Position numbers and translations under genes: made by a program | Part shown: positions 1-64,000 of the stretch, piece by piece | Position numbering within the stretch: position 1 is the first letter of the stretch | Layout: each line of letters starts with the position of its first letter | Assembly (NCBI GenBank): GCA_944323475.1 | Contig: CALUSQ010000002.1 | Span: 1 to 64,000, forward strand | DNA length: 64,000 bases | From: Candidatus Gastranaerophilales bacterium | GTDB lineage: Bacteria; Cyanobacteriota; Vampirovibrionia; Gastranaerophilales; Gastranaerophilaceae | Direction of reading: 5' to 3' | Notes under the pieces: generated by a model | What the model was told of the DNA's origin: nothing | The model's database searches: none | The model's input: the letters and a program-made list of their open reading frames with translations, nothing else

Positions 1-28
1 TCGCTTTTTCTGTAAAACGTTCAAACAT
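1..28 (-). CDS. clpC: ATP-dependent Clp protease ATPase ClpC, first codons only
   Basis: Only the first nine codons are in the window; they read MFERFTEKA on the minus strand, the usual start of cyanobacterial and Firmicutes ClpC. The family is a Hsp100 AAA+ unfoldase that feeds ClpP. A ribosome-binding site, CAGGAG, lies eight bases before the ATG. The rest of the gene lies to the left of the window, so domain content cannot be checked. The call rests on a short but distinctive peptide. Confidence 0.7.
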
Positions 29-90
29 TATTAACTCCTGTTCGTATATGTTTTGTTTACAGTCCATCTACTATAAACATATTTGTATTT

Positions 91-120
91 ATTTTACCTC
101 ATAACATAGATTTGTTTCAA
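91..120 (-). promoter_or_regulatory. Probable sigma-70-type promoter for clpC
   Basis: On the minus strand TTGAAA (115-120) is followed after 18 bases by TAAAAT (91-96). It gives a leader of about 55 bases before the clpC ATG. No CIRCE or CtsR-like repeat was seen next to it. Confidence 0.45.
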
Positions 121-139
121 CTTATTATTTTTTTTAAGC

Positions 140-817
140 TTATTTTTCAAGTTTTTCCAGAAGTCTTTTTGCTGGAAAATATCCATAACCTTTTTCTAAA
201 CTGATTTTCAGTGAATTAATTGCTTGAGAAATATCTTTTTTTTCAATGTAGTATTTTGCAAGCATGAAATGTACTTCTGGGTCAACATAGCAGACATCTT
301 TTGCTTTTTGAAGAAACAGGTAGGCTAAATCATAATAATTGTTGTTGATAAAAACACGTCCTATAAATTTATAACTTTCTTGATTGTTTCTTTCTAAAAG
401 ATGTGCTCCATTTACTATGTTTTCGCAATAAGTAATTAAATTTGCTTTTAACATTGCATCTAGATCGACTTCAAGAAATGCCCTAATTTGAAAGAAACTC
501 GGTATGTTGATTACATATAAATTTATAAATTCTAACAAGGACTTACCCCAAAGTGATGCAGAATTTTCTGTTTTTATTTCATTCCAAATTTTTTTTGTAT
601 TTTCAATATTTCCACAAAGAAGCTCACATCTGCCATGTTCGTATAGCATATTTAACTTTTCATATAATTTAGATGCTTCTTTATAATTTTGTTCTTCTAA
701 ATAGATTCTTGCTAAATATTCTTGCTCTAAATCAGTGTTTGAATCTATTAATTTATTTTTTAATTCTTTGTAATTTTTTTTGACAAAAAATTCTGTCATT
801 AATTCTTGTTTTTGCAT
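140..817 (-). CDS. TPR-like helical-repeat protein, unknown function
   Basis: A 225-residue soluble protein made of paired helices. The segments around residues 40-60 and 175-215 fit TPR units (for example YLARIYLEEQNYKEASKLYE). There is no signal peptide or membrane segment. It starts five bases after the csrA stop and is the third gene of fliW-csrA-TPR, so it is probably cotranscribed and may act as a protein-binding partner in the same regulatory circuit; that is inference. No good ribosome-binding site is visible before either possible ATG (817 or 799), which suggests translational coupling to csrA. Confidence 0.75.
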   Translation of the reverse strand: MQKQELMTEFFVKKNYKELKNKLIDSNTDLEQEYLARIYLEEQNYKEASKLYEKLNMLYEHGRCELLCGNIENTKKIWNEIKTENSASLWGKSLLEFINLYVINIPSFFQIRAFLEVDLDAMLKANLITYCENIVNGAHLLERNNQESYKFIGRVFINNNYYDLAYLFLQKAKDVCYVDPEVHFMLAKYYIEKKDISQAINSLKISLEKGYGYFPAKRLLEKLEK

Positions 818-822
818 AAGTA

Positions 823-1110
823 TTATTCATTATGAAGTTTGTTTGTCAGGTTTTCATAATTTGTGTTATTAACTGTAACACCTCTGTTTTTTAATAATTC
901 ATGTAACGCGCTCATTGAATTAGTTGATGCATTTTTACTGTCTGTATTTGCTGTTTTAATCTCTTTGTATAGCTCTTCTCTATATACAGAAACATTTTTT
1001 GGTGCATTAATCCCAATTCTAACAGTATTTTGATTTGAATCAAGTACTATAATTTCTATATCATCATTTAAAATTATCTTTTCGCCAATTTTTCTTGCCA
1101 ATACTAGCAT
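823..1110 (-). CDS. csrA: Carbon storage regulator CsrA
   Basis: CsrA is a small dimeric RNA-binding protein that blocks or stabilises mRNAs at GGA motifs near ribosome-binding sites. The first 55 residues match the family: MLVLARKIGEKIIL at the N-terminus, VRIGINAPKNVSVYREE across beta strands 4-5, with the RNA-contacting Arg near residue 44. At 95 residues it is longer than the usual 60-75, with a Ser/Thr/Asn-rich tail that resembles the longer C-termini of CsrA proteins that work with FliW. It follows fliW by 40 bases and has an AGGAG ribosome-binding site. Candidate target hairpins occur elsewhere in this window (51413, 57936, 60293, 61454). Confidence 0.95.
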   Translation of the reverse strand: MLVLARKIGEKIILNDDIEIIVLDSNQNTVRIGINAPKNVSVYREELYKEIKTANTDSKNASTNSMSALHELLKNRGVTVNNTNYENLTNKLHNE

Positions 1111-1150
1111 TTTTTTCTCCTGTCTCTAAAATCATCTTTTAACTGTCACT

Positions 1151-1579
1151 TTAATCTTTAATTAAAGGAGCTTTTACCGGATAATTTGAGTTTGAAAGTA
1201 TTAATTGCATTCCTTCTCTGTTAGTCGCATTTATAATTATTGGTGCAAGAAGGTTTATTGTTGCCAGTCTTGGATTTCCGGCAGGGATTGTTACTATATT
1301 TAATGATATTAATGACTCAACTGATGTCAATGATATTTTTTCAGCTTTATCTGTAGGTATTTCAAATTGATAATCAATATCAAATAATGCTGGTGATGTA
1401 ACAGGAAATGCCAAATCAGGGTCTTCAATTGATTGAAGCCACTTAAAGGCAGAATTCTCTGAATGTTCTACCAGTACGTATTTTGACAAATGGTCATAAC
1501 CTATAACAGGTTCTACAAAATCGAATATTAAATTTTCATCAATTTGTATTTCACCAAATTTTGTTGTGTTTAATTTCAT
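1151..1579 (-). CDS. fliW: Flagellar assembly factor FliW (CsrA antagonist)
   Basis: The 142-residue length and motifs such as FGEIQIDENLIFDF, GYDHLSKYVLVEH and SLNIVTIPAGNP fit FliW, a beta-barrel protein that binds CsrA allosterically and, in known systems, also binds flagellin, so that flagellin secretion frees FliW to inactivate CsrA. It lies directly upstream of csrA in one unit, as in Bacillus and Campylobacter relatives. The start has a GAGG ribosome-binding site. No flagellin or other flagellar structural gene is in the window, so the partner protein here is open. Confidence 0.93.
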   Translation of the reverse strand: MKLNTTKFGEIQIDENLIFDFVEPVIGYDHLSKYVLVEHSENSAFKWLQSIEDPDLAFPVTSPALFDIDYQFEIPTDKAEKISLTSVESLISLNIVTIPAGNPRLATINLLAPIIINATNREGMQLILSNSNYPVKAPLIKD

Positions 1580-1632
1580 TTTTCCTCAGCAAGTCTATTT
1601 ATATTTAAAGTAATCAATACAATACATTATAA

Positions 1633-2382
1633 TTAATACATTGGCATTTGAGACATCATCATAGTCTGAATTAGTTCCGGTGATATTTTAGAATTTTGAT
1701 TTTGACTCATTAAAAAATACGGAAGCATATTGGCCAAGCCATTGTTTGATTGATTGTCGTTACTAAGCAACATGTTCATTTGCATCATTTCAGGATTGTT
1801 GTACATTGAATTCATTCCTGTCATTGGGTTAAAACCAACTTTCGCTAATGTTTTTACTGCCTCAGCAATCTCTTCATTCGATGGCATTTCAGACTTTTTG
1901 GGTGTGCTAAGTTCATCATTTATATTTTCTCTAATTCTGTCTAATTTCTTTTTATTAACTTCTGCTTGAACAGATGGGTCATAGAATTTTTTAGAGTTAA
2001 TAAATTTTTCTAAGTCATCAGTTTGTTCAGTATATTTAGCACATTCTTCCGGTGTATTTATACAAGCAATACCTCTTTCAGCATATGTAACTATAGTTTT
2101 GTTGCTATTTAGTGCTTTTACTTTTTCATATGCAGAAAGTGCTTCATCTTTTTTCCCTAATTGAACATATGATAGTGCTTGATAGTAGTGTGCATATATG
2201 TTCGATGGGTTTTTCTTTATAATATCCTGTGTTGCTTGCAAACATCCAAGATAATTTTGTGCTTTGTATTTTTGAACCATTGCTCTAACAACAGAATCAG
2301 AAACATTCTGTGCAAAACAAACAGCCGGTATTGATATTAAAGCTAACAATGTTAATCCAAAAACTAATTTTTTTAAGTTCAT
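1633..2382 (-). CDS. Secreted TPR protein, unknown function
   Basis: The 249-residue protein starts with a clear signal peptide (basic start, hydrophobic core, cleavage around VCFA-QN at residue 24). Residues 30-105 form two or three TPR units (YLGCLQATQDIIKKNPSNIY, then GKKDEALSAYEKVKAL). A Cys pair lies near residues 106 and 113. The tail is rich in Met, Asn and Gln and ends in MMMSQMPMY. It probably acts outside the inner membrane as a protein scaffold. It lies about 50 bases before fliW on the same strand, so read-through into fliW-csrA is possible. Confidence 0.75.
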   Translation of the reverse strand: MNLKKLVFGLTLLALISIPAVCFAQNVSDSVVRAMVQKYKAQNYLGCLQATQDIIKKNPSNIYAHYYQALSYVQLGKKDEALSAYEKVKALNSNKTIVTYAERGIACINTPEECAKYTEQTDDLEKFINSKKFYDPSVQAEVNKKKLDRIRENINDELSTPKKSEMPSNEEIAEAVKTLAKVGFNPMTGMNSMYNNPEMMQMNMLLSNDNQSNNGLANMLPYFLMSQNQNSKISPELIQTMMMSQMPMY

Positions 2383-2503
2383 ACCTTTATATCCTTTACT
2401 AATCTTATTTAATTATTCTTCACTATAAGTCAATTTATTATAAATTATATAGTATTTTTTATTAAAATACATAATGTATATGGTCTAAAATATTTTATTT
2501 TAA

Positions 2504-3853
2504 TTACATTTTGTATATTTCATTTATTAATGTATCTTCAAATTTTTTCACATTAACAGTGTTTTGATTATGATTTTGAATTAATATTGCAAAACTGTAT
2601 TTTTTCTTGGATTTTGTGTCTATATATCCTGCTATAGAACTAATTCCGCTTGCAGTTCCTGTTTTTGCTCTGAGTTGCAGACTTATATCTGTTAATCTGT
2701 TTGACAGAGTTCCTTCAATTGGTTTGGGTAAAAGTGTAACAAATTGTTCAAAATCTTTCTCTTTATATATTTTATTTAGTGCCTCAGTAATCCAATCTAC
2801 AGTCATAAGATCGTTTCTTGATATTCCGCAAGCATCAACTAAAATGTGTGAATCTGGTTTTAAATTTGAGTAGTATTTTTCAAACATCTTAATTGCATTT
2901 TCAGTTGTGCCTTGACTATTTGAGTATTGTCCGCCTGCTACTTTGAATATCATTTCAGAGTAAAAATTATTGCTGTTTTTTAAAGTTATTCCTAATATTT
3001 CGCTTAGTGGAGCACTTGATATTTCAGCAATTCTGGATACTCCTGTTGGGAAAGGCGCAATTTTTATTGCTCCGGTATGTTTAATTCCTGCTGAAGCAAG
3101 TGATGCGTTTAGTTCATAAGTAAAATATCTTTCAGGATTGTTTATAGGGAGCTCTATCTTTATTGGCGATTTTACACTACCTTTTATATATGTCATATCT
3201 GAGCCGTTCCAAGGAGTTCTTTCAAACTCTATTTTGTTTTCTGAACCATTTTTAAGCAGGTTTACAATATGCATTGTATAAGAACTTTTATTTTTAATTT
3301 CTGGCAGTGAGCCATTTTTTCCTGGTTGAATAGTTAGATCAATTTTATTTTCATTTATAGAAAATGGTGAATATTTAGGCAAGAGTGAATTTGTATCGTC
3401 ATCCCACATCCAGCCGATACCCCATTGTTTATTGTCTATAATAAAAGGGTCAATGACAATGTCATTAATTGGTTTGTTGTATTTCTGTTTAACTGATTTT
3501 AAAAGAGTGATTAAGCTTCCTCTATTTAGTGTTGGGTCTGCTCCTAGTTTTATGTATAAATTGCCTTTTTTGTCAATATATGCTGTTGTTTTAAAGCGGT
3601 AGTCTGCTCCAAGTTCAGAGTAAGCACTTCTCATTGTAAATATTTTTTGAACTGAAGCAGGATTCATAAGTTTATTTTGGTTATATTCGTATATTACTCG
3701 TCCTGTTTTGGTATCTTTGACAGATACAGCTATTGTTGATGTTTTATTTAATTGTGATTTTTGTATTAAGCTATCTAAACTTGCTGCATTTGCATTTGTT
3801 GCAGATACGAATACAAATACAATTGACATTAAAATTGGTAATATTTTATTCAT
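2504..3853 (-). CDS. dacB: D-alanyl-D-alanine carboxypeptidase/endopeptidase, PBP4 (peptidase S13)
   Basis: A penicillin-binding protein of the S13 family that trims or opens peptide cross-links of peptidoglycan in the periplasm. The 449 residues carry a signal peptide (cleaved near ANA-AS, residue 23), the SxxK nucleophile motif as SVQK (67-70), an SNN motif within KNSNNFYSEM (about 297) and KTG within RAKTGTASG (about 395). The long insertion between SxxK and SNN is typical of S13. It overlaps the amidase gene upstream by eight bases. All catalytic motifs are intact. Confidence 0.92.
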   Translation of the reverse strand: MNKILPILMSIVFVFVSATNANAASLDSLIQKSQLNKTSTIAVSVKDTKTGRVIYEYNQNKLMNPASVQKIFTMRSAYSELGADYRFKTTAYIDKKGNLYIKLGADPTLNRGSLITLLKSVKQKYNKPINDIVIDPFIIDNKQWGIGWMWDDDTNSLLPKYSPFSINENKIDLTIQPGKNGSLPEIKNKSSYTMHIVNLLKNGSENKIEFERTPWNGSDMTYIKGSVKSPIKIELPINNPERYFTYELNASLASAGIKHTGAIKIAPFPTGVSRIAEISSAPLSEILGITLKNSNNFYSEMIFKVAGGQYSNSQGTTENAIKMFEKYYSNLKPDSHILVDACGISRNDLMTVDWITEALNKIYKEKDFEQFVTLLPKPIEGTLSNRLTDISLQLRAKTGTASGISSIAGYIDTKSKKKYSFAILIQNHNQNTVNVKKFEDTLINEIYKM

Positions 3854-4676
3854 AAATTTTTATCTCCTTATATTTAAAAGATTCAAAACTTAAATCTCTT
3901 CTGTTAGCTATCAAAGGAAAGCTATTTCTTAATTCTTTAACTTCATTTAAATCAATTTCACATAAAAAACAATCTTCTTCTTCATTTAACATTGCAATGA
4001 TATCGCCCCAAGGGTTAATAATCATTGAATGCCCAAGATTATGCTCATTGTTTTTAATCTTTCCTGTTTGATCAGCAACTACCATAAAACATTGATTCTC
4101 TATTGCTCGTGCTCTATGCATTATATTCCAATGTTCAAGCTTTTTGTTTGACCAAGCTGCCATATTCACAAAAATTTCTACTCCGGCTTTAGAATATTCT
4201 CTGTACACTTCAGGAAAACGAATGTCATAGCAGATTGATAAACCTATTTTTGTATGACCTGTGTCTAATATCTTTAGCTCGTTTCCTGTCGAAATATATT
4301 TGTTTTCTTCAGAGCCTTTATGAGAAAACAGATGCATTTTATCGTATGTTGTTAGCAGTTTACCTTTGGGTGATATCACTGGACAAGTGTTTTTATATAC
4401 ATTGTCTAGTTTTTGAATAAAAGTACCGCCTATTACTGTAGTTTTAAATGTTTGTGCAATATTTTTTAAGAAATCTATGGTTGAGCTGTTTTCGATAGTT
4501 TCAGCTTCGGATTTAAAATTTTGGCAGTACCATCCAACAGACCAAACCTCTGGTAACACAATAAAGTCAATCTGTTCTCCATTGTATCTTTCAAGCATAT
4601 TGTATACATTGGCAAATGTTGCATCTTTGTTGCCAATTATTGCATTATTTTGTACTACCAAAAATTTCAACTTCAT
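3846..4676 (-). CDS. Carbon-nitrogen hydrolase (nitrilase superfamily, omega-amidase-like)
   Basis: The 276-residue protein has the Glu-Lys-Cys triad of the nitrilase superfamily: Glu in LPEVWSVGW (about 43), Lys in TYDKMHLF (about 113) and Cys in GLSICYDIRFPEVYR (about 147). The last motif and the length resemble YafV/Nit2 omega-amidases, which hydrolyse alpha-ketoglutaramate and similar amides in the cytosol. The exact substrate cannot be read from the sequence. It overlaps the downstream PBP4 gene, so the two are translated from one mRNA. Confidence 0.88.
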   Translation of the reverse strand: MKLKFLVVQNNAIIGNKDATFANVYNMLERYNGEQIDFIVLPEVWSVGWYCQNFKSEAETIENSSTIDFLKNIAQTFKTTVIGGTFIQKLDNVYKNTCPVISPKGKLLTTYDKMHLFSHKGSEENKYISTGNELKILDTGHTKIGLSICYDIRFPEVYREYSKAGVEIFVNMAAWSNKKLEHWNIMHRARAIENQCFMVVADQTGKIKNNEHNLGHSMIINPWGDIIAMLNEEEDCFLCEIDLNEVKELRNSFPLIANRRDLSFESFKYKEIKIYE

Positions 4677-4718
4677 TTTTTAATTATAGTACAAAACATA
4701 AAATATGGGCTACAATGC

Positions 4719-6014
4719 TTATTTTGTTATTATTTCTCCTATAATTTTATCATTTTTTTTATCAAACGATTTTATAACTATGTTTTGTGTTGTATTTTTT
4801 AAATTAGTGTCGTTTGAATTAATAAGTATGTTGATATAATTATCAGTTACTCCTTTTAACAGACCTGTGTGTTTATCCGGCCTTTTTTCAATAATAACCT
4901 GATGTTGAGTATTCTTGTTTTTGATTAAGAATTTTTTATATTTTTCTTTTGCAATTTCTTTAAGTATATTTGCACGCTCTACTTTTATTTTCTCTAAAAC
5001 TTGATTCTGCATGTTTGCAGCTTTAGTATTGTTTCTAATTGAATATGGAAATACATGAATATTAGAAAGCTTGGATTTATCAGCATTTTGCACAGTTGTC
5101 TCAAAATCCTCATCACTTTCGTTTGGAAAACCTACTATTATGTCACTGCCAATAAATGGCAAATTAAATTTTTCATCTATTGCATCCATTAGCTCTAAGC
5201 AGCTTTGAGCTGAATATTTACGATTCATTGCTTTTAATGTTTTATCTGTTAATGATTGTAGCGACAGATGAAAATGAGGACAGAATTTTTTTGATTGCGA
5301 TAAAAAATCCAGTAATTTATCGTTTATTTCAATTGTATTTAATGAACCAAGTCTGTATCTTGTGATTTCAGTATTTTCAAGTTGTTCTAGTAAATTCAAA
5401 AGATTTTGCGGTTTATCAAAATCTTTACCCCATTGACCAATATGTATACCTGTTAAAACTACTTCTTTTATCCCGATATTAGTATATATTTCTACTTGTT
5501 TAATTATATTTTTTACACTGTTACTTCTGCTTTTTCCTCTGGCTAATGGGATTGTGCAATAGCTGCAATAGTTGTCACAGCCGTCTTGGATTTTTAAGTA
5601 ACCTCTTGTATTTGAGTATTCATGTACAAATTGGTTATTAAATGTGTTAATTTGAAAGATATCTGTAATTTTACTTGTATTTGTTTTTAATAATTCTGCT
5701 ATATCAAATTTATCGTCATTACCTAATACTAAATCAATATATGGCATGCCATTAACTTTTTGAGAATTTAGCTGTGCAGAACATCCTGTTAATACCGTGT
5801 ATATTTGAGGATTTTTGTGCTTTGCGTTGCGGATAGTTCTTAAAGCTTCAATATCAGCATTTTCAGTAACTGAGCATGAATTAAGAATAAATATATCAGC
5901 TTCTTCAATATTTTTTGATTCAGACATACCGATATCAATTAATTTTTCTTTTATAACAGCTGATTCTAGTTGATTTGATTTGCAGCCGTGTGTCTTTATA
6001 ACAAATTTTTTCAT
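4719..6014 (-). CDS. mtaB: tRNA (N6-threonylcarbamoyladenosine-37-C2)-methylthiotransferase MtaB
   Basis: A radical-SAM methylthiotransferase that converts t6A37 to ms2t6A in ANN-decoding tRNAs. The N-terminal UPF0004 domain has its three cluster cysteines (in THGCKSNQ, ILNSCSVT and VLTGCSAQ). The radical-SAM CxxxCxxC is GCDNYCSYCTIPLARG at about residue 150, and a TRAM-like domain closes the protein. THGCKSNQ and ARGKSRS favour MtaB over MiaB or RimO. I prefer the ATG at 6014 (MKKFVIKTHG) to one six codons upstream, because the family starts directly with the beta strand. Confidence 0.88.
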   Translation of the reverse strand: MKKFVIKTHGCKSNQLESAVIKEKLIDIGMSESKNIEEADIFILNSCSVTENADIEALRTIRNAKHKNPQIYTVLTGCSAQLNSQKVNGMPYIDLVLGNDDKFDIAELLKTNTSKITDIFQINTFNNQFVHEYSNTRGYLKIQDGCDNYCSYCTIPLARGKSRSNSVKNIIKQVEIYTNIGIKEVVLTGIHIGQWGKDFDKPQNLLNLLEQLENTEITRYRLGSLNTIEINDKLLDFLSQSKKFCPHFHLSLQSLTDKTLKAMNRKYSAQSCLELMDAIDEKFNLPFIGSDIIVGFPNESDEDFETTVQNADKSKLSNIHVFPYSIRNNTKAANMQNQVLEKIKVERANILKEIAKEKYKKFLIKNKNTQHQVIIEKRPDKHTGLLKGVTDNYINILINSNDTNLKNTTQNIVIKSFDKKNDKIIGEIITK

Positions 6015-6104
6015 ATTAATATTACTTAACACAAAATATTTATATAAACAAAAATTTATTTGTGTAGTATAATTATAATCTCAAGTTGCAAATGGAATTT
6101 ATTA

Positions 6105-6884
6105 ATGTCTATTTCTAGAGTAAATAATAATATTTCTTTTAAACAGACTCAAGCACAAGAGCCTTTAAAATTACACAAACTTGATGATGAAAGTATTTAT
6201 CAAATTGCTTCTTACGATTCTAAGCAGCGAATGAATAAGATTGCCCAAAATTCTTATAAGACAATTTTATTCACTATTCCTGTTGTTGATTCTGTTTTAG
6301 CTGGCATGACAAAAAATGGGAATCTGTCGTCAAAATTTGCAAAGTCTGCTAAGACATTAGGAAGTTGGGGAGCTGTTTTTGCTACAGGCTTTGCAGTTCT
6401 TGGCTTTAAAAAATATATAAATTCTAAAATTGACACATTAGATAATTTTGATAAAAATCATAGAGCATTATCTTTTGTTGCTGATTTGAGTTTTCTATAC
6501 GGTGCTTTGTTTGCTATGAGTGATGCTTTTATTAGATCTAAGGCTTTTGTAAAAAAGACTTTTCCTAATTTGTTAAACAACATAAATATTAAGGCTATTG
6601 AACCTGTAAAGAAATTTATAAACAATTCATCTTTTAACAACAAATTGGTTAAGTCATTTGATTCATTTATGAACTCTCATATGCACTATAATAAAGCTGC
6701 AAAACTAGTTGCTCTTTTGGCTGCTCCTGCTATTGCTATAGCGACTATGGTGCGTGTATCTAATGAAGCTAAAGCTGCTTCAATACAGGTCGAGAAGAAT
6801 GTTACTTATTTAAAAGCATTTAATGAAATGATTCCTTCTGAAAATAACCAATCAGAAGAAATTGATGCTATTAAAATTGATTGA
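6105..6884 (+). CDS. Lineage-specific membrane protein, unknown function
   Basis: I do not recognise a family. From the ATG at 6105 it is 259 residues: a hydrophilic N-terminus, then hydrophobic segments around TILFTIPVVDSVLAGM, GSWGAVFATGFAVLGF, LSFVADLSFLYGALFAM and KLVALLAAPAIAIATMV, so about four membrane spans. There is no signal peptide. A frame extending to 6060 would overlap TATAAT boxes (6068-6081), so the shorter form is preferred. It diverges from mtaB and precedes the tRNA gene. A similar hydrophobic, Ala/Gly-rich style is seen in the proteins at 9764 and 54759. Confidence 0.7.
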   Translation: MSISRVNNNISFKQTQAQEPLKLHKLDDESIYQIASYDSKQRMNKIAQNSYKTILFTIPVVDSVLAGMTKNGNLSSKFAKSAKTLGSWGAVFATGFAVLGFKKYINSKIDTLDNFDKNHRALSFVADLSFLYGALFAMSDAFIRSKAFVKKTFPNLLNNINIKAIEPVKKFINNSSFNNKLVKSFDSFMNSHMHYNKAAKLVALLAAPAIAIATMVRVSNEAKAASIQVEKNVTYLKAFNEMIPSENNQSEEIDAIKID

Positions 6885-6898
6885 TTTTAAAATTATAC

Positions 6899-6926
6899 TT
6901 GACCATGCACATTGTTAATGTATAAT
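6899..6926 (+). promoter_or_regulatory. Promoter of the tRNA gene
   Basis: TTGACC (6899-6904) and a perfect TATAAT (6921-6926) are separated by 16 bases. Transcription should start near 6933, about 15 bases before the mature tRNA end. Confidence 0.75.
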
Positions 6927-6947
6927 TTATACATATGTTATAGCCAC

Positions 6948-7019
<72 letters not shown>

Positions 7020-7024
7020 ATTTA

Positions 7025-7050
7025 AAAAGACTTCCTTGAGGAAGTCTTTT
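7025..7050 (+). terminator. Rho-independent terminator of the tRNA gene
   Basis: An 11-bp perfect stem (7025-7035 with 7040-7050, core AAGACTTCC/GGAAGTCTT), loop TTGA, followed by a T-rich stretch. Confidence 0.85.
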
Positions 7051-7156
7051 TTATTATGAAATTAACTTTTATATAAATTATCATATTAATTAGTTGTATG
7101 ATGTATTGATTTACATTTATTAGCAAATATTTTTTTGTTTGGATTTTAGCTTTAAT

Positions 7157-7786
7157 ATGAAAGTTATAAATTTACCACAAAATATTATTAAAACGCCTGC
7201 AGAATATAGAAGATGGATGAAAGAAATGATGCCTTTGCTGTTTAAAGAACCATCTGGACTTGAAAATATTAATTTACACAAAAAAACTATTATAAACAGC
7301 AGATATAATCTTCATAATTCGCCTGAGCATAATCTTTTTTTGGCAGATGCAATTCCTTCTTTAATTCAATCCTCTTTAAAATTGTTAATTACTGATTTTA
7401 ATAAAATTTATGAAAGAATTACTAATATGAGTAATTATGAGTTTTCTTTATTTAAAAAAGCTGGTGCAGGAAATTTTATTCAAAAAAGAACACTTCAAGC
7501 CCTAAATTTTGTTATGCCTAATGGCAATAACGCTAGAGTTACTTATAATTCATTCGATGAGCTTTTAAAGATTATTATTTTGGATTCAAATAAAAAGGTC
7601 CAAAGGGGCTATTTAATAGAAGATGGTAAAAAATTAATTAAAAATTTTGATATAAGATATCCTAATTCTGCTCCGAATGTCTTGCTATATGCAGATAAAA
7701 AATATATTGATGCTATATCCGGTACTTTACATTCTGATTTGAATAATATTTTACTGATAATGTCTGAAATCAAAAAGTATTTATAG
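7157..7786 (+). CDS. Hypothetical protein
   Basis: I do not recognise a family. It is 209 residues from the ATG at 7157; a TTG six codons upstream (7139) is also possible, and neither has a clear ribosome-binding site. It is soluble and mostly helical, with Asn/Lys/Ile-rich composition. It has no signal peptide, no membrane span, and no Cys or His cluster suggesting metal binding. It converges on the large gene at 7794, with only seven bases between stops. Confidence 0.6.
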   Translation: MKVINLPQNIIKTPAEYRRWMKEMMPLLFKEPSGLENINLHKKTIINSRYNLHNSPEHNLFLADAIPSLIQSSLKLLITDFNKIYERITNMSNYEFSLFKKAGAGNFIQKRTLQALNFVMPNGNNARVTYNSFDELLKIIILDSNKKVQRGYLIEDGKKLIKNFDIRYPNSAPNVLLYADKKYIDAISGTLHSDLNNILLIMSEIKKYL

Positions 7787-7793
7787 TTTTTAT

Positions 7794-9593
7794 TTATGCT
7801 ATTAATTCTTTTGATTCTTCGGTAATTAATTTATTTTTTGTATTTCCGTTATATAATTCTTCTATTTTTTCTTTTTGAGTTGTTGTATCTAAAGTGCTAT
7901 TTGAAAGAATTCTTCCAATATCTTCTTCATTATTATTAATTTTACTTTCTCTGGTCATTTTTATTGCAGCATTAGCTCCATACTTTTGTGTTAATGCTAT
8001 TATGTTGTTCAAATTTGTTTCATTATTAGCTTGTTCAATCATTTCTGCTAATTTTGTATTATCAATAGATGCTGAAGCATTTTTAAGCTTTTCAACTTTT
8101 TTGGGATCTTTTATTAATGCTTCTAAGATTTTTCGATCACCGCTATATTTTTTTATTTGTTCATAAAATTTAGGATTATTCTCAATTTCGTTTAACATTG
8201 AGCTTCCTAATGTTGTGCCATATTTCTTTACCAACGTTTCAAGTATTTCATTTTTATTGTATGATTCTCCATTTATAGTTATGGTTTCTGATGATGAAAC
8301 GTTTATTATTTCATTTGAATCTGATTCAGTATTTTGATTAGTGTTAATTAATTCAGAATTTTTATAATATTCATTATATATATTTTCTTTTGCTTCGCTA
8401 TTATATGATGAATCAGTGGTATATTCAGAACTATTTTCTGGTTCTATTACTATATTGTTTTCTGCATTATGTGTACTTTGTTCTAATATTTTTTCACTAT
8501 CATAATCTGTATATTCAGAATAGTATTTAACATTTTTTTCATATTTGGCACAGTATTCTTCTGATTTATCAACCAAATAGTTTGAGGTATTGTTTACTTG
8601 TCCTGCGGTAAATTTATCAGTCCCATCACTATTTTTTGCAGTTGTCGTATACAAAATAGTTTCTTCCATATTGGGATTTTGAAACAAATTTTCTGTAGTA
8701 TTGTCTAAGTATTCATCTGTCATATCGTTTTTTTTAGCAACAGCCATCATTGTGTCTTTGAGTTCTTCTTTGTTTGTCATTCTGTTGCCAACATTTATGA
8801 TTGTTGAACCTTTATATTTAACATTATTATAAGAATCTCTAATTGATTCTAATTCTTGTGTGTTTGCTAAGAATTGGTCAGCTTTGTCAGTATTATTTTG
8901 CATTATTCCTAATGCATTGAGTACATCATTCTCATCATATAATTTTTTTCCTGGTGATTGATTCATTTCTACGAAGTGCATAGTATGGTCTTTGATTTCC
9001 GGGGTATCTGCTATGCCAGCACCTATACTGGCAACCCCTTCTGAGCTAAAATCTGCTCTTTTTTCTCTGATTTCATCCATGTTTTCTGCAACTTTGCCTG
9101 CATAGTAAACGCTTTCACTTTTTGCCAATTCCCAAGCTTCAGAAATACCTTCTTTGAATAATGTTTTGAATACATTACCTACTCGCTTAAAAAAGCCTGA
9201 CCCTTCTTTTTCTGCAATTTTTTGTACACCTGCAAAAATATCATCTGCAGATAAATTCTCTTGTGCAACAAGATTTAAAAAGGCTTTTAAATCTTTTTTA
9301 TCTTGTAAAAATACTTTTAATATGTCTTTTTGTTGCTGCGTAAAATTGATCCCAAGTTCATCTAAAATCTTTGAAGGATCTTTTTTATATTTTTTTATTA
9401 GTTTATCTATATCTATATTTCGTTTGGTTTTGGTATTATTAACTGTATCTGATGCAGAACCTTGAGCACCTGCTTCAGGCACTGTTTTGTCAAAGATAAC
9501 AATTTCAGAGCCGTTTGCATTTGCTTCTGAAGTTTTTTGAGCAAACGGATTCGTATAAACTTTTAAGCTGTCATTAGCTGCAATGATGCTCAT
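7794..9593 (-). CDS. Large lineage-specific protein, unknown function
   Basis: A 599-residue protein of no family I recognise. There is no signal peptide and no strong membrane span. Residues 1-50 look disordered and 55-160 are charged and helical (DIDKLIKKYKKDPSKILDEL, then QQKDILKVFLQDKKDLKAFL). The middle is rich in Asn, Ser, Thr and Glu, and the C-terminal third is helical again. Two segments resemble each other: KIDKxxKKYxxxPSKILDELGI near 50 and NEILETLVKKYGTTLGSSML near 450, possibly a divergent internal repeat. An AAAGGAT ribosome-binding site precedes ATG 9593. Its style resembles the unknown proteins at 51434 and 53888. Confidence 0.75.
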   Translation of the reverse strand: MSIIAANDSLKVYTNPFAQKTSEANANGSEIVIFDKTVPEAGAQGSASDTVNNTKTKRNIDIDKLIKKYKKDPSKILDELGINFTQQQKDILKVFLQDKKDLKAFLNLVAQENLSADDIFAGVQKIAEKEGSGFFKRVGNVFKTLFKEGISEAWELAKSESVYYAGKVAENMDEIREKRADFSSEGVASIGAGIADTPEIKDHTMHFVEMNQSPGKKLYDENDVLNALGIMQNNTDKADQFLANTQELESIRDSYNNVKYKGSTIINVGNRMTNKEELKDTMMAVAKKNDMTDEYLDNTTENLFQNPNMEETILYTTTAKNSDGTDKFTAGQVNNTSNYLVDKSEEYCAKYEKNVKYYSEYTDYDSEKILEQSTHNAENNIVIEPENSSEYTTDSSYNSEAKENIYNEYYKNSELINTNQNTESDSNEIINVSSSETITINGESYNKNEILETLVKKYGTTLGSSMLNEIENNPKFYEQIKKYSGDRKILEALIKDPKKVEKLKNASASIDNTKLAEMIEQANNETNLNNIIALTQKYGANAAIKMTRESKINNNEEDIGRILSNSTLDTTTQKEKIEELYNGNTKNKLITEESKELIA

Positions 9594-9709
9594 TTTCTCT
9601 ATTTATCCTTTAGTCTCTCTTAATACCCAAGTTTAAAGTCTAGTTCTTATATATATAAAGTATATTCTTTTTATTTGATTGCTAATTAATTTAAATATGT
9701 AACAAAATA

Positions 9710-9739
9710 TTAAGCTCTATAAAGACTTATAGAGCTTAA
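9710..9739 (-). terminator. Stem-loop terminator after the 9764 gene
   Basis: A perfect 13-bp stem (TTAAGCTCTATAA with TTATAGAGCTTAA) around the loop AGAC. It lies 25 bases after the stop of the minus-strand gene at 9764. The trailing T tract is weak. Confidence 0.6.
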
Positions 9740-9763
9740 TTATTAGATATTTATTTTTGTATT

Positions 9764-11533
9764 TTAGATATATTTTTGTGCCATTGCTTCGGCATAATCA
9801 GCTTGTCTTAGGACAGCATCAATTCTCGCTGATCTTGAAGTTGATGAATTAATATTATTTTCCGGCCCTAATATTGGATTTGGTATATATGTTCTTTTAA
9901 TTCCAGCATCGGGCGATTGTAAGCTGCTTGATGCTGATATTGGTTGATTTATCGGCTGTGATGCTAATGTATTATTTTTCATTTGATTCATAGTGTTTAA
10001 CAAATTGCCTGGCTGTGAAGCCTGTTGAGTTGTCTGAAATTGTGTTGTGTTATTGTTATGTTGAATTTGATTTTGTGTATTGACTTGGGGTGCCGCATTT
10101 GTTTGTTGTGATTGCTGTTTTTCTTGTTCTTCTTTTAATTTTTCTCTTTCAAGAGTTTTTGTTGGTTTGCCAAAGATAGCATATGATATTTTCTTAGCTG
10201 TTCCTGAGAAGATAGGTATAACAACACCCATAATCAGTGCAACCCTGCCAGCCCAACCTAAACCTACTTTTAGTCCATATGGGATTTTAGCAAGAGAAGT
10301 TGCTAGTTTGCTATTTTTAAGTGGTTTTAGTGTTTCTTTTATTCTTCCGTATCCGACTAGTTTACCAATCCATTTTATTGGTTTTTGATACCATTTTGTG
10401 TTAGCTTTTGCTGCATTTTTCAAATTCTTTATGTAATTAGTCATTTGTTGATAACGATGCATATTTCCGTTTTTAGCAGCTTCATTTGCTATTTTAATTG
10501 CTTTTCTATATTTTTCAACATTAGCTGGGCTCATGCCAATGTATTTTAAACCTGCTAGGTGGTTAACAACTCTGACTTGGATGCCCATTGTTGCCATAAA
10601 TGCCATCAATTCTGTTAATGAGGCCATGAATGTTGAGAATTTTTCGCCTTTTTCAGCTTTTGAGGCTTCACTTATTGATTGTGCAATCATTAATGCTTGG
10701 ATAAGGATTGCTCCTTTACCTGAGAACATTCCGTTTGTTAAACATTCTACAGCTCTCATCATGTAGCCTGATGTTTTTTGTCCAAGTGTTTTTCCTGCTA
10801 CTTTATAGTTATCAATTAAAGTCTTTTTATTGATAATTTCTTGCAATGATGATTTATTTTTAATTAGTCCTAAGCCCCATATTGGTCTATTAGACATAAC
10901 TTCTTTTAAGTTTGCACCTGAATTTTTAATAGTATTAACAATCTCATCAACATATTTATATGATTCTTTTTCTGCTTTTTTAATTATCGAATCAAAGGCT
11001 GTAAAGCCAGGATGAGCTTCTTTATATTTTTTCATTACTTCAAGTGCTCTTGTAGCAATGTGACCATTTGCACCTACAGCTTGAGCTTGAGCTGTTGGGC
11101 CGGCTAGTGATGGCTTTCTGAATAGTGTTCTTAATATTTCTGAATTGTTTACTCTATTTTTTGCAGCTGTTTTTATTCTTTTGAAAAAATTTGTAATGTT
11201 TTGAGCTTTTGGGGTTGATGCATATCTGTCTACGAAATTTTCTATATTTTTAAAAACCGTTTTATCATAATCGTTTTTTAATAGAGGATTATTTATGTAG
11301 TTGTTTATTCCTATTAGTGCAGCAGTACTGGCTGCTGTGGCAGCAACAAACTTAACTGGATTTTCCTGTTTTGTGCTGGCAGCTTTTATTAAAGGATTAT
11401 TTTGTGCTACAGAGCTTCCAGTAGAAATTGGAGTATTACCTGCTGAAAAATTTGGATCATATTGCTGTTGAATATACTGATTCTTTGAGTATATTGGCAT
11501 ATTTTGTGGTAAATTTGATATATTTTGAGACAT
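9764..11533 (-). CDS. Lineage-specific membrane protein with disordered ends, unknown function
   Basis: About 589 residues from the ATG at 11533; a GTG at 11557 is too close to a TATAAT box at 11566-11571 to be the start. The first 60 residues and the last 130 are low-complexity (Gln/Asn/Ser/Pro, with QEKQQSQQTNAAPQ). The middle has hydrophobic segments (FVAATAASTAALIGI near 70, FSTFMASLTELMAFMATMGI near 305, and GLGWAGRVALIMGVVIPIF near 430). Many Lys/Ala helices lie between them. I recognise no catalytic motif. It may be a membrane-anchored structural protein, but that is a guess. Confidence 0.72.
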   Translation of the reverse strand: MSQNISNLPQNMPIYSKNQYIQQQYDPNFSAGNTPISTGSSVAQNNPLIKAASTKQENPVKFVAATAASTAALIGINNYINNPLLKNDYDKTVFKNIENFVDRYASTPKAQNITNFFKRIKTAAKNRVNNSEILRTLFRKPSLAGPTAQAQAVGANGHIATRALEVMKKYKEAHPGFTAFDSIIKKAEKESYKYVDEIVNTIKNSGANLKEVMSNRPIWGLGLIKNKSSLQEIINKKTLIDNYKVAGKTLGQKTSGYMMRAVECLTNGMFSGKGAILIQALMIAQSISEASKAEKGEKFSTFMASLTELMAFMATMGIQVRVVNHLAGLKYIGMSPANVEKYRKAIKIANEAAKNGNMHRYQQMTNYIKNLKNAAKANTKWYQKPIKWIGKLVGYGRIKETLKPLKNSKLATSLAKIPYGLKVGLGWAGRVALIMGVVIPIFSGTAKKISYAIFGKPTKTLEREKLKEEQEKQQSQQTNAAPQVNTQNQIQHNNNTTQFQTTQQASQPGNLLNTMNQMKNNTLASQPINQPISASSSLQSPDAGIKRTYIPNPILGPENNINSSTSRSARIDAVLRQADYAEAMAQKYI

Positions 11534-11620
11534 AATCTGACCTATAACATCTTCCACTTATTATAATAAAAACATTTTATTTATTTTTCTTGTCTTATTA
11601 ATAATCTATTATTAATTTAT

Positions 11621-11664
11621 CGTAACAAAAAAGGCTCGAATTATATCGAGCCTTTTTTGTTACG
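11621..11664 (-). terminator. Strong Rho-independent terminator after rplI
   Basis: A perfect 19-bp inverted repeat (CGTAACAAAAAAGGCTCGA and its complement) with the six-base loop ATTATA. The A/T tracts inside the arms allow termination in either direction. It lies 12 bases after the rplI stop. Confidence 0.9.
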
Positions 11665-11676
11665 TTCAACAAACTT

Positions 11677-12183
11677 TTATTCTTCTGTTGTTTCTTCAAC
11701 TTCAGGAGTTTCTTCAATTTCTGATTTAATAACTTCTGAAGCTGTAACAATTACAGGTAATTCTGTTTTAACTTTAGATGTTAATTTTATTAACATTTTA
11801 AATTCGCCTACTTTATTGATAGCAGCATCAAGAGAAATAATTTTTCTATCAATAGAAGTGCCGAGTTTTGCATTTAATTCTTCTGCTAATTTTTTAGTTG
11901 TAATTGTACCAAATAGTTTACCAGTTTCACCTGCTTTAGCTGAAAGTTCAAGTTTTTCTAAAGCTTCGATTTTTTTTGCTAATTCAAGAGCTTCTTGGTG
12001 AAGTTTTTCTTGTTTTGCTTTAATTCTTGCTAAATTTTGTTCTCTGTTTTTTAGTGCTCCATCTGTTGCAATTTCAGCAAAATTTTGTGGAATTAAAAAG
12101 TTTCTTGCGTAGCCGTCTTTTACAGTAACTACATCGCCGGCTTCGCCAACATTTTGAACATCTTTTCTTAAAATAACTTGCAT
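11677..12183 (-). CDS. rplI: 50S ribosomal protein bL9
   Basis: bL9 binds 23S rRNA near the L1 stalk. The N-terminal domain is clear: MQVILRKDVQNVGEAGDVVTVKDGYARNFLIP (given here in parts: MQVILRKDVQNVG, then GDVVTVKDGYARNFLIP). A long connecting helix (about 45-75) and the C-terminal domain with GKLFGTITTKKLAEEL follow. At 168 residues it is about 20 longer than usual because of an acidic Glu/Thr tail after residue 148. It is transcribed alone rather than with rpsF, ssb and rpsR, which are not nearby. Confidence 0.95.
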   Translation of the reverse strand: MQVILRKDVQNVGEAGDVVTVKDGYARNFLIPQNFAEIATDGALKNREQNLARIKAKQEKLHQEALELAKKIEALEKLELSAKAGETGKLFGTITTKKLAEELNAKLGTSIDRKIISLDAAINKVGEFKMLIKLTSKVKTELPVIVTASEVIKSEIEETPEVEETTEE

Positions 12184-12336
12184 ATTTTATTCTCCTTTAA
12201 ATATTGTTTTTAAAAAAACGTTATTAAAACTATCACATATTAATAAAAAATATGTGACAAGTAATATCGTAATAGAAACATATTGAATTGTCACCTGTTT
12301 TCAGTAATTTTTTTTAATTATTGTATAATTTTTGTA

Positions 12337-14136
12337 ATGATTAGTGATGTAAAAAAAATTGAATTACTTGCTCCGGCAAAAAATAAAGAATGTGCATTTG
12401 CTGCAATCAATGCAGGCGCAGATGCTGTATATCTCGGTGCTAACAGCTTTGGCGCAAGAAAAAATGCAGGAAATTCTATACATGACATTGCAGAAATTAT
12501 TGAGTATGCCCATAAATTCCTTGTAAAAGTTTATATTACTGTAAATACAATATTTTTTGATAATGAACTTGCTGAGGTTGAAAAACTTATATGGCAATTA
12601 TATGAAATTGATGTTGATGCAATAATTTTTCAGGATTTTTCATTTTTTAATATGAATCTGCCACCAATTATTCTTCATGCCAGTACTCAATGTAATAATG
12701 ATTCTTTGGAGAAAATTAAATTTCTAAAAGAAATGAATGTTCAAAGAGTAGTTTTGCCAAGAGAGTTTTCTCTTAATCAAATTAAAAATGTTATTTCAAA
12801 TATTGATATAGAAACAGAAGTGTTTGTGCATGGTGCATTATGTGTTAGTTATAGTGGTCAATGCTATTTTAGCAATTATATAGGTGGCAGAAGTGCAAAT
12901 AGAGGTGAATGTGCACAGCCTTGCAGAAAAAAATATTCTTTAATTGATTCAGATGGTAATGTTTTACTTAAAAGCAAATATTTGTTGTCCATGAAAGATA
13001 ATAATTTGTCAAATCATTTGATTGAACTCATTGATGCAGGAGTTACATCATTAAAAATTGAAGGCAGACTTAAAGATAAAGATTATGTAACTAATGTTGT
13101 ATCTTATTATAGAAAAGCTCTGGATAATATATCAATTGATTTAAGAGCTTCAAAAGGTGTTATAAAAACTGATTTTGAACCAGATATTTATAAAACTTTT
13201 AACAGACAATATACAAATTTTTACTTTGATGAGAATAGAAAAGAATTTATTAATGCAGCAACTCCCAAATTTTGTGGTGAAAAAATTGGAAAAGTTTTAT
13301 TTATAAAAGGCAATACATTAAAATTGGATGTTGATAATAAGATAAATGTTTCTGACAAAATAACTTATTTTGATAAAAATAATGATTTGTCAGGTACTAC
13401 TATTACTAAAGTTAGTGGTTCTGGTGTAGAGGTTTTAGATGTTGGCTCTATTACACCTGGAACAATTTTATTTAGAAATTATGATTCTGAATTTTATAAG
13501 TCACTTGATTCTTCTGTATTCCTGAGAAAATTGCCTATTGATATTTATGTTGACAACAATAAAATAGTTTTTAAATCTTTTGGATGTAATATTGTTGAAT
13601 ACAATTTTTCTTCAAAATTTGAGATTGCAAACAACGTTGACAATGCTAAAAAAAATATAAAAAAACAATTGTCAAAGCTTGGTGATACAGAGTTTTGCTC
13701 AAGCAATATTGATATAAGTAATGACTTTAATTTATTTATACCAATTTCTAAAATTAATGAGATTAGAAGAGTGTTAGTCTCTGATTTACAAAATATATCA
13801 GTTGATAATTATGTAAAACTGCTAAGAAAGATTCCTTTAAAAACACTAGATTATCCTATTCGTGATTTAGATTATTCTTTTAATATTTCTAACAAGAATG
13901 CAAGAGAATTTTATCAAAAATGTAATAGCAATGTAATTGAGTTTTCTCCTGAGATTAGTGGTAAAAAAACAGGTATTAACTTAATGAAAACAAAACATTG
14001 TTTAAGAGATTATGCAAATATATGTCTAAAACATACTAGATTTGAAAATGATCTTTATTTGTTAGATGAGTATGGCGTAAAGTATCCTTTAGAGTTTGAT
14101 TGTAAGAATTGCGTAATGTACATTAAATCGCCATAA
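12337..14136 (+). CDS. U32 family protein (RlhA/TrhP-like RNA hydroxylation factor)
   Basis: A U32 'peptidase' family protein, nowadays known mostly as iron-sulfur proteins for tRNA, rRNA or ubiquinone hydroxylation. The N-terminal domain has KIELLAPAKN and NAGADAVYLG. The four-cysteine cluster motif lies in LCVSYSGQCYFSNY and RGECAQPCRKKY at about 165-195. LKIEGRLKDKDYV follows. The C-terminal half fits the DUF3656-type extension, so RlhA (23S rRNA C2501) or TrhP (tRNA ho5U34) is the likeliest role. The ATG at 12337 is preferred over an upstream in-frame ATG because a TATAAT (12324-12329) ends seven bases before it; the mRNA is probably leaderless. Confidence 0.85.
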   Translation: MISDVKKIELLAPAKNKECAFAAINAGADAVYLGANSFGARKNAGNSIHDIAEIIEYAHKFLVKVYITVNTIFFDNELAEVEKLIWQLYEIDVDAIIFQDFSFFNMNLPPIILHASTQCNNDSLEKIKFLKEMNVQRVVLPREFSLNQIKNVISNIDIETEVFVHGALCVSYSGQCYFSNYIGGRSANRGECAQPCRKKYSLIDSDGNVLLKSKYLLSMKDNNLSNHLIELIDAGVTSLKIEGRLKDKDYVTNVVSYYRKALDNISIDLRASKGVIKTDFEPDIYKTFNRQYTNFYFDENRKEFINAATPKFCGEKIGKVLFIKGNTLKLDVDNKINVSDKITYFDKNNDLSGTTITKVSGSGVEVLDVGSITPGTILFRNYDSEFYKSLDSSVFLRKLPIDIYVDNNKIVFKSFGCNIVEYNFSSKFEIANNVDNAKKNIKKQLSKLGDTEFCSSNIDISNDFNLFIPISKINEIRRVLVSDLQNISVDNYVKLLRKIPLKTLDYPIRDLDYSFNISNKNAREFYQKCNSNVIEFSPEISGKKTGINLMKTKHCLRDYANICLKHTRFENDLYLLDEYGVKYPLEFDCKNCVMYIKSP

Positions 14137-14142
14137 TTACAT

Positions 14143-14175
14143 AAAAAAACGGGTTAATATTTAACCCGTTTTTTT
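14143..14175. terminator. Bidirectional Rho-independent terminator between the U32 gene and nusA
   Basis: A 15-bp perfect stem (AAAAAAACGGGTTAA and complement), loop TAT, with A and T tracts on the two sides. It serves the plus-strand U32 gene and the convergent nusA. Confidence 0.9.
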
Positions 14176-14191
14176 TTATTGAATAATTTAT

Positions 14192-15418
14192 TTATTCTTC
14201 GTCTTGTGAATCAGCTTCTTCATCAGAAACTTCTTCTACCATATCTTCTGCATCTATACCATATTCTTCTTCATGAATTGGTTCTTCTTCATCGAAGTCG
14301 GCTTGTTCATCAATATATTCATCATCTTGAGGAGCTTCTTCATATTGCGATTGATAAGCAGCTTCAGCTTGTGACTCATTTTTGATATCTATTTTCCAGC
14401 CTGTAAGTTTGTGAGCTAATCTTACATTTTGCCCTTCTCTGCCGATTGCAAGACTAAGTTGATCATCAGGCACAATAACAAGAGCTTCATGTGCATTTTC
14501 ATCATCAGCTAATATATCAACAGATATGATTCTTGCTGGAGACAAAGCATTTACGATATATTCTACTGGATCTTCAGACCATCTTACGATATCAATTTTT
14601 TCATTTTTTAATTCTCCGACGATAGTTTGAATTCTTGAACCTCTAGGTCCTATACAAGCGCCAACTGAATCAATTTCAGGGTCATTGGAATGTACAGCAA
14701 GTTTTGTTCTGTAACCTGCTTCTCTTGCAATTGATTTAATTTCAACAATGCCGTCTTCAATTTCCGGAACTTCTAATTCAAAAAGCTCTCTTACAATTTC
14801 GGCATGTGCGTGAGAAACGATTACTTGTGGTAGTCTGTTTGTTTCTTTTACATTAAGAACAAAAACTCTGATTCTATTACCTGGCTTGTAGTATTCACCT
14901 GGGATTTGTTCTCTGAATGGCAATATTGCATCAGTTTTGCCAATATTAACAAACACATTTCTGTTTTCAACACGCTGTATTATGCCTGTTGTTAGTGTAC
15001 CTTTCTTTTCCATAAATTCATCAAGAACCATTTTTCTTTCAGCTTCTCTGATTCTTTGAGTAATGACTTGTTTTGCTGCTTGTGCTGCAATACGACCAAA
15101 GTTTTCCGGTGTAACTTCTATTTTTACTTCATCTTCAAGTTCTACATCGTCATCAATTTCTTTTGCATCTTTTAATGAAATTTCAAGATTATCATCTTCT
15201 ACATTTTCAACAACTAATTTTGTTCTAAAAACACCAATTTCACCCGAAACTTCATCAAGAATTGCTTCTACATTAGGGGCATCTTTCGCTTTTATATGTT
15301 TTTTGTATGCAGCAACCAAAGCATCTTTAAGAGATTCGATAATAACTTCTTTTGAGATACCTTTTTCTCTTTCTAATTCTTCAGTTGCTTCAAACAGTGC
15401 TGTACCAATTTTAATCAT
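14192..15418 (-). CDS. nusA: Transcription termination/antitermination factor NusA
   Basis: NusA binds RNA polymerase and nascent RNA to control pausing and termination. The 408 residues have the N-terminal RNAP-binding domain (EREKGISKEVIIESLKDALV), an S1 domain near 130-200, and two KH domains with the signatures VGACIGPRGSRI (about 245) and SLAIGREGQNVRLA (about 315). Instead of the acidic AR repeats of E. coli there is a 60-residue Glu/Asp-rich tail. It follows rimP by 21 bases, the usual rimP-nusA order; infB is not present downstream, which is unusual. Confidence 0.96.
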   Translation of the reverse strand: MIKIGTALFEATEELEREKGISKEVIIESLKDALVAAYKKHIKAKDAPNVEAILDEVSGEIGVFRTKLVVENVEDDNLEISLKDAKEIDDDVELEDEVKIEVTPENFGRIAAQAAKQVITQRIREAERKMVLDEFMEKKGTLTTGIIQRVENRNVFVNIGKTDAILPFREQIPGEYYKPGNRIRVFVLNVKETNRLPQVIVSHAHAEIVRELFELEVPEIEDGIVEIKSIAREAGYRTKLAVHSNDPEIDSVGACIGPRGSRIQTIVGELKNEKIDIVRWSEDPVEYIVNALSPARIISVDILADDENAHEALVIVPDDQLSLAIGREGQNVRLAHKLTGWKIDIKNESQAEAAYQSQYEEAPQDDEYIDEQADFDEEEPIHEEEYGIDAEDMVEEVSDEEADSQDEE

Positions 15419-15439
15419 CTTTTTCTCCTTATTAAATTT

Positions 15440-15928
15440 TTAGATATCATCTATATGTAATTGAGCTCTAAGTATTTTATCTTTTGGAATAATAAGTCTT
15501 TTGTTATCATCAAGTTTTTGAACAGTGAGTCCGTTTTCGATGTCATAATCCAATATTTTGCACAAGAAATGTTTTTCTTCTGTTCCATCAACAAGTGATT
15601 TTAATTTTAAATCTATAACTTTGCCGTTAAAAATTATAAATTCTTTATCTGATTTCAATTTTCTGTCCAACCCAGGTGAACTTACTTCAAGATAAAATTT
15701 TATCGGAATTAGTTCATCTAAAAATGGGTTAAGACTTCTTGACACATTTTCACAATCGTCTAACGTGACACCTTCATTTTTGTAGAGGAATATTCTCAAG
15801 TACCATTTGCCTGATTCTTTTGTAAAATCAACTTCTAAAGGTATAACACCATAACGCATTGCAGTGTTTTCAACTAAAGGAATGAGTTTTTCTATTATTT
15901 CATTTTTATTAAAATTTCGTTGATCCAT
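15440..15928 (-). CDS. rimP: Ribosome maturation factor RimP
   Basis: RimP assists late 30S assembly. The 162-residue protein has the N-terminal alpha/beta domain (VDFTKESGKWYLRIFLYKNE, then VTLDDCENVSRSLNPFLD) and the family motif FYLEVSSPGLDRKLKS at about 93-108, followed by the Sm-like C-terminal domain. It heads the rimP-nusA operon. Its promoter (16008-16035) and a terminator-like hairpin in the leader (15967-15995) suggest attenuation. Confidence 0.95.
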   Translation of the reverse strand: MDQRNFNKNEIIEKLIPLVENTAMRYGVIPLEVDFTKESGKWYLRIFLYKNEGVTLDDCENVSRSLNPFLDELIPIKFYLEVSSPGLDRKLKSDKEFIIFNGKVIDLKLKSLVDGTEEKHFLCKILDYDIENGLTVQKLDDNKRLIIPKDKILRAQLHIDDI

Positions 15929-15966
15929 AATTAATACTCATATCCTAAAAATTGTAACCATTTATG

Positions 15967-15995
15967 AAAAAAAGAAACGGGTACACCGTTTCTTT
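15967..15995 (-). terminator. Terminator-like hairpin in the rimP-nusA leader (possible attenuator)
   Basis: On the minus strand a perfect 10-bp stem (AAAGAAACGG/CCGTTTCTTT, plus positions 15971-15980 and 15986-15995) with a five-base loop is followed by a run of seven T. It lies after the rimP promoter and about 40 bases before the rimP start, and no minus-strand gene precedes it, so it would stop rimP-nusA transcription early. Confidence 0.65.
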
Positions 15996-16007
15996 CTCAA
16001 TACAAAT

Positions 16008-16035
16008 ATAATAACATTAAATTAAAATTTTTCAA
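16008..16035 (-). promoter_or_regulatory. Probable rimP-nusA promoter
   Basis: Minus-strand TTGAAA (16030-16035) and TATTAT (16008-16013) with a 16-base spacer. Transcription should start near 16000, just before the leader hairpin. Confidence 0.55.
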
Positions 16036-16145
16036 GATTGTCTTGTTATTAATCTTAATTATTTCTTAATTTAAATTTATAGACTCTAAAATTTATTGAG
16101 TTATAATTTATTTGTAATGTTAGTTTTGGAGTTTTAACCATATAT

Positions 16146-16916
16146 ATGGAAAAGAATATTATAAGAGCGATAGATTTCAATTGTAATCTTGCTGAAGTTA
16201 GTAATATGGCTCACAATGACAATGAATTTCAACTTGTTGATTATGTTAGTTCTGTAAATGTTGCATGTGGAATATCATCAGGTACACCATTGTCAATTAA
16301 GAGTGCTATTGAATTTTGCAAATTTAAGAATAAAGTAATTGGTGCAAGCATAGAGCTACCGAATTCTGTAATAAATCCTTTAGAATTATCGGAAGAAGAT
16401 ATAGAAGCTATTGTATTATATCAATTAGGTGCAATTTCTTCATTTGCTAAAGCCTATAGTTTAAATATTGAGCATGTTAGACCAAGTGGTTTAATGTACA
16501 AATTAGCTGCATCTGATTTAGAATTTTCTTTAAAAATTGCTAAAGCTATCAAGAAATTTAGCAAATGGTTTTTGTATTATGGCGAATCTTGCGATGTTTT
16601 GGAAGAGGTTTCTAATCAATTAAATATAAATATTGCCAGAGAAATTTGCATAAATAAAAATTACAATAATGGTTTAATAAATTTTGATAAACCTGACATT
16701 AGTGATACGGATTATGAATTAAGCAGGATTCAACGTATTGTTAATTCATTAGAATTAGAAAATGAAGATAAATCAATTTCTAATGTAAAAGTCGATACTC
16801 TTCACTTTTCATCTAAAGCAAATAACACTTTAGAATTGTTATCTAAAGCTTCAGATATTGTTGTACCAAGACCAGTTAACTTTAATTATGCAGCTTTATC
16901 TGGTTGGGTTGATTAA
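16146..16916 (+). CDS. LamB/YcsF-family protein, divergent (5-oxoprolinase subunit A-like)
   Basis: The 256-residue protein starts AIDFNCNLAEVSN, then VSSVNVACGISSGTP and KVIGASIELPN, which follow the LamB/YcsF (PxpA) pattern of a metal-dependent deacetylase-like barrel. The family's usual motifs DLGE and CGFHAGD are changed to NLAE and CGISSGT, so His and Asp metal ligands appear lost. It may be catalytically inactive or have a different substrate. PxpB and PxpC partners are not nearby. It has a TTTTGGAG ribosome-binding site and a TATAAT at 16105-16110. Confidence 0.6.
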   Translation: MEKNIIRAIDFNCNLAEVSNMAHNDNEFQLVDYVSSVNVACGISSGTPLSIKSAIEFCKFKNKVIGASIELPNSVINPLELSEEDIEAIVLYQLGAISSFAKAYSLNIEHVRPSGLMYKLAASDLEFSLKIAKAIKKFSKWFLYYGESCDVLEEVSNQLNINIAREICINKNYNNGLINFDKPDISDTDYELSRIQRIVNSLELENEDKSISNVKVDTLHFSSKANNTLELLSKASDIVVPRPVNFNYAALSGWVD

Positions 16917-16949
16917 TTTTATGTTTATTAGAATAGCAGGAGAATAGCC

Positions 16950-18317
16950 TTGAAAAAGATTTCATACAAAATTAGAATGCCTAAAGAAGCAGGTTGGCTT
17001 TTACCAGGACTACAAATTAAAAGATGGTTTGGCTTAATCATCTTAGGTACTGTTGTTGCTTTGCTTGGATTGTGTGTAATTTTTAATATGAAGCCTGTCT
17101 ATTTTGCTGTTGGTATGCTCAAATATATAGCAGTAACTGTTAACCAAGATTTACTTGGCATTATTTTGGTTCTTGTTGGTGCTTATGTCTTTTTGATGGG
17201 ATGGAAAAATACAAATTATTCTATTTTAGATTTGACCGAAGAAAGGGATCAGCATGCACTTTTAGAATCTTTGTATAAAAGAAGAAAGCTTAATTATGGC
17301 CCTAAAATTGTTGCTGTCGGCGGTGGTACAGGGCTATCTACAATGCTTAAAGGAATAAAAAAGTTAACTAACAATATTACAGCTGTGGTTACTGTTGGCG
17401 ATGATGGAGGAAGCTCAGGCAGATTAAGACAAGAAATGGGTATATTACCACCAGGTGATATTAGAAACTGCATAGCTGCATTAGCTGATGACGAAGATTT
17501 GGTTACAAAGCTTTTTCAATATAGATTTAAAGTAGGTGATGGCTTAGAAGGTCATAGTTTTGGTAATTTATTCTTAACTGCTCTTTGTTCAATAACAGGC
17601 AATATGGTTAGAGCGGTACAAGAGTCTTCAAAAGTCTTAAATATTAGAGGCAGAGTATTACCCTCAACTTTAGATGATATGAAACTTGCTGCAGAAATGG
17701 ATGACGGTTCAATTGTTGAGGGGGAATCAAATATACCTGAATCGGGTAAAAAGATTAAACGATTGTTTACACAACCCGCAAACTGTAAACCTTTACCAGA
17801 AGTGATTAAAGCTATAAAAGAGGCAGATTTAATTATACTGGGTCCCGGTAGTTTGTACACAAGTGTTATACCAAACTTGTTAATTAAGGATATTTCTGTT
17901 GCTATATCTAAATCAAAAGCTAAAAAAATATATGTTTGCAACATAATGACACAACCCGGTGAAACTACAGATTATACAGCGGGTGATCATGTTCAAGCGA
18001 TACTTGACCATGCTGGATGTTCTCATATGATGGATGCGGTACTTGTTAATAATTCATTGCCTGAAGAATTGTCGCCTGACTATAAAAACTCAAATTCTTA
18101 TCCTGTAGTTGTTGATACATCAGTAATTAAAGCAAAAAATATAGATATTGTTAGTACAAGATTGTATGAAGAGAATGAGCAAAAATATGTAAGACACAGT
18201 CCTCAAAGACTGGCAAGAGCAATTAGTTATTGGTATAAAAAACAACTTAAGAACAAGAATAACAAAGTTGATTCAGATAAATTGCATAAATCAAAAAGAA
18301 TAATAAAGGAAATATAA
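16950..18317 (+). CDS. yvcK: YvcK/CofD-like gluconeogenesis factor with N-terminal membrane segments
   Basis: The family is needed for cell shape and growth on gluconeogenic carbon sources in Bacillus and binds UDP-sugars. The 455 residues have two N-terminal membrane spans (about 28-50 and 68-88), then the Rossmann-like core: KIVAVGGGTGLSTMLKGIK, VTVGDDGGSSGRLRQEMG, PPGDIRNCIAALAD and GPGSLYTSVIPNLL. The membrane-anchored version is common in cyanobacteria and actinobacteria. The start is TTG at 16950 with an AGGAG ribosome-binding site eight bases before it. It stands one base before panB, so the two are probably cotranscribed. Confidence 0.92.
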   Translation: MKKISYKIRMPKEAGWLLPGLQIKRWFGLIILGTVVALLGLCVIFNMKPVYFAVGMLKYIAVTVNQDLLGIILVLVGAYVFLMGWKNTNYSILDLTEERDQHALLESLYKRRKLNYGPKIVAVGGGTGLSTMLKGIKKLTNNITAVVTVGDDGGSSGRLRQEMGILPPGDIRNCIAALADDEDLVTKLFQYRFKVGDGLEGHSFGNLFLTALCSITGNMVRAVQESSKVLNIRGRVLPSTLDDMKLAAEMDDGSIVEGESNIPESGKKIKRLFTQPANCKPLPEVIKAIKEADLIILGPGSLYTSVIPNLLIKDISVAISKSKAKKIYVCNIMTQPGETTDYTAGDHVQAILDHAGCSHMMDAVLVNNSLPEELSPDYKNSNSYPVVVDTSVIKAKNIDIVSTRLYEENEQKYVRHSPQRLARAISYWYKKQLKNKNNKVDSDKLHKSKRIIKEI

Positions 18318-18318
18318 T

Positions 18319-19182
18319 ATGTCAGTTGAAGTCAAGTTTAAGGATGTCACAATAAATACTTTTTATAAAAAGAAAAAAGATAAACAAAAAATAACTATGT
18401 TGACTGCATATGATTGTTCTACAGCAAAGTATTTTGATGAAGCTGGTGTTGATTCAATTTTAGTCGGTGATTCATTAGGTATGGTTATACTTGGATATGA
18501 TTCAACTACAAAAGTTACAATGACTGATATGAAGGTATTTACTGCTGCTGTTGCAAGGGGTGCTAATAGATGCCTTGTTGTTGCAGATATGCCTTTTATG
18601 AGTTATCATTCCTCAGTTGAAGATGCTGTCAAAAATGCTGGTGATTTAATTAGATCAGGCGCTTCTGCTGTCAAACTTGAAGGGGCTACTGATTACATAT
18701 TAAGTGTTGTAAAAAGATGTGTAGAAAGTGGTATTCCAGTTGTAGGGCACTTGGGTTTTACTCCGCAATATTTAAATGTTTTAGGCGGGTATAAAGTACA
18801 AGGAAAATCTGCTGAAAATACTATGTTTATTTTAGAACAAGCTAAAAAATTACAAAAAGCAGGTGCTTTTGCTGTTGTTTTAGAAATGGTGCCCGAAGAA
18901 TCTGCAAAACTTATTACCGAAAATCTTGACATTGCAACTATTGGTATAGGGGCAGGCAGGTTTACTGATGGTCAAGTCCTTGTTGCAGATGATATACTTG
19001 GCAAATTTTCAGAATTTAAGCCAAAGTTTGCTAGAAGATATGCTAATTTAAAAGACATAATTACACAAGCAGCTGCTTCTTATATTGATGATGTTAATTT
19101 GGGAAAATTTCCTGATGAAACTGAAATTTTTCATCTCAGTGAAGAAGCAAACCAAGAATTGAAGGAGCTGATTAAAAATTGA
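18319..19182 (+). CDS. panB: 3-methyl-2-oxobutanoate hydroxymethyltransferase
   Basis: PanB makes ketopantoate from alpha-ketoisovalerate with methylene-THF, the first committed step to pantothenate. The 287 residues include TMLTAYDCSTAKYFDEAG, the metal-binding VGDSLGMVILGYDST, PVVGHLGFTPQ and IGIGAGRFTDGQVLV. The length is slightly above the usual 265. It overlaps panC by four bases (TTGA). ilvC, which makes the precursor, is encoded at 56677. Confidence 0.97.
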   Translation: MSVEVKFKDVTINTFYKKKKDKQKITMLTAYDCSTAKYFDEAGVDSILVGDSLGMVILGYDSTTKVTMTDMKVFTAAVARGANRCLVVADMPFMSYHSSVEDAVKNAGDLIRSGASAVKLEGATDYILSVVKRCVESGIPVVGHLGFTPQYLNVLGGYKVQGKSAENTMFILEQAKKLQKAGAFAVVLEMVPEESAKLITENLDIATIGIGAGRFTDGQVLVADDILGKFSEFKPKFARRYANLKDIITQAAASYIDDVNLGKFPDETEIFHLSEEANQELKELIKN

Positions 19183-20039
19183 GTATTAAAGTTATAAATA
19201 AAATAGATGAGCTTAGAGAAACACTAAAAGAGCTTAGATGTGAATCAAAATCAATTGGGCTTGTCCCGACTATGGGATGTCTTCATGCAGGGCACAAATC
19301 TCTTATTGAAAAAGCTCATTCACTTGCTGATATTACTGTAGTTTCAGTTTTTGTAAATCCAATTCAATTTTGTCCTGGTGAAGATTATGATAAGTACCCA
19401 AGAACATTAGATGACGATAAGATTGCTGCTGAATCTTCAGGTGCTGATATAATATTTGCGCCATCAGTGAATGAGATGTATCCTAATTTACAAAAATTTT
19501 CTGATTTGACAATGGTAGTTCCACCATATGAGCTTACAGATATTATGTGTGGAAAATCTAGAGTTGGCCATTTTGACGGTGTCGAAACTGTTGTAACAAA
19601 ACTATTCAACATTGTTCAACCAGATATTGCATGTTTTGGTATGAAGGACATTCAGCAATTATTTTTAATAAAAAAAATGGTTAAAGATTTGAATATACCC
19701 GTTGAAATTATATCTTGTCCTCTTGTCAGAGAAGCTAGCGGTTTGGCTTTGAGTTCCAGAAATAAGTATCTTTCTGATGAAGATAAAAAAATTGCTTTGT
19801 CTTTAAATAAAGCTTTAAATGCCATTAAACAAGGTTATGAAATTGGGATTAAAGATACAAAAAAACTTTTTGATATAGGATTGACAAATTTGAATAAAAA
19901 TGTTGAACTTGAGTATCTTGAGTTTGTTAACGAAAGTAATTTTAGACATACTGATGAAATTAATAAAGCTACAATTTGTGCGCTTGCTGCAAGAGTTGGC
20001 AACGTAAGACTTATAGATAATATTGTAATAGAGGTATAG
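19179..20039 (+). CDS. panC: Pantothenate synthetase
   Basis: PanC joins pantoate and beta-alanine using ATP. The nucleotidyltransferase signatures are present: GLVPTMGCLHAGHKSLIEKA at about 27-46 and LALSSRNKYLS near 190. The start is TTG overlapping the panB stop, with a GGAG ribosome-binding site inside panB. PanD (aspartate decarboxylase) is not in the window. The final product feeds CoaX at 32920. Confidence 0.97.
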   Translation: MSIKVINKIDELRETLKELRCESKSIGLVPTMGCLHAGHKSLIEKAHSLADITVVSVFVNPIQFCPGEDYDKYPRTLDDDKIAAESSGADIIFAPSVNEMYPNLQKFSDLTMVVPPYELTDIMCGKSRVGHFDGVETVVTKLFNIVQPDIACFGMKDIQQLFLIKKMVKDLNIPVEIISCPLVREASGLALSSRNKYLSDEDKKIALSLNKALNAIKQGYEIGIKDTKKLFDIGLTNLNKNVELEYLEFVNESNFRHTDEINKATICALAARVGNVRLIDNIVIEV

Positions 20040-20963
20040 ATGATTTTTAAGGTTATAGACAAATTTTTTAAAGAAATTAAACAAATATTATCAGTATTGT
20101 CTTTGGTTTTGCTTTCTATATCTGTATTTATGTTTATTTATTGGCTTTTTTATGTAATTAAATTAGATATGCCAATATGGTTAAATTCAATTGTTTGGGG
20201 AATAATTGATTTTTTTGCTCAATTTATTAAACAGACATCTGAATATGAGCGAATGATTGATATATTGCCTGTTTTATGCTCTATTCTTTTTGCATTTTTT
20301 ACATATTTAGTTAATTGTACTATTTTCTTATTGGAAAATAGTCATAAAAAGTATCATAAATACGTAGATAATTGTCGCTTAAAACTTGAAAAAACTATAA
20401 ATAATGAACTTCACAAAGACTTTTTAAGTGGACTTAAAAAAAATAGCTTTATGATGGTCAAAATAGCAATTTCTGTGAAAAATAAAGAATCTTATTTATC
20501 GACATCTGATGATTTGGTTGATGAAAAATCTATAAAAAACGAAATTGAACAGTGCATTCTTGCTGCAATGAAACAAAATCCAGCCTTTACCAAAGGTAAA
20601 ACTGAAAATGGTGTTTATTTTTTAGTTTCTGATTTCTTGTATTCAAAAACTTTTTTTGAAGAATTGGTATCAAAAGCGGCTAAGGTTATTAATTCATATA
20701 TGACGCCAAAGCTTGAAGTTAATTTTTATTGCTGTGCAGAGGTGTTTGATGAGATAAATCAGTTAGAAAGTATATCAAAATATTTAGATATGATAAATTC
20801 TATAAAAATATCAAATAGAATAGTTGTTACTCCTCGTTATAAAGTTTGTTTTGAAAATTTATATTCTACTTTATATGAATTTAAATTGTTAGGAGAATAT
20901 AATATTAACGAAAATAATATAATTCAGAAAAATATCATGCTTTATTCTTTAAAAAGCAAGTAG
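20040..20963 (+). CDS. Membrane protein with a possible degenerate nucleotidyl cyclase-like domain
   Basis: The 307-residue protein has two membrane spans near 18-45 and 80-102 and a cytosolic domain of about 190 residues. The end, RIVVTPRYKVCF then YEFKLLGEYNI and IMLYSLK, resembles the close of class III adenylyl cyclase domains (ivvS..., f..LGe...kG, vYel). The metal Asp motifs of active cyclases are not visible, so it may be an inactive, sensor-like version. Its ATG follows the panC stop with no gap, so it is translationally coupled. Family assignment is uncertain. Confidence 0.6.
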   Translation: MIFKVIDKFFKEIKQILSVLSLVLLSISVFMFIYWLFYVIKLDMPIWLNSIVWGIIDFFAQFIKQTSEYERMIDILPVLCSILFAFFTYLVNCTIFLLENSHKKYHKYVDNCRLKLEKTINNELHKDFLSGLKKNSFMMVKIAISVKNKESYLSTSDDLVDEKSIKNEIEQCILAAMKQNPAFTKGKTENGVYFLVSDFLYSKTFFEELVSKAAKVINSYMTPKLEVNFYCCAEVFDEINQLESISKYLDMINSIKISNRIVVTPRYKVCFENLYSTLYEFKLLGEYNINENNIIQKNIMLYSLKSK

Positions 20964-20964
20964 G

Positions 20965-22338
20965 TTATTCAACAATAACATCAATTTGTTTTATGTTAGT
21001 TCTACATTTTATAAAATCTATGATAGATGAGTCTATTTGTTCCCCAGGTAATAAAATTGGTATTCCAGGAGGATAATTCATAATAATTTCTGCACAAGTT
21101 TTTCCTAATGACTTGTCTATATCAATCCGATCTTTTTGTAAACTTTGAAAAGCTTGTTTTGGTGTATAAATTGATTTTGGTAATATGTATTTTGTAGAAT
21201 TTAAAGTATTTGAGTGTATTATTGATTCTTTACAAATCGCTTTTAAGGCATTATTTAATTCTTTTAGCTTTTTATTTGTAGTACCTATTCCTGTAATAAA
21301 AAGCATTGATTTGTTATTTGAAAATTCTTCTTCAATATGAAACCTTTTATTTAAGATATTAGCAGCACTCTGTGCTGCTGTGTTTTTAATCTTTATTAGA
21401 AGTTTTGTTGGGTCATTATTTCCTTCATAAATTTCTGCGTTATCAGGCAATTCATCTTTAAATTCTCTGATTTCATTTAATAACTTTGATAGCTTATTTC
21501 TTCCATTAGAAGAATGTAGGTATTTAATATCTGCTTCTATTGCGGCTAAAAGCGGATATGATGGTGATGTTGTATTTATAAGATTTAAGGTATCTTGTAT
21601 TTTTTCTATGCTTATTCTCGATTTTTGAGAGATATGAATTAATGCACAAGGATTAGGTGCACCTGCAGTTTTGTGTAGAGATTGAACAGACGCATCAGCA
21701 CCACATAAAATAGCCGGTTTTGATTTGAATTCGCCAAAATTTAACAATGCGCCATGAGCTTCATCTACTATAAATGTTATATTACTTTGTTTGCATAATT
21801 CAGCAATTTTGTCCAATTCGCTGAAACTTCCTTCATATGTCGGACTTGTAATAATTAGTGCTTTGATATCATTATGTTTTTTTAAAATATTTTCGATATT
21901 ACTTTTTTTAACCCCTTTGTATATCTCCCATTCTTTGTCATACTCGGGTAAAAACCAAATTGGTTTTGCACCTGATAATACTAGACCGTTATACACACTA
22001 ATATGACAATTTCTTGCTATTAAAACTCTATCGTTTTCAGACAATACAGCAAGCATTAAAGTTATAATGCCTGATGTTGACCCGTTTGTAAGTAAAAATG
22101 TTTTTTTTGAATTATATATATCAGAAATTTCATTTTGTAAATTTTTTATTATACCTTTTGGATTTCTTAAATTATCAAAACCTTCAATTTCAGAAAAATC
22201 TGCTTTGAAAAATTGTTCACCTATTAATTTTTTTGCATTGGGAACTATAAAATCTCCTTGAGAATGAGATGGCGTTGTAAATAATATTCGTTTTTTTTTG
22301 TTTTTATAATAGTCCTTAATTTTTCTTATAATACTCAT
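20965..22338 (-). CDS. PLP-dependent Orn/Lys/Arg decarboxylase family protein
   Basis: The 457 residues fit the Bacillus-type (SpeA/YaaO) group of fold-type I decarboxylases: FTTPSHSQGD near the start, FLLTNGSTSGIITLML, ARNCHISVYNGL, ITSPTYEG, FIVDEAHGALL and the PLP lysine in ASVQSLHKTAGAPNP at about 225. The substrate could be arginine, lysine or ornithine, leading to agmatine or a polyamine. The late motif YPPGIPILLPGE is typical of the C-terminal domain. It converges with the gene at 20040 and diverges from ligA. Confidence 0.88.
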   Translation of the reverse strand: MSIIRKIKDYYKNKKKRILFTTPSHSQGDFIVPNAKKLIGEQFFKADFSEIEGFDNLRNPKGIIKNLQNEISDIYNSKKTFLLTNGSTSGIITLMLAVLSENDRVLIARNCHISVYNGLVLSGAKPIWFLPEYDKEWEIYKGVKKSNIENILKKHNDIKALIITSPTYEGSFSELDKIAELCKQSNITFIVDEAHGALLNFGEFKSKPAILCGADASVQSLHKTAGAPNPCALIHISQKSRISIEKIQDTLNLINTTSPSYPLLAAIEADIKYLHSSNGRNKLSKLLNEIREFKDELPDNAEIYEGNNDPTKLLIKIKNTAAQSAANILNKRFHIEEEFSNNKSMLFITGIGTTNKKLKELNNALKAICKESIIHSNTLNSTKYILPKSIYTPKQAFQSLQKDRIDIDKSLGKTCAEIIMNYPPGIPILLPGEQIDSSIIDFIKCRTNIKQIDVIVE

Positions 22339-22374
22339 ATTTCAGTCATTTTTTGTTGTAAAATACTACTGTAA

Positions 22375-24438
<2,064 letters not shown>

Positions 24439-24453
24439 AGGTAAACATAATTT

Positions 24454-24867
24454 ATGAATAAAAAATTTAATGTAATTAAAATTAATGGTTTAAAAGGTCT
24501 ATTTATTGCAGCTTTCATTGTAGGCTGTTTAATTGCCGGTTTTTTGATTTTTCCCGGTTGGCTTTGTATGCATGTATGGAATTTTGTAGCTGGATTTTTT
24601 ACAGATATGCCAACAATGAATATGTTACATGGCTCAATTTTATGGTGTATTGTTGCACTTTCTCTTTATGCTATAAATAAAGGTAATTTGTCTATTTCTT
24701 TTGGTCATTCTGCTCCTGTTGTTGCAGCTAATGAAGAAAGAATTAAAGAAATTTTAAGACAAATTAACGAAAAAAATACCCAAATTATTGCATCTGAAAA
24801 ACAAATTGATGATAATCATTCTGAAAATAGCCAGAATGATAACAATGATGATAAAATCGTTAAATAA
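24454..24867 (+). CDS. Small two-span membrane protein, unknown function
   Basis: The 137 residues have a membrane span at about 13-36 (FIAAFIVGCLIAGFLIFPGW), an amphipathic loop, a second span near 60-75, and a hydrophilic C-terminal helix rich in Asn and Glu. I do not recognise a family. It lies 15 bases after ligA and 22 before the SIMPL gene, so it is likely part of a ligA to hisB transcription unit. Confidence 0.65.
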   Translation: MNKKFNVIKINGLKGLFIAAFIVGCLIAGFLIFPGWLCMHVWNFVAGFFTDMPTMNMLHGSILWCIVALSLYAINKGNLSISFGHSAPVVAANEERIKEILRQINEKNTQIIASEKQIDDNHSENSQNDNNDDKIVK

Positions 24868-24889
24868 GTAATTAAAATTTGGAGTCATT

Positions 24890-25618
24890 ATGAAAAAGTT
24901 ATTAATTACATTGTTTTTATTTTGTTTGCCTATTCTTTGTTCCGCTGCTAATGCTATAACAATTACAGAAAAAAACATGGGATATGTGTCTGTTAATACA
25001 TCTGCTACCAAAGAAGTTGTTCCTGATACTGCTTCAGTGTATTTTTCCGTTGAAACAGTAGCTAAAGATTCAAAAACTGCAGTAAACAAGAATAAAGAAA
25101 TTACTGCAGCGCTCATTCTTGCTTTGAAACCAATACTTGCTTTAGACAATTCAGATTCAATTCAAACAAGAAACTTTATACTTAAACCAAATTATGCTGT
25201 AGATAAAAGCGGTAAAAAAACTTTCCAAAATTATACAACATCAAATACAATTTTTGTAAAAACTAAAAATTTAGATAATGTATCAAAACTTATTGATACG
25301 GCAGTTGCCAACAATGTTACTAATGTTGGTCAAATAAATTTCTATATTGAAAATGAAAAACAATACACAAATGAACTTGCAAAAGAAGCTATAAATAAAG
25401 CAAAAGTAATTGCAGATCTAACAGCAAATACATTAAATCAAAAGGTTAAAGGGATAAAAGCTATAAGTGTAAATATATATACTAACAATCAATACGCACA
25501 AAATTCACCGACCTTATTTGCTTCTAAAGCTTCAGGTGGGGTAAAATCATCCACACCGATAGAATATGGTAAAATTAAATTACAAGCTAACGTCAATGCA
25601 GAATTTTATGTGAAATAA
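24890..25618 (+). CDS. SIMPL (DUF541) domain periplasmic protein
   Basis: A 242-residue secreted protein. A signal peptide of about 22 residues (core LFLFCLPILC, cleavage near ANA) precedes a SIMPL domain: VSVNTSATKEVVPDTASVYF, YTTSNTIFVKTKNLDNVSKL and AINKAKVIADLTANTLNQKV. Family members such as YggE form ring oligomers and affect oxidative or envelope stress, but the molecular role is unclear. It overlaps the hisC-fusion start by one base (TAATG). A Cys within the signal peptide (LPILCSA) could make it a lipoprotein; this is uncertain. Confidence 0.85.
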   Translation: MKKLLITLFLFCLPILCSAANAITITEKNMGYVSVNTSATKEVVPDTASVYFSVETVAKDSKTAVNKNKEITAALILALKPILALDNSDSIQTRNFILKPNYAVDKSGKKTFQNYTTSNTIFVKTKNLDNVSKLIDTAVANNVTNVGQINFYIENEKQYTNELAKEAINKAKVIADLTANTLNQKVKGIKAISVNIYTNNQYAQNSPTLFASKASGGVKSSTPIEYGKIKLQANVNAEFYVK

Positions 25619-27366
25619 TGATAAAACCAAGAGAAGAACTTAATAGTATAAAAATATATGATATTCCTTTATATCCTGACGCTTTGGATATGAAGCTTGA
25701 TTCTAACGAAAACTACATTGGTCCTTCTACTGCTGTTATGAGAGCTCTAAAGGAAATTACTCCTGAGGATATTTCGCATTATCCTTGTTATGGTAAATTG
25801 TACGAAATATTAGCAGAAATTAATAAACTTGATTTGAATCAGTTGGTTATTACAAATGGCGCAGATGAGGCTTTATCAGCTGTTTTAAATACTTATATTT
25901 CTAAAAACGATATAGTGTTGAATGTTTCACCGTCTTTTGTTATGCCTAAAATTTATTCAAATATTATTGGCGCAAACTATATTGAAATTCCTTACGAAAT
26001 ACGATGGGAGTATCCTTATAAGAGTGTTATAGCTGCTATTGAACAGTACAGGCCTAAATTATTAATTATAACAACTCCAAATAATCCAACAGGAGATATT
26101 GTCAACAGAGCATATATAGAAGAGTTGTTAAACAAATACCCTTATATGTTATTTCTAGTTGATGAGACTTATGCAAATTTTGCAGGGATTTCAAATATTG
26201 ATTTGATTAATAATTATGACAATATAATTATCGTAAAATCATTGTCTAAAGACAATGCCCTTGCAGGTTTACGTCTTGGCTATGTGGCTTCAGATAGTAA
26301 AAATATATCTTTTATAAAAAGAGTTTTGAGCCCGTATAATGTCAATGTTGCTGCTGTTACGGCAGCTGTTGCTTGTCTTAGTGACAGTAGATATTTTGAA
26401 TATGTTTCAAAAGAAATTCAAAAATCAAAAGAGTATATAATATCAGAGTTGGAAAAACTTTCTGCAATAGTATACAAATCATATGCGAATTTTATTTTAG
26501 TTGATTTTGGCAGTCGCTCTGAGCTTGTGTACAATATGTTAAAAGCCAATAAAATTGCTGTTAAGTCTTTTAGTCAGCCTGCAGAATTAAAAAATTGTTT
26601 GCGAATAACATTGCCTACATACACTGCTGCTCAAAGACTTATTGCAAAAATTAAAACAAAAATTACTATAGTTTTTGATATGGATGGTGTGCTGGTTGAT
26701 GTCAGTAAATCATATCATGAGTCTATTAAGTATACATATAACTATTTTACGGGTAAACATATTACTGATGAGCAAATATTTGATGCTAAGAAAAGAGGCG
26801 GGCTTAACAATGATTGGGATTTAACCTCTTATTTGATAAAACAGTCTGGGTTTGATTTTGATTATAATAAAATTGTTGATGTTTTTCAAAGTCAGTATTG
26901 GAATGATGGCAGAGGATCTATAAACAAAGAAATTTTGTTAATAGATACTGATATGCTGGAAAAGCTTTCTAAAAAATACAACCTTGCAGTTTTTACTGGT
27001 AGACCTAGACAGGAAGCTATTTTTACTTTGAGTAAATTTAACATAAAACAATATTTTTCAAAAATAGTTACTATGGATGATTTGCCTTTTGATAAACAAA
27101 AACCCAATAATGATGGTCTTTTATTGATAAAAGATTCATTTGTTACTGACTTCTTAATATATTTTGGTGATACAGTTGATGATGCTAAATGTGCATCAAG
27201 CTTTGCTGGTGCATATGGTGTCGGTGTATTGCCGCCTAATAATAAATCACCTGAATTAAAAGATCTTCTTTTGAAATCTGGAGCAAAATCTGTTATAAAT
27301 AATATCAATGAACTAAATACCGTATTGGAGAGTATTGATAATGAGAATAAGCAAAATTGTACGTAA
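25618..27366 (+). CDS. hisC: Histidinol-phosphate aminotransferase fused to a HAD phosphatase
   Basis: A 582-residue fusion. Residues 1 to about 345 are a HisC-type class II aminotransferase: LDSNENYIGPS, YPCYGKLYEIL, TNGADEALSAVL, TTPNNPTGDI, LVDETYANF, and the PLP lysine in VKSLSKDNALAGLRLGYV. From about 350 a HAD IA domain begins with VFDMDGVLVDVSKSY (nucleophile and acid Asp), then FTGRPRQEA (motif II), a lysine in FDKQKP and GDTVDDAKCA (motif IV). HisC yields histidinol phosphate, and the next step needs a phosphatase, so the fused domain is a good candidate. It overlaps hisB by 26 bases. Confidence 0.88.
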   Translation: MIKPREELNSIKIYDIPLYPDALDMKLDSNENYIGPSTAVMRALKEITPEDISHYPCYGKLYEILAEINKLDLNQLVITNGADEALSAVLNTYISKNDIVLNVSPSFVMPKIYSNIIGANYIEIPYEIRWEYPYKSVIAAIEQYRPKLLIITTPNNPTGDIVNRAYIEELLNKYPYMLFLVDETYANFAGISNIDLINNYDNIIIVKSLSKDNALAGLRLGYVASDSKNISFIKRVLSPYNVNVAAVTAAVACLSDSRYFEYVSKEIQKSKEYIISELEKLSAIVYKSYANFILVDFGSRSELVYNMLKANKIAVKSFSQPAELKNCLRITLPTYTAAQRLIAKIKTKITIVFDMDGVLVDVSKSYHESIKYTYNYFTGKHITDEQIFDAKKRGGLNNDWDLTSYLIKQSGFDFDYNKIVDVFQSQYWNDGRGSINKEILLIDTDMLEKLSKKYNLAVFTGRPRQEAIFTLSKFNIKQYFSKIVTMDDLPFDKQKPNNDGLLLIKDSFVTDFLIYFGDTVDDAKCASSFAGAYGVGVLPPNNKSPELKDLLLKSGAKSVINNINELNTVLESIDNENKQNCT

Positions 27367-27919
27367 TACTAAAGAAACACAGGTTACCGTTGAATTAAAT
27401 ATTGATGGTACAGGAGTTTATGATATTAAAACTGATTTTAAATTTTTTAAGCATATGCTTGAACAGTTTGCTTTTCATTCAAAACTTGATTTAAAAATCA
27501 TAGCAGATTCTTTAGATGGTGATGAACACCATTTAGTCGAGGATGTTGCATTAGCCCTAGGTAGCTCATTTAAGGAGGCAATTTCTGATAAAATAGGTAT
27601 AAATAGATACGGGCAATGTATTTTGCCAATGGATGATGCATTAGTGCTCTCTGCTGTAGATTTTTCAGGTAGAGCATATTCAAAATTAGATTTGAATATT
27701 TCTGCTGAAAAAATATCTGATTTTTCTACAATACTTTTACCACACTTTTTTAATAGTTTTGCACAAAATAGTTTGATGACAATACATGTTAAACAACTTG
27801 ATGGGCTTGACCCACACCACATTGTAGAAGCTTCTTTTAAAGCATTTGCTCGTGCTATAGCTCAAGCTGTTCAAAAAAATACTTCTGCTGATGTTCCTTC
27901 AACTAAAGGTGTTTTATAA
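27341..27919 (+). CDS. hisB: Imidazoleglycerol-phosphate dehydratase
   Basis: HisB dehydrates IGP, two steps before histidinol. The 192 residues carry the manganese-binding repeats: FFKHMLEQFAFHS, DEHHLVEDVALALG, FFNSFAQNS and DPHHIVEASFKAFARA. It is monofunctional, without the N-terminal phosphatase domain of E. coli HisB, in agreement with the phosphatase being fused to HisC here. The ATG at 27341 is preferred over the TTG at 27335. Confidence 0.95.
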   Translation: MRISKIVRNTKETQVTVELNIDGTGVYDIKTDFKFFKHMLEQFAFHSKLDLKIIADSLDGDEHHLVEDVALALGSSFKEAISDKIGINRYGQCILPMDDALVLSAVDFSGRAYSKLDLNISAEKISDFSTILLPHFFNSFAQNSLMTIHVKQLDGLDPHHIVEASFKAFARAIAQAVQKNTSADVPSTKGVL

Positions 27920-27955
27920 TTTTGGGGAACTTTATTTTTTAATTTTCGTCATTAA

Positions 27956-27996
27956 AAATGTCCCTGTTTTCGAAGATATTGAAAACAAGGACATTT
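27956..27996. terminator. Stem-loop between hisB and the small minus-strand gene
   Basis: A long stem (27956-27971 with 27981-27996, arms of AAATGTCC and TGTTTTC and complements, one unpaired C opposite A). On the minus strand it is followed by five T, so it suits the 28019 gene best; it may also stop hisB transcription. Confidence 0.65.
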
Positions 27997-28018
27997 AAAT
28001 TTTCTGTAAAGCTTTTGA

Positions 28019-28114
28019 TTAGTGTTGTGCAGCTCTTTTTTCCATAAATTCAGGAATTGTAATGAAGCACAAATACATCAAACCGCCAAATGCTACTAAA
28101 CTTAAAATTTCCAT
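28019..28114 (-). CDS. 31-residue membrane protein
   Basis: An ORF of 31 codons below usual annotation size. It encodes one hydrophobic helix (EILSLVAFGGLMYLCFITI) followed by a short charged tail ending EKRAAQH. It has an AGGTGG ribosome-binding site six bases before ATG, a TATAAT on the minus strand at 28158-28163, and a stem-loop with a T tract 23 bases after the stop. That full set of signals around such a short frame makes it likely real. The family is unknown; it could be an accessory subunit of a membrane complex. Confidence 0.65.
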   Translation of the reverse strand: MEILSLVAFGGLMYLCFITIPEFMEKRAAQH

Positions 28115-28279
28115 GATGCCACCTACTTTATCTATTAAACTACAACTATTATCTATACATGATTATAATTCCCAGTTTAAAAATTTCTAAACATCTTTTT
28201 AGTGGAATTTAAAAAAAAATTTATAAAAGTTTAATTATATGTATGAAAACACTTGATTTTATTATAGAATGAGGATTGT

Positions 28280-28615
28280 ATGAATAAGAAAATTATTGAT
28301 ATGTTGTTTACAGATATGTGCTGTTCTGAGTGCAAAGCTGATTTTACAGAAGATTCTGTATTTACACTCAGAAAAGAAAAGAACTTGACTGTTTTGCAAA
28401 TAGTTTGTCAGAATTGCGGCAAGTCATTTGGGATAGCTTTGTTAGGCAATTGTGATGAAAAAGAGTTGCTCAAACATTCAGCTAATGATGCTGCTCTTCA
28501 GATTCAAGATGGTCCTGACGCTATTTGTTATGATGATGTTATTGATGCACATAATTTCTTTAAAAATCTTGAAGATGACTGGCAGAAATATATTCCTGAA
28601 AATTTAAAAAAATAG
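28280..28615 (+). CDS. Small zinc-ribbon-like protein, unknown function
   Basis: The 111 residues include two Cys pairs, CCSECKADF near 14-18 and CQNCGKSFG near 44-47, spaced as in a four-cysteine zinc ribbon. The C-terminal half is acidic, with DVIDAHNFFKNLEDDWQKYI. No signal peptide. I do not recognise the family. A GAGG ribosome-binding site precedes it. It converges with engB, stops six bases apart. Confidence 0.7.
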   Translation: MNKKIIDMLFTDMCCSECKADFTEDSVFTLRKEKNLTVLQIVCQNCGKSFGIALLGNCDEKELLKHSANDAALQIQDGPDAICYDDVIDAHNFFKNLEDDWQKYIPENLKK

Positions 28616-28621
28616 ATAATA

Positions 28622-29194
28622 TTACATGATAGAATTTTCTATATATTTAATAATATTGTCATTATATCGTTTGTCTACTGTTGAGAATGGCAAGACTTCT
28701 CTTTTGGTAACTTTTTTAAATTCATTAATTTTGTTTAATATTTTTGATTTTGGGGTTAAGTCAATTTTTGTTGCTATCACTATAGATGGCAAGTTATGAT
28801 ACAAAAGCCATTCTTGCATTTGCAGGTCATTTTTTTGAACTTCATGTCTTGAATCTATAAACTGGATATAAAGTTTTAGTGAATCTCTGTTTAAGAGATA
28901 TTCTTCTAAATTTTTTTGCCATTCATCTTGCATTGATTTTGAGACATTTGCATAGCCATAACCTGGCAAATCAGCAACAATATATTTTTCATCAAATTCG
29001 AACATGTTAATTAGTCTTGTTTTTCCTGGTTTATTGCTTGTTTTTGCCAGCTTTGAATTGTTTGTAATCCCATTAATAAATGAAGATTTGCCTACATTAG
29101 AACGACCTAATAGGGCTATTTCTGGTTTATTGAAATCCGGACACATTGAAAGTTTTGGAGAACTAGTTATAAATTTTGCTTTTTTGACTATCAT
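28622..29194 (-). CDS. engB: Ribosome-biogenesis GTPase EngB (YsxC/YihA)
   Basis: An essential small GTPase for 50S assembly. Of 190 residues: G1 LLGRSNVGKSSF (about 29), G2 region KTSNKPGKTRLIN, G3 VADLPGYGYANVSK (about 75), and G4 ATKIDLTPKSK (about 140). The motif order and length are typical. It starts inside the end of the small gene at 29163 (32-base overlap) and is probably coupled to it. Confidence 0.95.
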   Translation of the reverse strand: MIVKKAKFITSSPKLSMCPDFNKPEIALLGRSNVGKSSFINGITNNSKLAKTSNKPGKTRLINMFEFDEKYIVADLPGYGYANVSKSMQDEWQKNLEEYLLNRDSLKLYIQFIDSRHEVQKNDLQMQEWLLYHNLPSIVIATKIDLTPKSKILNKINEFKKVTKREVLPFSTVDKRYNDNIIKYIENSIM

Positions 29195-29429
29195 TTTGTT
29201 CCTTGTTCAACATTTTTCTTTTGTATAATACAGAAGTAAGTAAATTATACATATTAGGGCTGTTGTATACGTTTATTTGTGCTGATTCATTTGATAAATT
29301 AAATTGAAGTTTATTAGGGATGTCAGCACCTTCAGATTCAACATGACAAATTTGTATTATTCGATCTCGAATAATACTAAGTGGCTGTGCTAAAAATAAT
29401 TCAAATGTTTTAAAAACGTTTATTCTCAT
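29163..29429 (-). CDS. Hypothetical protein upstream of engB
   Basis: I do not recognise a family. From ATG 29429 it encodes 88 residues, MRINVFKTFELFLAQPL onward, a soluble protein with a basic tail overlapping engB. A good promoter ends seven bases before this ATG (29437-29465), which would give a leaderless mRNA and supports the start over an ATG seven codons upstream that lies inside the -10 region. A perfect 10-bp inverted repeat at 29355-29376 is encoded by SIIRDRIIQ. Confidence 0.55.
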   Translation of the reverse strand: MRINVFKTFELFLAQPLSIIRDRIIQICHVESEGADIPNKLQFNLSNESAQINVYNSPNMYNLLTSVLYKRKMLNKEQNDSQKSKIYN

Positions 29430-29436
29430 TGAGCTT

Positions 29437-29465
29437 ATCTTAACAAACAAGAAAGCTTAATTCAA
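29437..29465 (-). promoter_or_regulatory. Promoter for the engB unit
   Basis: Minus-strand TTGAAT (29460-29465), 17-base spacer, TAAGAT (29437-29442), then seven bases to ATG 29429. The start of transcription would coincide with the start codon. Confidence 0.6.
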
Positions 29466-29549
29466 TTTTTATTGCTGTTTTTGTTACGGAAAATAACTAA
29501 TTGATGGTATATAACTTATCAGTTTTGTTGAACTCATATCCCGGGATGA

Positions 29550-29855
29550 TTATGCGTTCAAGTTCAATGTAAAGTCTTTCTTAACGTTAGTATCAAGAAT
29601 TTTTTGATAACTTTCAAGTTGAGAAGTTACTGATTTTTGTTGAGTTTCAAAATTCTTTTGTTGAAGCTCAAGATATGAATCCATTGCTTGGAGTTGTTTT
29701 ACTCTTGGATCATTTTCCCAATCGCAATCAGACAATTGCATTGTTTGATATGCTATTTGTTGTCTTTTGTTGCTGATATTCATTATTGTGTACTCTAAAT
29801 TGCTTTTGTACAAAGTACATGAAAGAATGTTTGCTTGAATTGCACAGATTGTCAT
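29550..29855 (-). CDS. Short member of the SQxR/LTAR helical protein family
   Basis: The 101-residue, entirely helical protein begins TICAIQANILSCTLYKSNLEY and ends with a heptad helix, SQLESYQKILDTNVKKDF. This plan matches the 107-residue protein at 61769 (N-terminal SQLRLMYLTAYRLDLEYK, middle DPMIKMLEARKERL, end SCEKMLSDNIGRSF) and, at the ends, the larger proteins at 57955 and 59306. The shared middle motif here is NDPRVKQLQAMDSYL. There is no signal peptide. An AAGGAG ribosome-binding site precedes the ATG. It is transcribed alone. Function unknown; see findings. Confidence 0.75.
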   Translation of the reverse strand: MTICAIQANILSCTLYKSNLEYTIMNISNKRQQIAYQTMQLSDCDWENDPRVKQLQAMDSYLELQQKNFETQQKSVTSQLESYQKILDTNVKKDFTLNLNA

Positions 29856-30137
29856 TTTTGCTCTCCTTAAAACTTAGTCTAGTGATACGGGTAAATTGAA
29901 TGGTATTTGGTATTTAATGTCTAGTTTTGATTAATCCTTTGTTTGGATTATCTTTTTTCTCTCTTGTATATATATAAAAAAAAATTGTTATTGAAAATTG
30001 CTATATTTATTATATATTGCGTAACAAATCTTAACAATATCGGGAAACCCTTAATATTATTGAATAAAAAAAGAGCATGTTTATATAAAATAATACAATA
30101 CATGCTGTCAAATTTTAAAATAGTATATACTTTTTAT

Positions 30138-30500
30138 TTACATATTTTTTAAAGCAGATTCCAATGCTGCTTCTAAAGTCTCTATTTTTGCTTCTAAAGC
30201 AGCTATTTTAGCTACATTTTCATCTTTTGCTATAGATATATTTTCATGTCTTTTTTGGTATGCATTGCATAATTCATCCGTTTTAGATTTTATGAATGCA
30301 CAAATAGCAATACCAGCAATATATGCAGCTGCAAAATGTATGATTGTCAAATAGATTAATTTTGTCGAAAATGTTCTTTGCATTAATGGACAAAAGAATT
30401 CAACGCTTCTTGATGCATTAAAATAAATAAATAGTGCTATTCCCGCAAATACAATAAGATTTATTAATATATACAATAATTTTTCAATATTTTTTTTCAT
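30138..30500 (-). CDS. Two-span membrane protein with C-terminal coiled coil
   Basis: The 120 residues have membrane spans at about 8-27 and 48-68, then a coiled coil (residues 75-118, AALEAKIETLEAALESAL). I do not recognise a family; the plan resembles LapA-type small membrane proteins without clear identity. It overlaps rluD by four bases (ATGA) and closes the lspA-rluD operon. The following 282 bases to 29855 hold no supportable gene. Confidence 0.65.
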   Translation of the reverse strand: MKKNIEKLLYILINLIVFAGIALFIYFNASRSVEFFCPLMQRTFSTKLIYLTIIHFAAAYIAGIAICAFIKSKTDELCNAYQKRHENISIAKDENVAKIAALEAKIETLEAALESALKNM

Positions 30501-31423
30501 TTTTTACTCCTCAAATAGTTTAATGTTTTAATTATATCACTGTCATAATCAATTTTTACATTATGCACTTTATTGTCATATGGTGATATAAAAGTTAGGG
30601 AATAAGCTTGAAGAACTTGTTCAGAAGTTTTTACAGGTATTTTAGCACCACCGTACATAGTATCGTTTACAATAGGATGTCCAATATATGCCATATGTAC
30701 TCTTATTTGATGAGTTCTGCCTGTTTCAAGTTTTATATCTAAAAGAGTATGAGTACCAAATCTTTCAAGCACTTTATAGTGTGTTACTGATGGTTTACCA
30801 TCTTTTGTTACTGCCATTTTTTCAGGTCTGGTCGGATGTCGCCCTATATTTTCATTAATTGTACTTTCATCTTGTTCAATATTTCCACATACTACAGCGT
30901 AGTATTTCTTTTCTATATCACGTAATTGCATTTTTTCTTTTAAAAATGCATATGCGTCATTTGTTTTTGCTATCATTAGCAGTCCTGAAGTGTTTCTATC
31001 AAGTCTATGAACAATGCCTGGTCTGTTATTTCCATTGCAATTAGAAAGATTGTCACCATATTTGTAAATAAGAGCGTTGACAAGAGTATTTTCCTTTTCT
31101 ATAGAAGTTGGATGAGTAAGTATTCCAGAGGGTTTGTTTACTACAAGCATTGATTCATCTTCATACCTTATATCAAGGTTAATATTTTGGGGATTAATTG
31201 TATAAACTGATTCAGTTTTGAAGTCTATAATTACTGTGTCATCAGTTTTTAAGATATATGATGGTTTTACAATTTTGTTGTTAACAAGTACATGATTTTC
31301 TTTAATCTGTTTTTGTATAAAAGTACGTGACAAATCCGAATAGATATTTGACAAAAATGTGTCAATTCTACTGTTTGCATCACTATCTTCAACAATGTAT
31401 GTGTCAGTCTGTAGATTGTTCAT
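30497..31423 (-). CDS. rluD: 23S rRNA pseudouridine synthase of the RluD family
   Basis: From ATG 31423 the protein has 308 residues: an S4 domain (SRIDTFLSNIYSDLSRTFIQ...), then the catalytic Asp motif RPGIVHRLDRNTSGLLMIAK at about 130-150 and LETGRTHQIRVHMAYIGHPI. The family isomerises uridines in helix 69 of 23S rRNA. A longer frame to 31507 adds hydrophobic residues encoded antiparallel to nothing useful and overlaps lspA by over 100 bases, so the shorter start, overlapping by 20 bases, is preferred. Confidence 0.92.
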   Translation of the reverse strand: MNNLQTDTYIVEDSDANSRIDTFLSNIYSDLSRTFIQKQIKENHVLVNNKIVKPSYILKTDDTVIIDFKTESVYTINPQNINLDIRYEDESMLVVNKPSGILTHPTSIEKENTLVNALIYKYGDNLSNCNGNNRPGIVHRLDRNTSGLLMIAKTNDAYAFLKEKMQLRDIEKKYYAVVCGNIEQDESTINENIGRHPTRPEKMAVTKDGKPSVTHYKVLERFGTHTLLDIKLETGRTHQIRVHMAYIGHPIVNDTMYGGAKIPVKTSEQVLQAYSLTFISPYDNKVHNVKIDYDSDIIKTLNYLRSKK

Positions 31424-31871
31424 TACTAAAAAGTATATTACAAATAAGCATAAATGCACCAATGCATATGAACATATCAGATATATTAAAAATTGGAAAA
31501 GCAACAAAGTTTAATCTAATATAATCTGTCACAAAACCGTCAGTAAGTCTTTCAGCTAAATTGCAAATTATTCCGGCAGTAAGCAAAGATGAAAAAATAA
31601 AATCAGATTTGGTAAATTTGTAAATATTAGAAAAAATATAGTATAAAACTATCAATAGAATTATGATAGATACTGTTATAAGAAAAGAAGTATGTGTATG
31701 AAATAAACTGAAAGCAGCACCATAATTTTGTATATAGTCTATTTGAAATATTTTAAAATCGAATGTATTAAATTTTGTGATTAAAATATTCCTGGTACAA
31801 AAAGAAAGCATTGAAAAAATAAACGTAGTGAATATAAAAATTATTGTTTTTTTTATATTAATATTACTCAT
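31404..31871 (-). CDS. lspA: Lipoprotein signal peptidase (signal peptidase II)
   Basis: LspA is an inner-membrane aspartyl protease that cleaves prolipoprotein signal peptides. The 155 residues have four membrane spans and the family motifs YIQNYGAAFSLF, GIICNLAERLTDGFVTDYI and PIFNISDMFI, with the two catalytic Asp in VTDYI and NISD. The usual Asp of NLIDR is Glu here, a position not directly catalytic. The start overlaps the upstream stop by one base (TAATG). The gene implies lipoproteins and a cell envelope that uses them. Confidence 0.92.
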   Translation of the reverse strand: MSNINIKKTIIFIFTTFIFSMLSFCTRNILITKFNTFDFKIFQIDYIQNYGAAFSLFHTHTSFLITVSIIILLIVLYYIFSNIYKFTKSDFIFSSLLTAGIICNLAERLTDGFVTDYIRLNFVAFPIFNISDMFICIGAFMLICNILFSNEQSTD

Positions 31872-32824
31872 TATTTTTTACTTTTCTCGTTTTGCTTTTC
31901 TGGTACTAATTTAGCATCAACTTTAGTTTCTGAAATTGAATTAACGTTATTCATTTTGTGTTTAACAACATTTACTCTGCTTGATAAAAATGCTATTCCA
32001 ACCAAATTAACATTAATTGTATCATCCTTTACATCCGGTTTTGCGATACCTATTGACGCAATAGCATTTTCATTTTTTGTGCCATCATTGCTAGTAAGAA
32101 TTCTTTCTCTGATGCCGTCAGCTTTTATACTTCTAAAAACTTCTGTACTTTTTTCAATAGGATAAGTTATTGGTTCATTATTAATTGAAACTAAAGCAAC
32201 ATAGTTTCTTGGTACATTCATTTTTATAATTGCTGTGTATTCTTCGTTAGGCCCAACAAGAGCGGGTGCGTCCAGTTTCATTGGAATAAACCTTGCTACG
32301 CCATATCTCATTGATGTTTTTTCGTTGATTACAAAATCCGAAATAATTTTCCAATCATTTGAACATCTTTTTAAATAATATATTGCTGTCGATTCAGAGT
32401 CTATATAGCCATTGCCTTTTATATATTCAACAGCTGCAGATGTAAGCCCATACATTCTTTCATTTGTGATAACTGTTGCGTTATCTAAATCAACATTTAC
32501 AGATAAAACTCTTATACTATATTTTACGTCCGGATATTCCTTCCAGGATTCAATAGCCAATTCTTTTAATCTTGCTTTATCATAGCCATCTGAGCTTCTA
32601 TATGATTCATCATGTAAATTCAAAAAACCATCTAAATCCTTATTGTTTGTAGTCTTTTGATAGTCGTCAAATATTTTTCTTATCTGTAATTCTACTGGGA
32701 CTTCAGAACGTTTATGAAAACCTATAGACGAAAAATCATAGGCTGTTTTTGTAACTTCCTTTGCAAGTACTGTTGTATTAAAAGATATTATTGCAATAAA
32801 AAGTGTTATTAATAATTTCTTCAT
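31871..32824 (-). CDS. Secreted NTF2/SnoaL-like domain protein
   Basis: The 317 residues begin with a signal peptide (MKKLLITLFIAIISF, cleavage near VLA-KE). Residues 45-165 fit an NTF2-like fold: IRKIFDDYQKTTNNKDLDGFLNL (in part), then VKYSIRVLSVNVD and WKIISDFVINE. A beta-rich C-terminal domain of about 140 residues follows and the tail is basic. It heads the operon with lspA and rluD. Function unknown; it is probably periplasmic. Confidence 0.75.
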   Translation of the reverse strand: MKKLLITLFIAIISFNTTVLAKEVTKTAYDFSSIGFHKRSEVPVELQIRKIFDDYQKTTNNKDLDGFLNLHDESYRSSDGYDKARLKELAIESWKEYPDVKYSIRVLSVNVDLDNATVITNERMYGLTSAAVEYIKGNGYIDSESTAIYYLKRCSNDWKIISDFVINEKTSMRYGVARFIPMKLDAPALVGPNEEYTAIIKMNVPRNYVALVSINNEPITYPIEKSTEVFRSIKADGIRERILTSNDGTKNENAIASIGIAKPDVKDDTINVNLVGIAFLSSRVNVVKHKMNNVNSISETKVDAKLVPEKQNEKSKK

Positions 32825-32919
32825 AATAAATTCTCCGTAACAGGTTAATTATAGCAAAAATAATACAGAATCTAAATTACTTAATAATATTTTTTATGTA
32901 TAATACATTTGAGGTAATT

Positions 32920-33693
32920 ATGCTATTAACACTTGATATTGGAAATACATCAACAAACATAGGTTTATTTGACGGTGACAAACTTGTTGACACATGGTCA
33001 ATAGCTTCTGAAAAGCATCGTTCAGAAGATGAAATAGGTATACTATTAATTAATCTTTTAAAAATTCATAATTATGATGAATTTGTTGATTCTGCATGTC
33101 TTTGCAGTGTTGTAGTTTGTCTTACAGAAAGATATAAAAATGCTTTAAAAAGATATCTAGGTATCACACCTTTTGTTGTTTCAAATAAAACGACCAATTT
33201 GCTTAAATATATGGTTGATTCTCCAGAAGAGGTTGGTGCTGACAGAATTGTTAATGCTTTTGCTGCATACAGTCTTTATAAACAAACTAGCATTGTAGTT
33301 GATCTAGGCACTGCAACATCTTTTGATATTGTTACTGCAAAGGGTGAATTTCTAGGTGGTGTAATATGTGCAGGAATGAAAATTCAGGCAGAAAGTCTTA
33401 AAAATTTTACTTCAAAACTACCATTGATAAAAATTGAAGCGCCTAATAATGCTATTGGTAAAAACACGATTGATGCTATGCTGTCTGGTATTGTTAGAGG
33501 CCATGCCTGTATGATTGATGGTTTGCTCAAGGAATGTGAAAAAGAATTACACGAAAAACCTATTGTTATAGCAACAGGTGGCTATTCTGAAATCGTTTCA
33601 AAATATATGAACAGAAAGTTTGATTACATAAATCCTTATATAACACTTGAAGGATTGAAATTAGTCTATGATGCACATGTTTTGAATGTATAA
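32920..33693 (+). CDS. coaX: Type III pantothenate kinase
   Basis: CoaX phosphorylates pantothenate, the first step from vitamin to CoA. The 257 residues have LLTLDIGNTSTNIGLFDG (phosphate-1 loop), VGADRIVNAFAAY, IVVDLGTATSFDIVTAKGEFLGGVI (in two parts: VVDLGTATSFDIV, FLGGVICAGM) and VIATGGYSE. The ATG at 32920 is preferred; the in-frame ATG at 32896 overlaps a TATAAT (32899-32904). The leader is only about eight bases but contains GAGG. Confidence 0.95.
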   Translation: MLLTLDIGNTSTNIGLFDGDKLVDTWSIASEKHRSEDEIGILLINLLKIHNYDEFVDSACLCSVVVCLTERYKNALKRYLGITPFVVSNKTTNLLKYMVDSPEEVGADRIVNAFAAYSLYKQTSIVVDLGTATSFDIVTAKGEFLGGVICAGMKIQAESLKNFTSKLPLIKIEAPNNAIGKNTIDAMLSGIVRGHACMIDGLLKECEKELHEKPIVIATGGYSEIVSKYMNRKFDYINPYITLEGLKLVYDAHVLNV

Positions 33694-33774
33694 ATATCCT
33701 TCATTAAGCCGAGTAAAACAAATTAAACATGGTTTAATATATAAGTACTGGGGTATGTTATTGGAGGTAAAACT

Positions 33775-34080
33775 ATGTATGATTATGCATTAAAAAGATG
33801 TTCTTGTCATGATAGTGAATATGTTGTTACATCACCAGCTACAGTCACTCCTATAAATGAACTTTATATTCCTCAAACAAATGGTGAGATTTCTGAATCC
33901 ATCATGCAAAATTGGACTTTGCAAGCAAAAGAGTGCTATGAAGTTAACTCTGTTTGTTCAAAATGTTCATTGAGTAGTGGTAATTATTCTTTTATTTGTC
34001 AAATGCCTAAAATAGTAAAGGCATTATTAAAAGCATACGGTCCACCGGCGCAAATAAATGATAATGAAAGTGTTATTTAA
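33775..34080 (+). CDS. Small cysteine-rich protein, unknown function
   Basis: The 101 residues have cysteines at CSCH near residue 9-11, and CYEVNSVCSKCSL then FICQMPK in the second half. The pattern suggests a metal site or disulfides, but I recognise no family. There is no signal peptide. A TTGGAGG ribosome-binding site lies seven bases before ATG, so translation should be strong. It overlaps the next gene tail to tail by four bases. Confidence 0.65.
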   Translation: MYDYALKRCSCHDSEYVVTSPATVTPINELYIPQTNGEISESIMQNWTLQAKECYEVNSVCSKCSLSSGNYSFICQMPKIVKALLKAYGPPAQINDNESVI

Positions 34081-34415
34081 AACTTTTCAATAACAAATTT
34101 TGTTGCATCTTCAACTGTTTCTGGCGTATTTAAGTTCTTTTCTATATCAACATAGTGTGGATTGGCTATAGATGAATTTTTAAATCTCTTATACGCTATT
34201 AAAAGTAGTACTATGACTATACTTGAACCACAAACCAAAAGCATAGACTTAAAAAATTTTTTTAATACATTTTTGGCTTCTGTTTTCTTCTCAATTTTTG
34301 TTTTTGGTTTTAGCGTATCAGCTGTATTTGTACTAATTGCGTAACATGGTATTAAATTAGATACAAATATTGTAACAGCTATTATTATAGTACACAGTAT
34401 GGATTTGCTTTTCAT
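34077..34415 (-). CDS. Membrane-anchored hypothetical protein
   Basis: The 112 residues have a signal-like hydrophobic start (ILCTIIIAVTIFVSNLIPC), a basic middle and a second membrane span near 60-78 (SMLLVCGSSIVIVLLLIAY), then a charged cytosolic tail. Probably an inner-membrane protein with the middle outside. No family recognised. It follows the RNase E/G gene by 19 bases on the same strand, so it may be the end of that operon. Confidence 0.6.
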   Translation of the reverse strand: MKSKSILCTIIIAVTIFVSNLIPCYAISTNTADTLKPKTKIEKKTEAKNVLKKFFKSMLLVCGSSIVIVLLLIAYKRFKNSSIANPHYVDIEKNLNTPETVEDATKFVIEKF

Positions 34416-34433
34416 ATATAGTCCTGATTATTG

Positions 34434-36296
34434 TTATTCTGTAGTTTTATCTGTAACTTTAGTTTTCCTTGTTCTTGAAGCCTTTCTTGTTTTTGTTGGT
34501 TTTTTAGGCTTATCATCTGTAGCTTCTTCATTTATTTTTGCTACTTCAGTAATTGACTCATTTTGTTGAATTAAAATTTTATCTTCTATTTTTGAGGCTT
34601 TTGCTGCTGTTGTTTTTGCTTTTCTTGGTGCTCTTTTTTTAGCAGCTTTTTTTGTAGCGGTATCTGAATCATTTGATATAGTTTCAACATTTAATGAAAT
34701 ATCAGTTGTAGTATTTTCTATAATCTCTGGAAGATTTTGTGCTACAGCTGCAATTCCTTCATCGACAAGCTGCTCATTTGGTGTGTTAACTGTATTAGAC
34801 AACTTATTGTCATCTTTTTTATTGTTTTTTCTATTCTTATAGCGTTTATTTTTATTATCTCTTTTTATTGGTTGTTCCTTATCTAACAAAATATCTTCAT
34901 CATTTTGAATTTTGTCCTCTTGTTTAGAATGCTGACGTCTATCATATTCATTCTTTGGCGTATGTTGTGTATTGATATTTTGATGATTAAAAACTTTATT
35001 GTGTTTATCATTATGTTTATTTTTTCCATTATTAGGTAATTTAAGTTTTGCCGCTTTTGAACGTTGTTCTCCTTCACTTACTGATGATGCAAAACCAAAG
35101 TCTTCCAAAATTTGTCCTGTACCATTACAATGAGTACATTTTTTTGTAAATATTTCTGCAAGACTTTGACCTTGTCTGTGACGAGTCATTTCAACCAATC
35201 CCAAGTCAGACAATTGACCTACTTGAGGTTTTGCTTTATCGTCTTCTACAGCAAGCTCTAATTCCTCCATAATTGCAATTTTGTCTGCACGACTTAGCAT
35301 GTCTATGAAGTCTATTATAATCATTCCACCTATATTTCTGAGTTTAAGTTGTCTTGCAATTTCAGTAACAGCTTCTTTATTGGTTTTTAATATAGTTTCA
35401 TCTTGCGTTGCAGAACTGATAAATTTACCGCTATTAACATCAATAACTGTGAGAGCTTCTGTTGTTTGGATAAACAAATAACCCCCTGAAGGCAAGTTCA
35501 CTTTAACTTGAAGTGCTTGTTCAATTTCTTTTTTTACACCTGACGCTACAAGCAATGGTTCACTGCCTTTGTATACGGAAATATCAATATTTTTATTAAG
35601 ATTCCAATTTTGAATTAACTGTTGCACTCTATGCATTGCATATGATGTGTCTACAACTATTTCTTTTACATCTTCAGTACAAGCTTCTCTAATAACTCTA
35701 TAAAGTAAATCTTGATCTCTGTATAATAAATTTGGAGCATCGACAAGTTCTGCTTGGGTAACGATTGTGTTCCATTTTTCTAATAAGATTTCCAAATCTT
35801 CTTGAATCTCAGCTTCTGTTTGACCTTCAGCTTCAGTTCTAATAATAACTCCAAGTCCAACTGGTTTAATTAAACTTACAATTGATTTTAATCGTGCTCT
35901 TTCTTTAGATGACATGATTTTTTTACTTACATTTATACCCGTTTCTTGTGGCATTAATACACAGAATCTGCCTGGTAAGCTCAATGATGTTGTAACTCTA
36001 GGTCCTTTATGACCAGTTGGCTCTTTTACAACCTGCACAACCAAATTTTGTTTTGGCGATAATTTATCTTGTAAACCGCCTTTACCAATAACATCAGCTG
36101 CATGCAAAAAACCCATTTTATCGGAGCCTACATCTACAAATGCTGCTTCAATACTTGGAAGTATGTTTTCAACTCTACTTAAATATACATCACCAAGAAG
36201 TATTTCACCTCTATGAATAAAAAATTCTGTTACTTTATTATCTTCGAAAACCGCAGCAATATTGTCTCTTTCTGCAATAACGATTGATTTAGCCAT
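34434..36296 (-). CDS. rne: Ribonuclease E/G
   Basis: The main single-strand endoribonuclease for mRNA decay and rRNA maturation. The 620 residues contain the S1 domain (GEILLGDVYLSRVENILPSI, FVDVGSDKMGFLHAADV), the catalytic DNase-like core with LTVIDVNSGKFIS and GGMIIIDFIDM carrying the magnesium Asp residues, and the zinc-link CTHCNGTG at about 400. The C-terminal 200 residues are a disordered Lys/Arg/Asn-rich tail with AKKRAPRKAKTT, similar to cyanobacterial RNase E. The compact core without a large-domain scaffold resembles the cyanobacterial type. It precedes a TIGR03960-like gene, a common pairing. Confidence 0.94.
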   Translation of the reverse strand: MAKSIVIAERDNIAAVFEDNKVTEFFIHRGEILLGDVYLSRVENILPSIEAAFVDVGSDKMGFLHAADVIGKGGLQDKLSPKQNLVVQVVKEPTGHKGPRVTTSLSLPGRFCVLMPQETGINVSKKIMSSKERARLKSIVSLIKPVGLGVIIRTEAEGQTEAEIQEDLEILLEKWNTIVTQAELVDAPNLLYRDQDLLYRVIREACTEDVKEIVVDTSYAMHRVQQLIQNWNLNKNIDISVYKGSEPLLVASGVKKEIEQALQVKVNLPSGGYLFIQTTEALTVIDVNSGKFISSATQDETILKTNKEAVTEIARQLKLRNIGGMIIIDFIDMLSRADKIAIMEELELAVEDDKAKPQVGQLSDLGLVEMTRHRQGQSLAEIFTKKCTHCNGTGQILEDFGFASSVSEGEQRSKAAKLKLPNNGKNKHNDKHNKVFNHQNINTQHTPKNEYDRRQHSKQEDKIQNDEDILLDKEQPIKRDNKNKRYKNRKNNKKDDNKLSNTVNTPNEQLVDEGIAAVAQNLPEIIENTTTDISLNVETISNDSDTATKKAAKKRAPRKAKTTAAKASKIEDKILIQQNESITEVAKINEEATDDKPKKPTKTRKASRTRKTKVTDKTTE

Positions 36297-36339
36297 AATA
36301 TTTTCCTTTATAAAATCTATAAACCTTTATTATTAGCAG

Positions 36340-38877
36340 CTATAACACGTTCAAATCTGTGTCATATAAAGCTATTCTTTTTATCTTGAATTTTGTTTCA
36401 GGATAGAAAATTTTCATAAAAACATCAGCACGTACAGACGGTATGTCTGTATTTTGTCCTGTTTTTAGAGTTACATACAGTTTGTTGTTAATAATATCAA
36501 CATCTTTTACTGACTGTTTTATATTTACTAATTTGTCTACACCTTTTTTTGTCTTCTTCTTTAAGAATATTTCATCTTCTGAAGTAAGCTTATCTTTAAT
36601 ATACATTAAATCATTAAAATTGGAAATATCTTTATTTAGATGTTCAATTTCATAACGAGCCCATTGTGTAGTAATATCAAGAGATTTTGTAGTTTTGTCA
36701 ATTTCACAAATATTAATAATTTGTCCCATAGGATCTAAAGATTTATTTAAAATGTTTTTAATATCATTGAGCTGTTCAAGTGTGTTTTTTTTGAATAAAT
36801 CAAATTTAATATCTTTATATAGTTCAAAATCAATAAATTCTGTATTACTTTCAATAAAAATAGGTAATGCAGAACCTAGTGAAATCTTAGGGATAGGATT
36901 AAAACCTTCAGTAAAAACTACAGGCAATTGTGAACGAAAAAGTCCTTTTACCAAAGTGTTTTGCCAATCAAGGTGTGAAAGAAATTTTAAATAGCCTAAT
37001 TTGGTTATTTTGGCACGATATTTTTGAACAAACGGCTTTTCTGTTCTGAGAATATTTGTTAATATAGGGGTATATGGCTTATCAAGTTGCTTAGAAACTT
37101 TATATTCAGAACATATGCCACAATTGCTACATTTATTTTCGCAGGGTATACTTGATTTAGTTTGTAGAGCTTTTTTGTATTCAGTTATTAACCAAGATTT
37201 TTTTATACCTACATTAATAAAATCCCAAGGTAAATTTTCATCAAGAGCAAAAGTTTTTTGTGACAATTCAGATAATGATATACCACAATTTTCTGCAATA
37301 GAATACCACTTCTCTTTATCAAAATTTTCATCCCAAGTATCAAGATAGCAACCGTTGTTGAAGAGTTGTTCAATATATTTACAAAGTGAGCTGTCACCAC
37401 GTGTTAAAACTGCTTCAATTTCTGAAATATATTTTTCATGTATTTTTATTCTTACACCTTTTAATGATTTTGATTTTTCTCTTATGTAAGAAATTTTTTC
37501 AGTAATTGTTTCAAGTGAGTCTTGACCAACCCATTGAAATGGAGTAAAAGGTTTTGGTACAAAAATTGAAAGAGTGCAATTTAATTTTAAATCATTTTTT
37601 AAATTTAATTCATTTTTAATCATTTTAGCCTTATATTTAATTTCAGCTAAAAGTTCTATCATTTCGTCTATATCAGCATAAGTTTCTGTTGGCAAACCAA
37701 GTATAAAATAATACTTTATGCTATCATAGCCGTTTTTGTAACAATCTAAAGTGGTATTAATTATTTGATCTTTAGAGATGTTTTTGTTTATAACATCACG
37801 CATTCTTTGAGAACCAGCCTCTGGTGCAAGTGTTATTGTAGTTTTTCTAACATCTTTAACAAGATTTGATAACCTTATATTAAATCTGTCGATTCTTTGA
37901 CTGGGTAGTGAAGCAGAAACTTTTTTTTCGTTAAAGTAGCAAGTTAATTCTTCTAAAACAGGTTCAATATTGGTGTAGTCATTTGAGGACAAAGATAGCA
38001 TTGAAAACTCGTCGTAGCCAGTGTTACTAACAAGTGTTTTTGTCTTTTCTATTATATCTTTAGCTTTTCTCTCTCTGATAGGAAGATTAACATGTCCAGG
38101 CTGACAAAAACGACACATTCTTCCACAACCTCTTCTGATTTCTACAATTGCTCTGTCATGAATTGATGCAGAAAAAGGAATAGGATGTTTAACAGGAATT
38201 TCTTTTGATGAAAAATCAAAAATTCTTTTGTTTATTATTTTATTCTTATGTTCTGAAGGCGAATAAATTCCATCTATTTCTGCTATAATTTTGATTATTT
38301 CTTTTCTTGACTTATTTTTTGCTTTTGCAATCTTGTATTTTTCAACTATTTCTTTTAAAATATCTTCTCCATCGCCAATTAAAAATAAATCAATAAAGTC
38401 TTTTATTGGTTCAGGATTATAAGTGCAAGGACCACCAGCAAGAATAATCGGATGCTTTTCCAATCTGTATTCATTCCGAATAGGTATATTAGACATATCA
38501 AGCATTGCCAATACAGTAGGGTATGCTAGTTCATATTGCAAGGAAAAACCTAGTAAGTCAAAATCAGAAAGACTAATTTTTGATTCAACACCATACAAAA
38601 ATAAATTTCTTTTTTTTAATTCATCTTTTAAATCAACATCAGGTGCATATGCTCTGTCGCACATACAATCATCGATTGCGTTCAAAGTTTCATAAAGTAT
38701 TCTGTGCCCTAGATTACTTGCACCCACCTCATATTTGTCAGGAAATGCTATCGCAAATCTAACTTTAGAATCATTAAAACTCTTATTATATGAGAACAAC
38801 TCATTACCAGCGTATTGATATGGTTTATTAACGCTAAAAAGTAAATCTTCGAATTCGTTTTTATCTAATTTATTCAT
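36340..38877 (-). CDS. B12-binding/radical-SAM protein fused to a DUF2344 domain
   Basis: The 845 residues first have a cobalamin-binding-like domain (about 25-150), then a radical-SAM domain with VEIRRGCGRMCRFCQPGH at about 248-262 and SSNDYTNIEPV. A Cys cluster CENKCSNCGIC lies near 610, and the C-terminal 220 residues (RAKITKLGYLKFLSHLDWQN, then SQLPVVFTEGFNPIPKIS) match the TIGR03936/DUF2344 domain. This two-part protein is frequently found next to RNase E/G and is thought to act in RNA modification or maturation; no reaction is established that I know of. Confidence 0.88.
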   Translation of the reverse strand: MNKLDKNEFEDLLFSVNKPYQYAGNELFSYNKSFNDSKVRFAIAFPDKYEVGASNLGHRILYETLNAIDDCMCDRAYAPDVDLKDELKKRNLFLYGVESKISLSDFDLLGFSLQYELAYPTVLAMLDMSNIPIRNEYRLEKHPIILAGGPCTYNPEPIKDFIDLFLIGDGEDILKEIVEKYKIAKAKNKSRKEIIKIIAEIDGIYSPSEHKNKIINKRIFDFSSKEIPVKHPIPFSASIHDRAIVEIRRGCGRMCRFCQPGHVNLPIRERKAKDIIEKTKTLVSNTGYDEFSMLSLSSNDYTNIEPVLEELTCYFNEKKVSASLPSQRIDRFNIRLSNLVKDVRKTTITLAPEAGSQRMRDVINKNISKDQIINTTLDCYKNGYDSIKYYFILGLPTETYADIDEMIELLAEIKYKAKMIKNELNLKNDLKLNCTLSIFVPKPFTPFQWVGQDSLETITEKISYIREKSKSLKGVRIKIHEKYISEIEAVLTRGDSSLCKYIEQLFNNGCYLDTWDENFDKEKWYSIAENCGISLSELSQKTFALDENLPWDFINVGIKKSWLITEYKKALQTKSSIPCENKCSNCGICSEYKVSKQLDKPYTPILTNILRTEKPFVQKYRAKITKLGYLKFLSHLDWQNTLVKGLFRSQLPVVFTEGFNPIPKISLGSALPIFIESNTEFIDFELYKDIKFDLFKKNTLEQLNDIKNILNKSLDPMGQIINICEIDKTTKSLDITTQWARYEIEHLNKDISNFNDLMYIKDKLTSEDEIFLKKKTKKGVDKLVNIKQSVKDVDIINNKLYVTLKTGQNTDIPSVRADVFMKIFYPETKFKIKRIALYDTDLNVL

Positions 38878-38886
38878 TGTATCTGT

Positions 38887-39231
38887 TTATATAATATTTT
38901 TCGGCAAAAATTTGTCAATCTCAATAATAGAACCGTCTAACTCATTATTTCTAAACATTAGAAGAAAATCAAGTAATTTGTCATTAGGTACATTATAACT
39001 GTATAAAGATGGAGAACCATTTTTTTCTCTCATAACTTTAACTATATAATGACAATCTTTTGCATATGCTAACAAATTTTGCTGTTTAAAAGGATATCCA
39101 TTAACATCTTTATCCATTCTAACATAACTAAATCCAGCAAAAGTTTTTACTTTTTCATCTGTATTTACTGGTTTATTTTTAATATGTTTACTAAAAATAT
39201 TTATTACTTTTTTACTTATTTCCTCAGACAT
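38887..39231 (-). CDS. Hypothetical protein
   Basis: The 114-residue soluble protein has a helix at the start and a mixed alpha/beta middle (VKTFAGFSYVRMDKDVNGYP). I do not recognise the family. It stops nine bases before the start of the radical-SAM fusion gene, so it is likely the first gene of that operon. Confidence 0.6.
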   Translation of the reverse strand: MSEEISKKVINIFSKHIKNKPVNTDEKVKTFAGFSYVRMDKDVNGYPFKQQNLLAYAKDCHYIVKVMREKNGSPSLYSYNVPNDKLLDFLLMFRNNELDGSIIEIDKFLPKNII

Positions 39232-39287
39232 ACTTTTATTAAATAGTATTTCTTCTTTATAGTCTATCTCTTAACAATACCTTAACA

Positions 39288-39314
39288 AAAAAAGCGGGAT
39301 TAACCCGCTTTTTT
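39288..39314 (-). terminator. Rho-independent terminator after the 39335 gene
   Basis: An 11-bp stem AAAAAAGCGGG/CCCGCTTTTTT, loop ATTAA, with a run of seven T on the minus strand. Confidence 0.9.
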
Positions 39315-39334
39315 ATTTATATCAATTTAATTTA

Positions 39335-40351
39335 CTATGCTTTATCTGCGATAGTGTCTAATTTTGTAAGACCTTCTGCTGCCACTTTTTGAACATTTTC
39401 ATCAGCGTCTTGTTTTGAAAGTTCAAAAATTTCTTTCATTACTGGTTTATATTCCGGTCTTGCATTATATGCCAATGCTGCTAGACCGCTTGCTCTAAGC
39501 ATTGGATTTGGATTATCTTTAATTGTAGAAACAATTTGTTCCATACCTGGCAAATCTTTAATATCAGGTGTCATATTGTTTGTTTTTTTGAATTCATCAA
39601 TTAAAAGATTTTGTAAAATTGCAGTTGTAAATAATGCATATTGTTTATTTCTTTCAGCCATTTCTAATGGCGAAATTTTGTTAGCTTCAGCCATATCAGC
39701 TTCTGTAAGTTGTTTACCTGACAAAAGTTGTTGTCTTAATTCTTTTTGGTGTTCAGTTGGACCTTCAAGTGCACTTGTATCTTTACCAATTACACCCAAT
39801 AAAGCTTCCATTAAATCAGTATCTAAAAGCGCCGGTGCTTGTTTAGGATCATTTTGAGCTATATCTGCAACCTTTTCAATAGCATCGCCAGCTTGTTGTA
39901 AATCATCAGATTTAATTTGACCTACAAATGATGGGACATTAATAGCGCTAACTGTTTGCTCTTGAGCAGGTGCTTCAATTGTTTGTGGAGCAGCAGTTTG
40001 TGTATTATTTTGTGGGACAACAGATTCCGGCATTTGATTTATTGTTTGTTGATTTACAACCTGAGGTGCTGGTACTGAAACTGGGGCTGGTTGTACTGCA
40101 GGTTGAGGTGCAGGTTGTACATATGTTTGTTGTTGCACCGGTGGATAATATGTTGGGGCTTGAGCAGTAGGATAATTGTAAATTGGTGCTTGTTGATAAT
40201 TGTAAGCACTATTTACTGCAGGAGCTTGTTGCGCGCCAGGTGCATTTACTTTTGGATCAATAATATTAATTTTAATTGCATTATATTCGGCTGGTGATTG
40301 TTGTACTGGTGCTGTATAGCCATAGTTTTGTGGCATAGGTGCTTGTATCAT
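39335..40351 (-). CDS. Pro/Gln-rich protein with C-terminal HEAT-like repeats
   Basis: The 338 residues start with a short motif AEYNAIKINIIDPKVNAP, followed by about 120 residues of Pro, Gln, Ala and Tyr (disordered) and a helical C-terminal half of HEAT-like units (DLQQAGDAIEKVADIAQ..., then NPMLRASGLAALAYNA, ENVQKVAAEGLTKL). No signal peptide or membrane span. A strong AAGGGG ribosome-binding site. The N-terminal motif is shared with the 57-residue protein at 40495. Its role is unknown; it looks like a scaffold with a flexible interaction region. Confidence 0.75.
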   Translation of the reverse strand: MIQAPMPQNYGYTAPVQQSPAEYNAIKINIIDPKVNAPGAQQAPAVNSAYNYQQAPIYNYPTAQAPTYYPPVQQQTYVQPAPQPAVQPAPVSVPAPQVVNQQTINQMPESVVPQNNTQTAAPQTIEAPAQEQTVSAINVPSFVGQIKSDDLQQAGDAIEKVADIAQNDPKQAPALLDTDLMEALLGVIGKDTSALEGPTEHQKELRQQLLSGKQLTEADMAEANKISPLEMAERNKQYALFTTAILQNLLIDEFKKTNNMTPDIKDLPGMEQIVSTIKDNPNPMLRASGLAALAYNARPEYKPVMKEIFELSKQDADENVQKVAAEGLTKLDTIADKA

Positions 40352-40494
40352 TTTTTTTCCCCTTATTAATGTTTTATTTTGATACTTATTAAATATTGCT
40401 CAATGTCAAAAATTGCTAATTCTATACTATGATTTAATAATTCTTAACAATGTAGTTTCGGCTTGGTCTTAGTTATATTACTTTAATGCACAAA

Positions 40495-40668
40495 TTATGC
40501 TGTATAGTTTAAATTATTGCCGGTATTAGCAGGCAATTGTGCTGGCGCTGGTGCTGGTGCAGGATGTGGATGCTGTGGCGCATCAACTTTTGCGCCTGAA
40601 ATATTAATTTTAATTGCATTAAATTCTGCAGATGGCACAGGCGTATAAGTTGTTGGTTGTTGAATCAT
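40495..40668 (-). CDS. 57-residue Pro/Ala-rich protein related to the 39335 N-terminus
   Basis: An ORF of 57 codons below usual size limits. It starts MIQQPTTYTP, then AEFNAIKINISGAKVDAP, nearly the same as MIQAP and AEYNAIKINIIDPKVNAP of the 338-residue neighbour, and ends in an HPHPAPAPAPA run. A GGAGG ribosome-binding site lies five bases before ATG, and a TATAAT is present on the minus strand at 40702-40707. The similarity across a gene boundary supports coding and a duplication. Function unknown. Confidence 0.7.
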   Translation of the reverse strand: MIQQPTTYTPVPSAEFNAIKINISGAKVDAPQHPHPAPAPAPAQLPANTGNNLNYTA

Positions 40669-40851
40669 TTTTCCTCCATTTAATAGACATGCATTAATGA
40701 TTATACTTACTCAATAAGTGAATATAAAAAATTTTGTCATTCCCGATTATGATTAGTAACAAAAATTAACATTAATGTTTAAATAAAATATCTCTACATG
40801 TTTAGTAGTAAATTAATTATATTTGTATTAATATTAATACAAGAGGGTAAC

Positions 40852-42498
40852 ATGCCGATGAAACATTCAACATATTCTGTAATTATAGTAGGCAGTGGTA
40901 TAGCAGGTTTATACGCAGCTATAAAAATGTCAGAAACAATGAAAGTTCCTGATGGTATTTTATTAATTACAAAATCTCAACTTGCTGAGTGCAATTCCAG
41001 ATATGCACAAGGCGGGATAGTCGGGGTATTACCTGAAAACAAATCTGACTCAATAAGTTTGCACATCGCTGACACAATAAAAGCAGGTTGTGGTTTATGT
41101 GATTTTAATGTAGTTAAATTTATCTCTGAAAATAGCAACAATGCTATAAAAGATTTAATGAAATATGGTGTAAAATTTGATAAAAATGATAAGAATGAAT
41201 TGAATTTTACACTCGAAGGAGCTCATAGCGTTAGAAGAATATTACACGTGGGCGGTGATGCAACAGGATACGGTATTGAAAAAGAATTAGTTAATAAAGT
41301 GAAGAATGATCCTGTTATTTCATCTAATATAACTATATATGAACAAACTTTGGCAACAGATCTTCTTGTAGACTCTAAAAACACCTGTAGGGGTATAATT
41401 ACTTTCAATACAATATCTCATGAATATGAGACAATTTATGCTCCAGTTACAGTTTTGGCTACAGGAGGAACAGGTCAGGTTTATAAATATACAACAAATC
41501 CTGTAGTTACGACCGGTGACGGTTTGGCGCTTGCAATTCGAGCAAATGCACAAATAAAAGACATGGAATTTATCCAGTTCCATCCAACAGCGCTTTCAAT
41601 AGAAAATGATGATTCCAGATTCCTTATATCTGAGTCTGTAAGAGGCGAAGGGGCAAGACTTGTAAATCAAAACGGTGAATATTTTATGGATTCATACCCT
41701 CAAAAAGATTTGTCACCTAGAGATGTAGTTGCTAGAGCTATTTACGCACAATTCGCAAAGGGTAATAAAGTATATCTTGACGCTAATTTAATAAATATTG
41801 ATAAATTTAAAAATAGATTTCCTAATATTTATAAAACATGTTTAGATAATGGTATTGATGTTGAACATGATTTTATACCTGTATCACCGGCAGCACACTA
41901 TTGTATGGGTGGTATTAAAACTGAAGTCAATGGTAAAACTTCAATAAGCAATTTATATGCAATTGGTGAAGTAGCTTGTACATCTTTGCATGGAGCAAAC
42001 AGACTTGCAAGCAATTCGCTATTAGAATGTGTGGTTTCTGCGTTTGAACTGGTCAATACTTTATCTAATTCTGAATTACATGCTTCGCAAATTATTGATG
42101 AAAAAATCATGAATACAATAAAACAGTACTCGGATTCTGAATTTGAATATGATTCGGAGATGTTTAATGTTGATAATTTATTGCAAAAATTAAAAACTGT
42201 TATGTGGGAAAAAGTTGGTATTGTAAGAACAGAATCATCATTAATGAAAGCTTTATCTGATATTGAGAATATTGAAACAGAATTTAAAAAATATAATAAA
42301 TCATTTAGTAAATGTTCTAACTTGAGTGAATATGAATTAAGAAATTTGATATATGTTTCAAAATGTATTATTAACTTTGCTCTTGCCAGAAAAGAGTCTG
42401 TTGGCGCTCATTTTAGAGCTGACTCTGAAGTTCAAAAAAGCAATAAAGATATGAATTATGCTGAGGAAAAAACTAATGACTCAAAAGTTATTGCATGA
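40852..42498 (+). CDS. nadB: L-aspartate oxidase
   Basis: NadB oxidises aspartate to iminoaspartate for NAD synthesis. The 548 residues have the FAD-binding IIVGSGIAGLYAAIKM, NSRYAQGGIVGVL, ILHVGGDATGYGIE, RDVVARAIYAQ, the catalytic-loop region PAAHYCMGGIKTE and NRLASNSLLECVV. The ATG at 40852 with GAGGG before it is preferred over the ATG at 40798, which would add a hydrophobic stretch. nadC overlaps its end; nadA is not in the window. Confidence 0.95.
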   Translation: MPMKHSTYSVIIVGSGIAGLYAAIKMSETMKVPDGILLITKSQLAECNSRYAQGGIVGVLPENKSDSISLHIADTIKAGCGLCDFNVVKFISENSNNAIKDLMKYGVKFDKNDKNELNFTLEGAHSVRRILHVGGDATGYGIEKELVNKVKNDPVISSNITIYEQTLATDLLVDSKNTCRGIITFNTISHEYETIYAPVTVLATGGTGQVYKYTTNPVVTTGDGLALAIRANAQIKDMEFIQFHPTALSIENDDSRFLISESVRGEGARLVNQNGEYFMDSYPQKDLSPRDVVARAIYAQFAKGNKVYLDANLINIDKFKNRFPNIYKTCLDNGIDVEHDFIPVSPAAHYCMGGIKTEVNGKTSISNLYAIGEVACTSLHGANRLASNSLLECVVSAFELVNTLSNSELHASQIIDEKIMNTIKQYSDSEFEYDSEMFNVDNLLQKLKTVMWEKVGIVRTESSLMKALSDIENIETEFKKYNKSFSKCSNLSEYELRNLIYVSKCIINFALARKESVGAHFRADSEVQKSNKDMNYAEEKTNDSKVIA

Positions 42499-43321
42499 TT
42501 TTATTGTTGATGAACATATAAAAAATTCGTTAAAAGAAGATATAGGCTTTGGAGATATTACAACTGATTTTTTATATGATGAGAATGATTATTTATGTGC
42601 TGAATTAAATACCAGACAGGATTGTATTGTCTGTGGTATTGATATATTTAAAAGAGTTTTTCATATATTATCATCAGATGTTGAAATAAAAACTTTTGTA
42701 AGTGATGGTGATTTTGTCAAAAAAGGTCAAAAATTAGCTGAAATAAAAGGTAACGCAAGAACAATACTCTCAGGTGAAAGAACAGCACTTAATTATATGC
42801 AAAGACTTTCTGGAATAGCTACTGAAACCAATAAATATCAATCTGCAATCATGCCATATAGCGCATCTGTTACTGATACAAGAAAAAATACTCCAGGATT
42901 TAGAATTTTTGAAAAATACGCTGTCATGGTTGGTGGTGCAAGATTGCATAGGTTTAATCTTTCAGATTGTGTGATGATAAAAGACAACCATATTAAGCAT
43001 GCCGGTTCAATTACAAATGCTGTAAATAAAATTAAAAAAAACTTATCACATGCTCATAAAATTGAAATCGAATGTGACACAATCGAACAAGTAAAAGAAG
43101 CTGTAAATGCTGGATGTGACATAATCATGCTTGATAACATGTCAATTTCTGACATGAAAAAATCTGTTGAGTATATAAATAACAGGGCTATTGTAGAAGC
43201 TAGTGGAAATGTTAAAATTAATACAATCAATGAAATTGCATCAACAGGTGTTGACGTTATTTCAACAAGCGCAATAGTTGCATCAGCACCGGTTATAGAT
43301 TTAGGATTGGATATTTCTTAA
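42476..43321 (+). CDS. nadC: Nicotinate-nucleotide pyrophosphorylase (carboxylating)
   Basis: NadC makes nicotinate mononucleotide from quinolinate and PRPP. The 281 residues carry KEDIGFGDITTDF, ILSGERTALNYMQRLSGIAT, VTDTRKNTPGFR, GGARLHRFNLSDCVMIKDNH (20 residues), IEIECDT and DIIMLDNMS. The ATG at 42476 overlaps nadB by 23 bases. It is followed by etfB with no gap. Confidence 0.96.
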   Translation: MTQKLLHDFIVDEHIKNSLKEDIGFGDITTDFLYDENDYLCAELNTRQDCIVCGIDIFKRVFHILSSDVEIKTFVSDGDFVKKGQKLAEIKGNARTILSGERTALNYMQRLSGIATETNKYQSAIMPYSASVTDTRKNTPGFRIFEKYAVMVGGARLHRFNLSDCVMIKDNHIKHAGSITNAVNKIKKNLSHAHKIEIECDTIEQVKEAVNAGCDIIMLDNMSISDMKKSVEYINNRAIVEASGNVKINTINEIASTGVDVISTSAIVASAPVIDLGLDIS

Positions 43322-44134
43322 ATGACATTTAAAATTGTTGTTTGTATTAAACAGGTTCCAGATACATCAGATATTAAATGGACTGAACATAACACCATTC
43401 AAAGAGATGGGCTTGATTCTATAATTAATCCTTTTGATATTGGAGCTATTCAACTTGCCAAAAATGTAAGATTTTTGCTAGAAAAAATGAATTTAGATAC
43501 AGAAATAAATGTTGTTACAATGGGACCATCACAAGCTTCAGATATCTTAAAAAATGCTGTTGCTATGGGATGTGATAAAGCATTTTTGTTATCAGATAAA
43601 AAATTTTCTGGTGCAGATACATTGGCAACAGCTTATACATTATCACTATTCATAAAGACACAAATACCGGACTTTAATTTAGTTATTTGTGGACAACAGG
43701 CTATAGACGGAGATACAGCTCAGACACCTTCAAGTCTTGCTCAGAAATTATCTATAGCTCAAATAACTAATGTAATAGGATTAAAAGAAGTAAATAAGGT
43801 TTATTCTGTTTGGATAAAAGATAGCAAAACAAGTACAGAAGAAATTAAAACAGGACATCCTGCATTGATTGCAACTACACTGAAAAATACTAATATTTTG
43901 CCTAATATTAATGGCTATATTAAGGCATGCAAAACTAAAATTACTGTTTTAAATTCTTCAGATTTGAATATTGATATTAATAAAATTGGACTCGTTGGTT
44001 CACCCACTCAAGTAAAAAAAGCTTATAAATTCGAAATTTTAAGAAATACAACTTATATTGAAAATGAATCTGCAGAAAATTGTTCTGAATACATTATTGA
44101 TGAAATTAACAAATGTAGGGTAAATGATGACTAA
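43322..44134 (+). CDS. etfB: Electron transfer flavoprotein, beta subunit
   Basis: EtfB forms with EtfA an electron carrier between flavin dehydrogenases and the respiratory chain or in bifurcation. The 270 residues include VVCIKQVPDTSDIKW, INPFDIGAIQLA, the family motif VICGQQAIDGDTAQTPSSLA and HPALIATT. The ATG abuts the nadC stop. Whether it bifurcates cannot be settled by eye; the beta-FAD contact motif should be compared with known bifurcating ETFs. Confidence 0.94.
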   Translation: MTFKIVVCIKQVPDTSDIKWTEHNTIQRDGLDSIINPFDIGAIQLAKNVRFLLEKMNLDTEINVVTMGPSQASDILKNAVAMGCDKAFLLSDKKFSGADTLATAYTLSLFIKTQIPDFNLVICGQQAIDGDTAQTPSSLAQKLSIAQITNVIGLKEVNKVYSVWIKDSKTSTEEIKTGHPALIATTLKNTNILPNINGYIKACKTKITVLNSSDLNIDINKIGLVGSPTQVKKAYKFEILRNTTYIENESAENCSEYIIDEINKCRVNDD

Positions 44135-45095
44135 TTCTATACTAGTATATATTGAATTAAACAATAATCAGCCATTGAATGTAACAAAAGAGATTATTTC
44201 AAAATTACACAATTGCAACAATAATATGCAAATAAATGGTGTTGTCATTACTGATTTACAGTCTTATGAATTATCAAAAAATATATTATTGAATATTGGA
44301 TTAGACAACCTTTATGTAATTAATGATAGTATTTTTGATTCATTCCAAACATGTATATATTCTGATGCATTGGTTGATTTTCTAAAACAAAACAACCCTG
44401 ATATATTTCTTATGGGTGCTACAGAAAAAGGGAGAGAACTTGCACCAAGAACTGCGTCAGCTTTAGATATCGGTTTAACTGCTGATTGTACGGATATTAC
44501 AATAACAGCAGACTATGATTTGCTTGCAACAAGGCCTACATATGGCGGTAAAATGATGGCAACTATAGTATCAAAAACAAAACCAAACTTTGCGACTATT
44601 CGTCCAGGAGCATTTAAAATTTCTAATTTTCCAAGCAGAGAAACAAATGTTGTCTTCATTACCCCTGATTTATCAGGTGAAAAGATATTGACTAATATTT
44701 TGAAATGTGAAAATAAAATTCAAAAAGATGATTGGACTTGTGCTGAAATAATTGTTTCCGGAGGACTTGGACTTAAGACAAAGGAAAATTTTGAATTGAT
44801 ATATAAACTTTCAGAATTATTAAATGCTAAACCAGCTGCATCAAGAGGAGCCGTAGAAATGGGTTGGGCACCAGAATCCATACAAGTTGGGCAAACAGGC
44901 AGTTCAGTTTCTCCAAAACTTTATTTAGCTTTTGGTATTTCCGGAGCTATGCAGCATATAGTTGGTATCACAAATTCTGATAGAATTATTGCAATCAATA
45001 CAGATAAAAGTGCACCAATTATGAATAGTGCGGATGTGGCAATTGTTGCGGATGCGGTAAGTGTATTAAAACAAATGATATCAACATATAAGTAA
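44124..45095 (+). CDS. etfA: Electron transfer flavoprotein, alpha subunit
   Basis: The 323 residues have an N-terminal ETF domain and the C-terminal FAD domain: SRGAVEMGWAPESIQVGQTG, VSPKLYLAFGISGAMQHIVG and IIAINTDKSAPIMNSADVAI. It overlaps etfB by 11 bases. The N-terminal domain lacks the ferredoxin-like insertion found in some versions. The GlcD-type oxidase at 62999 could be a partner, as lactate dehydrogenase-ETF complexes are known, but it is 18 kb away. Confidence 0.95.
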   Translation: MMTNSILVYIELNNNQPLNVTKEIISKLHNCNNNMQINGVVITDLQSYELSKNILLNIGLDNLYVINDSIFDSFQTCIYSDALVDFLKQNNPDIFLMGATEKGRELAPRTASALDIGLTADCTDITITADYDLLATRPTYGGKMMATIVSKTKPNFATIRPGAFKISNFPSRETNVVFITPDLSGEKILTNILKCENKIQKDDWTCAEIIVSGGLGLKTKENFELIYKLSELLNAKPAASRGAVEMGWAPESIQVGQTGSSVSPKLYLAFGISGAMQHIVGITNSDRIIAINTDKSAPIMNSADVAIVADAVSVLKQMISTYK

Positions 45096-45097
45096 AA

Positions 45098-45760
45098 TCA
45101 AACTAATCCTTCTTTAATTGCTTTTACTGCTGCTTGTGTTCTATCATCAACTACAAGTTTTTGTATTATATTGCATACATGTGCTTTTGCTGTGTGCTCA
45201 CTTATTGTTAATGTATTTGCAATTTCTGAGTTTGATTGTCCATCAACAACAAGTTTTAATACTTCATATTCACGTTCTGTAAGATTCCCATGTTGAGCAC
45301 GAAATGCAGCTCTTGAAGTTTGTCTTTGAGGTATAAAACATGATGATTTGTCACGTATTAGTGGCACAATTTGCGGATCTAGCCATATTGCACCATCATT
45401 TACCGATTTTATCACCATTGACAATAGTTCTGTGTTTATATCCTTTAAAACATAAGCATATGCGCCAGCACTTAGAGAGTCCATGACATCTTTTTCGTTA
45501 ATATGTGACGTCAACATCATAATTTTTTGTTCAATATTGTTTTTTAGAATACGCTTAGTAGCCTCAATGCCAGATATATCAGGCAATCCGATATCCATTA
45601 GTATAACATCTGGTTTCATTACATTAGATTTTTCGACTGCCTCTTTCCCTGTTTCTGCTTCAGCAATCACTTTAATGTCCTGTGTATCATTGAATAAAGA
45701 TCTTAAACCAACTCTCAAAAGCTTATGATCCTCTACCATAAGTATTGATATAGATTTCAT
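45098..45760 (-). CDS. NarL/FixJ-family response regulator
   Basis: From ATG 45760 it has 220 residues: a receiver domain with SILMVEDHKLLRVGL, the phospho-acceptor Asp in PDVILMDIGLPD (about 57) and the Lys in YVLKD, then a LuxR-type HTH (LTEREYEVLKLVVDGQSNSE, IANTLTISEHTAKAHVCNII). GGGAG lies ten bases before the ATG. No histidine kinase gene is adjacent. It converges with etfA and diverges from the MnmC-like gene across paired palindromes. Confidence 0.92.
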   Translation of the reverse strand: MKSISILMVEDHKLLRVGLRSLFNDTQDIKVIAEAETGKEAVEKSNVMKPDVILMDIGLPDISGIEATKRILKNNIEQKIMMLTSHINEKDVMDSLSAGAYAYVLKDINTELLSMVIKSVNDGAIWLDPQIVPLIRDKSSCFIPQRQTSRAAFRAQHGNLTEREYEVLKLVVDGQSNSEIANTLTISEHTAKAHVCNIIQKLVVDDRTQAAVKAIKEGLV

Positions 45761-45884
45761 AAGAATATTTCTCCCACTCATATTTTTTGTATTTAAAATA
45801 TAAATTAAAAAAAATATCACAACATCACCAAAAAAATTTTTTCAGTATGATAATTTTTAATTTTAAAAACATAACTAATAGTTA

Positions 45885-45968
45885 TTACGTATCGATACAT
45901 AACGATAAAATAATTTGCGCTAGTTTAAAATATTATCAATGTGTAACGTATCGATATATATTGATAAT
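45885..45968. promoter_or_regulatory. Paired palindromic sites, probable operator
   Basis: Two 24-base sites (45885-45908 and 45944-45967) match at 20 of 24 positions and start 59 bases apart. Each is centred on GTATCGATA; the first contains the near-perfect palindrome TTACGTATCGATACATAA. In addition ATTATCAAT (45932-45940) and ATTGATAAT (45960-45968) form a 9-bp inverted repeat around the second site. They lie between the response regulator and the MnmC-like gene. Confidence 0.55.
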
Positions 45969-46002
45969 CAATATTGTAATATGTAAATATAATTATATAT
46001 AT

Positions 46003-46031
46003 TTCACATAAAATATTCTAAACTCTATAAT
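46003..46031 (+). promoter_or_regulatory. Promoter of the MnmC-like gene, leaderless
   Basis: TTCACA (46003-46008), spacer of 17, TATAAT (46026-46031), then six bases to ATG 46038. The start of transcription should coincide with the start codon. Confidence 0.65.
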
Positions 46032-46037
46032 ATTGTT

Positions 46038-47114
46038 ATGGGTAATATTAATACTTTTAATTTCTTATTTACTGATGATAGATCAGTAGGTTTATATGAT
46101 GTGTCTGTTGGCGATATATACCACTCAAAATTCGGTGCCTTGACCGAAGCATGGGAAAAATTTATTTTACCGATTAATTTTGAAAAGAATTTTATAAATA
46201 AAAAAGAATTAAAAGTTCTTGATATTTGCTATGGTATAGGATACAACACAAAAGCACTACTAAAAAAACTTTTTCAAACTGATTTTAACGGTCAAGTTAA
46301 AATTGATGCTATAGAATATAATAATAACCTTGTTCTATTGTCACCATTTATAATCGATGGTTTTCAAAATTCTATACCCGAAATCTCGTATGTGCTTTGT
46401 AAGAATTTAATAAATAATATATATCAAAATAAAGATACTTTAACTAATCTTATTTTAAATAATTACAAATTTTTTGCACCGTTTTACAAGAGTTTAATCA
46501 AAAAATACAAATATTGGGGGTATAGTTATAATATAGAAAAGCAAAATAATTTGTTTTTACATAATATATATTATCATTGTATATCGAAACGTTTTAAAAG
46601 CTACCAAAATGCCTTTAAAAATAAAAAATATGTTCTAAATCCATATTTTATGGATGCACGAAAGGCTATAAAACTCATTGATTCTTGCTATGATTTAATA
46701 TTTTTAGATGCTTTTACCCCAACCAAGCTACCTACCCTGTGGACTCTTGACTTTTTTAAAGAATTATATTTAATATCAAAAGATGATTCTATACTAGTTA
46801 CTTATTCTAATTCCGCTGCTGTTCGTCATGCGATGATTGATGCTGGATATTATGTTGGAAAAATTTTTGATAAAATGAATAGACCATCAGGAACAATTGC
46901 TTCTAAAAATATAAAATTTATAAAAAACCAACTTAATGATTTTGATTTAGGCCTAATAGAAACAAATGCTGGAATTTATTTTAGGGATATAAATTTATGC
47001 AGCACACCAGAAGAAATATTTTACGAATATAACTTACGAAAAAAATCTTTAAATCTTGAATCATCAAGTCATTATATTAAATCTAACAAAAATAAGAGGG
47101 AAACTGTGCAATGA
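46038..47114 (+). CDS. MnmC-type SAM-dependent methyltransferase
   Basis: The 358 residues fit the methyltransferase half of MnmC (MnmC2): LYDVSVGDIYHSKFGALTEA, the SAM-binding VLDICYGIGYNTKALL, IDAIEYNN, LIFLDAFTPTKLPTLWT and ILVTYSNSAAVRHAMIDAGY. In tRNA wobble modification it methylates nm5(s2)U34. About 110 residues of Lys/Asn-rich insertion in the middle are unusual. It overlaps the following FAD oxidoreductase by four bases (ATGA). The promoter ends directly before the ATG. Confidence 0.85.
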   Translation: MGNINTFNFLFTDDRSVGLYDVSVGDIYHSKFGALTEAWEKFILPINFEKNFINKKELKVLDICYGIGYNTKALLKKLFQTDFNGQVKIDAIEYNNNLVLLSPFIIDGFQNSIPEISYVLCKNLINNIYQNKDTLTNLILNNYKFFAPFYKSLIKKYKYWGYSYNIEKQNNLFLHNIYYHCISKRFKSYQNAFKNKKYVLNPYFMDARKAIKLIDSCYDLIFLDAFTPTKLPTLWTLDFFKELYLISKDDSILVTYSNSAAVRHAMIDAGYYVGKIFDKMNRPSGTIASKNIKFIKNQLNDFDLGLIETNAGIYFRDINLCSTPEEIFYEYNLRKKSLNLESSSHYIKSNKNKRETVQ

Positions 47115-48373
47115 TTAAATATGATTTTGTTGTTTGTGGTGGTGGTACTGCCGGTATTGCTGCTGGATATATTGCCGCAAAACTTGGGCTGAAAACTTTA
47201 ATTATAGATAAAAACATTCATCTTGGCGGTTCAATTACATCAGCGCTAGTAATTCCTGCAATGAAATCAAATACTAAAAATATTAATTGCGAATTTTTAA
47301 ATGATTTTGTTGAAACATTAAAATTGTATAATGGTCAAATTACTTATGGTGACGGAAATATGGGATGGTTTAATCCCGAACTGGCAAAAATAGCATTAGA
47401 TGCAATGATGAAAAATGTTGGATGTAATGTGTTATATAACTCAGAAATTATAAATGCAGTTGCAAAGGAAAATTGGGTTAAGTCAGTTTGTGTTACATCA
47501 AAAACGTTATCGTTATATATCGACTCGTTATATTTTTTGGATTCAACTGGTGATGGAAATTTTTCTGCAATTTTAAAAAATAAAATTTTAGATGATACTT
47601 CAAAACATCAGCCAATGACATTAAGATTTAATGTGTCTGGAATTAATTTGCAAAAATTTTCTGATTGGCTATTAGATATAGATAAAGATAGAAATGTAAC
47701 TACAGCTTATACTATTAATGGTGATATACATCTTTCTACGGCTTGTACTTGGGACAAGGATAGAAACTGGGCATTATGGCCTATATTTGAAAAAGCTATA
47801 GAAAACGGGGATATTATAGAATCTGATGCTTCCTATTTTCAGCTGTTTACAGTACCTGGAATGCCTGGTACTATATCGTTAAACTGCCCAAGAATCTTGC
47901 TAGATAAGGATATTGACCCTTTGGATCCGTTTGCAACTTCAAAAGCTATTTCTAGTGCACGTGAACAGATTTGGCGTCTATATCTTTTTATGTGTAAGTA
48001 TTTCCCAGGTTTTGAAAACTCATTTATATCAAATATTGCTGACATGTTGGGAATTAGAGATTCAAGAAGAATTGAAGGTGAAAAAATCTTTACAAAATCC
48101 GATATATTGTCGGGCAATATCGTAGACAGACCTGTTTTGCATGCTGACTATCCGATAGATATACACACATATGAGAAAGATACTTCTACATTACAAAAAA
48201 CAGTGGATTATGAGCTTCCTTTTGAGTGTCTAAAAGCTTCAGGATACAAAAATTTATTTTTAGCTGGAAGGAATATTTCTGCAGATTTCAGTGCACAAGC
48301 TGCACTTAGAATACAGACATCTTGTTTTTCAATGGGAGAAGCTGTAGCAAAACATGTGCGCAGTTTAGTCTAA
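47111..48373 (+). CDS. FAD-dependent oxidoreductase (FAD_oxidored family)
   Basis: The 420 residues start with a dinucleotide-binding motif DFVVCGGGTAGIAAGYIAA and KTLIIDKNIHLGGSITS, then LYFLDSTGDGNFSAIL and near the end NLFLAGRNISADFSAQAALR. This fits PF12831-type oxidoreductases rather than the DAO fold of MnmC1. It overlaps the MnmC-like methyltransferase, suggesting a joint reaction. A ribosome-binding site GAGGG precedes it. Substrate unknown. Confidence 0.82.
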   Translation: MIKYDFVVCGGGTAGIAAGYIAAKLGLKTLIIDKNIHLGGSITSALVIPAMKSNTKNINCEFLNDFVETLKLYNGQITYGDGNMGWFNPELAKIALDAMMKNVGCNVLYNSEIINAVAKENWVKSVCVTSKTLSLYIDSLYFLDSTGDGNFSAILKNKILDDTSKHQPMTLRFNVSGINLQKFSDWLLDIDKDRNVTTAYTINGDIHLSTACTWDKDRNWALWPIFEKAIENGDIIESDASYFQLFTVPGMPGTISLNCPRILLDKDIDPLDPFATSKAISSAREQIWRLYLFMCKYFPGFENSFISNIADMLGIRDSRRIEGEKIFTKSDILSGNIVDRPVLHADYPIDIHTYEKDTSTLQKTVDYELPFECLKASGYKNLFLAGRNISADFSAQAALRIQTSCFSMGEAVAKHVRSLV

Positions 48374-48413
48374 TTCAATACATAATGAAATATTTTTGTG
48401 TTAAATTAGTTTT

Positions 48414-49058
48414 ATGTTTACCGGATTAGTTGAAGAAATAGGTGTAATATCCTCTATACAAAATATTAATAATGCTTTGTATATCAATGTTACAGCCAAT
48501 AAAATTATTAAAGGTTTGAAAATTGGTGATAGCATAGCAATAAATGGTGCTTGTCAGACAGTTATTGACCTTAAAGGCAATGAATTTAAAGTATATGCTT
48601 CTAATGAAACTGTAAATGTCACTAATTTTTTATCCTACAAAAAAGGTTCTTTTGTTAACCTAGAAAGGCCCTTAAAGCTTGATGCACGGCTTGATGGTCA
48701 TATAGTTAGCGGACACATAGATACTACAGCTAAAATTTATGCTATAAGACAGATAGCAGAAACACGAGAATTTGAATTTGAAATAGATATGAAATATAAG
48801 AATCAATTGGTACCTAAAGGCTCAATCTCAGTTGATGGAATAAGTTTGACTATTGCAGATGTTACAGACAATAAATTTAAAATTACTGTTATTCCACATA
48901 CTTATAATTCGACAACAATGAAATACTTAAAAATCGGTGATATAGTTAATATTGAGACTGATATAATTGGTAAATATATTGAAAATTATTTATCATCGAA
49001 CGATAATATTAATAACAATATAACCATAGACCTATTAGAGAGAAACGGATTTCTATAA
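48414..49058 (+). CDS. ribE: Riboflavin synthase, alpha chain
   Basis: It dismutates two lumazines to riboflavin. Two repeated lumazine-binding domains: MFTGLVEEIGVI and SIAINGACQTVI in the first, LDGHIVSGHIDTTAKI and GSISVDGISLTIADVT in the second. 214 residues, usual length. TTAAAT (48401-48406) lies seven bases before the ATG and there is no ribosome-binding site, so it may be leaderless. ribD and ribH are not adjacent. Confidence 0.95.
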   Translation: MFTGLVEEIGVISSIQNINNALYINVTANKIIKGLKIGDSIAINGACQTVIDLKGNEFKVYASNETVNVTNFLSYKKGSFVNLERPLKLDARLDGHIVSGHIDTTAKIYAIRQIAETREFEFEIDMKYKNQLVPKGSISVDGISLTIADVTDNKFKITVIPHTYNSTTMKYLKIGDIVNIETDIIGKYIENYLSSNDNINNNITIDLLERNGFL

Positions 49059-50356
49059 TGTCTTTAATTGATATGATTAAAAATAATATACAGTCTGTTT
49101 TAGACTTAAATAATGACAACTGTAAATTTGATACAGTCGAGGAAGCCATTGAAACAATTAAAAATGGTGGAATGATTATTGTTGCTGATGACGAATCAAG
49201 AGAAAATGAAGGTGACTTGATTTGTGCAGCTGAGTTTGCAAGTACTGAAAATGTAAACTTTATGATTACACAAGCAAAAGGTGTACTTTGTGCTCCTATT
49301 AGTGCTGCAAGAGCAAGAAAATTGGGACTGGATTATATGGTAAAAAACAATACCGATGTAAAAGGTACTGCTTTTACACAAAGTATTGACGCTGACCCAA
49401 AATTTGGGGTTACCACAGGAGTTTCGGCTATTGATAGATCTGTTACACTTAAACTTATTGCAGATGATAATACATCACCATCAGACTTAAGGCAACCTGG
49501 ACATATATTTCCATTAATTGCGAAAGAAGGCGGTGTACTTGAAAGAGTTGGACATACAGAAGCCTCAATAGATTTATGCAAACTTGCTAGATTAAAAGAC
49601 GCTGCTGTTTGCTGTGAAATTGTTAATCCTGATGGGACAATGGCAAGACGTGATGACTTGCGTAAATTTGCTGACAAACATAATATTAAATTTATCACTG
49701 TAGCTCAACTTATTGCTTATCGCTTAAAAAATGAAAAACTTATTAATAGAGAAGCACAAGTTGAACTTCCAACTGCATTTGGTACTTTTCAATTAATAGG
49801 TTACAGACATGTATTGACCGGACAGGAACATGTTGCTTTATTAAAAGATGATGGTACTGATAAAATTCCATTAGTCAGAATGCATAGTATATGCCTTACA
49901 GGTGATACTTTTCACAGTTTAAGATGTGATTGTAACAGTCAATTGCAAAATTCTATGCGAATGATTGATAAATATGGTAAAGGTGCAGTTGTATACCTTA
50001 TGAACCATGAAGGCAGAGGTATTGGCATTGTTAATAAAATCAAAGCATATGCGTTGCAAGACAAAGGCGAAGACACTGTTCAAGCAAATTTGTCTCTTGG
50101 TTTCAATTCGGATTTAAGAGACTATGGTGACGGAGCACAAATCCTTTTGGATTTAGGCTTTAAAAAGTTTAAACTTATTACTAACAACCCGCAAAAAATT
50201 ATTGGACTTGAGGGATATGGCTTAGAAATAGTCGAAAGAGTGCATGTGGAATCAGAATGTACTAAATATAATTATAAATATCTTTGTACTAAAGCTAACA
50301 AAATGCATCACTTACTTGATTTAGATATAGATAATAATAAATTGGAGCTAAAATAA
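49058..50356 (+). CDS. ribBA: Bifunctional DHBP synthase/GTP cyclohydrolase II
   Basis: RibBA makes both riboflavin precursors, DHBP from ribulose 5-phosphate and the pyrimidine from GTP. The RibB part has MIIVADDESRENEGDLICAA (20 residues), GVLCAPISAARA and DLRQPGHIFPLIA with acid HTEAS. The RibA part has VRMHSICLTGDTFHSLRCDC, carrying the three zinc cysteines, and MNHEGRGIGIVNKIKAY. 432 residues. It overlaps the acetyltransferase start by one base (TAATG). Confidence 0.96.
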   Translation: MSLIDMIKNNIQSVLDLNNDNCKFDTVEEAIETIKNGGMIIVADDESRENEGDLICAAEFASTENVNFMITQAKGVLCAPISAARARKLGLDYMVKNNTDVKGTAFTQSIDADPKFGVTTGVSAIDRSVTLKLIADDNTSPSDLRQPGHIFPLIAKEGGVLERVGHTEASIDLCKLARLKDAAVCCEIVNPDGTMARRDDLRKFADKHNIKFITVAQLIAYRLKNEKLINREAQVELPTAFGTFQLIGYRHVLTGQEHVALLKDDGTDKIPLVRMHSICLTGDTFHSLRCDCNSQLQNSMRMIDKYGKGAVVYLMNHEGRGIGIVNKIKAYALQDKGEDTVQANLSLGFNSDLRDYGDGAQILLDLGFKKFKLITNNPQKIIGLEGYGLEIVERVHVESECTKYNYKYLCTKANKMHHLLDLDIDNNKLELK

Positions 50357-51345
50357 TGACACAAACCTTGAAATATCAGGTACAAGAATATTGTGACGAT
50401 TACAAAAATATATTTAAGGGACTTTATTCTGACTTTAAATCAAAAGCCTTTTCTGAATATAAATTTGAGTTAGAACCACTCGAATATGATGATTTTACAG
50501 CAAGTGTTGATGAAGGACTTATAAAGTGTCTTATTTTGTTCGAAGACTCTATACCGACAGCTTTTATGGTTTATACTACTGAAATAAGTGAGGCTCTCGA
50601 ACTTAACATTATTCACTGCATTGGTGAAGAGAACCGAAATGAAAAGCGTAAAATGCTTATGGATAAATTCATAGAATTTAATAAAGACTTATTGAAAAAT
50701 AAAGTTGTTACTTATCCTATGCTAGGCTCGCAAGAAGAATTTACACAAGAAATTACAAATTTTGGTTTTAAGCTTGTTGGACTGGCTGTAGAGAGATTTA
50801 ATTTTTCTAACAGAATGTCCAGAGATATTTTTGAGAACTATAAACAAGATGATCTACCTGATAGATATTCAATTATATCTTGGAATGAAAAATACAGTGA
50901 TGATATTATTAATGTAATTAATACATCATTTAATAACACATCTGATGCATTGTTTGATCCAAGATTTGCTTCTAAAGAAGGCTGTAATGATATTTTAAAT
51001 AAAATTATTACAGGTATTTATGGTAAATTTTTACCAGATTGTACCAGCATACTTTTATATGATAATAGGCCTGTTGGTATATGTTTTGCTAATATTACAG
51101 CTGGCAGAATAGCAAATATACCGCTCATTGGGATGGGTAAAGAACATTGTTCTAAAGGCCTTGGACTGGCTCTTTTGTATAACACAATGAAACAGTTTAT
51201 TAACTTGTATGAGACAACCCTTTCAGAAGTAAATGCAAGTACTGAAACTGATAACTATCCTGCTTTAAAAATGTATAGAAGACTTGGGTTTAAGGAAGAT
51301 TACTATTACCCTCAAGCATATAGACCAATTAATAGCAATTATTAA
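50356..51345 (+). CDS. GNAT N-acetyltransferase family protein
   Basis: The 329-residue protein has a C-terminal GNAT domain with VGICFANITAG, acetyl-CoA loop region GMGKEHCSKGLGLALLYNTM and NASTETDNYPALKMYRRLGF (20 residues). The N-terminal 150 residues may be a second, degenerate GNAT domain. The substrate is not evident. It is translated coupled to ribBA. Confidence 0.85.
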   Translation: MTQTLKYQVQEYCDDYKNIFKGLYSDFKSKAFSEYKFELEPLEYDDFTASVDEGLIKCLILFEDSIPTAFMVYTTEISEALELNIIHCIGEENRNEKRKMLMDKFIEFNKDLLKNKVVTYPMLGSQEEFTQEITNFGFKLVGLAVERFNFSNRMSRDIFENYKQDDLPDRYSIISWNEKYSDDIINVINTSFNNTSDALFDPRFASKEGCNDILNKIITGIYGKFLPDCTSILLYDNRPVGICFANITAGRIANIPLIGMGKEHCSKGLGLALLYNTMKQFINLYETTLSEVNASTETDNYPALKMYRRLGFKEDYYYPQAYRPINSNY

Positions 51346-51372
51346 GCATTGTAAAATATTTAATCAAAAAGC

Positions 51373-51400
51373 TAAAGTTTATATATATTCATTTCGATTA
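51373..51400 (+). promoter_or_regulatory. Sigma-28-like promoter and CsrA-type leader of the 51434 gene
   Basis: A perfect TAAAGTTT (51373-51380), a 12-base spacer and TTCGATTA (51393-51400) resemble the FliA consensus TAAAGTTT-N11-GCCGATAA. The same arrangement occurs at 57884. Downstream, AAACT (51413-51417) and AGTTT (51429-51433) can pair around a loop that holds TTTGGATG, ending right before ATG 51434, a possible CsrA site. Confidence 0.55.
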
Positions 51401-51433
51401 AGTTATTGAATAAAACTTAATTTGGATGAGTTT

Positions 51434-53884
51434 ATGTCTATTATTAACAAAAATTTAAATTTAAATTTGAATGTAAATTTTAAAAGCTCTTTAATTAAAA
51501 ACACAAAAGAAGAAGAATCAGATAAAAAAGATGAAACATTGAATGATTCAAATGACAATTCTTCATTGTTTCATGATACGTCTAATGATCTAGTAAAAAA
51601 TATTGATAATAATTTAATACTAACAACAAGAAATATAAAAATTGATTCAATTAATTCTGCTTTACAAAAAGATTCAGTAAATAAAATTGTTGCAGGGCAA
51701 CCACAGATAAAATCTAATAATACAAATAATACAAATAATTTTTCAGGAACATCAATAACATCAAGCTTAAGCGAAGCATTAAAAGAAGTTGAAAAAAATA
51801 TTTATACTGATGAAGATATACTGAAAAAAATTCAAGAAATGTGTCCTGACATGAGTATTTCGAATTTATCTGAATATGAAGAAACAATAAGTTGCGTGCT
51901 TTTATCAGAATCTGCTCAAGGTGCATCACAAGAAAAAATTATTTATATGATTTCTTCTGCATTAAATCTTGGCGTTCAAGAAGAATTAAATGATGCAGAA
52001 AAAATTGCAACTGAATTGTTGTCAAAACTTGGAAATAGTTTACAAACTTATCTTAGCAATAATTCTTATGTTACATTTGACTCCTTAACTGAATCATTAA
52101 AACAACAAAACTGTACAGATGAAGAAATTGAAATTTGTAAAAAACTTATAACTACATATTTATCTGAAACATTTAATGGAGTTTTTGATGTTGATCAAAT
52201 AAATCGTGCTTTGAACAGTAATGGCATAAAAATTAAAAATGATTCAAATAATAGCTTGGCTGTAAGTATTTCATCATCTGAGGCTCCAAGTGGATTTTGG
52301 ATTAGTGTAGGTAGATTCTGTTCTTGGTTAAGTTCAACAACAGGTTATAACGCAATTATGGTTGTTGCTGATTATACCCCAGTTTCAGTAATTGCATCTG
52401 CTGTTGATGTGGGGGTTACACTTAGTGGTGTATATTACTCTATGACATATGATAGAGAAGCATATGGAAGAGAATGGTTAAATGGTCAAGATGCATCTCA
52501 AGAAGAATGTCTAGATGCAGCTAAAAATAGAGCAATTTTTGAGTCCGCTTGTGCTATATTTGGAATTTTACCAGGATTTACTGCTGGTGCACTTAGAAAA
52601 GCTTTTGGTAATGCACCTCAGAAACTTTTTGAAAGTTTGATGGCTAATTTTGATGCTATTTTAGATGAACTAGATAAGCTTAATGATATTAAAACACTTA
52701 AGGAATTTTTTAGATATGTTAAAGAAGGTGGTTGGCAACATGCATTTGACATGTATGCTACAAAAGTACCAAACTTGGCTTCATTTTTAGAATCAATGTT
52801 TTTATTTTTAAACTCTAATAGCGATCAATCTGAAACTGATTCTGATGATCAAGTTCCGGAAACAAATATTACTCAACCTCCAATTGATTATATCTATGCG
52901 CCTTTATTTGGCAATAATTGGAATAATAATTCAAATAATTATAATAATTCAAATAATTCAAATAATTCAAATAATTCAAATAATTCAAATAATTCAAATA
53001 ATTATGTTAATACCGGTAATAAGCCATCATATCCAGATTTACCAGATATAGGTTTAGGTGATTATAATATACCTGGTATACCTAATCCTACAGATTTCAG
53101 TGGATTGAATGGTAATAATGATGCAACAGTACCTATACCTGAAGGTGAAACAGGATCTGTGAAAGCTGATGGTAATTTAGTATTTAATTCAAAAAATGAT
53201 GGAAATGAACTAGTATACATTGTTTCTAATCCAGATCAGCAGATAGAAGACAAAATTAATGAATTGATTGATAAATATAGTGATTATAACTGTGAAATTG
53301 ATGTAAATATCGATAGTGATGGCTTTTTAAATTGGACAGTTAAAGTACTTGGTCCAAAAGATTATACTGATGGAAATAACTTAGTAAATAATGGCAATTT
53401 GTCAAATGATACAAATTCTGATGACAGCATAAGCGAACCTTTACCTCCAGCTTTCAATCCATATGATTACATAAATCAAGATGGTTCGTTTAATGTTGAT
53501 GATTTTATTAATGATGCATTAGAAAATGGTTGGGATTATACTACTATTACTGGCAATAATAATATTGAAGAAGCATGGGGTGATATTCTAGATGCATATA
53601 ACAGTGGAAATTGGGATGATTTTTACAATAATGCATTTTCTGGCGCATATACAGGTAATGATTCAAAGAATGATGATGAAAACTATAATGGTTATGATGG
53701 AATAAATGGTGATTTTAATGTATTCGAAACAGGCGGCGGCGGTGGCTCAGCTGGTTCGAATAATATGTGGGATAATTTCTTACAAGACCCAAGTTCTTAT
53801 TTTAGGAATCAAGCCAATGGTATGATTAATAATAATTCATACAAGGGTAAAATATTTACAATGAATAATAAATTTGGAGTTTAA
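51434..53884 (+). CDS. Large Asn-rich protein, unknown function, possible secreted or surface protein
   Basis: The 816-residue protein from ATG 51434 (a TTG at 51422 is also in frame) has no family I recognise. It has no signal peptide. The N-terminal 100 residues are Asn/Asp/Ser-rich. Residues 120-270 are helical and acidic, 285-345 hydrophobic (YNAIMVVADYTPVSVIASAV), and then follow an Asn/Ser repeat near 490-525, a beta-rich domain and a Gly-rich stretch FETGGGGGSAGSN near the end. It follows a sigma-28-like promoter. I infer a secreted or surface protein but cannot prove it. Confidence 0.72.
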   Translation: MSIINKNLNLNLNVNFKSSLIKNTKEEESDKKDETLNDSNDNSSLFHDTSNDLVKNIDNNLILTTRNIKIDSINSALQKDSVNKIVAGQPQIKSNNTNNTNNFSGTSITSSLSEALKEVEKNIYTDEDILKKIQEMCPDMSISNLSEYEETISCVLLSESAQGASQEKIIYMISSALNLGVQEELNDAEKIATELLSKLGNSLQTYLSNNSYVTFDSLTESLKQQNCTDEEIEICKKLITTYLSETFNGVFDVDQINRALNSNGIKIKNDSNNSLAVSISSSEAPSGFWISVGRFCSWLSSTTGYNAIMVVADYTPVSVIASAVDVGVTLSGVYYSMTYDREAYGREWLNGQDASQEECLDAAKNRAIFESACAIFGILPGFTAGALRKAFGNAPQKLFESLMANFDAILDELDKLNDIKTLKEFFRYVKEGGWQHAFDMYATKVPNLASFLESMFLFLNSNSDQSETDSDDQVPETNITQPPIDYIYAPLFGNNWNNNSNNYNNSNNSNNSNNSNNSNNSNNYVNTGNKPSYPDLPDIGLGDYNIPGIPNPTDFSGLNGNNDATVPIPEGETGSVKADGNLVFNSKNDGNELVYIVSNPDQQIEDKINELIDKYSDYNCEIDVNIDSDGFLNWTVKVLGPKDYTDGNNLVNNGNLSNDTNSDDSISEPLPPAFNPYDYINQDGSFNVDDFINDALENGWDYTTITGNNNIEEAWGDILDAYNSGNWDDFYNNAFSGAYTGNDSKNDDENYNGYDGINGDFNVFETGGGGGSAGSNNMWDNFLQDPSSYFRNQANGMINNNSYKGKIFTMNNKFGV
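52921..53003 (+). repeat. Tandem 9-base repeat encoding Asn-Asn-Ser
   Basis: Six consecutive copies of a nine-base unit (AATAATTCA) flanked by imperfect copies, encoding NNS repeats between two NNY units. All copies keep the frame. Copy number changes would alter protein length without frameshift. Confidence 0.85.
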
Positions 53885-53887
53885 TAC

Positions 53888-54757
53888 ATGTTAAAAGTTG
53901 ATTATATAAATTTTGCAAATAAAAGTAATATTTCTGGCACTTCTGATTTGTCGACAGAAGCAAATAAGATAATTATAGGTTCTACTGAAATTAATAATCC
54001 TGCAATTGATGACTTTGAATTACAAAGTAATAATAAATCATACAAAGAAATTTCAAATGATATCAAAAATGCAATTTTAAAATCTGATATATCTAAAATC
54101 AATTCTGTATTGAATTATATCAATTCATCTAATATTGATTGGGTATTTTATGAATATAAACAGACTAATGATTCTTATTTAACTCATTCAATTAATATGT
54201 CTAACTTATCTGATTCAGAAAAAAAACAAATATTGAATAAATTAAAAACACTTGCGCCTAAAAATGGTGTTGCTGCAAATGATATATTAGCTAATGATTT
54301 GCTACAAACCTTAAACAGTGATAATAAAGAAAAAATTAATGATTTATTGAATAATCAACTTACAGTTGACAATGTTTATAATGTGAATAATAAGTATGTA
54401 GCTCTTTCCAAACAAGAAAGTGAGCTTGCAGCAACTGAAATTGAAAAGAAAAAATTAAAATGGGGTGTTACAAGAGGTGTAAAAGAAAGAGCAAACAGAC
54501 CTGAGACAATTTATCAAGGTATTTTGAATAATCAAGTACTTTCTTTAGAAGAAAAAAAGGAGTATCTACATATTGTCACCAATAAATACATTGAATATGC
54601 ACGTAAAAAAGGTGTTTCTGAAGACAAAATAAATGAATTTATAAATTATTCAAATCAACAAATTGAAAGCTGTACCTTTAACGAATCTCCCACTATACTG
54701 AATGCAGTTAGGCTTGAAGATGGGTTAAAAAATAAACTGACGATATATTTTAAATAA
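53888..54757 (+). CDS. Hypothetical helical protein
   Basis: The 289 residues are soluble, helical and rich in Asn, Lys and Ser. Segments such as ISNDIKNAILKSDISKINSV and LNKLKTLAPKNGVAANDILA alternate. Basic part RGVKERANRPETIYQGIL lies near 200. No signal peptide or membrane span. It starts three bases after the large 51434 gene with GGAG before it, so it is cotranscribed and its product may work with that protein. No family recognised. Confidence 0.65.
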   Translation: MLKVDYINFANKSNISGTSDLSTEANKIIIGSTEINNPAIDDFELQSNNKSYKEISNDIKNAILKSDISKINSVLNYINSSNIDWVFYEYKQTNDSYLTHSINMSNLSDSEKKQILNKLKTLAPKNGVAANDILANDLLQTLNSDNKEKINDLLNNQLTVDNVYNVNNKYVALSKQESELAATEIEKKKLKWGVTRGVKERANRPETIYQGILNNQVLSLEEKKEYLHIVTNKYIEYARKKGVSEDKINEFINYSNQQIESCTFNESPTILNAVRLEDGLKNKLTIYFK

Positions 54758-54758
54758 C

Positions 54759-56144
54759 TTAAGCAATTCTTCCCTTAAAGCTTTTTTCTAATTGTTGTTC
54801 AATCTCTGATTGAACATGGAATTCTTTATTACCATTTTGTTGTTTTTCTCTGTACTTCATCATACAGTATGGAACAATTAGCCCAAGGAACAAGCAGGTA
54901 ATTCCCATGTTTGCAGCCACTGAACCTATTTTAAAGTTTCTGCAACTATTAAGGAACTTAGTTAATGCTTCCTCACCTTTTGGAGACACATCAGCTAACT
55001 TCTTAATATTATTTGCTAAATCATTAATGTCATTTTTATTAATATATTTGTGAGGGTCAATTATTCCTGTGTTATTAGCTTTGCCAATTAATTTTTGCCA
55101 CCAATTACCCTCTACAATAGTAGAAATAATACCTGATTGTTTTGCTGCTTTTATTACAGAATTATCAGCATTTTTAGCATCATAAATAAACTCATACAAT
55201 GCTTTATTTGAATTCATAAGAGATTTTATTGCATTTACATCATCATTAACTTTTCCAGATTTTATTGCATTCTTCATATAATCTGATGACAAAACTTCAG
55301 CATGAAGATCTATCGGTTTTTTAAAGAACTTCTCACTAATTTTTTCTATACCTTTTTGTACATATCTGCCTGCAACATACAAGAAAAATAGCAAACTACC
55401 TTCTTTTATTGCAGTTTCAGCAAATTCAGTTTTAGTTCTCGAATTAGCTAATCTTTCACCAGTAATACCAGCATCAACAATAAATAAATTCTTAACTGGA
55501 TCAAACATAATGCCTGTTAAACTAGATGTCAAACCTTTAAAAGATACAACCTTGGAAGGTTTAACATCACTTTTTGTTTGTTGGTTTTCAGTTGAAAAAG
55601 CTTTGAAAGCAGGACTTTTTGCTACATTGTTATTATAGAAATGTTGTTCTGATTTTTTAGCCCAAAACTGCTTTTCTATCTGTTTTTTAGTATAATGTTG
55701 TTTTACTTTAACTAAAGTAAAAAATGAAGTTAAAGTTAATGCAGTTGCAGCAGCAAATTTACCAAGGAAGAGACCTTGTGTTAATTTCGAGTTGGATACT
55801 GCATGCAATAAATTAGATGAAATATTTTTGTCTTTAAGTGTTGCAGCATATTTTTGTGCAACAGATAATTGTTCCGAATCTCTAAGTAATCTTACATCTA
55901 TATTAGGATTAATTTTAGCTAATTTATATACAGATTTGTCAATTGCCCATTTAAAAAATGGAAGTCCACCCATCCAAATTGCTTGAGTTCCAAATTCATC
56001 AATAAATCTGTCTTTTGCTTCTATTTTTCCGCCGGCATTATAAGAAAAAGCTGTCATACCGGCACTGTTTACAACATCTTTTGTAAATAACGGTAATAAT
56101 GAAGAGTGATCGCCAAAGGTTGATGTGATTTTATTAATAAGCAT
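54759..56144 (-). CDS. Lineage-specific membrane protein, unknown function
   Basis: The 461 residues have hydrophobic segments near 130-155 (GKFAAATALTLTSFFTLV), near 245 (GSLLFFLYVAGRYVQ) and near 425-443 (ITCLFLGLIVPYCMMKYR), with Lys/Ala/Asn-rich helical regions between them. There is no signal peptide. It resembles the protein at 9764 in style and length but clear shared motifs were not found by eye. It converges with the 53888 gene at a one-base gap. A ribosome-binding site AAAGGA precedes the ATG. Confidence 0.7.
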   Translation of the reverse strand: MLINKITSTFGDHSSLLPLFTKDVVNSAGMTAFSYNAGGKIEAKDRFIDEFGTQAIWMGGLPFFKWAIDKSVYKLAKINPNIDVRLLRDSEQLSVAQKYAATLKDKNISSNLLHAVSNSKLTQGLFLGKFAAATALTLTSFFTLVKVKQHYTKKQIEKQFWAKKSEQHFYNNNVAKSPAFKAFSTENQQTKSDVKPSKVVSFKGLTSSLTGIMFDPVKNLFIVDAGITGERLANSRTKTEFAETAIKEGSLLFFLYVAGRYVQKGIEKISEKFFKKPIDLHAEVLSSDYMKNAIKSGKVNDDVNAIKSLMNSNKALYEFIYDAKNADNSVIKAAKQSGIISTIVEGNWWQKLIGKANNTGIIDPHKYINKNDINDLANNIKKLADVSPKGEEALTKFLNSCRNFKIGSVAANMGITCLFLGLIVPYCMMKYREKQQNGNKEFHVQSEIEQQLEKSFKGRIA

Positions 56145-56381
56145 TTAATATTCCTTTATACACAGGGGATCCAGGTATTATAGACCCCATACCAAGTTCA
56201 TAACTAATACAATTTGAGCTTTAGCCCTTGATTGTGTATATCGTCGGTTATTAAACATTAGTAAATTCTCCTATATTGATTTAAACTTTTAATGTTTGTA
56301 AATATTAATTTGTGCTAAAAATACTTACGTTTTTTATAATTTGTAACAATAATTTTGTATATTATCTGCATTTTAGAGACG

Positions 56382-56548
56382 AAAAAGTCTTCCGAATTGT
56401 TCAGAAGACTTTACAAAATCCGTTCTATGCTCATGCAGCAAAACTGCAATCTTTTCAAAATGTTTGTAAAGACTTCTAGTTAGTGTAAAATTTGCGTTTT
56501 TGGTATTTTCTAATTCTCATTGAAAATCCTAAGTACATAACTATTATT
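56382..56548 (-). ncRNA. Possible structured RNA with terminator and alternative stem
   Basis: On the minus strand a terminator (arms 56404-56412 and 56384-56392, inner GAA/TTC pairs, then T5) ends a possible transcript from a TATAAT at 56555-56560. The segment at 56463-56477 can pair with 56403-56417 at 14 of 15 positions, and this excludes the terminator stem, as in an attenuator. A second hairpin TGCAG/CTGCA lies between. A 20-codon basic ORF at about 56456-56545 is upstream. No known family recognised. Confidence 0.4.
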
Positions 56549-56615
56549 ACAAATATTATATTTGCATAAACAAAAATATTTGTCTAGCCTTTTTATTACA
56601 AAAGTAGAAGTAAAT

Positions 56616-56643
56616 TTGAAACTTAACTAAAATGTGATAAAAT
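56616..56643 (+). promoter_or_regulatory. Promoter of ilvC
   Basis: TTGAAA (56616-56621), a 16-base spacer and TAAAAT (56638-56643). The leader is about 27 bases and contains AAAAAGGAG as ribosome-binding site. Confidence 0.6.
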
Positions 56644-56676
56644 ACTTGAGCGGAGTATTATAAAAAGGAGAAAATA

Positions 56677-57705
56677 ATGGTACATGAATTGAAAGTTTAT
56701 ACTGATAAAGATATAGACACTAGCAAAATTTTAAACAAAAAGGTAGCTGTTATAGGATACGGTTCACAAGGATATGGCCAGTCTACTAACCTAAAAGATA
56801 GTGGGGTAGATGTTGTAATAGGTGCTAGACTTAATGGTGCATCTGCTAAAAAAGCGCAAGCAGAAGGCTTGAAAGTTATGAGTATTGAAGAAGCAGTAAA
56901 ATGGGCTGATTTAATACAAATTCTTATCCCAGATGAAGTTCAGGCAAAAGTTTATGAAGAACAAATAAAGCCTTACATTAGACCCGGACAATATTTAATG
57001 TTTGCACATGGATTTAATATTCATTTTAAAAGAATAGTACCACCTGCCGATGTTAATGTTCTTATGGTTGCCCCCAAAGGTCCAGGACATACTGTTAGAA
57101 GTGAATACCTGTTAGGGAAAGGCGTTCCATCATTGGTTGCAGTATACCAAGATCCATCAGGAGACTCAAAAGAAGTTGCAATGGCTTATGCATGGGCTAT
57201 TGGCGCAGGTAGAGCTGGTATCTATGAAACAACTTTTAAAGAAGAGACTGAGACAGATCTTTTTGGTGAACAAGCTGTGCTTTGTGGAGGATTATCTGCG
57301 CTGATAAAAGCAGGTTTCGATACACTTGTTGAAGCAGGCTATTCTCCATACATGGCATATTTTGAATGTTTACATGAGATGAAACTTATTGTTGATTTAG
57401 TAAACCAAGGTGGTATATCTGATATGAGATATTCTATCTCCAATACTGCTGAATGGGGAGATATGACAATTGGGCCTAGAATTATTACACCAGCAGTAAA
57501 AGCAGAAATGAAAAAAGTTCTCACAGAAATTCAAGATGGAACATTCGCAAAAGAGTGGATGGATGAATACAATTCTGGAATGAAAAAATTCAAAGAACTT
57601 GAAAAAGCTGGTGAAGAACATCAAATTGAAGTTGTTGGCAAAGAACTTCGCTCAAAATTTGCTTGGAAAGACAATGATAAGATTATTAACAGAGATAAAA
57701 ACTAA
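56677..57705 (+). CDS. ilvC: Ketol-acid reductoisomerase
   Basis: IlvC makes the dihydroxy acids in valine, isoleucine and leucine synthesis. The 342 residues of the short class I form have [17 protein letters not shown] (cofactor loop), [20 protein letters not shown], the metal-binding [12 protein letters not shown] and [12 protein letters not shown]. The Rossmann loop sequence [10 protein letters not shown] should prefer NADPH. It is monocistronic here; ilvB, ilvN and ilvD are elsewhere. Confidence 0.97.
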
Positions 57706-57722
57706 ACTACTTTAAAATACAC

Positions 57723-57754
57723 AAAAAAGCTGCATTAACTATTGCAGCTTTTTT
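57723..57754 (+). terminator. Rho-independent terminator of ilvC
   Basis: A 12-bp stem (AAAAAAGCTGCA/TGCAGCTTTTTT) with an eight-base loop and T tract. Confidence 0.9.
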
Positions 57755-57883
57755 ATTGCTTTTTTTGTAATTAACATTAAATAAAAGTTGTAGGTAAATA
57801 CACCAAAATTCCTGATTTTTAAATTTTTTATAAAAATCAAATAGATATTTGTAAATATTTTGTAACATTTTAAACCAAATTTC

Positions 57884-57911
57884 TAAAGTTTTAAAAAAAA
57901 TGTGTCGATTA
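57884..57911 (+). promoter_or_regulatory. Sigma-28-like promoter of the SQxR-family gene 57955
   Basis: A perfect TAAAGTTT (57884-57891), a 12-base spacer and GTCGATTA (57904-57911, six of eight matches to GCCGATAA). The spacing equals that at 51373-51400. The expected start near 57918 leaves a leader of about 37 bases. Confidence 0.6.
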
Positions 57912-57935
57912 ATAAAACAGATATGCAAATGGTAA

Positions 57936-57954
57936 AGCTAAAGGAGTATTAGCT
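57936..57954 (+). promoter_or_regulatory. Ribosome-binding-site hairpin, probable CsrA target
   Basis: AGCTAA (57936-57941) and TTAGCT (57949-57954) pair perfectly around the loop AGGAGTA; the 3' arm ends at the base before ATG 57955. The loop is the ribosome-binding site and carries the GGA that CsrA recognises. A second GGA lies at 57958-57960. Confidence 0.55.
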
Positions 57955-59043
57955 ATGGGAATGGCAGCATCACAAGCCAGATATTTAAGTCTAACAGCTA
58001 GAAAAACAAACACTGAATACGAAGGTCAACAAGTTAACCAACAAAGAACTGCATTGGCAAATCAAAGTGCAGGCTTATTTAATCAAATGTTAGCTTTAGA
58101 AGTACCTACGCCACCTATTGCTACAGATTATTCAAAAACTGTTTATACATTTACTGATATTTCGACATCAGAAAGTATATCACTTGATAGTATATACAAA
58201 AATCCAACACAACCTGGATCAACACAAGATACATATACAATTTCAGGTTCTACAAAAAAATCATCAGTGTTGTCTAATATTGGTACTATTGTTCCAACAG
58301 GTGACAGCACAAATAGATACAATATAACAATGAAAGATGATAATCAGTCATATCAAATAAGTGTTAATGGTGGTACAGCAATGACAATCTATGGTCCAAA
58401 CACTTATGATGCATTGACTCCTTATTTCCAAGATGCAGAAAAAGCAGCTGGAAACAATGATGATTCAACTTATCCGCAAGCCGGTGATTATTATTTCAAA
58501 TATACAAATCCTCAAACAAATGTCGAATATTATATTCCTGCAACAGGACCTGATATGACTGTAGAAGACCTTATTATTCAAGGTGAAGCTGATGACAGCT
58601 TAAAAACATATTCAGCACAGAGCTACACAAAAGATGATTATTTCCATATTGATGATGCAATTTTAACAACTGCATCAGATGGTACAGGTAGATATGACTA
58701 CATATCATTCTATCCTGATGACCAATATGTAAATGGTGATAGAGAATCTGGTCAATTGATCGAAAATGCAAAAAGAATAACATGTAAATTGACTCAAAGT
58801 ACGGTTCAAGATGATGATGCTTTTGATGCGGCAATGGAAACATATACAGCGAAAAAAGCAATATACGACAAGACTGTTGCAGATATTGACGCAAAAACAA
58901 CTGTTATTCAACAGCAAGATAAAACTCTTGAATTACATTTGGATCAACTTGATACAGAACAACAAGCAATTCAAACAGAATTAGATGCAGTTAAAAAGGT
59001 AATTGATAAAAACATAGAAGAAACATTCAAAACATTTGCATAA
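57955..59043 (+). CDS. SQxR/LTAR family protein, filament-like plan, unknown function
   Basis: The 362-residue protein begins GMAASQARYLSLTARKTNTE, continues with a Gln-rich helix (EGQQVNQQRTALANQSAGL), then a variable beta-rich middle with Thr, Ser, Tyr and Asp, and ends in a heptad helix from about 290: LELHLDQLDTEQQAIQTELD, then KVIDKNIEETFKTF. The two ends are shared with 59306 while the middle differs. There is no signal peptide. This is the general plan of flagellin- or type III-secreted subunits; no direct homology was recognised. It is transcribed alone, with its own promoter and terminator. Confidence 0.8.
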   Translation: MGMAASQARYLSLTARKTNTEYEGQQVNQQRTALANQSAGLFNQMLALEVPTPPIATDYSKTVYTFTDISTSESISLDSIYKNPTQPGSTQDTYTISGSTKKSSVLSNIGTIVPTGDSTNRYNITMKDDNQSYQISVNGGTAMTIYGPNTYDALTPYFQDAEKAAGNNDDSTYPQAGDYYFKYTNPQTNVEYYIPATGPDMTVEDLIIQGEADDSLKTYSAQSYTKDDYFHIDDAILTTASDGTGRYDYISFYPDDQYVNGDRESGQLIENAKRITCKLTQSTVQDDDAFDAAMETYTAKKAIYDKTVADIDAKTTVIQQQDKTLELHLDQLDTEQQAIQTELDAVKKVIDKNIEETFKTFA

Positions 59044-59056
59044 TACTCCGATTTTT

Positions 59057-59126
59057 AACCGGCTAATTGATTATGTCGTAATGTGCATATCAATCAGTTG
59101 CGGTAATAATCTAAAGCCGGTTTTTA
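59057..59126 (+). terminator. Compound Rho-independent terminator after the 57955 gene
   Basis: AACCGGCT (59057-59064) pairs with AGCCGGTT (59115-59122), followed by TTT and a T-rich stretch. Inside, a second stem forms between 59066-59076 and 59086-59098 (TTGAT/ATCAA core). Confidence 0.7.
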
Positions 59127-59305
59127 TTTAAAAATCGATATATACATCAAATGTATGATTTTTGCAGAACAAGACTTTAAAACACGAGCACAGACAATTT
59201 ATAATAAAGGAAATAAAACTTAATATTAAATTAGAAAAAATATGACAATAGGTTAGAAATTATTAAATTTAAAAAGGTTAGTTAGTTAAGAACGGAGACA
59301 AATAT

Positions 59306-60277
59306 ATGGGTATGGCAGCTTCTCAAGCCAGATATTTAGGTATTACGGCTAGAAAAACAAATGTAGAATTTGAAGGACAACAGGTTAACCAACAAAGAAC
59401 TGCTTTGGCGAACGAAAGTGCAGGTCTTTTTAGAAGACTTCTTAGTTTAGAAGTTCCAACTGCACCTTCTCAATCAGATTATTACACCGATCAGTATACT
59501 TACAATGATCCATCGAGTTCTGATGGTACATCCACTATTACATCAATTACGGAAAATGCTGGTTCAGACCCTAAAACTTATACAGTAGTTGTTAATTCTA
59601 AAGAAACAATTGCACAATATAATGCTTCAAAGGATAAAAGTGTGTCAGTAATTGGCTCACAAGGTAGTTATAAAATTATGTTGGAAAATGGCAATCAATT
59701 TGATTTGGCTGGTCCGATTAATGGTATTTCTGAATCTGATGCTCAAAAATTTAATGAAGCAGGTAGTGTATCATACAATGAAGCAGGAGATGTCTACTAC
59801 AGGTATACAGATTCAGCATCGAACACAACATATTATATAAATGCTACAAAAACAGGTTTTAATCCTGCAGATACTAGTTCTCAAGTTGTAGACCTTTTCA
59901 GCAAAATGCCAACAACTCAAGATGTATCTAAAACTATTGATAATGCAACATTAGGCACTACTTCTGGTGGAATATATAATTCTATATATTGGACAGATTC
60001 TGAAGGTACACATTCATACTCTTTGACACAGTCTCAAAAATATGATGAACAAGCATATAATGATGCAATGGCGCAATATTCATATGACAAATCAGTTTAT
60101 GAAAAAGAAATTGCAGATATAAATGCAAAAACAGAAGAACTTCAAGAAACAGACAGAACACTTGAATTAAGATTAAAACAACTTGATACAGAACAAGAAG
60201 CTTTGCAAACTGAATTAGATTCAGTTAAGAAAGTTATCGATAAAAACGTTGAAAACGTATTTAAAACATTTCAATAA
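59306..60277 (+). CDS. SQxR/LTAR family protein, second paralog
   Basis: The 323 residues share the N-terminal helix (GMAASQARYLGITARKTNVE) and C-terminal helix (LRLKQLDTEQEALQTELDSV, then KKVIDKNVENVFKTF) with 57955; the middle is different in sequence but also rich in Ser, Thr, Tyr and Asp. A 29-residue N-terminal stretch is nearly identical to the first paralog. A GGAG ribosome-binding site without a hairpin precedes the ATG. The 60307 gene follows by 29 bases, in the same unit. No signal peptide. Confidence 0.8.
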   Translation: MGMAASQARYLGITARKTNVEFEGQQVNQQRTALANESAGLFRRLLSLEVPTAPSQSDYYTDQYTYNDPSSSDGTSTITSITENAGSDPKTYTVVVNSKETIAQYNASKDKSVSVIGSQGSYKIMLENGNQFDLAGPINGISESDAQKFNEAGSVSYNEAGDVYYRYTDSASNTTYYINATKTGFNPADTSSQVVDLFSKMPTTQDVSKTIDNATLGTTSGGIYNSIYWTDSEGTHSYSLTQSQKYDEQAYNDAMAQYSYDKSVYEKEIADINAKTEELQETDRTLELRLKQLDTEQEALQTELDSVKKVIDKNVENVFKTFQ

Positions 60278-60292
60278 TTAGATAAGAATAGA

Positions 60293-60306
60293 TATGCGAG
60301 GACATA
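60293..60306 (+). promoter_or_regulatory. Ribosome-binding-site hairpin before 60307, possible CsrA target
   Basis: TATG (60293-60296) and CATA (60303-60306) pair around the six-base loop CGAGGA, ending just before ATG 60307. The four-base stem is weak but the AGGA loop fits CsrA sites. Confidence 0.4.
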
Positions 60307-61134
60307 ATGTCTTATAAAAATGATGGATACCTAGTAATAGCAAACAAATTTGGTAAGGCCAGTTCAGATGCTAAAGCACAACTTTTTGAAACATATGACA
60401 GATTAAGAGATATCACAGTAAGCGGTTCTTCTCTTGATGGTGCAGGTTTTGGTACAGCCGGTAGCTTTTTATGGCAAATAGCAAGATTGATATCACCAAG
60501 TGCTTTTATGCCTGTTTTAGGCGGTAATACAACTATGAATATACCAGGTACTTCATATTGGTCACCAATTAGCGGTGGTAATTCTATATTAGATAGTGGT
60601 TCTGCTGCCTTTGGTATTACAGGATTAGGTAATTACCCAGGATTTCCTAGCGGTGCAGCACCTATTGCGTGGGGGTTCGGTATGGACACTAGCTATGATG
60701 GTGGTACTATTACAGGTGGTGCATCAAGTTTATATAGTACAAGCAGCATTGGTGGCTCAGTTGGCTTAAGTGCAGCAGCATATGGTGCTGGTATTGCATC
60801 AGGCTTTGGTGTTCCAGGTACTAGTTGGGTATTACCGGCTGCAGGTGTTGTATCTGGCTTTGCAGGTGTTGTTCAAGCTATGGCGCCTTATATGGGAAGC
60901 TTTGGTTTAGGAGCAACAGTTTTAGGAAACTTATTACAAGGTACAACATCAGCTGGATTAGCAGCATATCAAAATATTTCAGGCAGTATTTTATCAAATG
61001 CTGACACTATCCTTTCAAATAAGGTTAGAAATATTGAAACTGTTGTAAAAATGCTTGATACACAAGGTGATATTGTTAAGAAAATGCTTAAAGATTCCAT
61101 TGAAAGTGATAGCAAGCAAGTCCAAAATATGTAA
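60307..61134 (+). CDS. Gly/Ala/Ser-rich hydrophobic protein with helical ends
   Basis: The 275 residues have a helical N-terminus (DGYLVIANKFGKASSDAKAQ), a long Gly/Ala/Ser/Pro-rich middle (residues 45-225, with GAGIASGFGVPGTSWVLPAA and GVVSGFAGVVQAMAPY) and a C-terminal coiled coil (VRNIETVVKMLDTQGDIVKK). There is no signal peptide. It is encoded between SQxR-family genes and cotranscribed with 59306. The hydrophobic centre with helical ends resembles membrane-inserting translocator proteins in general plan only; no family recognised. Confidence 0.72.
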   Translation: MSYKNDGYLVIANKFGKASSDAKAQLFETYDRLRDITVSGSSLDGAGFGTAGSFLWQIARLISPSAFMPVLGGNTTMNIPGTSYWSPISGGNSILDSGSAAFGITGLGNYPGFPSGAAPIAWGFGMDTSYDGGTITGGASSLYSTSSIGGSVGLSAAAYGAGIASGFGVPGTSWVLPAAGVVSGFAGVVQAMAPYMGSFGLGATVLGNLLQGTTSAGLAAYQNISGSILSNADTILSNKVRNIETVVKMLDTQGDIVKKMLKDSIESDSKQVQNM

Positions 61135-61291
61135 TTAATAATAACAAGGTATTAATGAACGAAATAACATACTATAGAACATTAAACATGGCTATATTTG
61201 ATAGATGTTTTGTATTTTCACTAATAAAAAAGATTGTAACTTTTTATTACAATTCACTCAATTTTAACCATAATATATTCAAGAATCCATC

Positions 61292-61431
61292 AAATATGTC
61301 GATAAATAAAACAGAACACAAAAACTGTTTAGCTTTCTTAAAAGCTGCAGCAGACAATAATATAAATTTTATTTATTAAGATTTATTAATATTCAGTCGG
61401 AATAGGGCAATTAAACAAAGTGTTCTGTTTT
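61292..61431 (+). promoter_or_regulatory. Second copy of the -10 region repeat and structured leader of the 61471 gene
   Basis: Bases 61292-61315 match 57898-57921 (around the -10 of the 57955 promoter) at 22 of 24 positions, including GTCGATAA (61298-61305). No good TAAAGTTT lies 12 bases before it. The 12-base stretch AAAACAGAACAC (61308-61319), near the expected start, pairs perfectly with GTGTTCTGTTTT (61420-61431). Confidence 0.4.
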
Positions 61432-61453
61432 TATAGTTATGTGTAGGTCGAAG

Positions 61454-61467
61454 TGACCAAGGAGTCA
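61454..61467 (+). promoter_or_regulatory. Ribosome-binding-site hairpin before 61471, possible CsrA target
   Basis: TGAC (61454-61457) and GTCA (61464-61467) pair around CAAGGA, close to the CsrA consensus ACARGGAUGU. The TTG start follows after three bases. Confidence 0.45.
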
Positions 61468-61470
61468 ACA

Positions 61471-61743
61471 TTGTTTTTAGATGTATTACAAACAAATCTT
61501 CAAAAGATAGTGAACTTCTTCGGATATCTGATGGCTTATTTCAGAAGACACAATCTTCTTCAATCCATCGCGAACCAAATTGTTACAGTAGTTAAAGACT
61601 ACCTGACAATGAACAGAAAACTCAAAATGGCAAAGTACAGAGTTAATTATCAAATGTACAAGCTGAATCAGATGGAACAGTTGATTGCAGAAAACAATGA
61701 ACATGTTTTCTTACGTGGAAATAAGATAAACCTACAAAGGTAA
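61471..61743 (+). CDS. Small helical protein upstream of the 61769 gene
   Basis: From TTG 61471, with AAGGAG before it, the protein has 90 residues; a GTG at 61453 is further upstream. It is helical and basic, with FGYLMAYFRRHNLLQSIANQ then KYRVNYQMYKLNQMEQLIAE. No signal peptide. It precedes the short SQxR-family gene by 25 bases, so the two are cotranscribed. No family recognised; it could be a chaperone- or adaptor-like partner, which is only a guess. Confidence 0.6.
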   Translation: MFLDVLQTNLQKIVNFFGYLMAYFRRHNLLQSIANQIVTVVKDYLTMNRKLKMAKYRVNYQMYKLNQMEQLIAENNEHVFLRGNKINLQR

Positions 61744-61768
61744 CTATTAGACAAAGGGTGGGCCCATT

Positions 61769-62092
61769 ATGGGATTAGCAACATCACAACTCAGATTAAT
61801 GTACTTGACAGCCTACAGGCTTGATTTAGAGTACAAAATACAGCTGATTACTGAAGCTAAAATGAATCTATCAAAAACTTGTACTGACTTAATAAATGTT
61901 GGTACCGATTTGGATTCTGATGACCCAATGATAAAAATGTTAGAAGCTCGTAAAGAGCGATTAAATATTATGGAAAAGAAACTCGATATGCAAATGCAAC
62001 AGTATCAAAACAAATTGCAAATGATTAATACCGAGTTCCAATCTTGCGAAAAAATGTTATCTGACAATATTGGCAGATCTTTTAAATATTAA
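61769..62092 (+). CDS. Short SQxR family member
   Basis: The 107 residues begin GLATSQLRLMYLTAYRLDLE and continue as one long helix with DDPMIKMLEARKERLNIMEK and INTEFQSCEKMLSDNIGRSF. It has both conserved ends of the 57955 and 59306 proteins but almost no middle. It is the counterpart of the protein at 29550. Short, helix-only members next to long ones resemble rod- or needle-type subunits beside filament subunits; this is inference. It converges with the protease gene, stop to stop without gap. Confidence 0.78.
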   Translation: MGLATSQLRLMYLTAYRLDLEYKIQLITEAKMNLSKTCTDLINVGTDLDSDDPMIKMLEARKERLNIMEKKLDMQMQQYQNKLQMINTEFQSCEKMLSDNIGRSFKY

Positions 62093-62803
62093 TTAGTTTT
62101 TTGAATTTGAAATTAATTTTGAATTAGACATAGAAAGTTTTATAAAGTTTTTTGCTTCATTTATCGGCACGGCAAACCCGATGCCGATATTTGATATATT
62201 ATTATCAGGATTATATATTGATTGACTTATACCAATAACTTCACCATGAATATTGATGATAGGTCCACCTGAATTTCCGGGATTGATTGCAGCATCAGTT
62301 TGAATTTTTTTCTTTGCATAATCAATTCTTGAAACAATACCGGTTGTCAATGTACCGCTAAAACCAAATGGATTACCTATAGCAAGGACTCTTTGACCAA
62401 CTTTTACCTTTTCAGAATCTCCTAATTCTATTGTAGGCAAAACTTTTTTTGCAGAAATTTTTACTAATGCAAGATCATTATCTTTACCCATAACAGAAAT
62501 TGTTTTACCTTTAAATACTTCTCCTGTTGAAATGGTTACCTGTACAGATGGAGCATCATCAACAACATGAGAGCTTGTTAAAATAATTCCACTAGGATCA
62601 ATAATGCAACCTGTTCCACTCGATAAACCGTCCTTTAAATCAGCCTCAATCAAAACTATTGCAGGAGCCATTTTTTCATAAATTTTAGTAATAGTTGTAT
62701 CTTCATCATACGGAGCATTATTTAATATGCCACAATAACCTTTTTGTGGCGAAAATGCAGTTACAACAATAAGTGACATAATGACAATCAAATATTTACG
62801 CAT
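62093..62803 (-). CDS. Secreted trypsin-like serine protease (HtrA/Deg-like, without PDZ)
   Basis: From ATG 62803 (AGGAG before it) the protein has 236 residues: a signal peptide (YLIVIMSLIVVTAF), then a chymotrypsin-fold domain with the catalytic His in LTSSHVVDDA, Asp in GKDNDLALVKI and Ser in AINPGNSGGPIINI. It resembles the protease part of HtrA/Deg proteins but stops before a PDZ domain. It should act in the periplasm, in protein quality control or processing. It is next to the SQxR island but on the opposite strand. Confidence 0.9.
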   Translation of the reverse strand: MRKYLIVIMSLIVVTAFSPQKGYCGILNNAPYDEDTTITKIYEKMAPAIVLIEADLKDGLSSGTGCIIDPSGIILTSSHVVDDAPSVQVTISTGEVFKGKTISVMGKDNDLALVKISAKKVLPTIELGDSEKVKVGQRVLAIGNPFGFSGTLTTGIVSRIDYAKKKIQTDAAINPGNSGGPIINIHGEVIGISQSIYNPDNNISNIGIGFAVPINEAKNFIKLSMSNSKLISNSKN

Positions 62804-62998
62804 AAATTCTCTCCTCATAAAATGTCTTGTTTCAATGATGTAGACATTATGAAAATAAATTTTAATTAATTTTATATGAACATAGCCTCAAATAATGCTA
62901 ATTAATTTTTTTATTAAAATAGTTATTTGAATTTTAAAAGTGGATTTATAATTTCCTATTTATTAATTTATGTTCTATAATTAACTTAAAGAGGTAAT

Positions 62999-64000
62999 AT
63001 GCTGACAAAGAATCATATTGAATATAAGCAATTTGATAAAAATATTCTGGATAAATTATCAAAAATAGTTGGTAAAGAAAACATAATTTCTGATATTGAA
63101 GGTGTTTATGCTTATTCCTTTGATTGCGCTCATATCCCGTTTTCAAAAGAATATCCACAAGTAGTTGTTTTCCCTCAAAATCCCCTTCAAGTGAGTGAAA
63201 TACTTAAAATTGCAAACAAATATAAAATACCAATAATACCTCGTTGTGCAGGTTCAAATCATGCAGGAGGTTGTGCACCGGTAATTGGAGGAATAATCCT
63301 TCATTTTTCCAAAATGAATAAAATTTTTGAGATAAACAACCAAAATTTAACCTGTAAAGTTCAACCAGGAGTTGTTGTTGCAGATTTACAAAAAGAAGCA
63401 AACAAGATTGGGCTATTTTTCCCCCCGGATCCGTCTAACCTTGCTGTATCAACAATTGGTGGCGGTATATCATTAAGCTCTGGTGGACCTAGAGCATTTA
63501 AATACGGCACATTTAAAGATTATATTCTTGATTTAGAAGTAGTTTTGGCTGACGGTAGCATAATTCATACAGGTGCACAAACTGCAAAGAATGTTACAGG
63601 TTATAATTTGACCCAGCTCATTACAGGCTCAGAAGGTACATTAGCAATAGTAACAGAAGCTACACTAAAATTAATACCTGCACCTGAAAAAACAAATGTT
63701 ATACTAGCATATTTCAATTCGATAAAAGACGCTGTTGATGCAGTCAGTTCTATAATTAACAATCATCTTGTACCATCAGTAATAGATTTATTAGATAAAA
63801 AGACTATTCAAACAATTGAGGATTTTTACCCAACAGGTCTTTTGACTGATATGGAAGCTTTATTGCTAATAGAAGTAGATGGCGATGTATCATCTTTGAA
63901 ACATCAAGAAGAAAAGATTATTAATTTATGTAGAAACATGGGATGTAAAAACGTAAAATCAGCTTCGAATGAGTTAGAAAAAGAACAAATTTGGACCGCA
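62999..64000 (+). CDS. FAD-binding oxidase, GlcD/lactate dehydrogenase-like, truncated by the window end
   Basis: The frame is open from ATG 62999 to the end of the window (334 codons). It has the PCMH-type FAD domain: VVVFPQNPLQVSEILKIANK, PIIPRCAGSNHAGGC, FPPDPSNLAVSTIGGGISLS, the following GGPRAFKYGTFKDYILDLEV and TGYNLTQLITGSEGTLAIVT. It belongs to the glycolate oxidase subunit D/D-lactate dehydrogenase group, which often passes electrons to ETF or quinone. A TATAAT (62976-62981) leaves a leader of about ten bases with GAGG. The C-terminus is outside the window. Confidence 0.88.
   Translation, partial: MLTKNHIEYKQFDKNILDKLSKIVGKENIISDIEGVYAYSFDCAHIPFSKEYPQVVVFPQNPLQVSEILKIANKYKIPIIPRCAGSNHAGGCAPVIGGIILHFSKMNKIFEINNQNLTCKVQPGVVVADLQKEANKIGLFFPPDPSNLAVSTIGGGISLSSGGPRAFKYGTFKDYILDLEVVLADGSIIHTGAQTAKNVTGYNLTQLITGSEGTLAIVTEATLKLIPAPEKTNVILAYFNSIKDAVDAVSSIINNHLVPSVIDLLDKKTIQTIEDFYPTGLLTDMEALLLIEVDGDVSSLKHQEEKIINLCRNMGCKNVKSASNELEKEQIWTA

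Follow-up and report, generated by a model that had tools for sequence, protein, structure and literature searches.

Histidine biosynthesis needs a phosphatase after the aminotransferase HisC, and this enzyme is often non-orthologous between lineages. Which protein removes the phosphate in Candidatus Gastranaerophilales bacterium? We have analyzed a window of 64,000 nt from contig CALUSQ010000002.1 of this bacterium, in which a gene coding for a HisC domain fused to a HAD phosphatase domain is followed by hisB. Our analysis indicates that the fusion is very probably a bifunctional enzyme of histidine biosynthesis, HisC and histidinol-phosphate phosphatase (HolPase) in one predicted protein. 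The HolPase step is the commonest low-confidence step in the automated annotation of amino acid pathways, found in 28% of 148 prototrophs (PMC7311316).

The fusion gene

Positions 25618-27366 are one open frame of 582 codons, from an ATG at 25618 to a stop codon at 27364-27366. This and all other features of the window described here are on the forward strand. The ORF and the HMM matches predict a bifunctional histidinol-phosphate aminotransferase/histidinol-phosphate phosphatase of 582 amino acids. The aminotransferase domain (aa 1-346, 25618-26655) matches TIGR01141 and PF00155, and has the SLSKD motif with the PLP lysine and the NPTG motif expected in fold-type I enzymes. The TIGR01141 (HisC) match covers aa 5-346 with 250.3 bits (E 2.4e-74), below the cut-off of 276.55: this half is probably HisC, as its best match and the his context suggest. 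The second domain (aa 349-582, 26662-27363) is a HAD-IA phosphatase with a C1 cap, as indicated by PF13419, TIGR01548 (116.9 bits) and an AF2 model.

The set of HAD motifs is complete. The catalytic D354-M-D356 (26677-26685), with the predicted nucleophile and acid/base, is followed by G-V and is invariant in our alignment A1. Motif II is T460-G-R (aa 460-462, 26995-27003), motif III is K495-P496 (27100-27105) and motif IV is GDTVDD (aa 517-522, 27166-27183), which contains D518, D521 and D522. Motifs II to IV were located from sequence motifs and the same alignment.

The next gene is hisB (27341-27919), coding for a monofunctional imidazoleglycerol-phosphate dehydratase whose sole domain match is PF00475 (178 bits). 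Its likely start is the ATG at 27341, inside the end of the fusion gene, which gives a 26 bp overlap; in the ORF list it starts at an upstream TTG, at 27335. On the other side there is a SIMPL/DUF541 gene (24890-25618, PF04402, 130.9 bits), whose stop codon shares one base with the ATG of the fusion (TAATG). Co-transcription of this gene with the fusion and the his genes is possible. The initial annotation had described a HisC-HAD fusion which keeps all HAD catalytic motifs and precedes a hisB without phosphatase domain: these three points, together with the coordinates, are confirmed.

Homologous fusion ORFs of about 570-610 amino acids are found in many independent genomes. Those of the same genus have 54-57% amino acid identity in the HisC domain and 62-67% in the HAD domain; wherever dS can be estimated, dN is much lower. 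Taken together, these data show that the fused frame is not a product of chance or of assembly.

The HAD domain and its family

The best specific match of the HAD domain is TIGR01548 (HAD-SF-IA-hyp1, from cyanobacteria and haloarchaea), which covers aa 351-524 with 113.8-116.9 bits (E about 1e-33). Pfam HAD_2 also matches. The initial annotation had suggested that the domain and TIGR01548 might be the same group. They have in common the HAD motifs and N[ND]DW as cap signature, and both are found by the joint alignment A1, but 116.9 bits are below the cut-off of 140.2, which makes the domain a divergent relative rather than a formal member of TIGR01548. Cyanobacterial and haloarchaeal members carry insertions which are absent from the window domain, and the latter is fused to HisC. 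The function label of TIGR01548 in NCBIfam release 20 is still "hypoth_equivalog".

As a family profile we have used alignment A1, which contains 15 diverse sequences. Searches of genomes with this profile give a bimodal distribution: full-length members score 195-295 bits (one partial member, 125 bits), other HADs 70 bits or less. Besides the catalytic residues, S365, G394, N397, D399, W400 and E438 are invariant in the 15 members. Four of these residues (G394, N397, D399 and W400, invariant across phyla) are part of the cap signature, which in the window is GGLNNDW (aa 394-400, 26797-26817). In our alignments N[ND]DW separates the window domain and TIGR01548 from other HAD-IA proteins. This GxxN-x-DW set in the cap would be a natural candidate for substrate recognition.

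The AF2 model of the domain (pLDDT 95.3, pTM 0.89) has a Rossmann-like core with a helical cap between motifs I and II, as in HAD-IA proteins, and the motifs are also those of this subfamily: DxD, T/S, K and an acidic motif IV. The nearest solved folds are C1-cap HAD phosphatases and mutases, such as 3kbb, 2fdr, 2hsz and 6iah (Z 20-22), a likeness of predicted fold which does not indicate the substrate. Generic HAD models (phosphoglycolate phosphatase, beta-PGM) only match weakly. No match of the isolated domain to TIGR01261 or TIGR01656 (HisB-N/GmhB, HAD-IIIA) was found at E <= 0.001.

Other candidate phosphatases in the source genome

The source genome (1.84 Mb, 94% complete, a draft in 45 contigs) contains both hisG (C8) and hisD (C10). 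HisN (TIGR02067) gave no match in it. The best match to PHP HisJ (TIGR01856) has 23.6 bits, compared to a cut-off of 90.2, and this protein is most similar to RNase RNM/3',5'-nucleoside bisphosphate phosphatase. The only HADs similar to HisB-N or GmhB are two GmhB domains over the TIGR01656 cut-off. One of them is part of a GmhA-GmhB fusion which adjoins an HldE-like ORF (L036:1432-2481), the other is fused to a sugar-nucleotidyltransferase of the NTP-transferase type (L035:766-2046). We have set aside these GmhB domains and the PHP protein because of their architecture (heptose-type fusions, a PHP which is not HisJ), which does not disprove them: the GmhB proteins could have HolPase side activity. 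The absence of HisN, a PHP protein other than HisJ and the heptose-type fusions leave the fused HAD as the only dedicated HolPase candidate. The initial annotation had suggested to check that no PHP-type or HisN histidinol phosphatase is encoded elsewhere in the genome; none was found in these searches.

Distribution in the class Vampirovibrionia

We have surveyed 240 genomes of the class, 84 of which contain hisD; 78 of these 84 were tested for PHP. The HAD family is found in 51 hisD+ genomes and PHP HisJ over the cut-off in 20, while 13 have neither. None of the 78 tested genomes has both. The HAD is fused to HisC in the 51 genomes, except for some members of family f3. All PHP HisJ genomes belong to families f5, f6 and f7, where the HAD is absent. 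The exclusion between HAD and PHP in the 78 genomes has a Fisher p of 1.1e-10, uncorrected for phylogeny, a value which is too optimistic because related genomes do not count as independent. The same pattern is also seen when the families are considered one by one. In the genus of the source genome, all four hisD+ genomes have the fusion and none of the seven hisD- genomes does.

The alternation between HAD and PHP is an incomplete rule, since 13 hisD+ genomes have neither. Nine of them belong to f3 (G030, G055, G067, G091, G111, G127, G129, G144 and G148); all nine have IMPase-type matches, and a HisN-type enzyme may serve in them. The remaining four are G231, G237, G058 and G113, which is fragmentary. 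Two of these, G231 and G237 (family f1), contain hisD and hisG, and neither a HAD of this family nor PHP HisJ nor HisN was found in them. The HisD of G237 has a TIGR00069 score much above those of its relatives and may have been acquired horizontally.

Genomes without the pathway

Most hisD- relatives have no HAD of this family. Four exceptions were found in the family of the source genome, three of them with catalytic residues lost. These three genomes (G167, G172 and G185, from a single genus) keep the fusion ORF in the absence of both hisD and hisG (L089:8089-9825, L090:4122-5852 and L091:4855-6633). All three have N in place of the nucleophile D (DxD to NxD), GS for GD in motif IV and a disrupted cap signature; in G185 the HisC lysine is missing as well. 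These broken motifs suggest that loss of the pathway goes with a predicted loss of HAD catalysis. The ORFs appear to be under purifying selection (omega 0.09-0.34, a rough estimate as dS > 1), so that they may serve another task. The fourth exception, G171, has neither hisD nor hisG and carries a standalone HAD with intact motifs (L088:3600-4355), which possibly acts on another substrate. The hisD+ fusions we have inspected keep the catalytic motifs, if GN is allowed for GD in motif IV of f3, f4 and f9.

Operon context and other phyla

An IGPD-like (hisB) ORF is found directly 3' of the fusion in 23 of the 26 hisD+ loci checked in f1 and f2. Gene order in f3 and f4 is hisG-hisC::HAD-hisB-hisH-hisF-hisA-hisD, and the stretch read in an f9 genome (G008) is hisG-hisC::HAD-hisB-hisH. 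Some genomes have separate genes: in one f3 genome (G119) the HAD occupies the place of the fusion, after hisG and before hisB, and hisC is found at the opposite end of the operon; HAD and hisC are likewise split in G080. The his genes at the f3, f4 and f9 loci and in other phyla were assigned by motifs and by blastp/HMM comparison, rather than by curated models for every ORF.

Other phyla were scanned in named genomes, with a DNA pattern derived from the DxDG and N[ND]DW motifs. This pattern selects GC-rich codons, so that the scan is a sample and not a census. It gave at least 120 loci; among the loci listed, 111 reach 120 bits or more with the family profile. If haloarchaea and cyanobacteria are excluded, 29 of 38 listed loci adjoin his genes, and in 14 of these 29 the HAD is fused to hisC. 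Among the same listed loci, fusions in his context are found in Gemmatimonadota, Myxococcota, Planctomycetota, Sumerlaeota and others, in most Acidobacteriota an unfused HAD gene is flanked by hisC and hisB, and Rhodothermota also carry the family.

In the HAD tree, the window clade groups with the standalone HADs of Acidobacteriota (97/88), apart from the f3, f4 and f9 fusions. Fusions appear in at least three clades, both in the HAD tree and in the HisC tree. Repeated fusion of HisC and HAD would be the simplest reading of these trees; they are not firmly rooted, so a single old fusion with later splits is also possible.

Haloferax and cyanobacteria

Among 14 named control genomes, a strong TIGR01548 match was only found in Synechococcus elongatus and Haloferax volcanii. 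Both species have been reported to lack an identified HolPase (PMC7311316 for S. elongatus, PMC8305020 for H. volcanii). Standalone homologues are common in cyanobacteria, and a single standalone TIGR01548 gene is present in all 15 Haloferax genomes. Insertion mutants of HVO_0431, a HAD hydrolase gene of H. volcanii, are histidine auxotrophs (PMC4300041), and this gene has been proposed as HolPase candidate (PMC8305020). Is HVO_0431 the TIGR01548 gene? In the four Haloferax genomes examined, pheA, which corresponds to HVO_0449 of H. volcanii, is found at a distance of about 10-11 kb from the TIGR01548 gene. The number of genes between them does not precisely reproduce the distance between the tags HVO_0431 and HVO_0449. 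The TIGR01548 gene is the only ORF with HAD motifs in a 40-kb stretch of one of these genomes (G399), and the only plausible one in another (G402). From this synteny and the lack of other HAD-motif ORFs there, HVO_0431 is probably the haloarchaeal orthologue of the window HAD, an assignment by gene position and not by the H. volcanii sequence. HVO_0431 is standalone and away from hisC, the window HAD is fused to HisC.

Rhodothermota are a similar case: no PHP, HisN or GmhB homologue was found in those examined in PMC8305728.

Three minor observations may be added. In Table 5 of PMC4300041 the integration site of the HVO_0431 mutant (1,198,248) is only 5 bp from that of HVO_1312, probably an error in the table. 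A MAG labelled Bifidobacterium breve contains a TIGR01548 gene of cyanobacterial type (L168), and is probably mislabelled or a contaminated bin. A tblastn search with a cyanobacterial TIGR01548 protein against plasmids gave no match.

Proposed function and alternative explanations

The initial annotation had proposed a probable histidinol-phosphate phosphatase. This prediction is supported by the mutual exclusion with PHP HisJ, the joint loss with the pathway, the operons of other phyla and the probable link to histidine auxotrophy in Haloferax. With the exceptions given above, the HAD occurs together with histidine biosynthesis in genomes without another HolPase, as expected for EC 3.1.3.15. 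Architecture, motifs, predicted fold, genomic context and phyletic complementarity point to the following substrate and mechanism. The HisC domain would transaminate imidazole-acetol phosphate to histidinol phosphate. The HAD domain would then dephosphorylate histidinol phosphate, with D354 forming an aspartyl-phosphate, D356 acting as acid/base and D354, D521 and D522 binding Mg2+, and the product, histidinol, would pass to HisD. A benefit of the fusion, such as substrate channelling, may be supposed.

An alternative is that the HAD is a generic phosphatase, or one with a different specificity (phosphoglycolate, sugar phosphate or PLP), joined to HisC by chance or for some other reason, and that one of the two GmhB-type HADs is the HolPase. 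The weak matches to phosphoglycolate phosphatase and beta-PGM models would agree with it, as would the nearest folds, which are beta-PGM/PGPase-like. The GmhB domains of the source genome exceed the TIGR01656 cut-off, and bifunctional GmhB has been proposed for other bacteria (PMC8305728). Cyanobacterial HADs have also been tested as phosphoglycolate phosphatases (PMC6278635), a possible rival reading for TIGR01548. Nevertheless, we consider this explanation unlikely: fusion or adjacency to his genes recurs in many phyla, the alternation with PHP HisJ in the class is strict, the HAD is absent or catalytically broken in most genomes without the pathway, and the GmhB domains belong to heptose-type fusions.

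The HAD might also be catalytically competent and have a mainly regulatory or structural role for HisC. The three hisD- relatives with a broken HAD retained on HisC under apparent purifying selection show that the domain can have non-catalytic value. As an explanation for the window gene this is highly improbable: catalytic motifs are conserved in the inspected hisD+ fusions (with the GN variant), and the operons of f3 relatives and Acidobacteriota can encode the HAD separately. Finally, two neighbouring genes might have been joined by a fault of assembly or a frameshift, which is conceivable in a draft genome. This explanation has a negligible probability and is refuted by independent genomes, as more than 40 others in the class, and also other phyla, have the same fusion.

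Returning to a HolPase role, it is likely that the HADs which carry GxxN-x-DW in the cap form a single, ancient and largely unrecognized HolPase family, which would fill the histidine gap in cyanobacteria, haloarchaea, Acidobacteriota, Rhodothermota, Gemmatimonadota and non-photosynthetic relatives of Cyanobacteriota, and which would have been fused to HisC more than once to give a two-step enzyme. A concrete family of HolPase candidates can now be told from other HADs by a short cap motif and a profile of 15 sequences, and its fusion to HisC provides a clear, testable functional assignment. If this assignment is correct, predictions of histidine auxotrophy would be corrected in cyanobacterial relatives, in which the presence of the fusion varies with that of the pathway.

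Comparison with known systems

Our literature search found no paper on TIGR01548 as HolPase or on a HisC-HAD fusion. The N-terminal HolPase domain of E. coli HisB (DDDD type) also belongs to the HAD superfamily, has the same predicted reaction and is fused to a histidine enzyme. It is a GmhB-related domain of subfamily IIIA with HisB as partner, whereas the window HAD is of subfamily IA and its partner is HisC. As a HAD-type HolPase, the enzyme predicted here differs in HAD subfamily and is fused to HisC; the HVO_0431 proposal anticipates it in part. HisJ (PHP type) and HisN (IMPase type) have the same predicted reaction and unrelated folds.

The best phmmer match in the PDB is Tt82 from Thermococcus thioreducens (6iah; Z 20.7, 30% identity over 197 residues), whose cap motif GSFGDDF is partly similar to GGLNNDW. 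An archaeal HAD HolPase from T. onnurineus, which is cited in PMC5516325, might also be related. A similar arrangement is found in Acinetobacter MtlD (7oct), which combines mannitol-1-phosphate dehydrogenase with a HAD phosphatase acting on its product. Its HAD fold resembles that of the window domain, while pathway, domain order and substrate are different.
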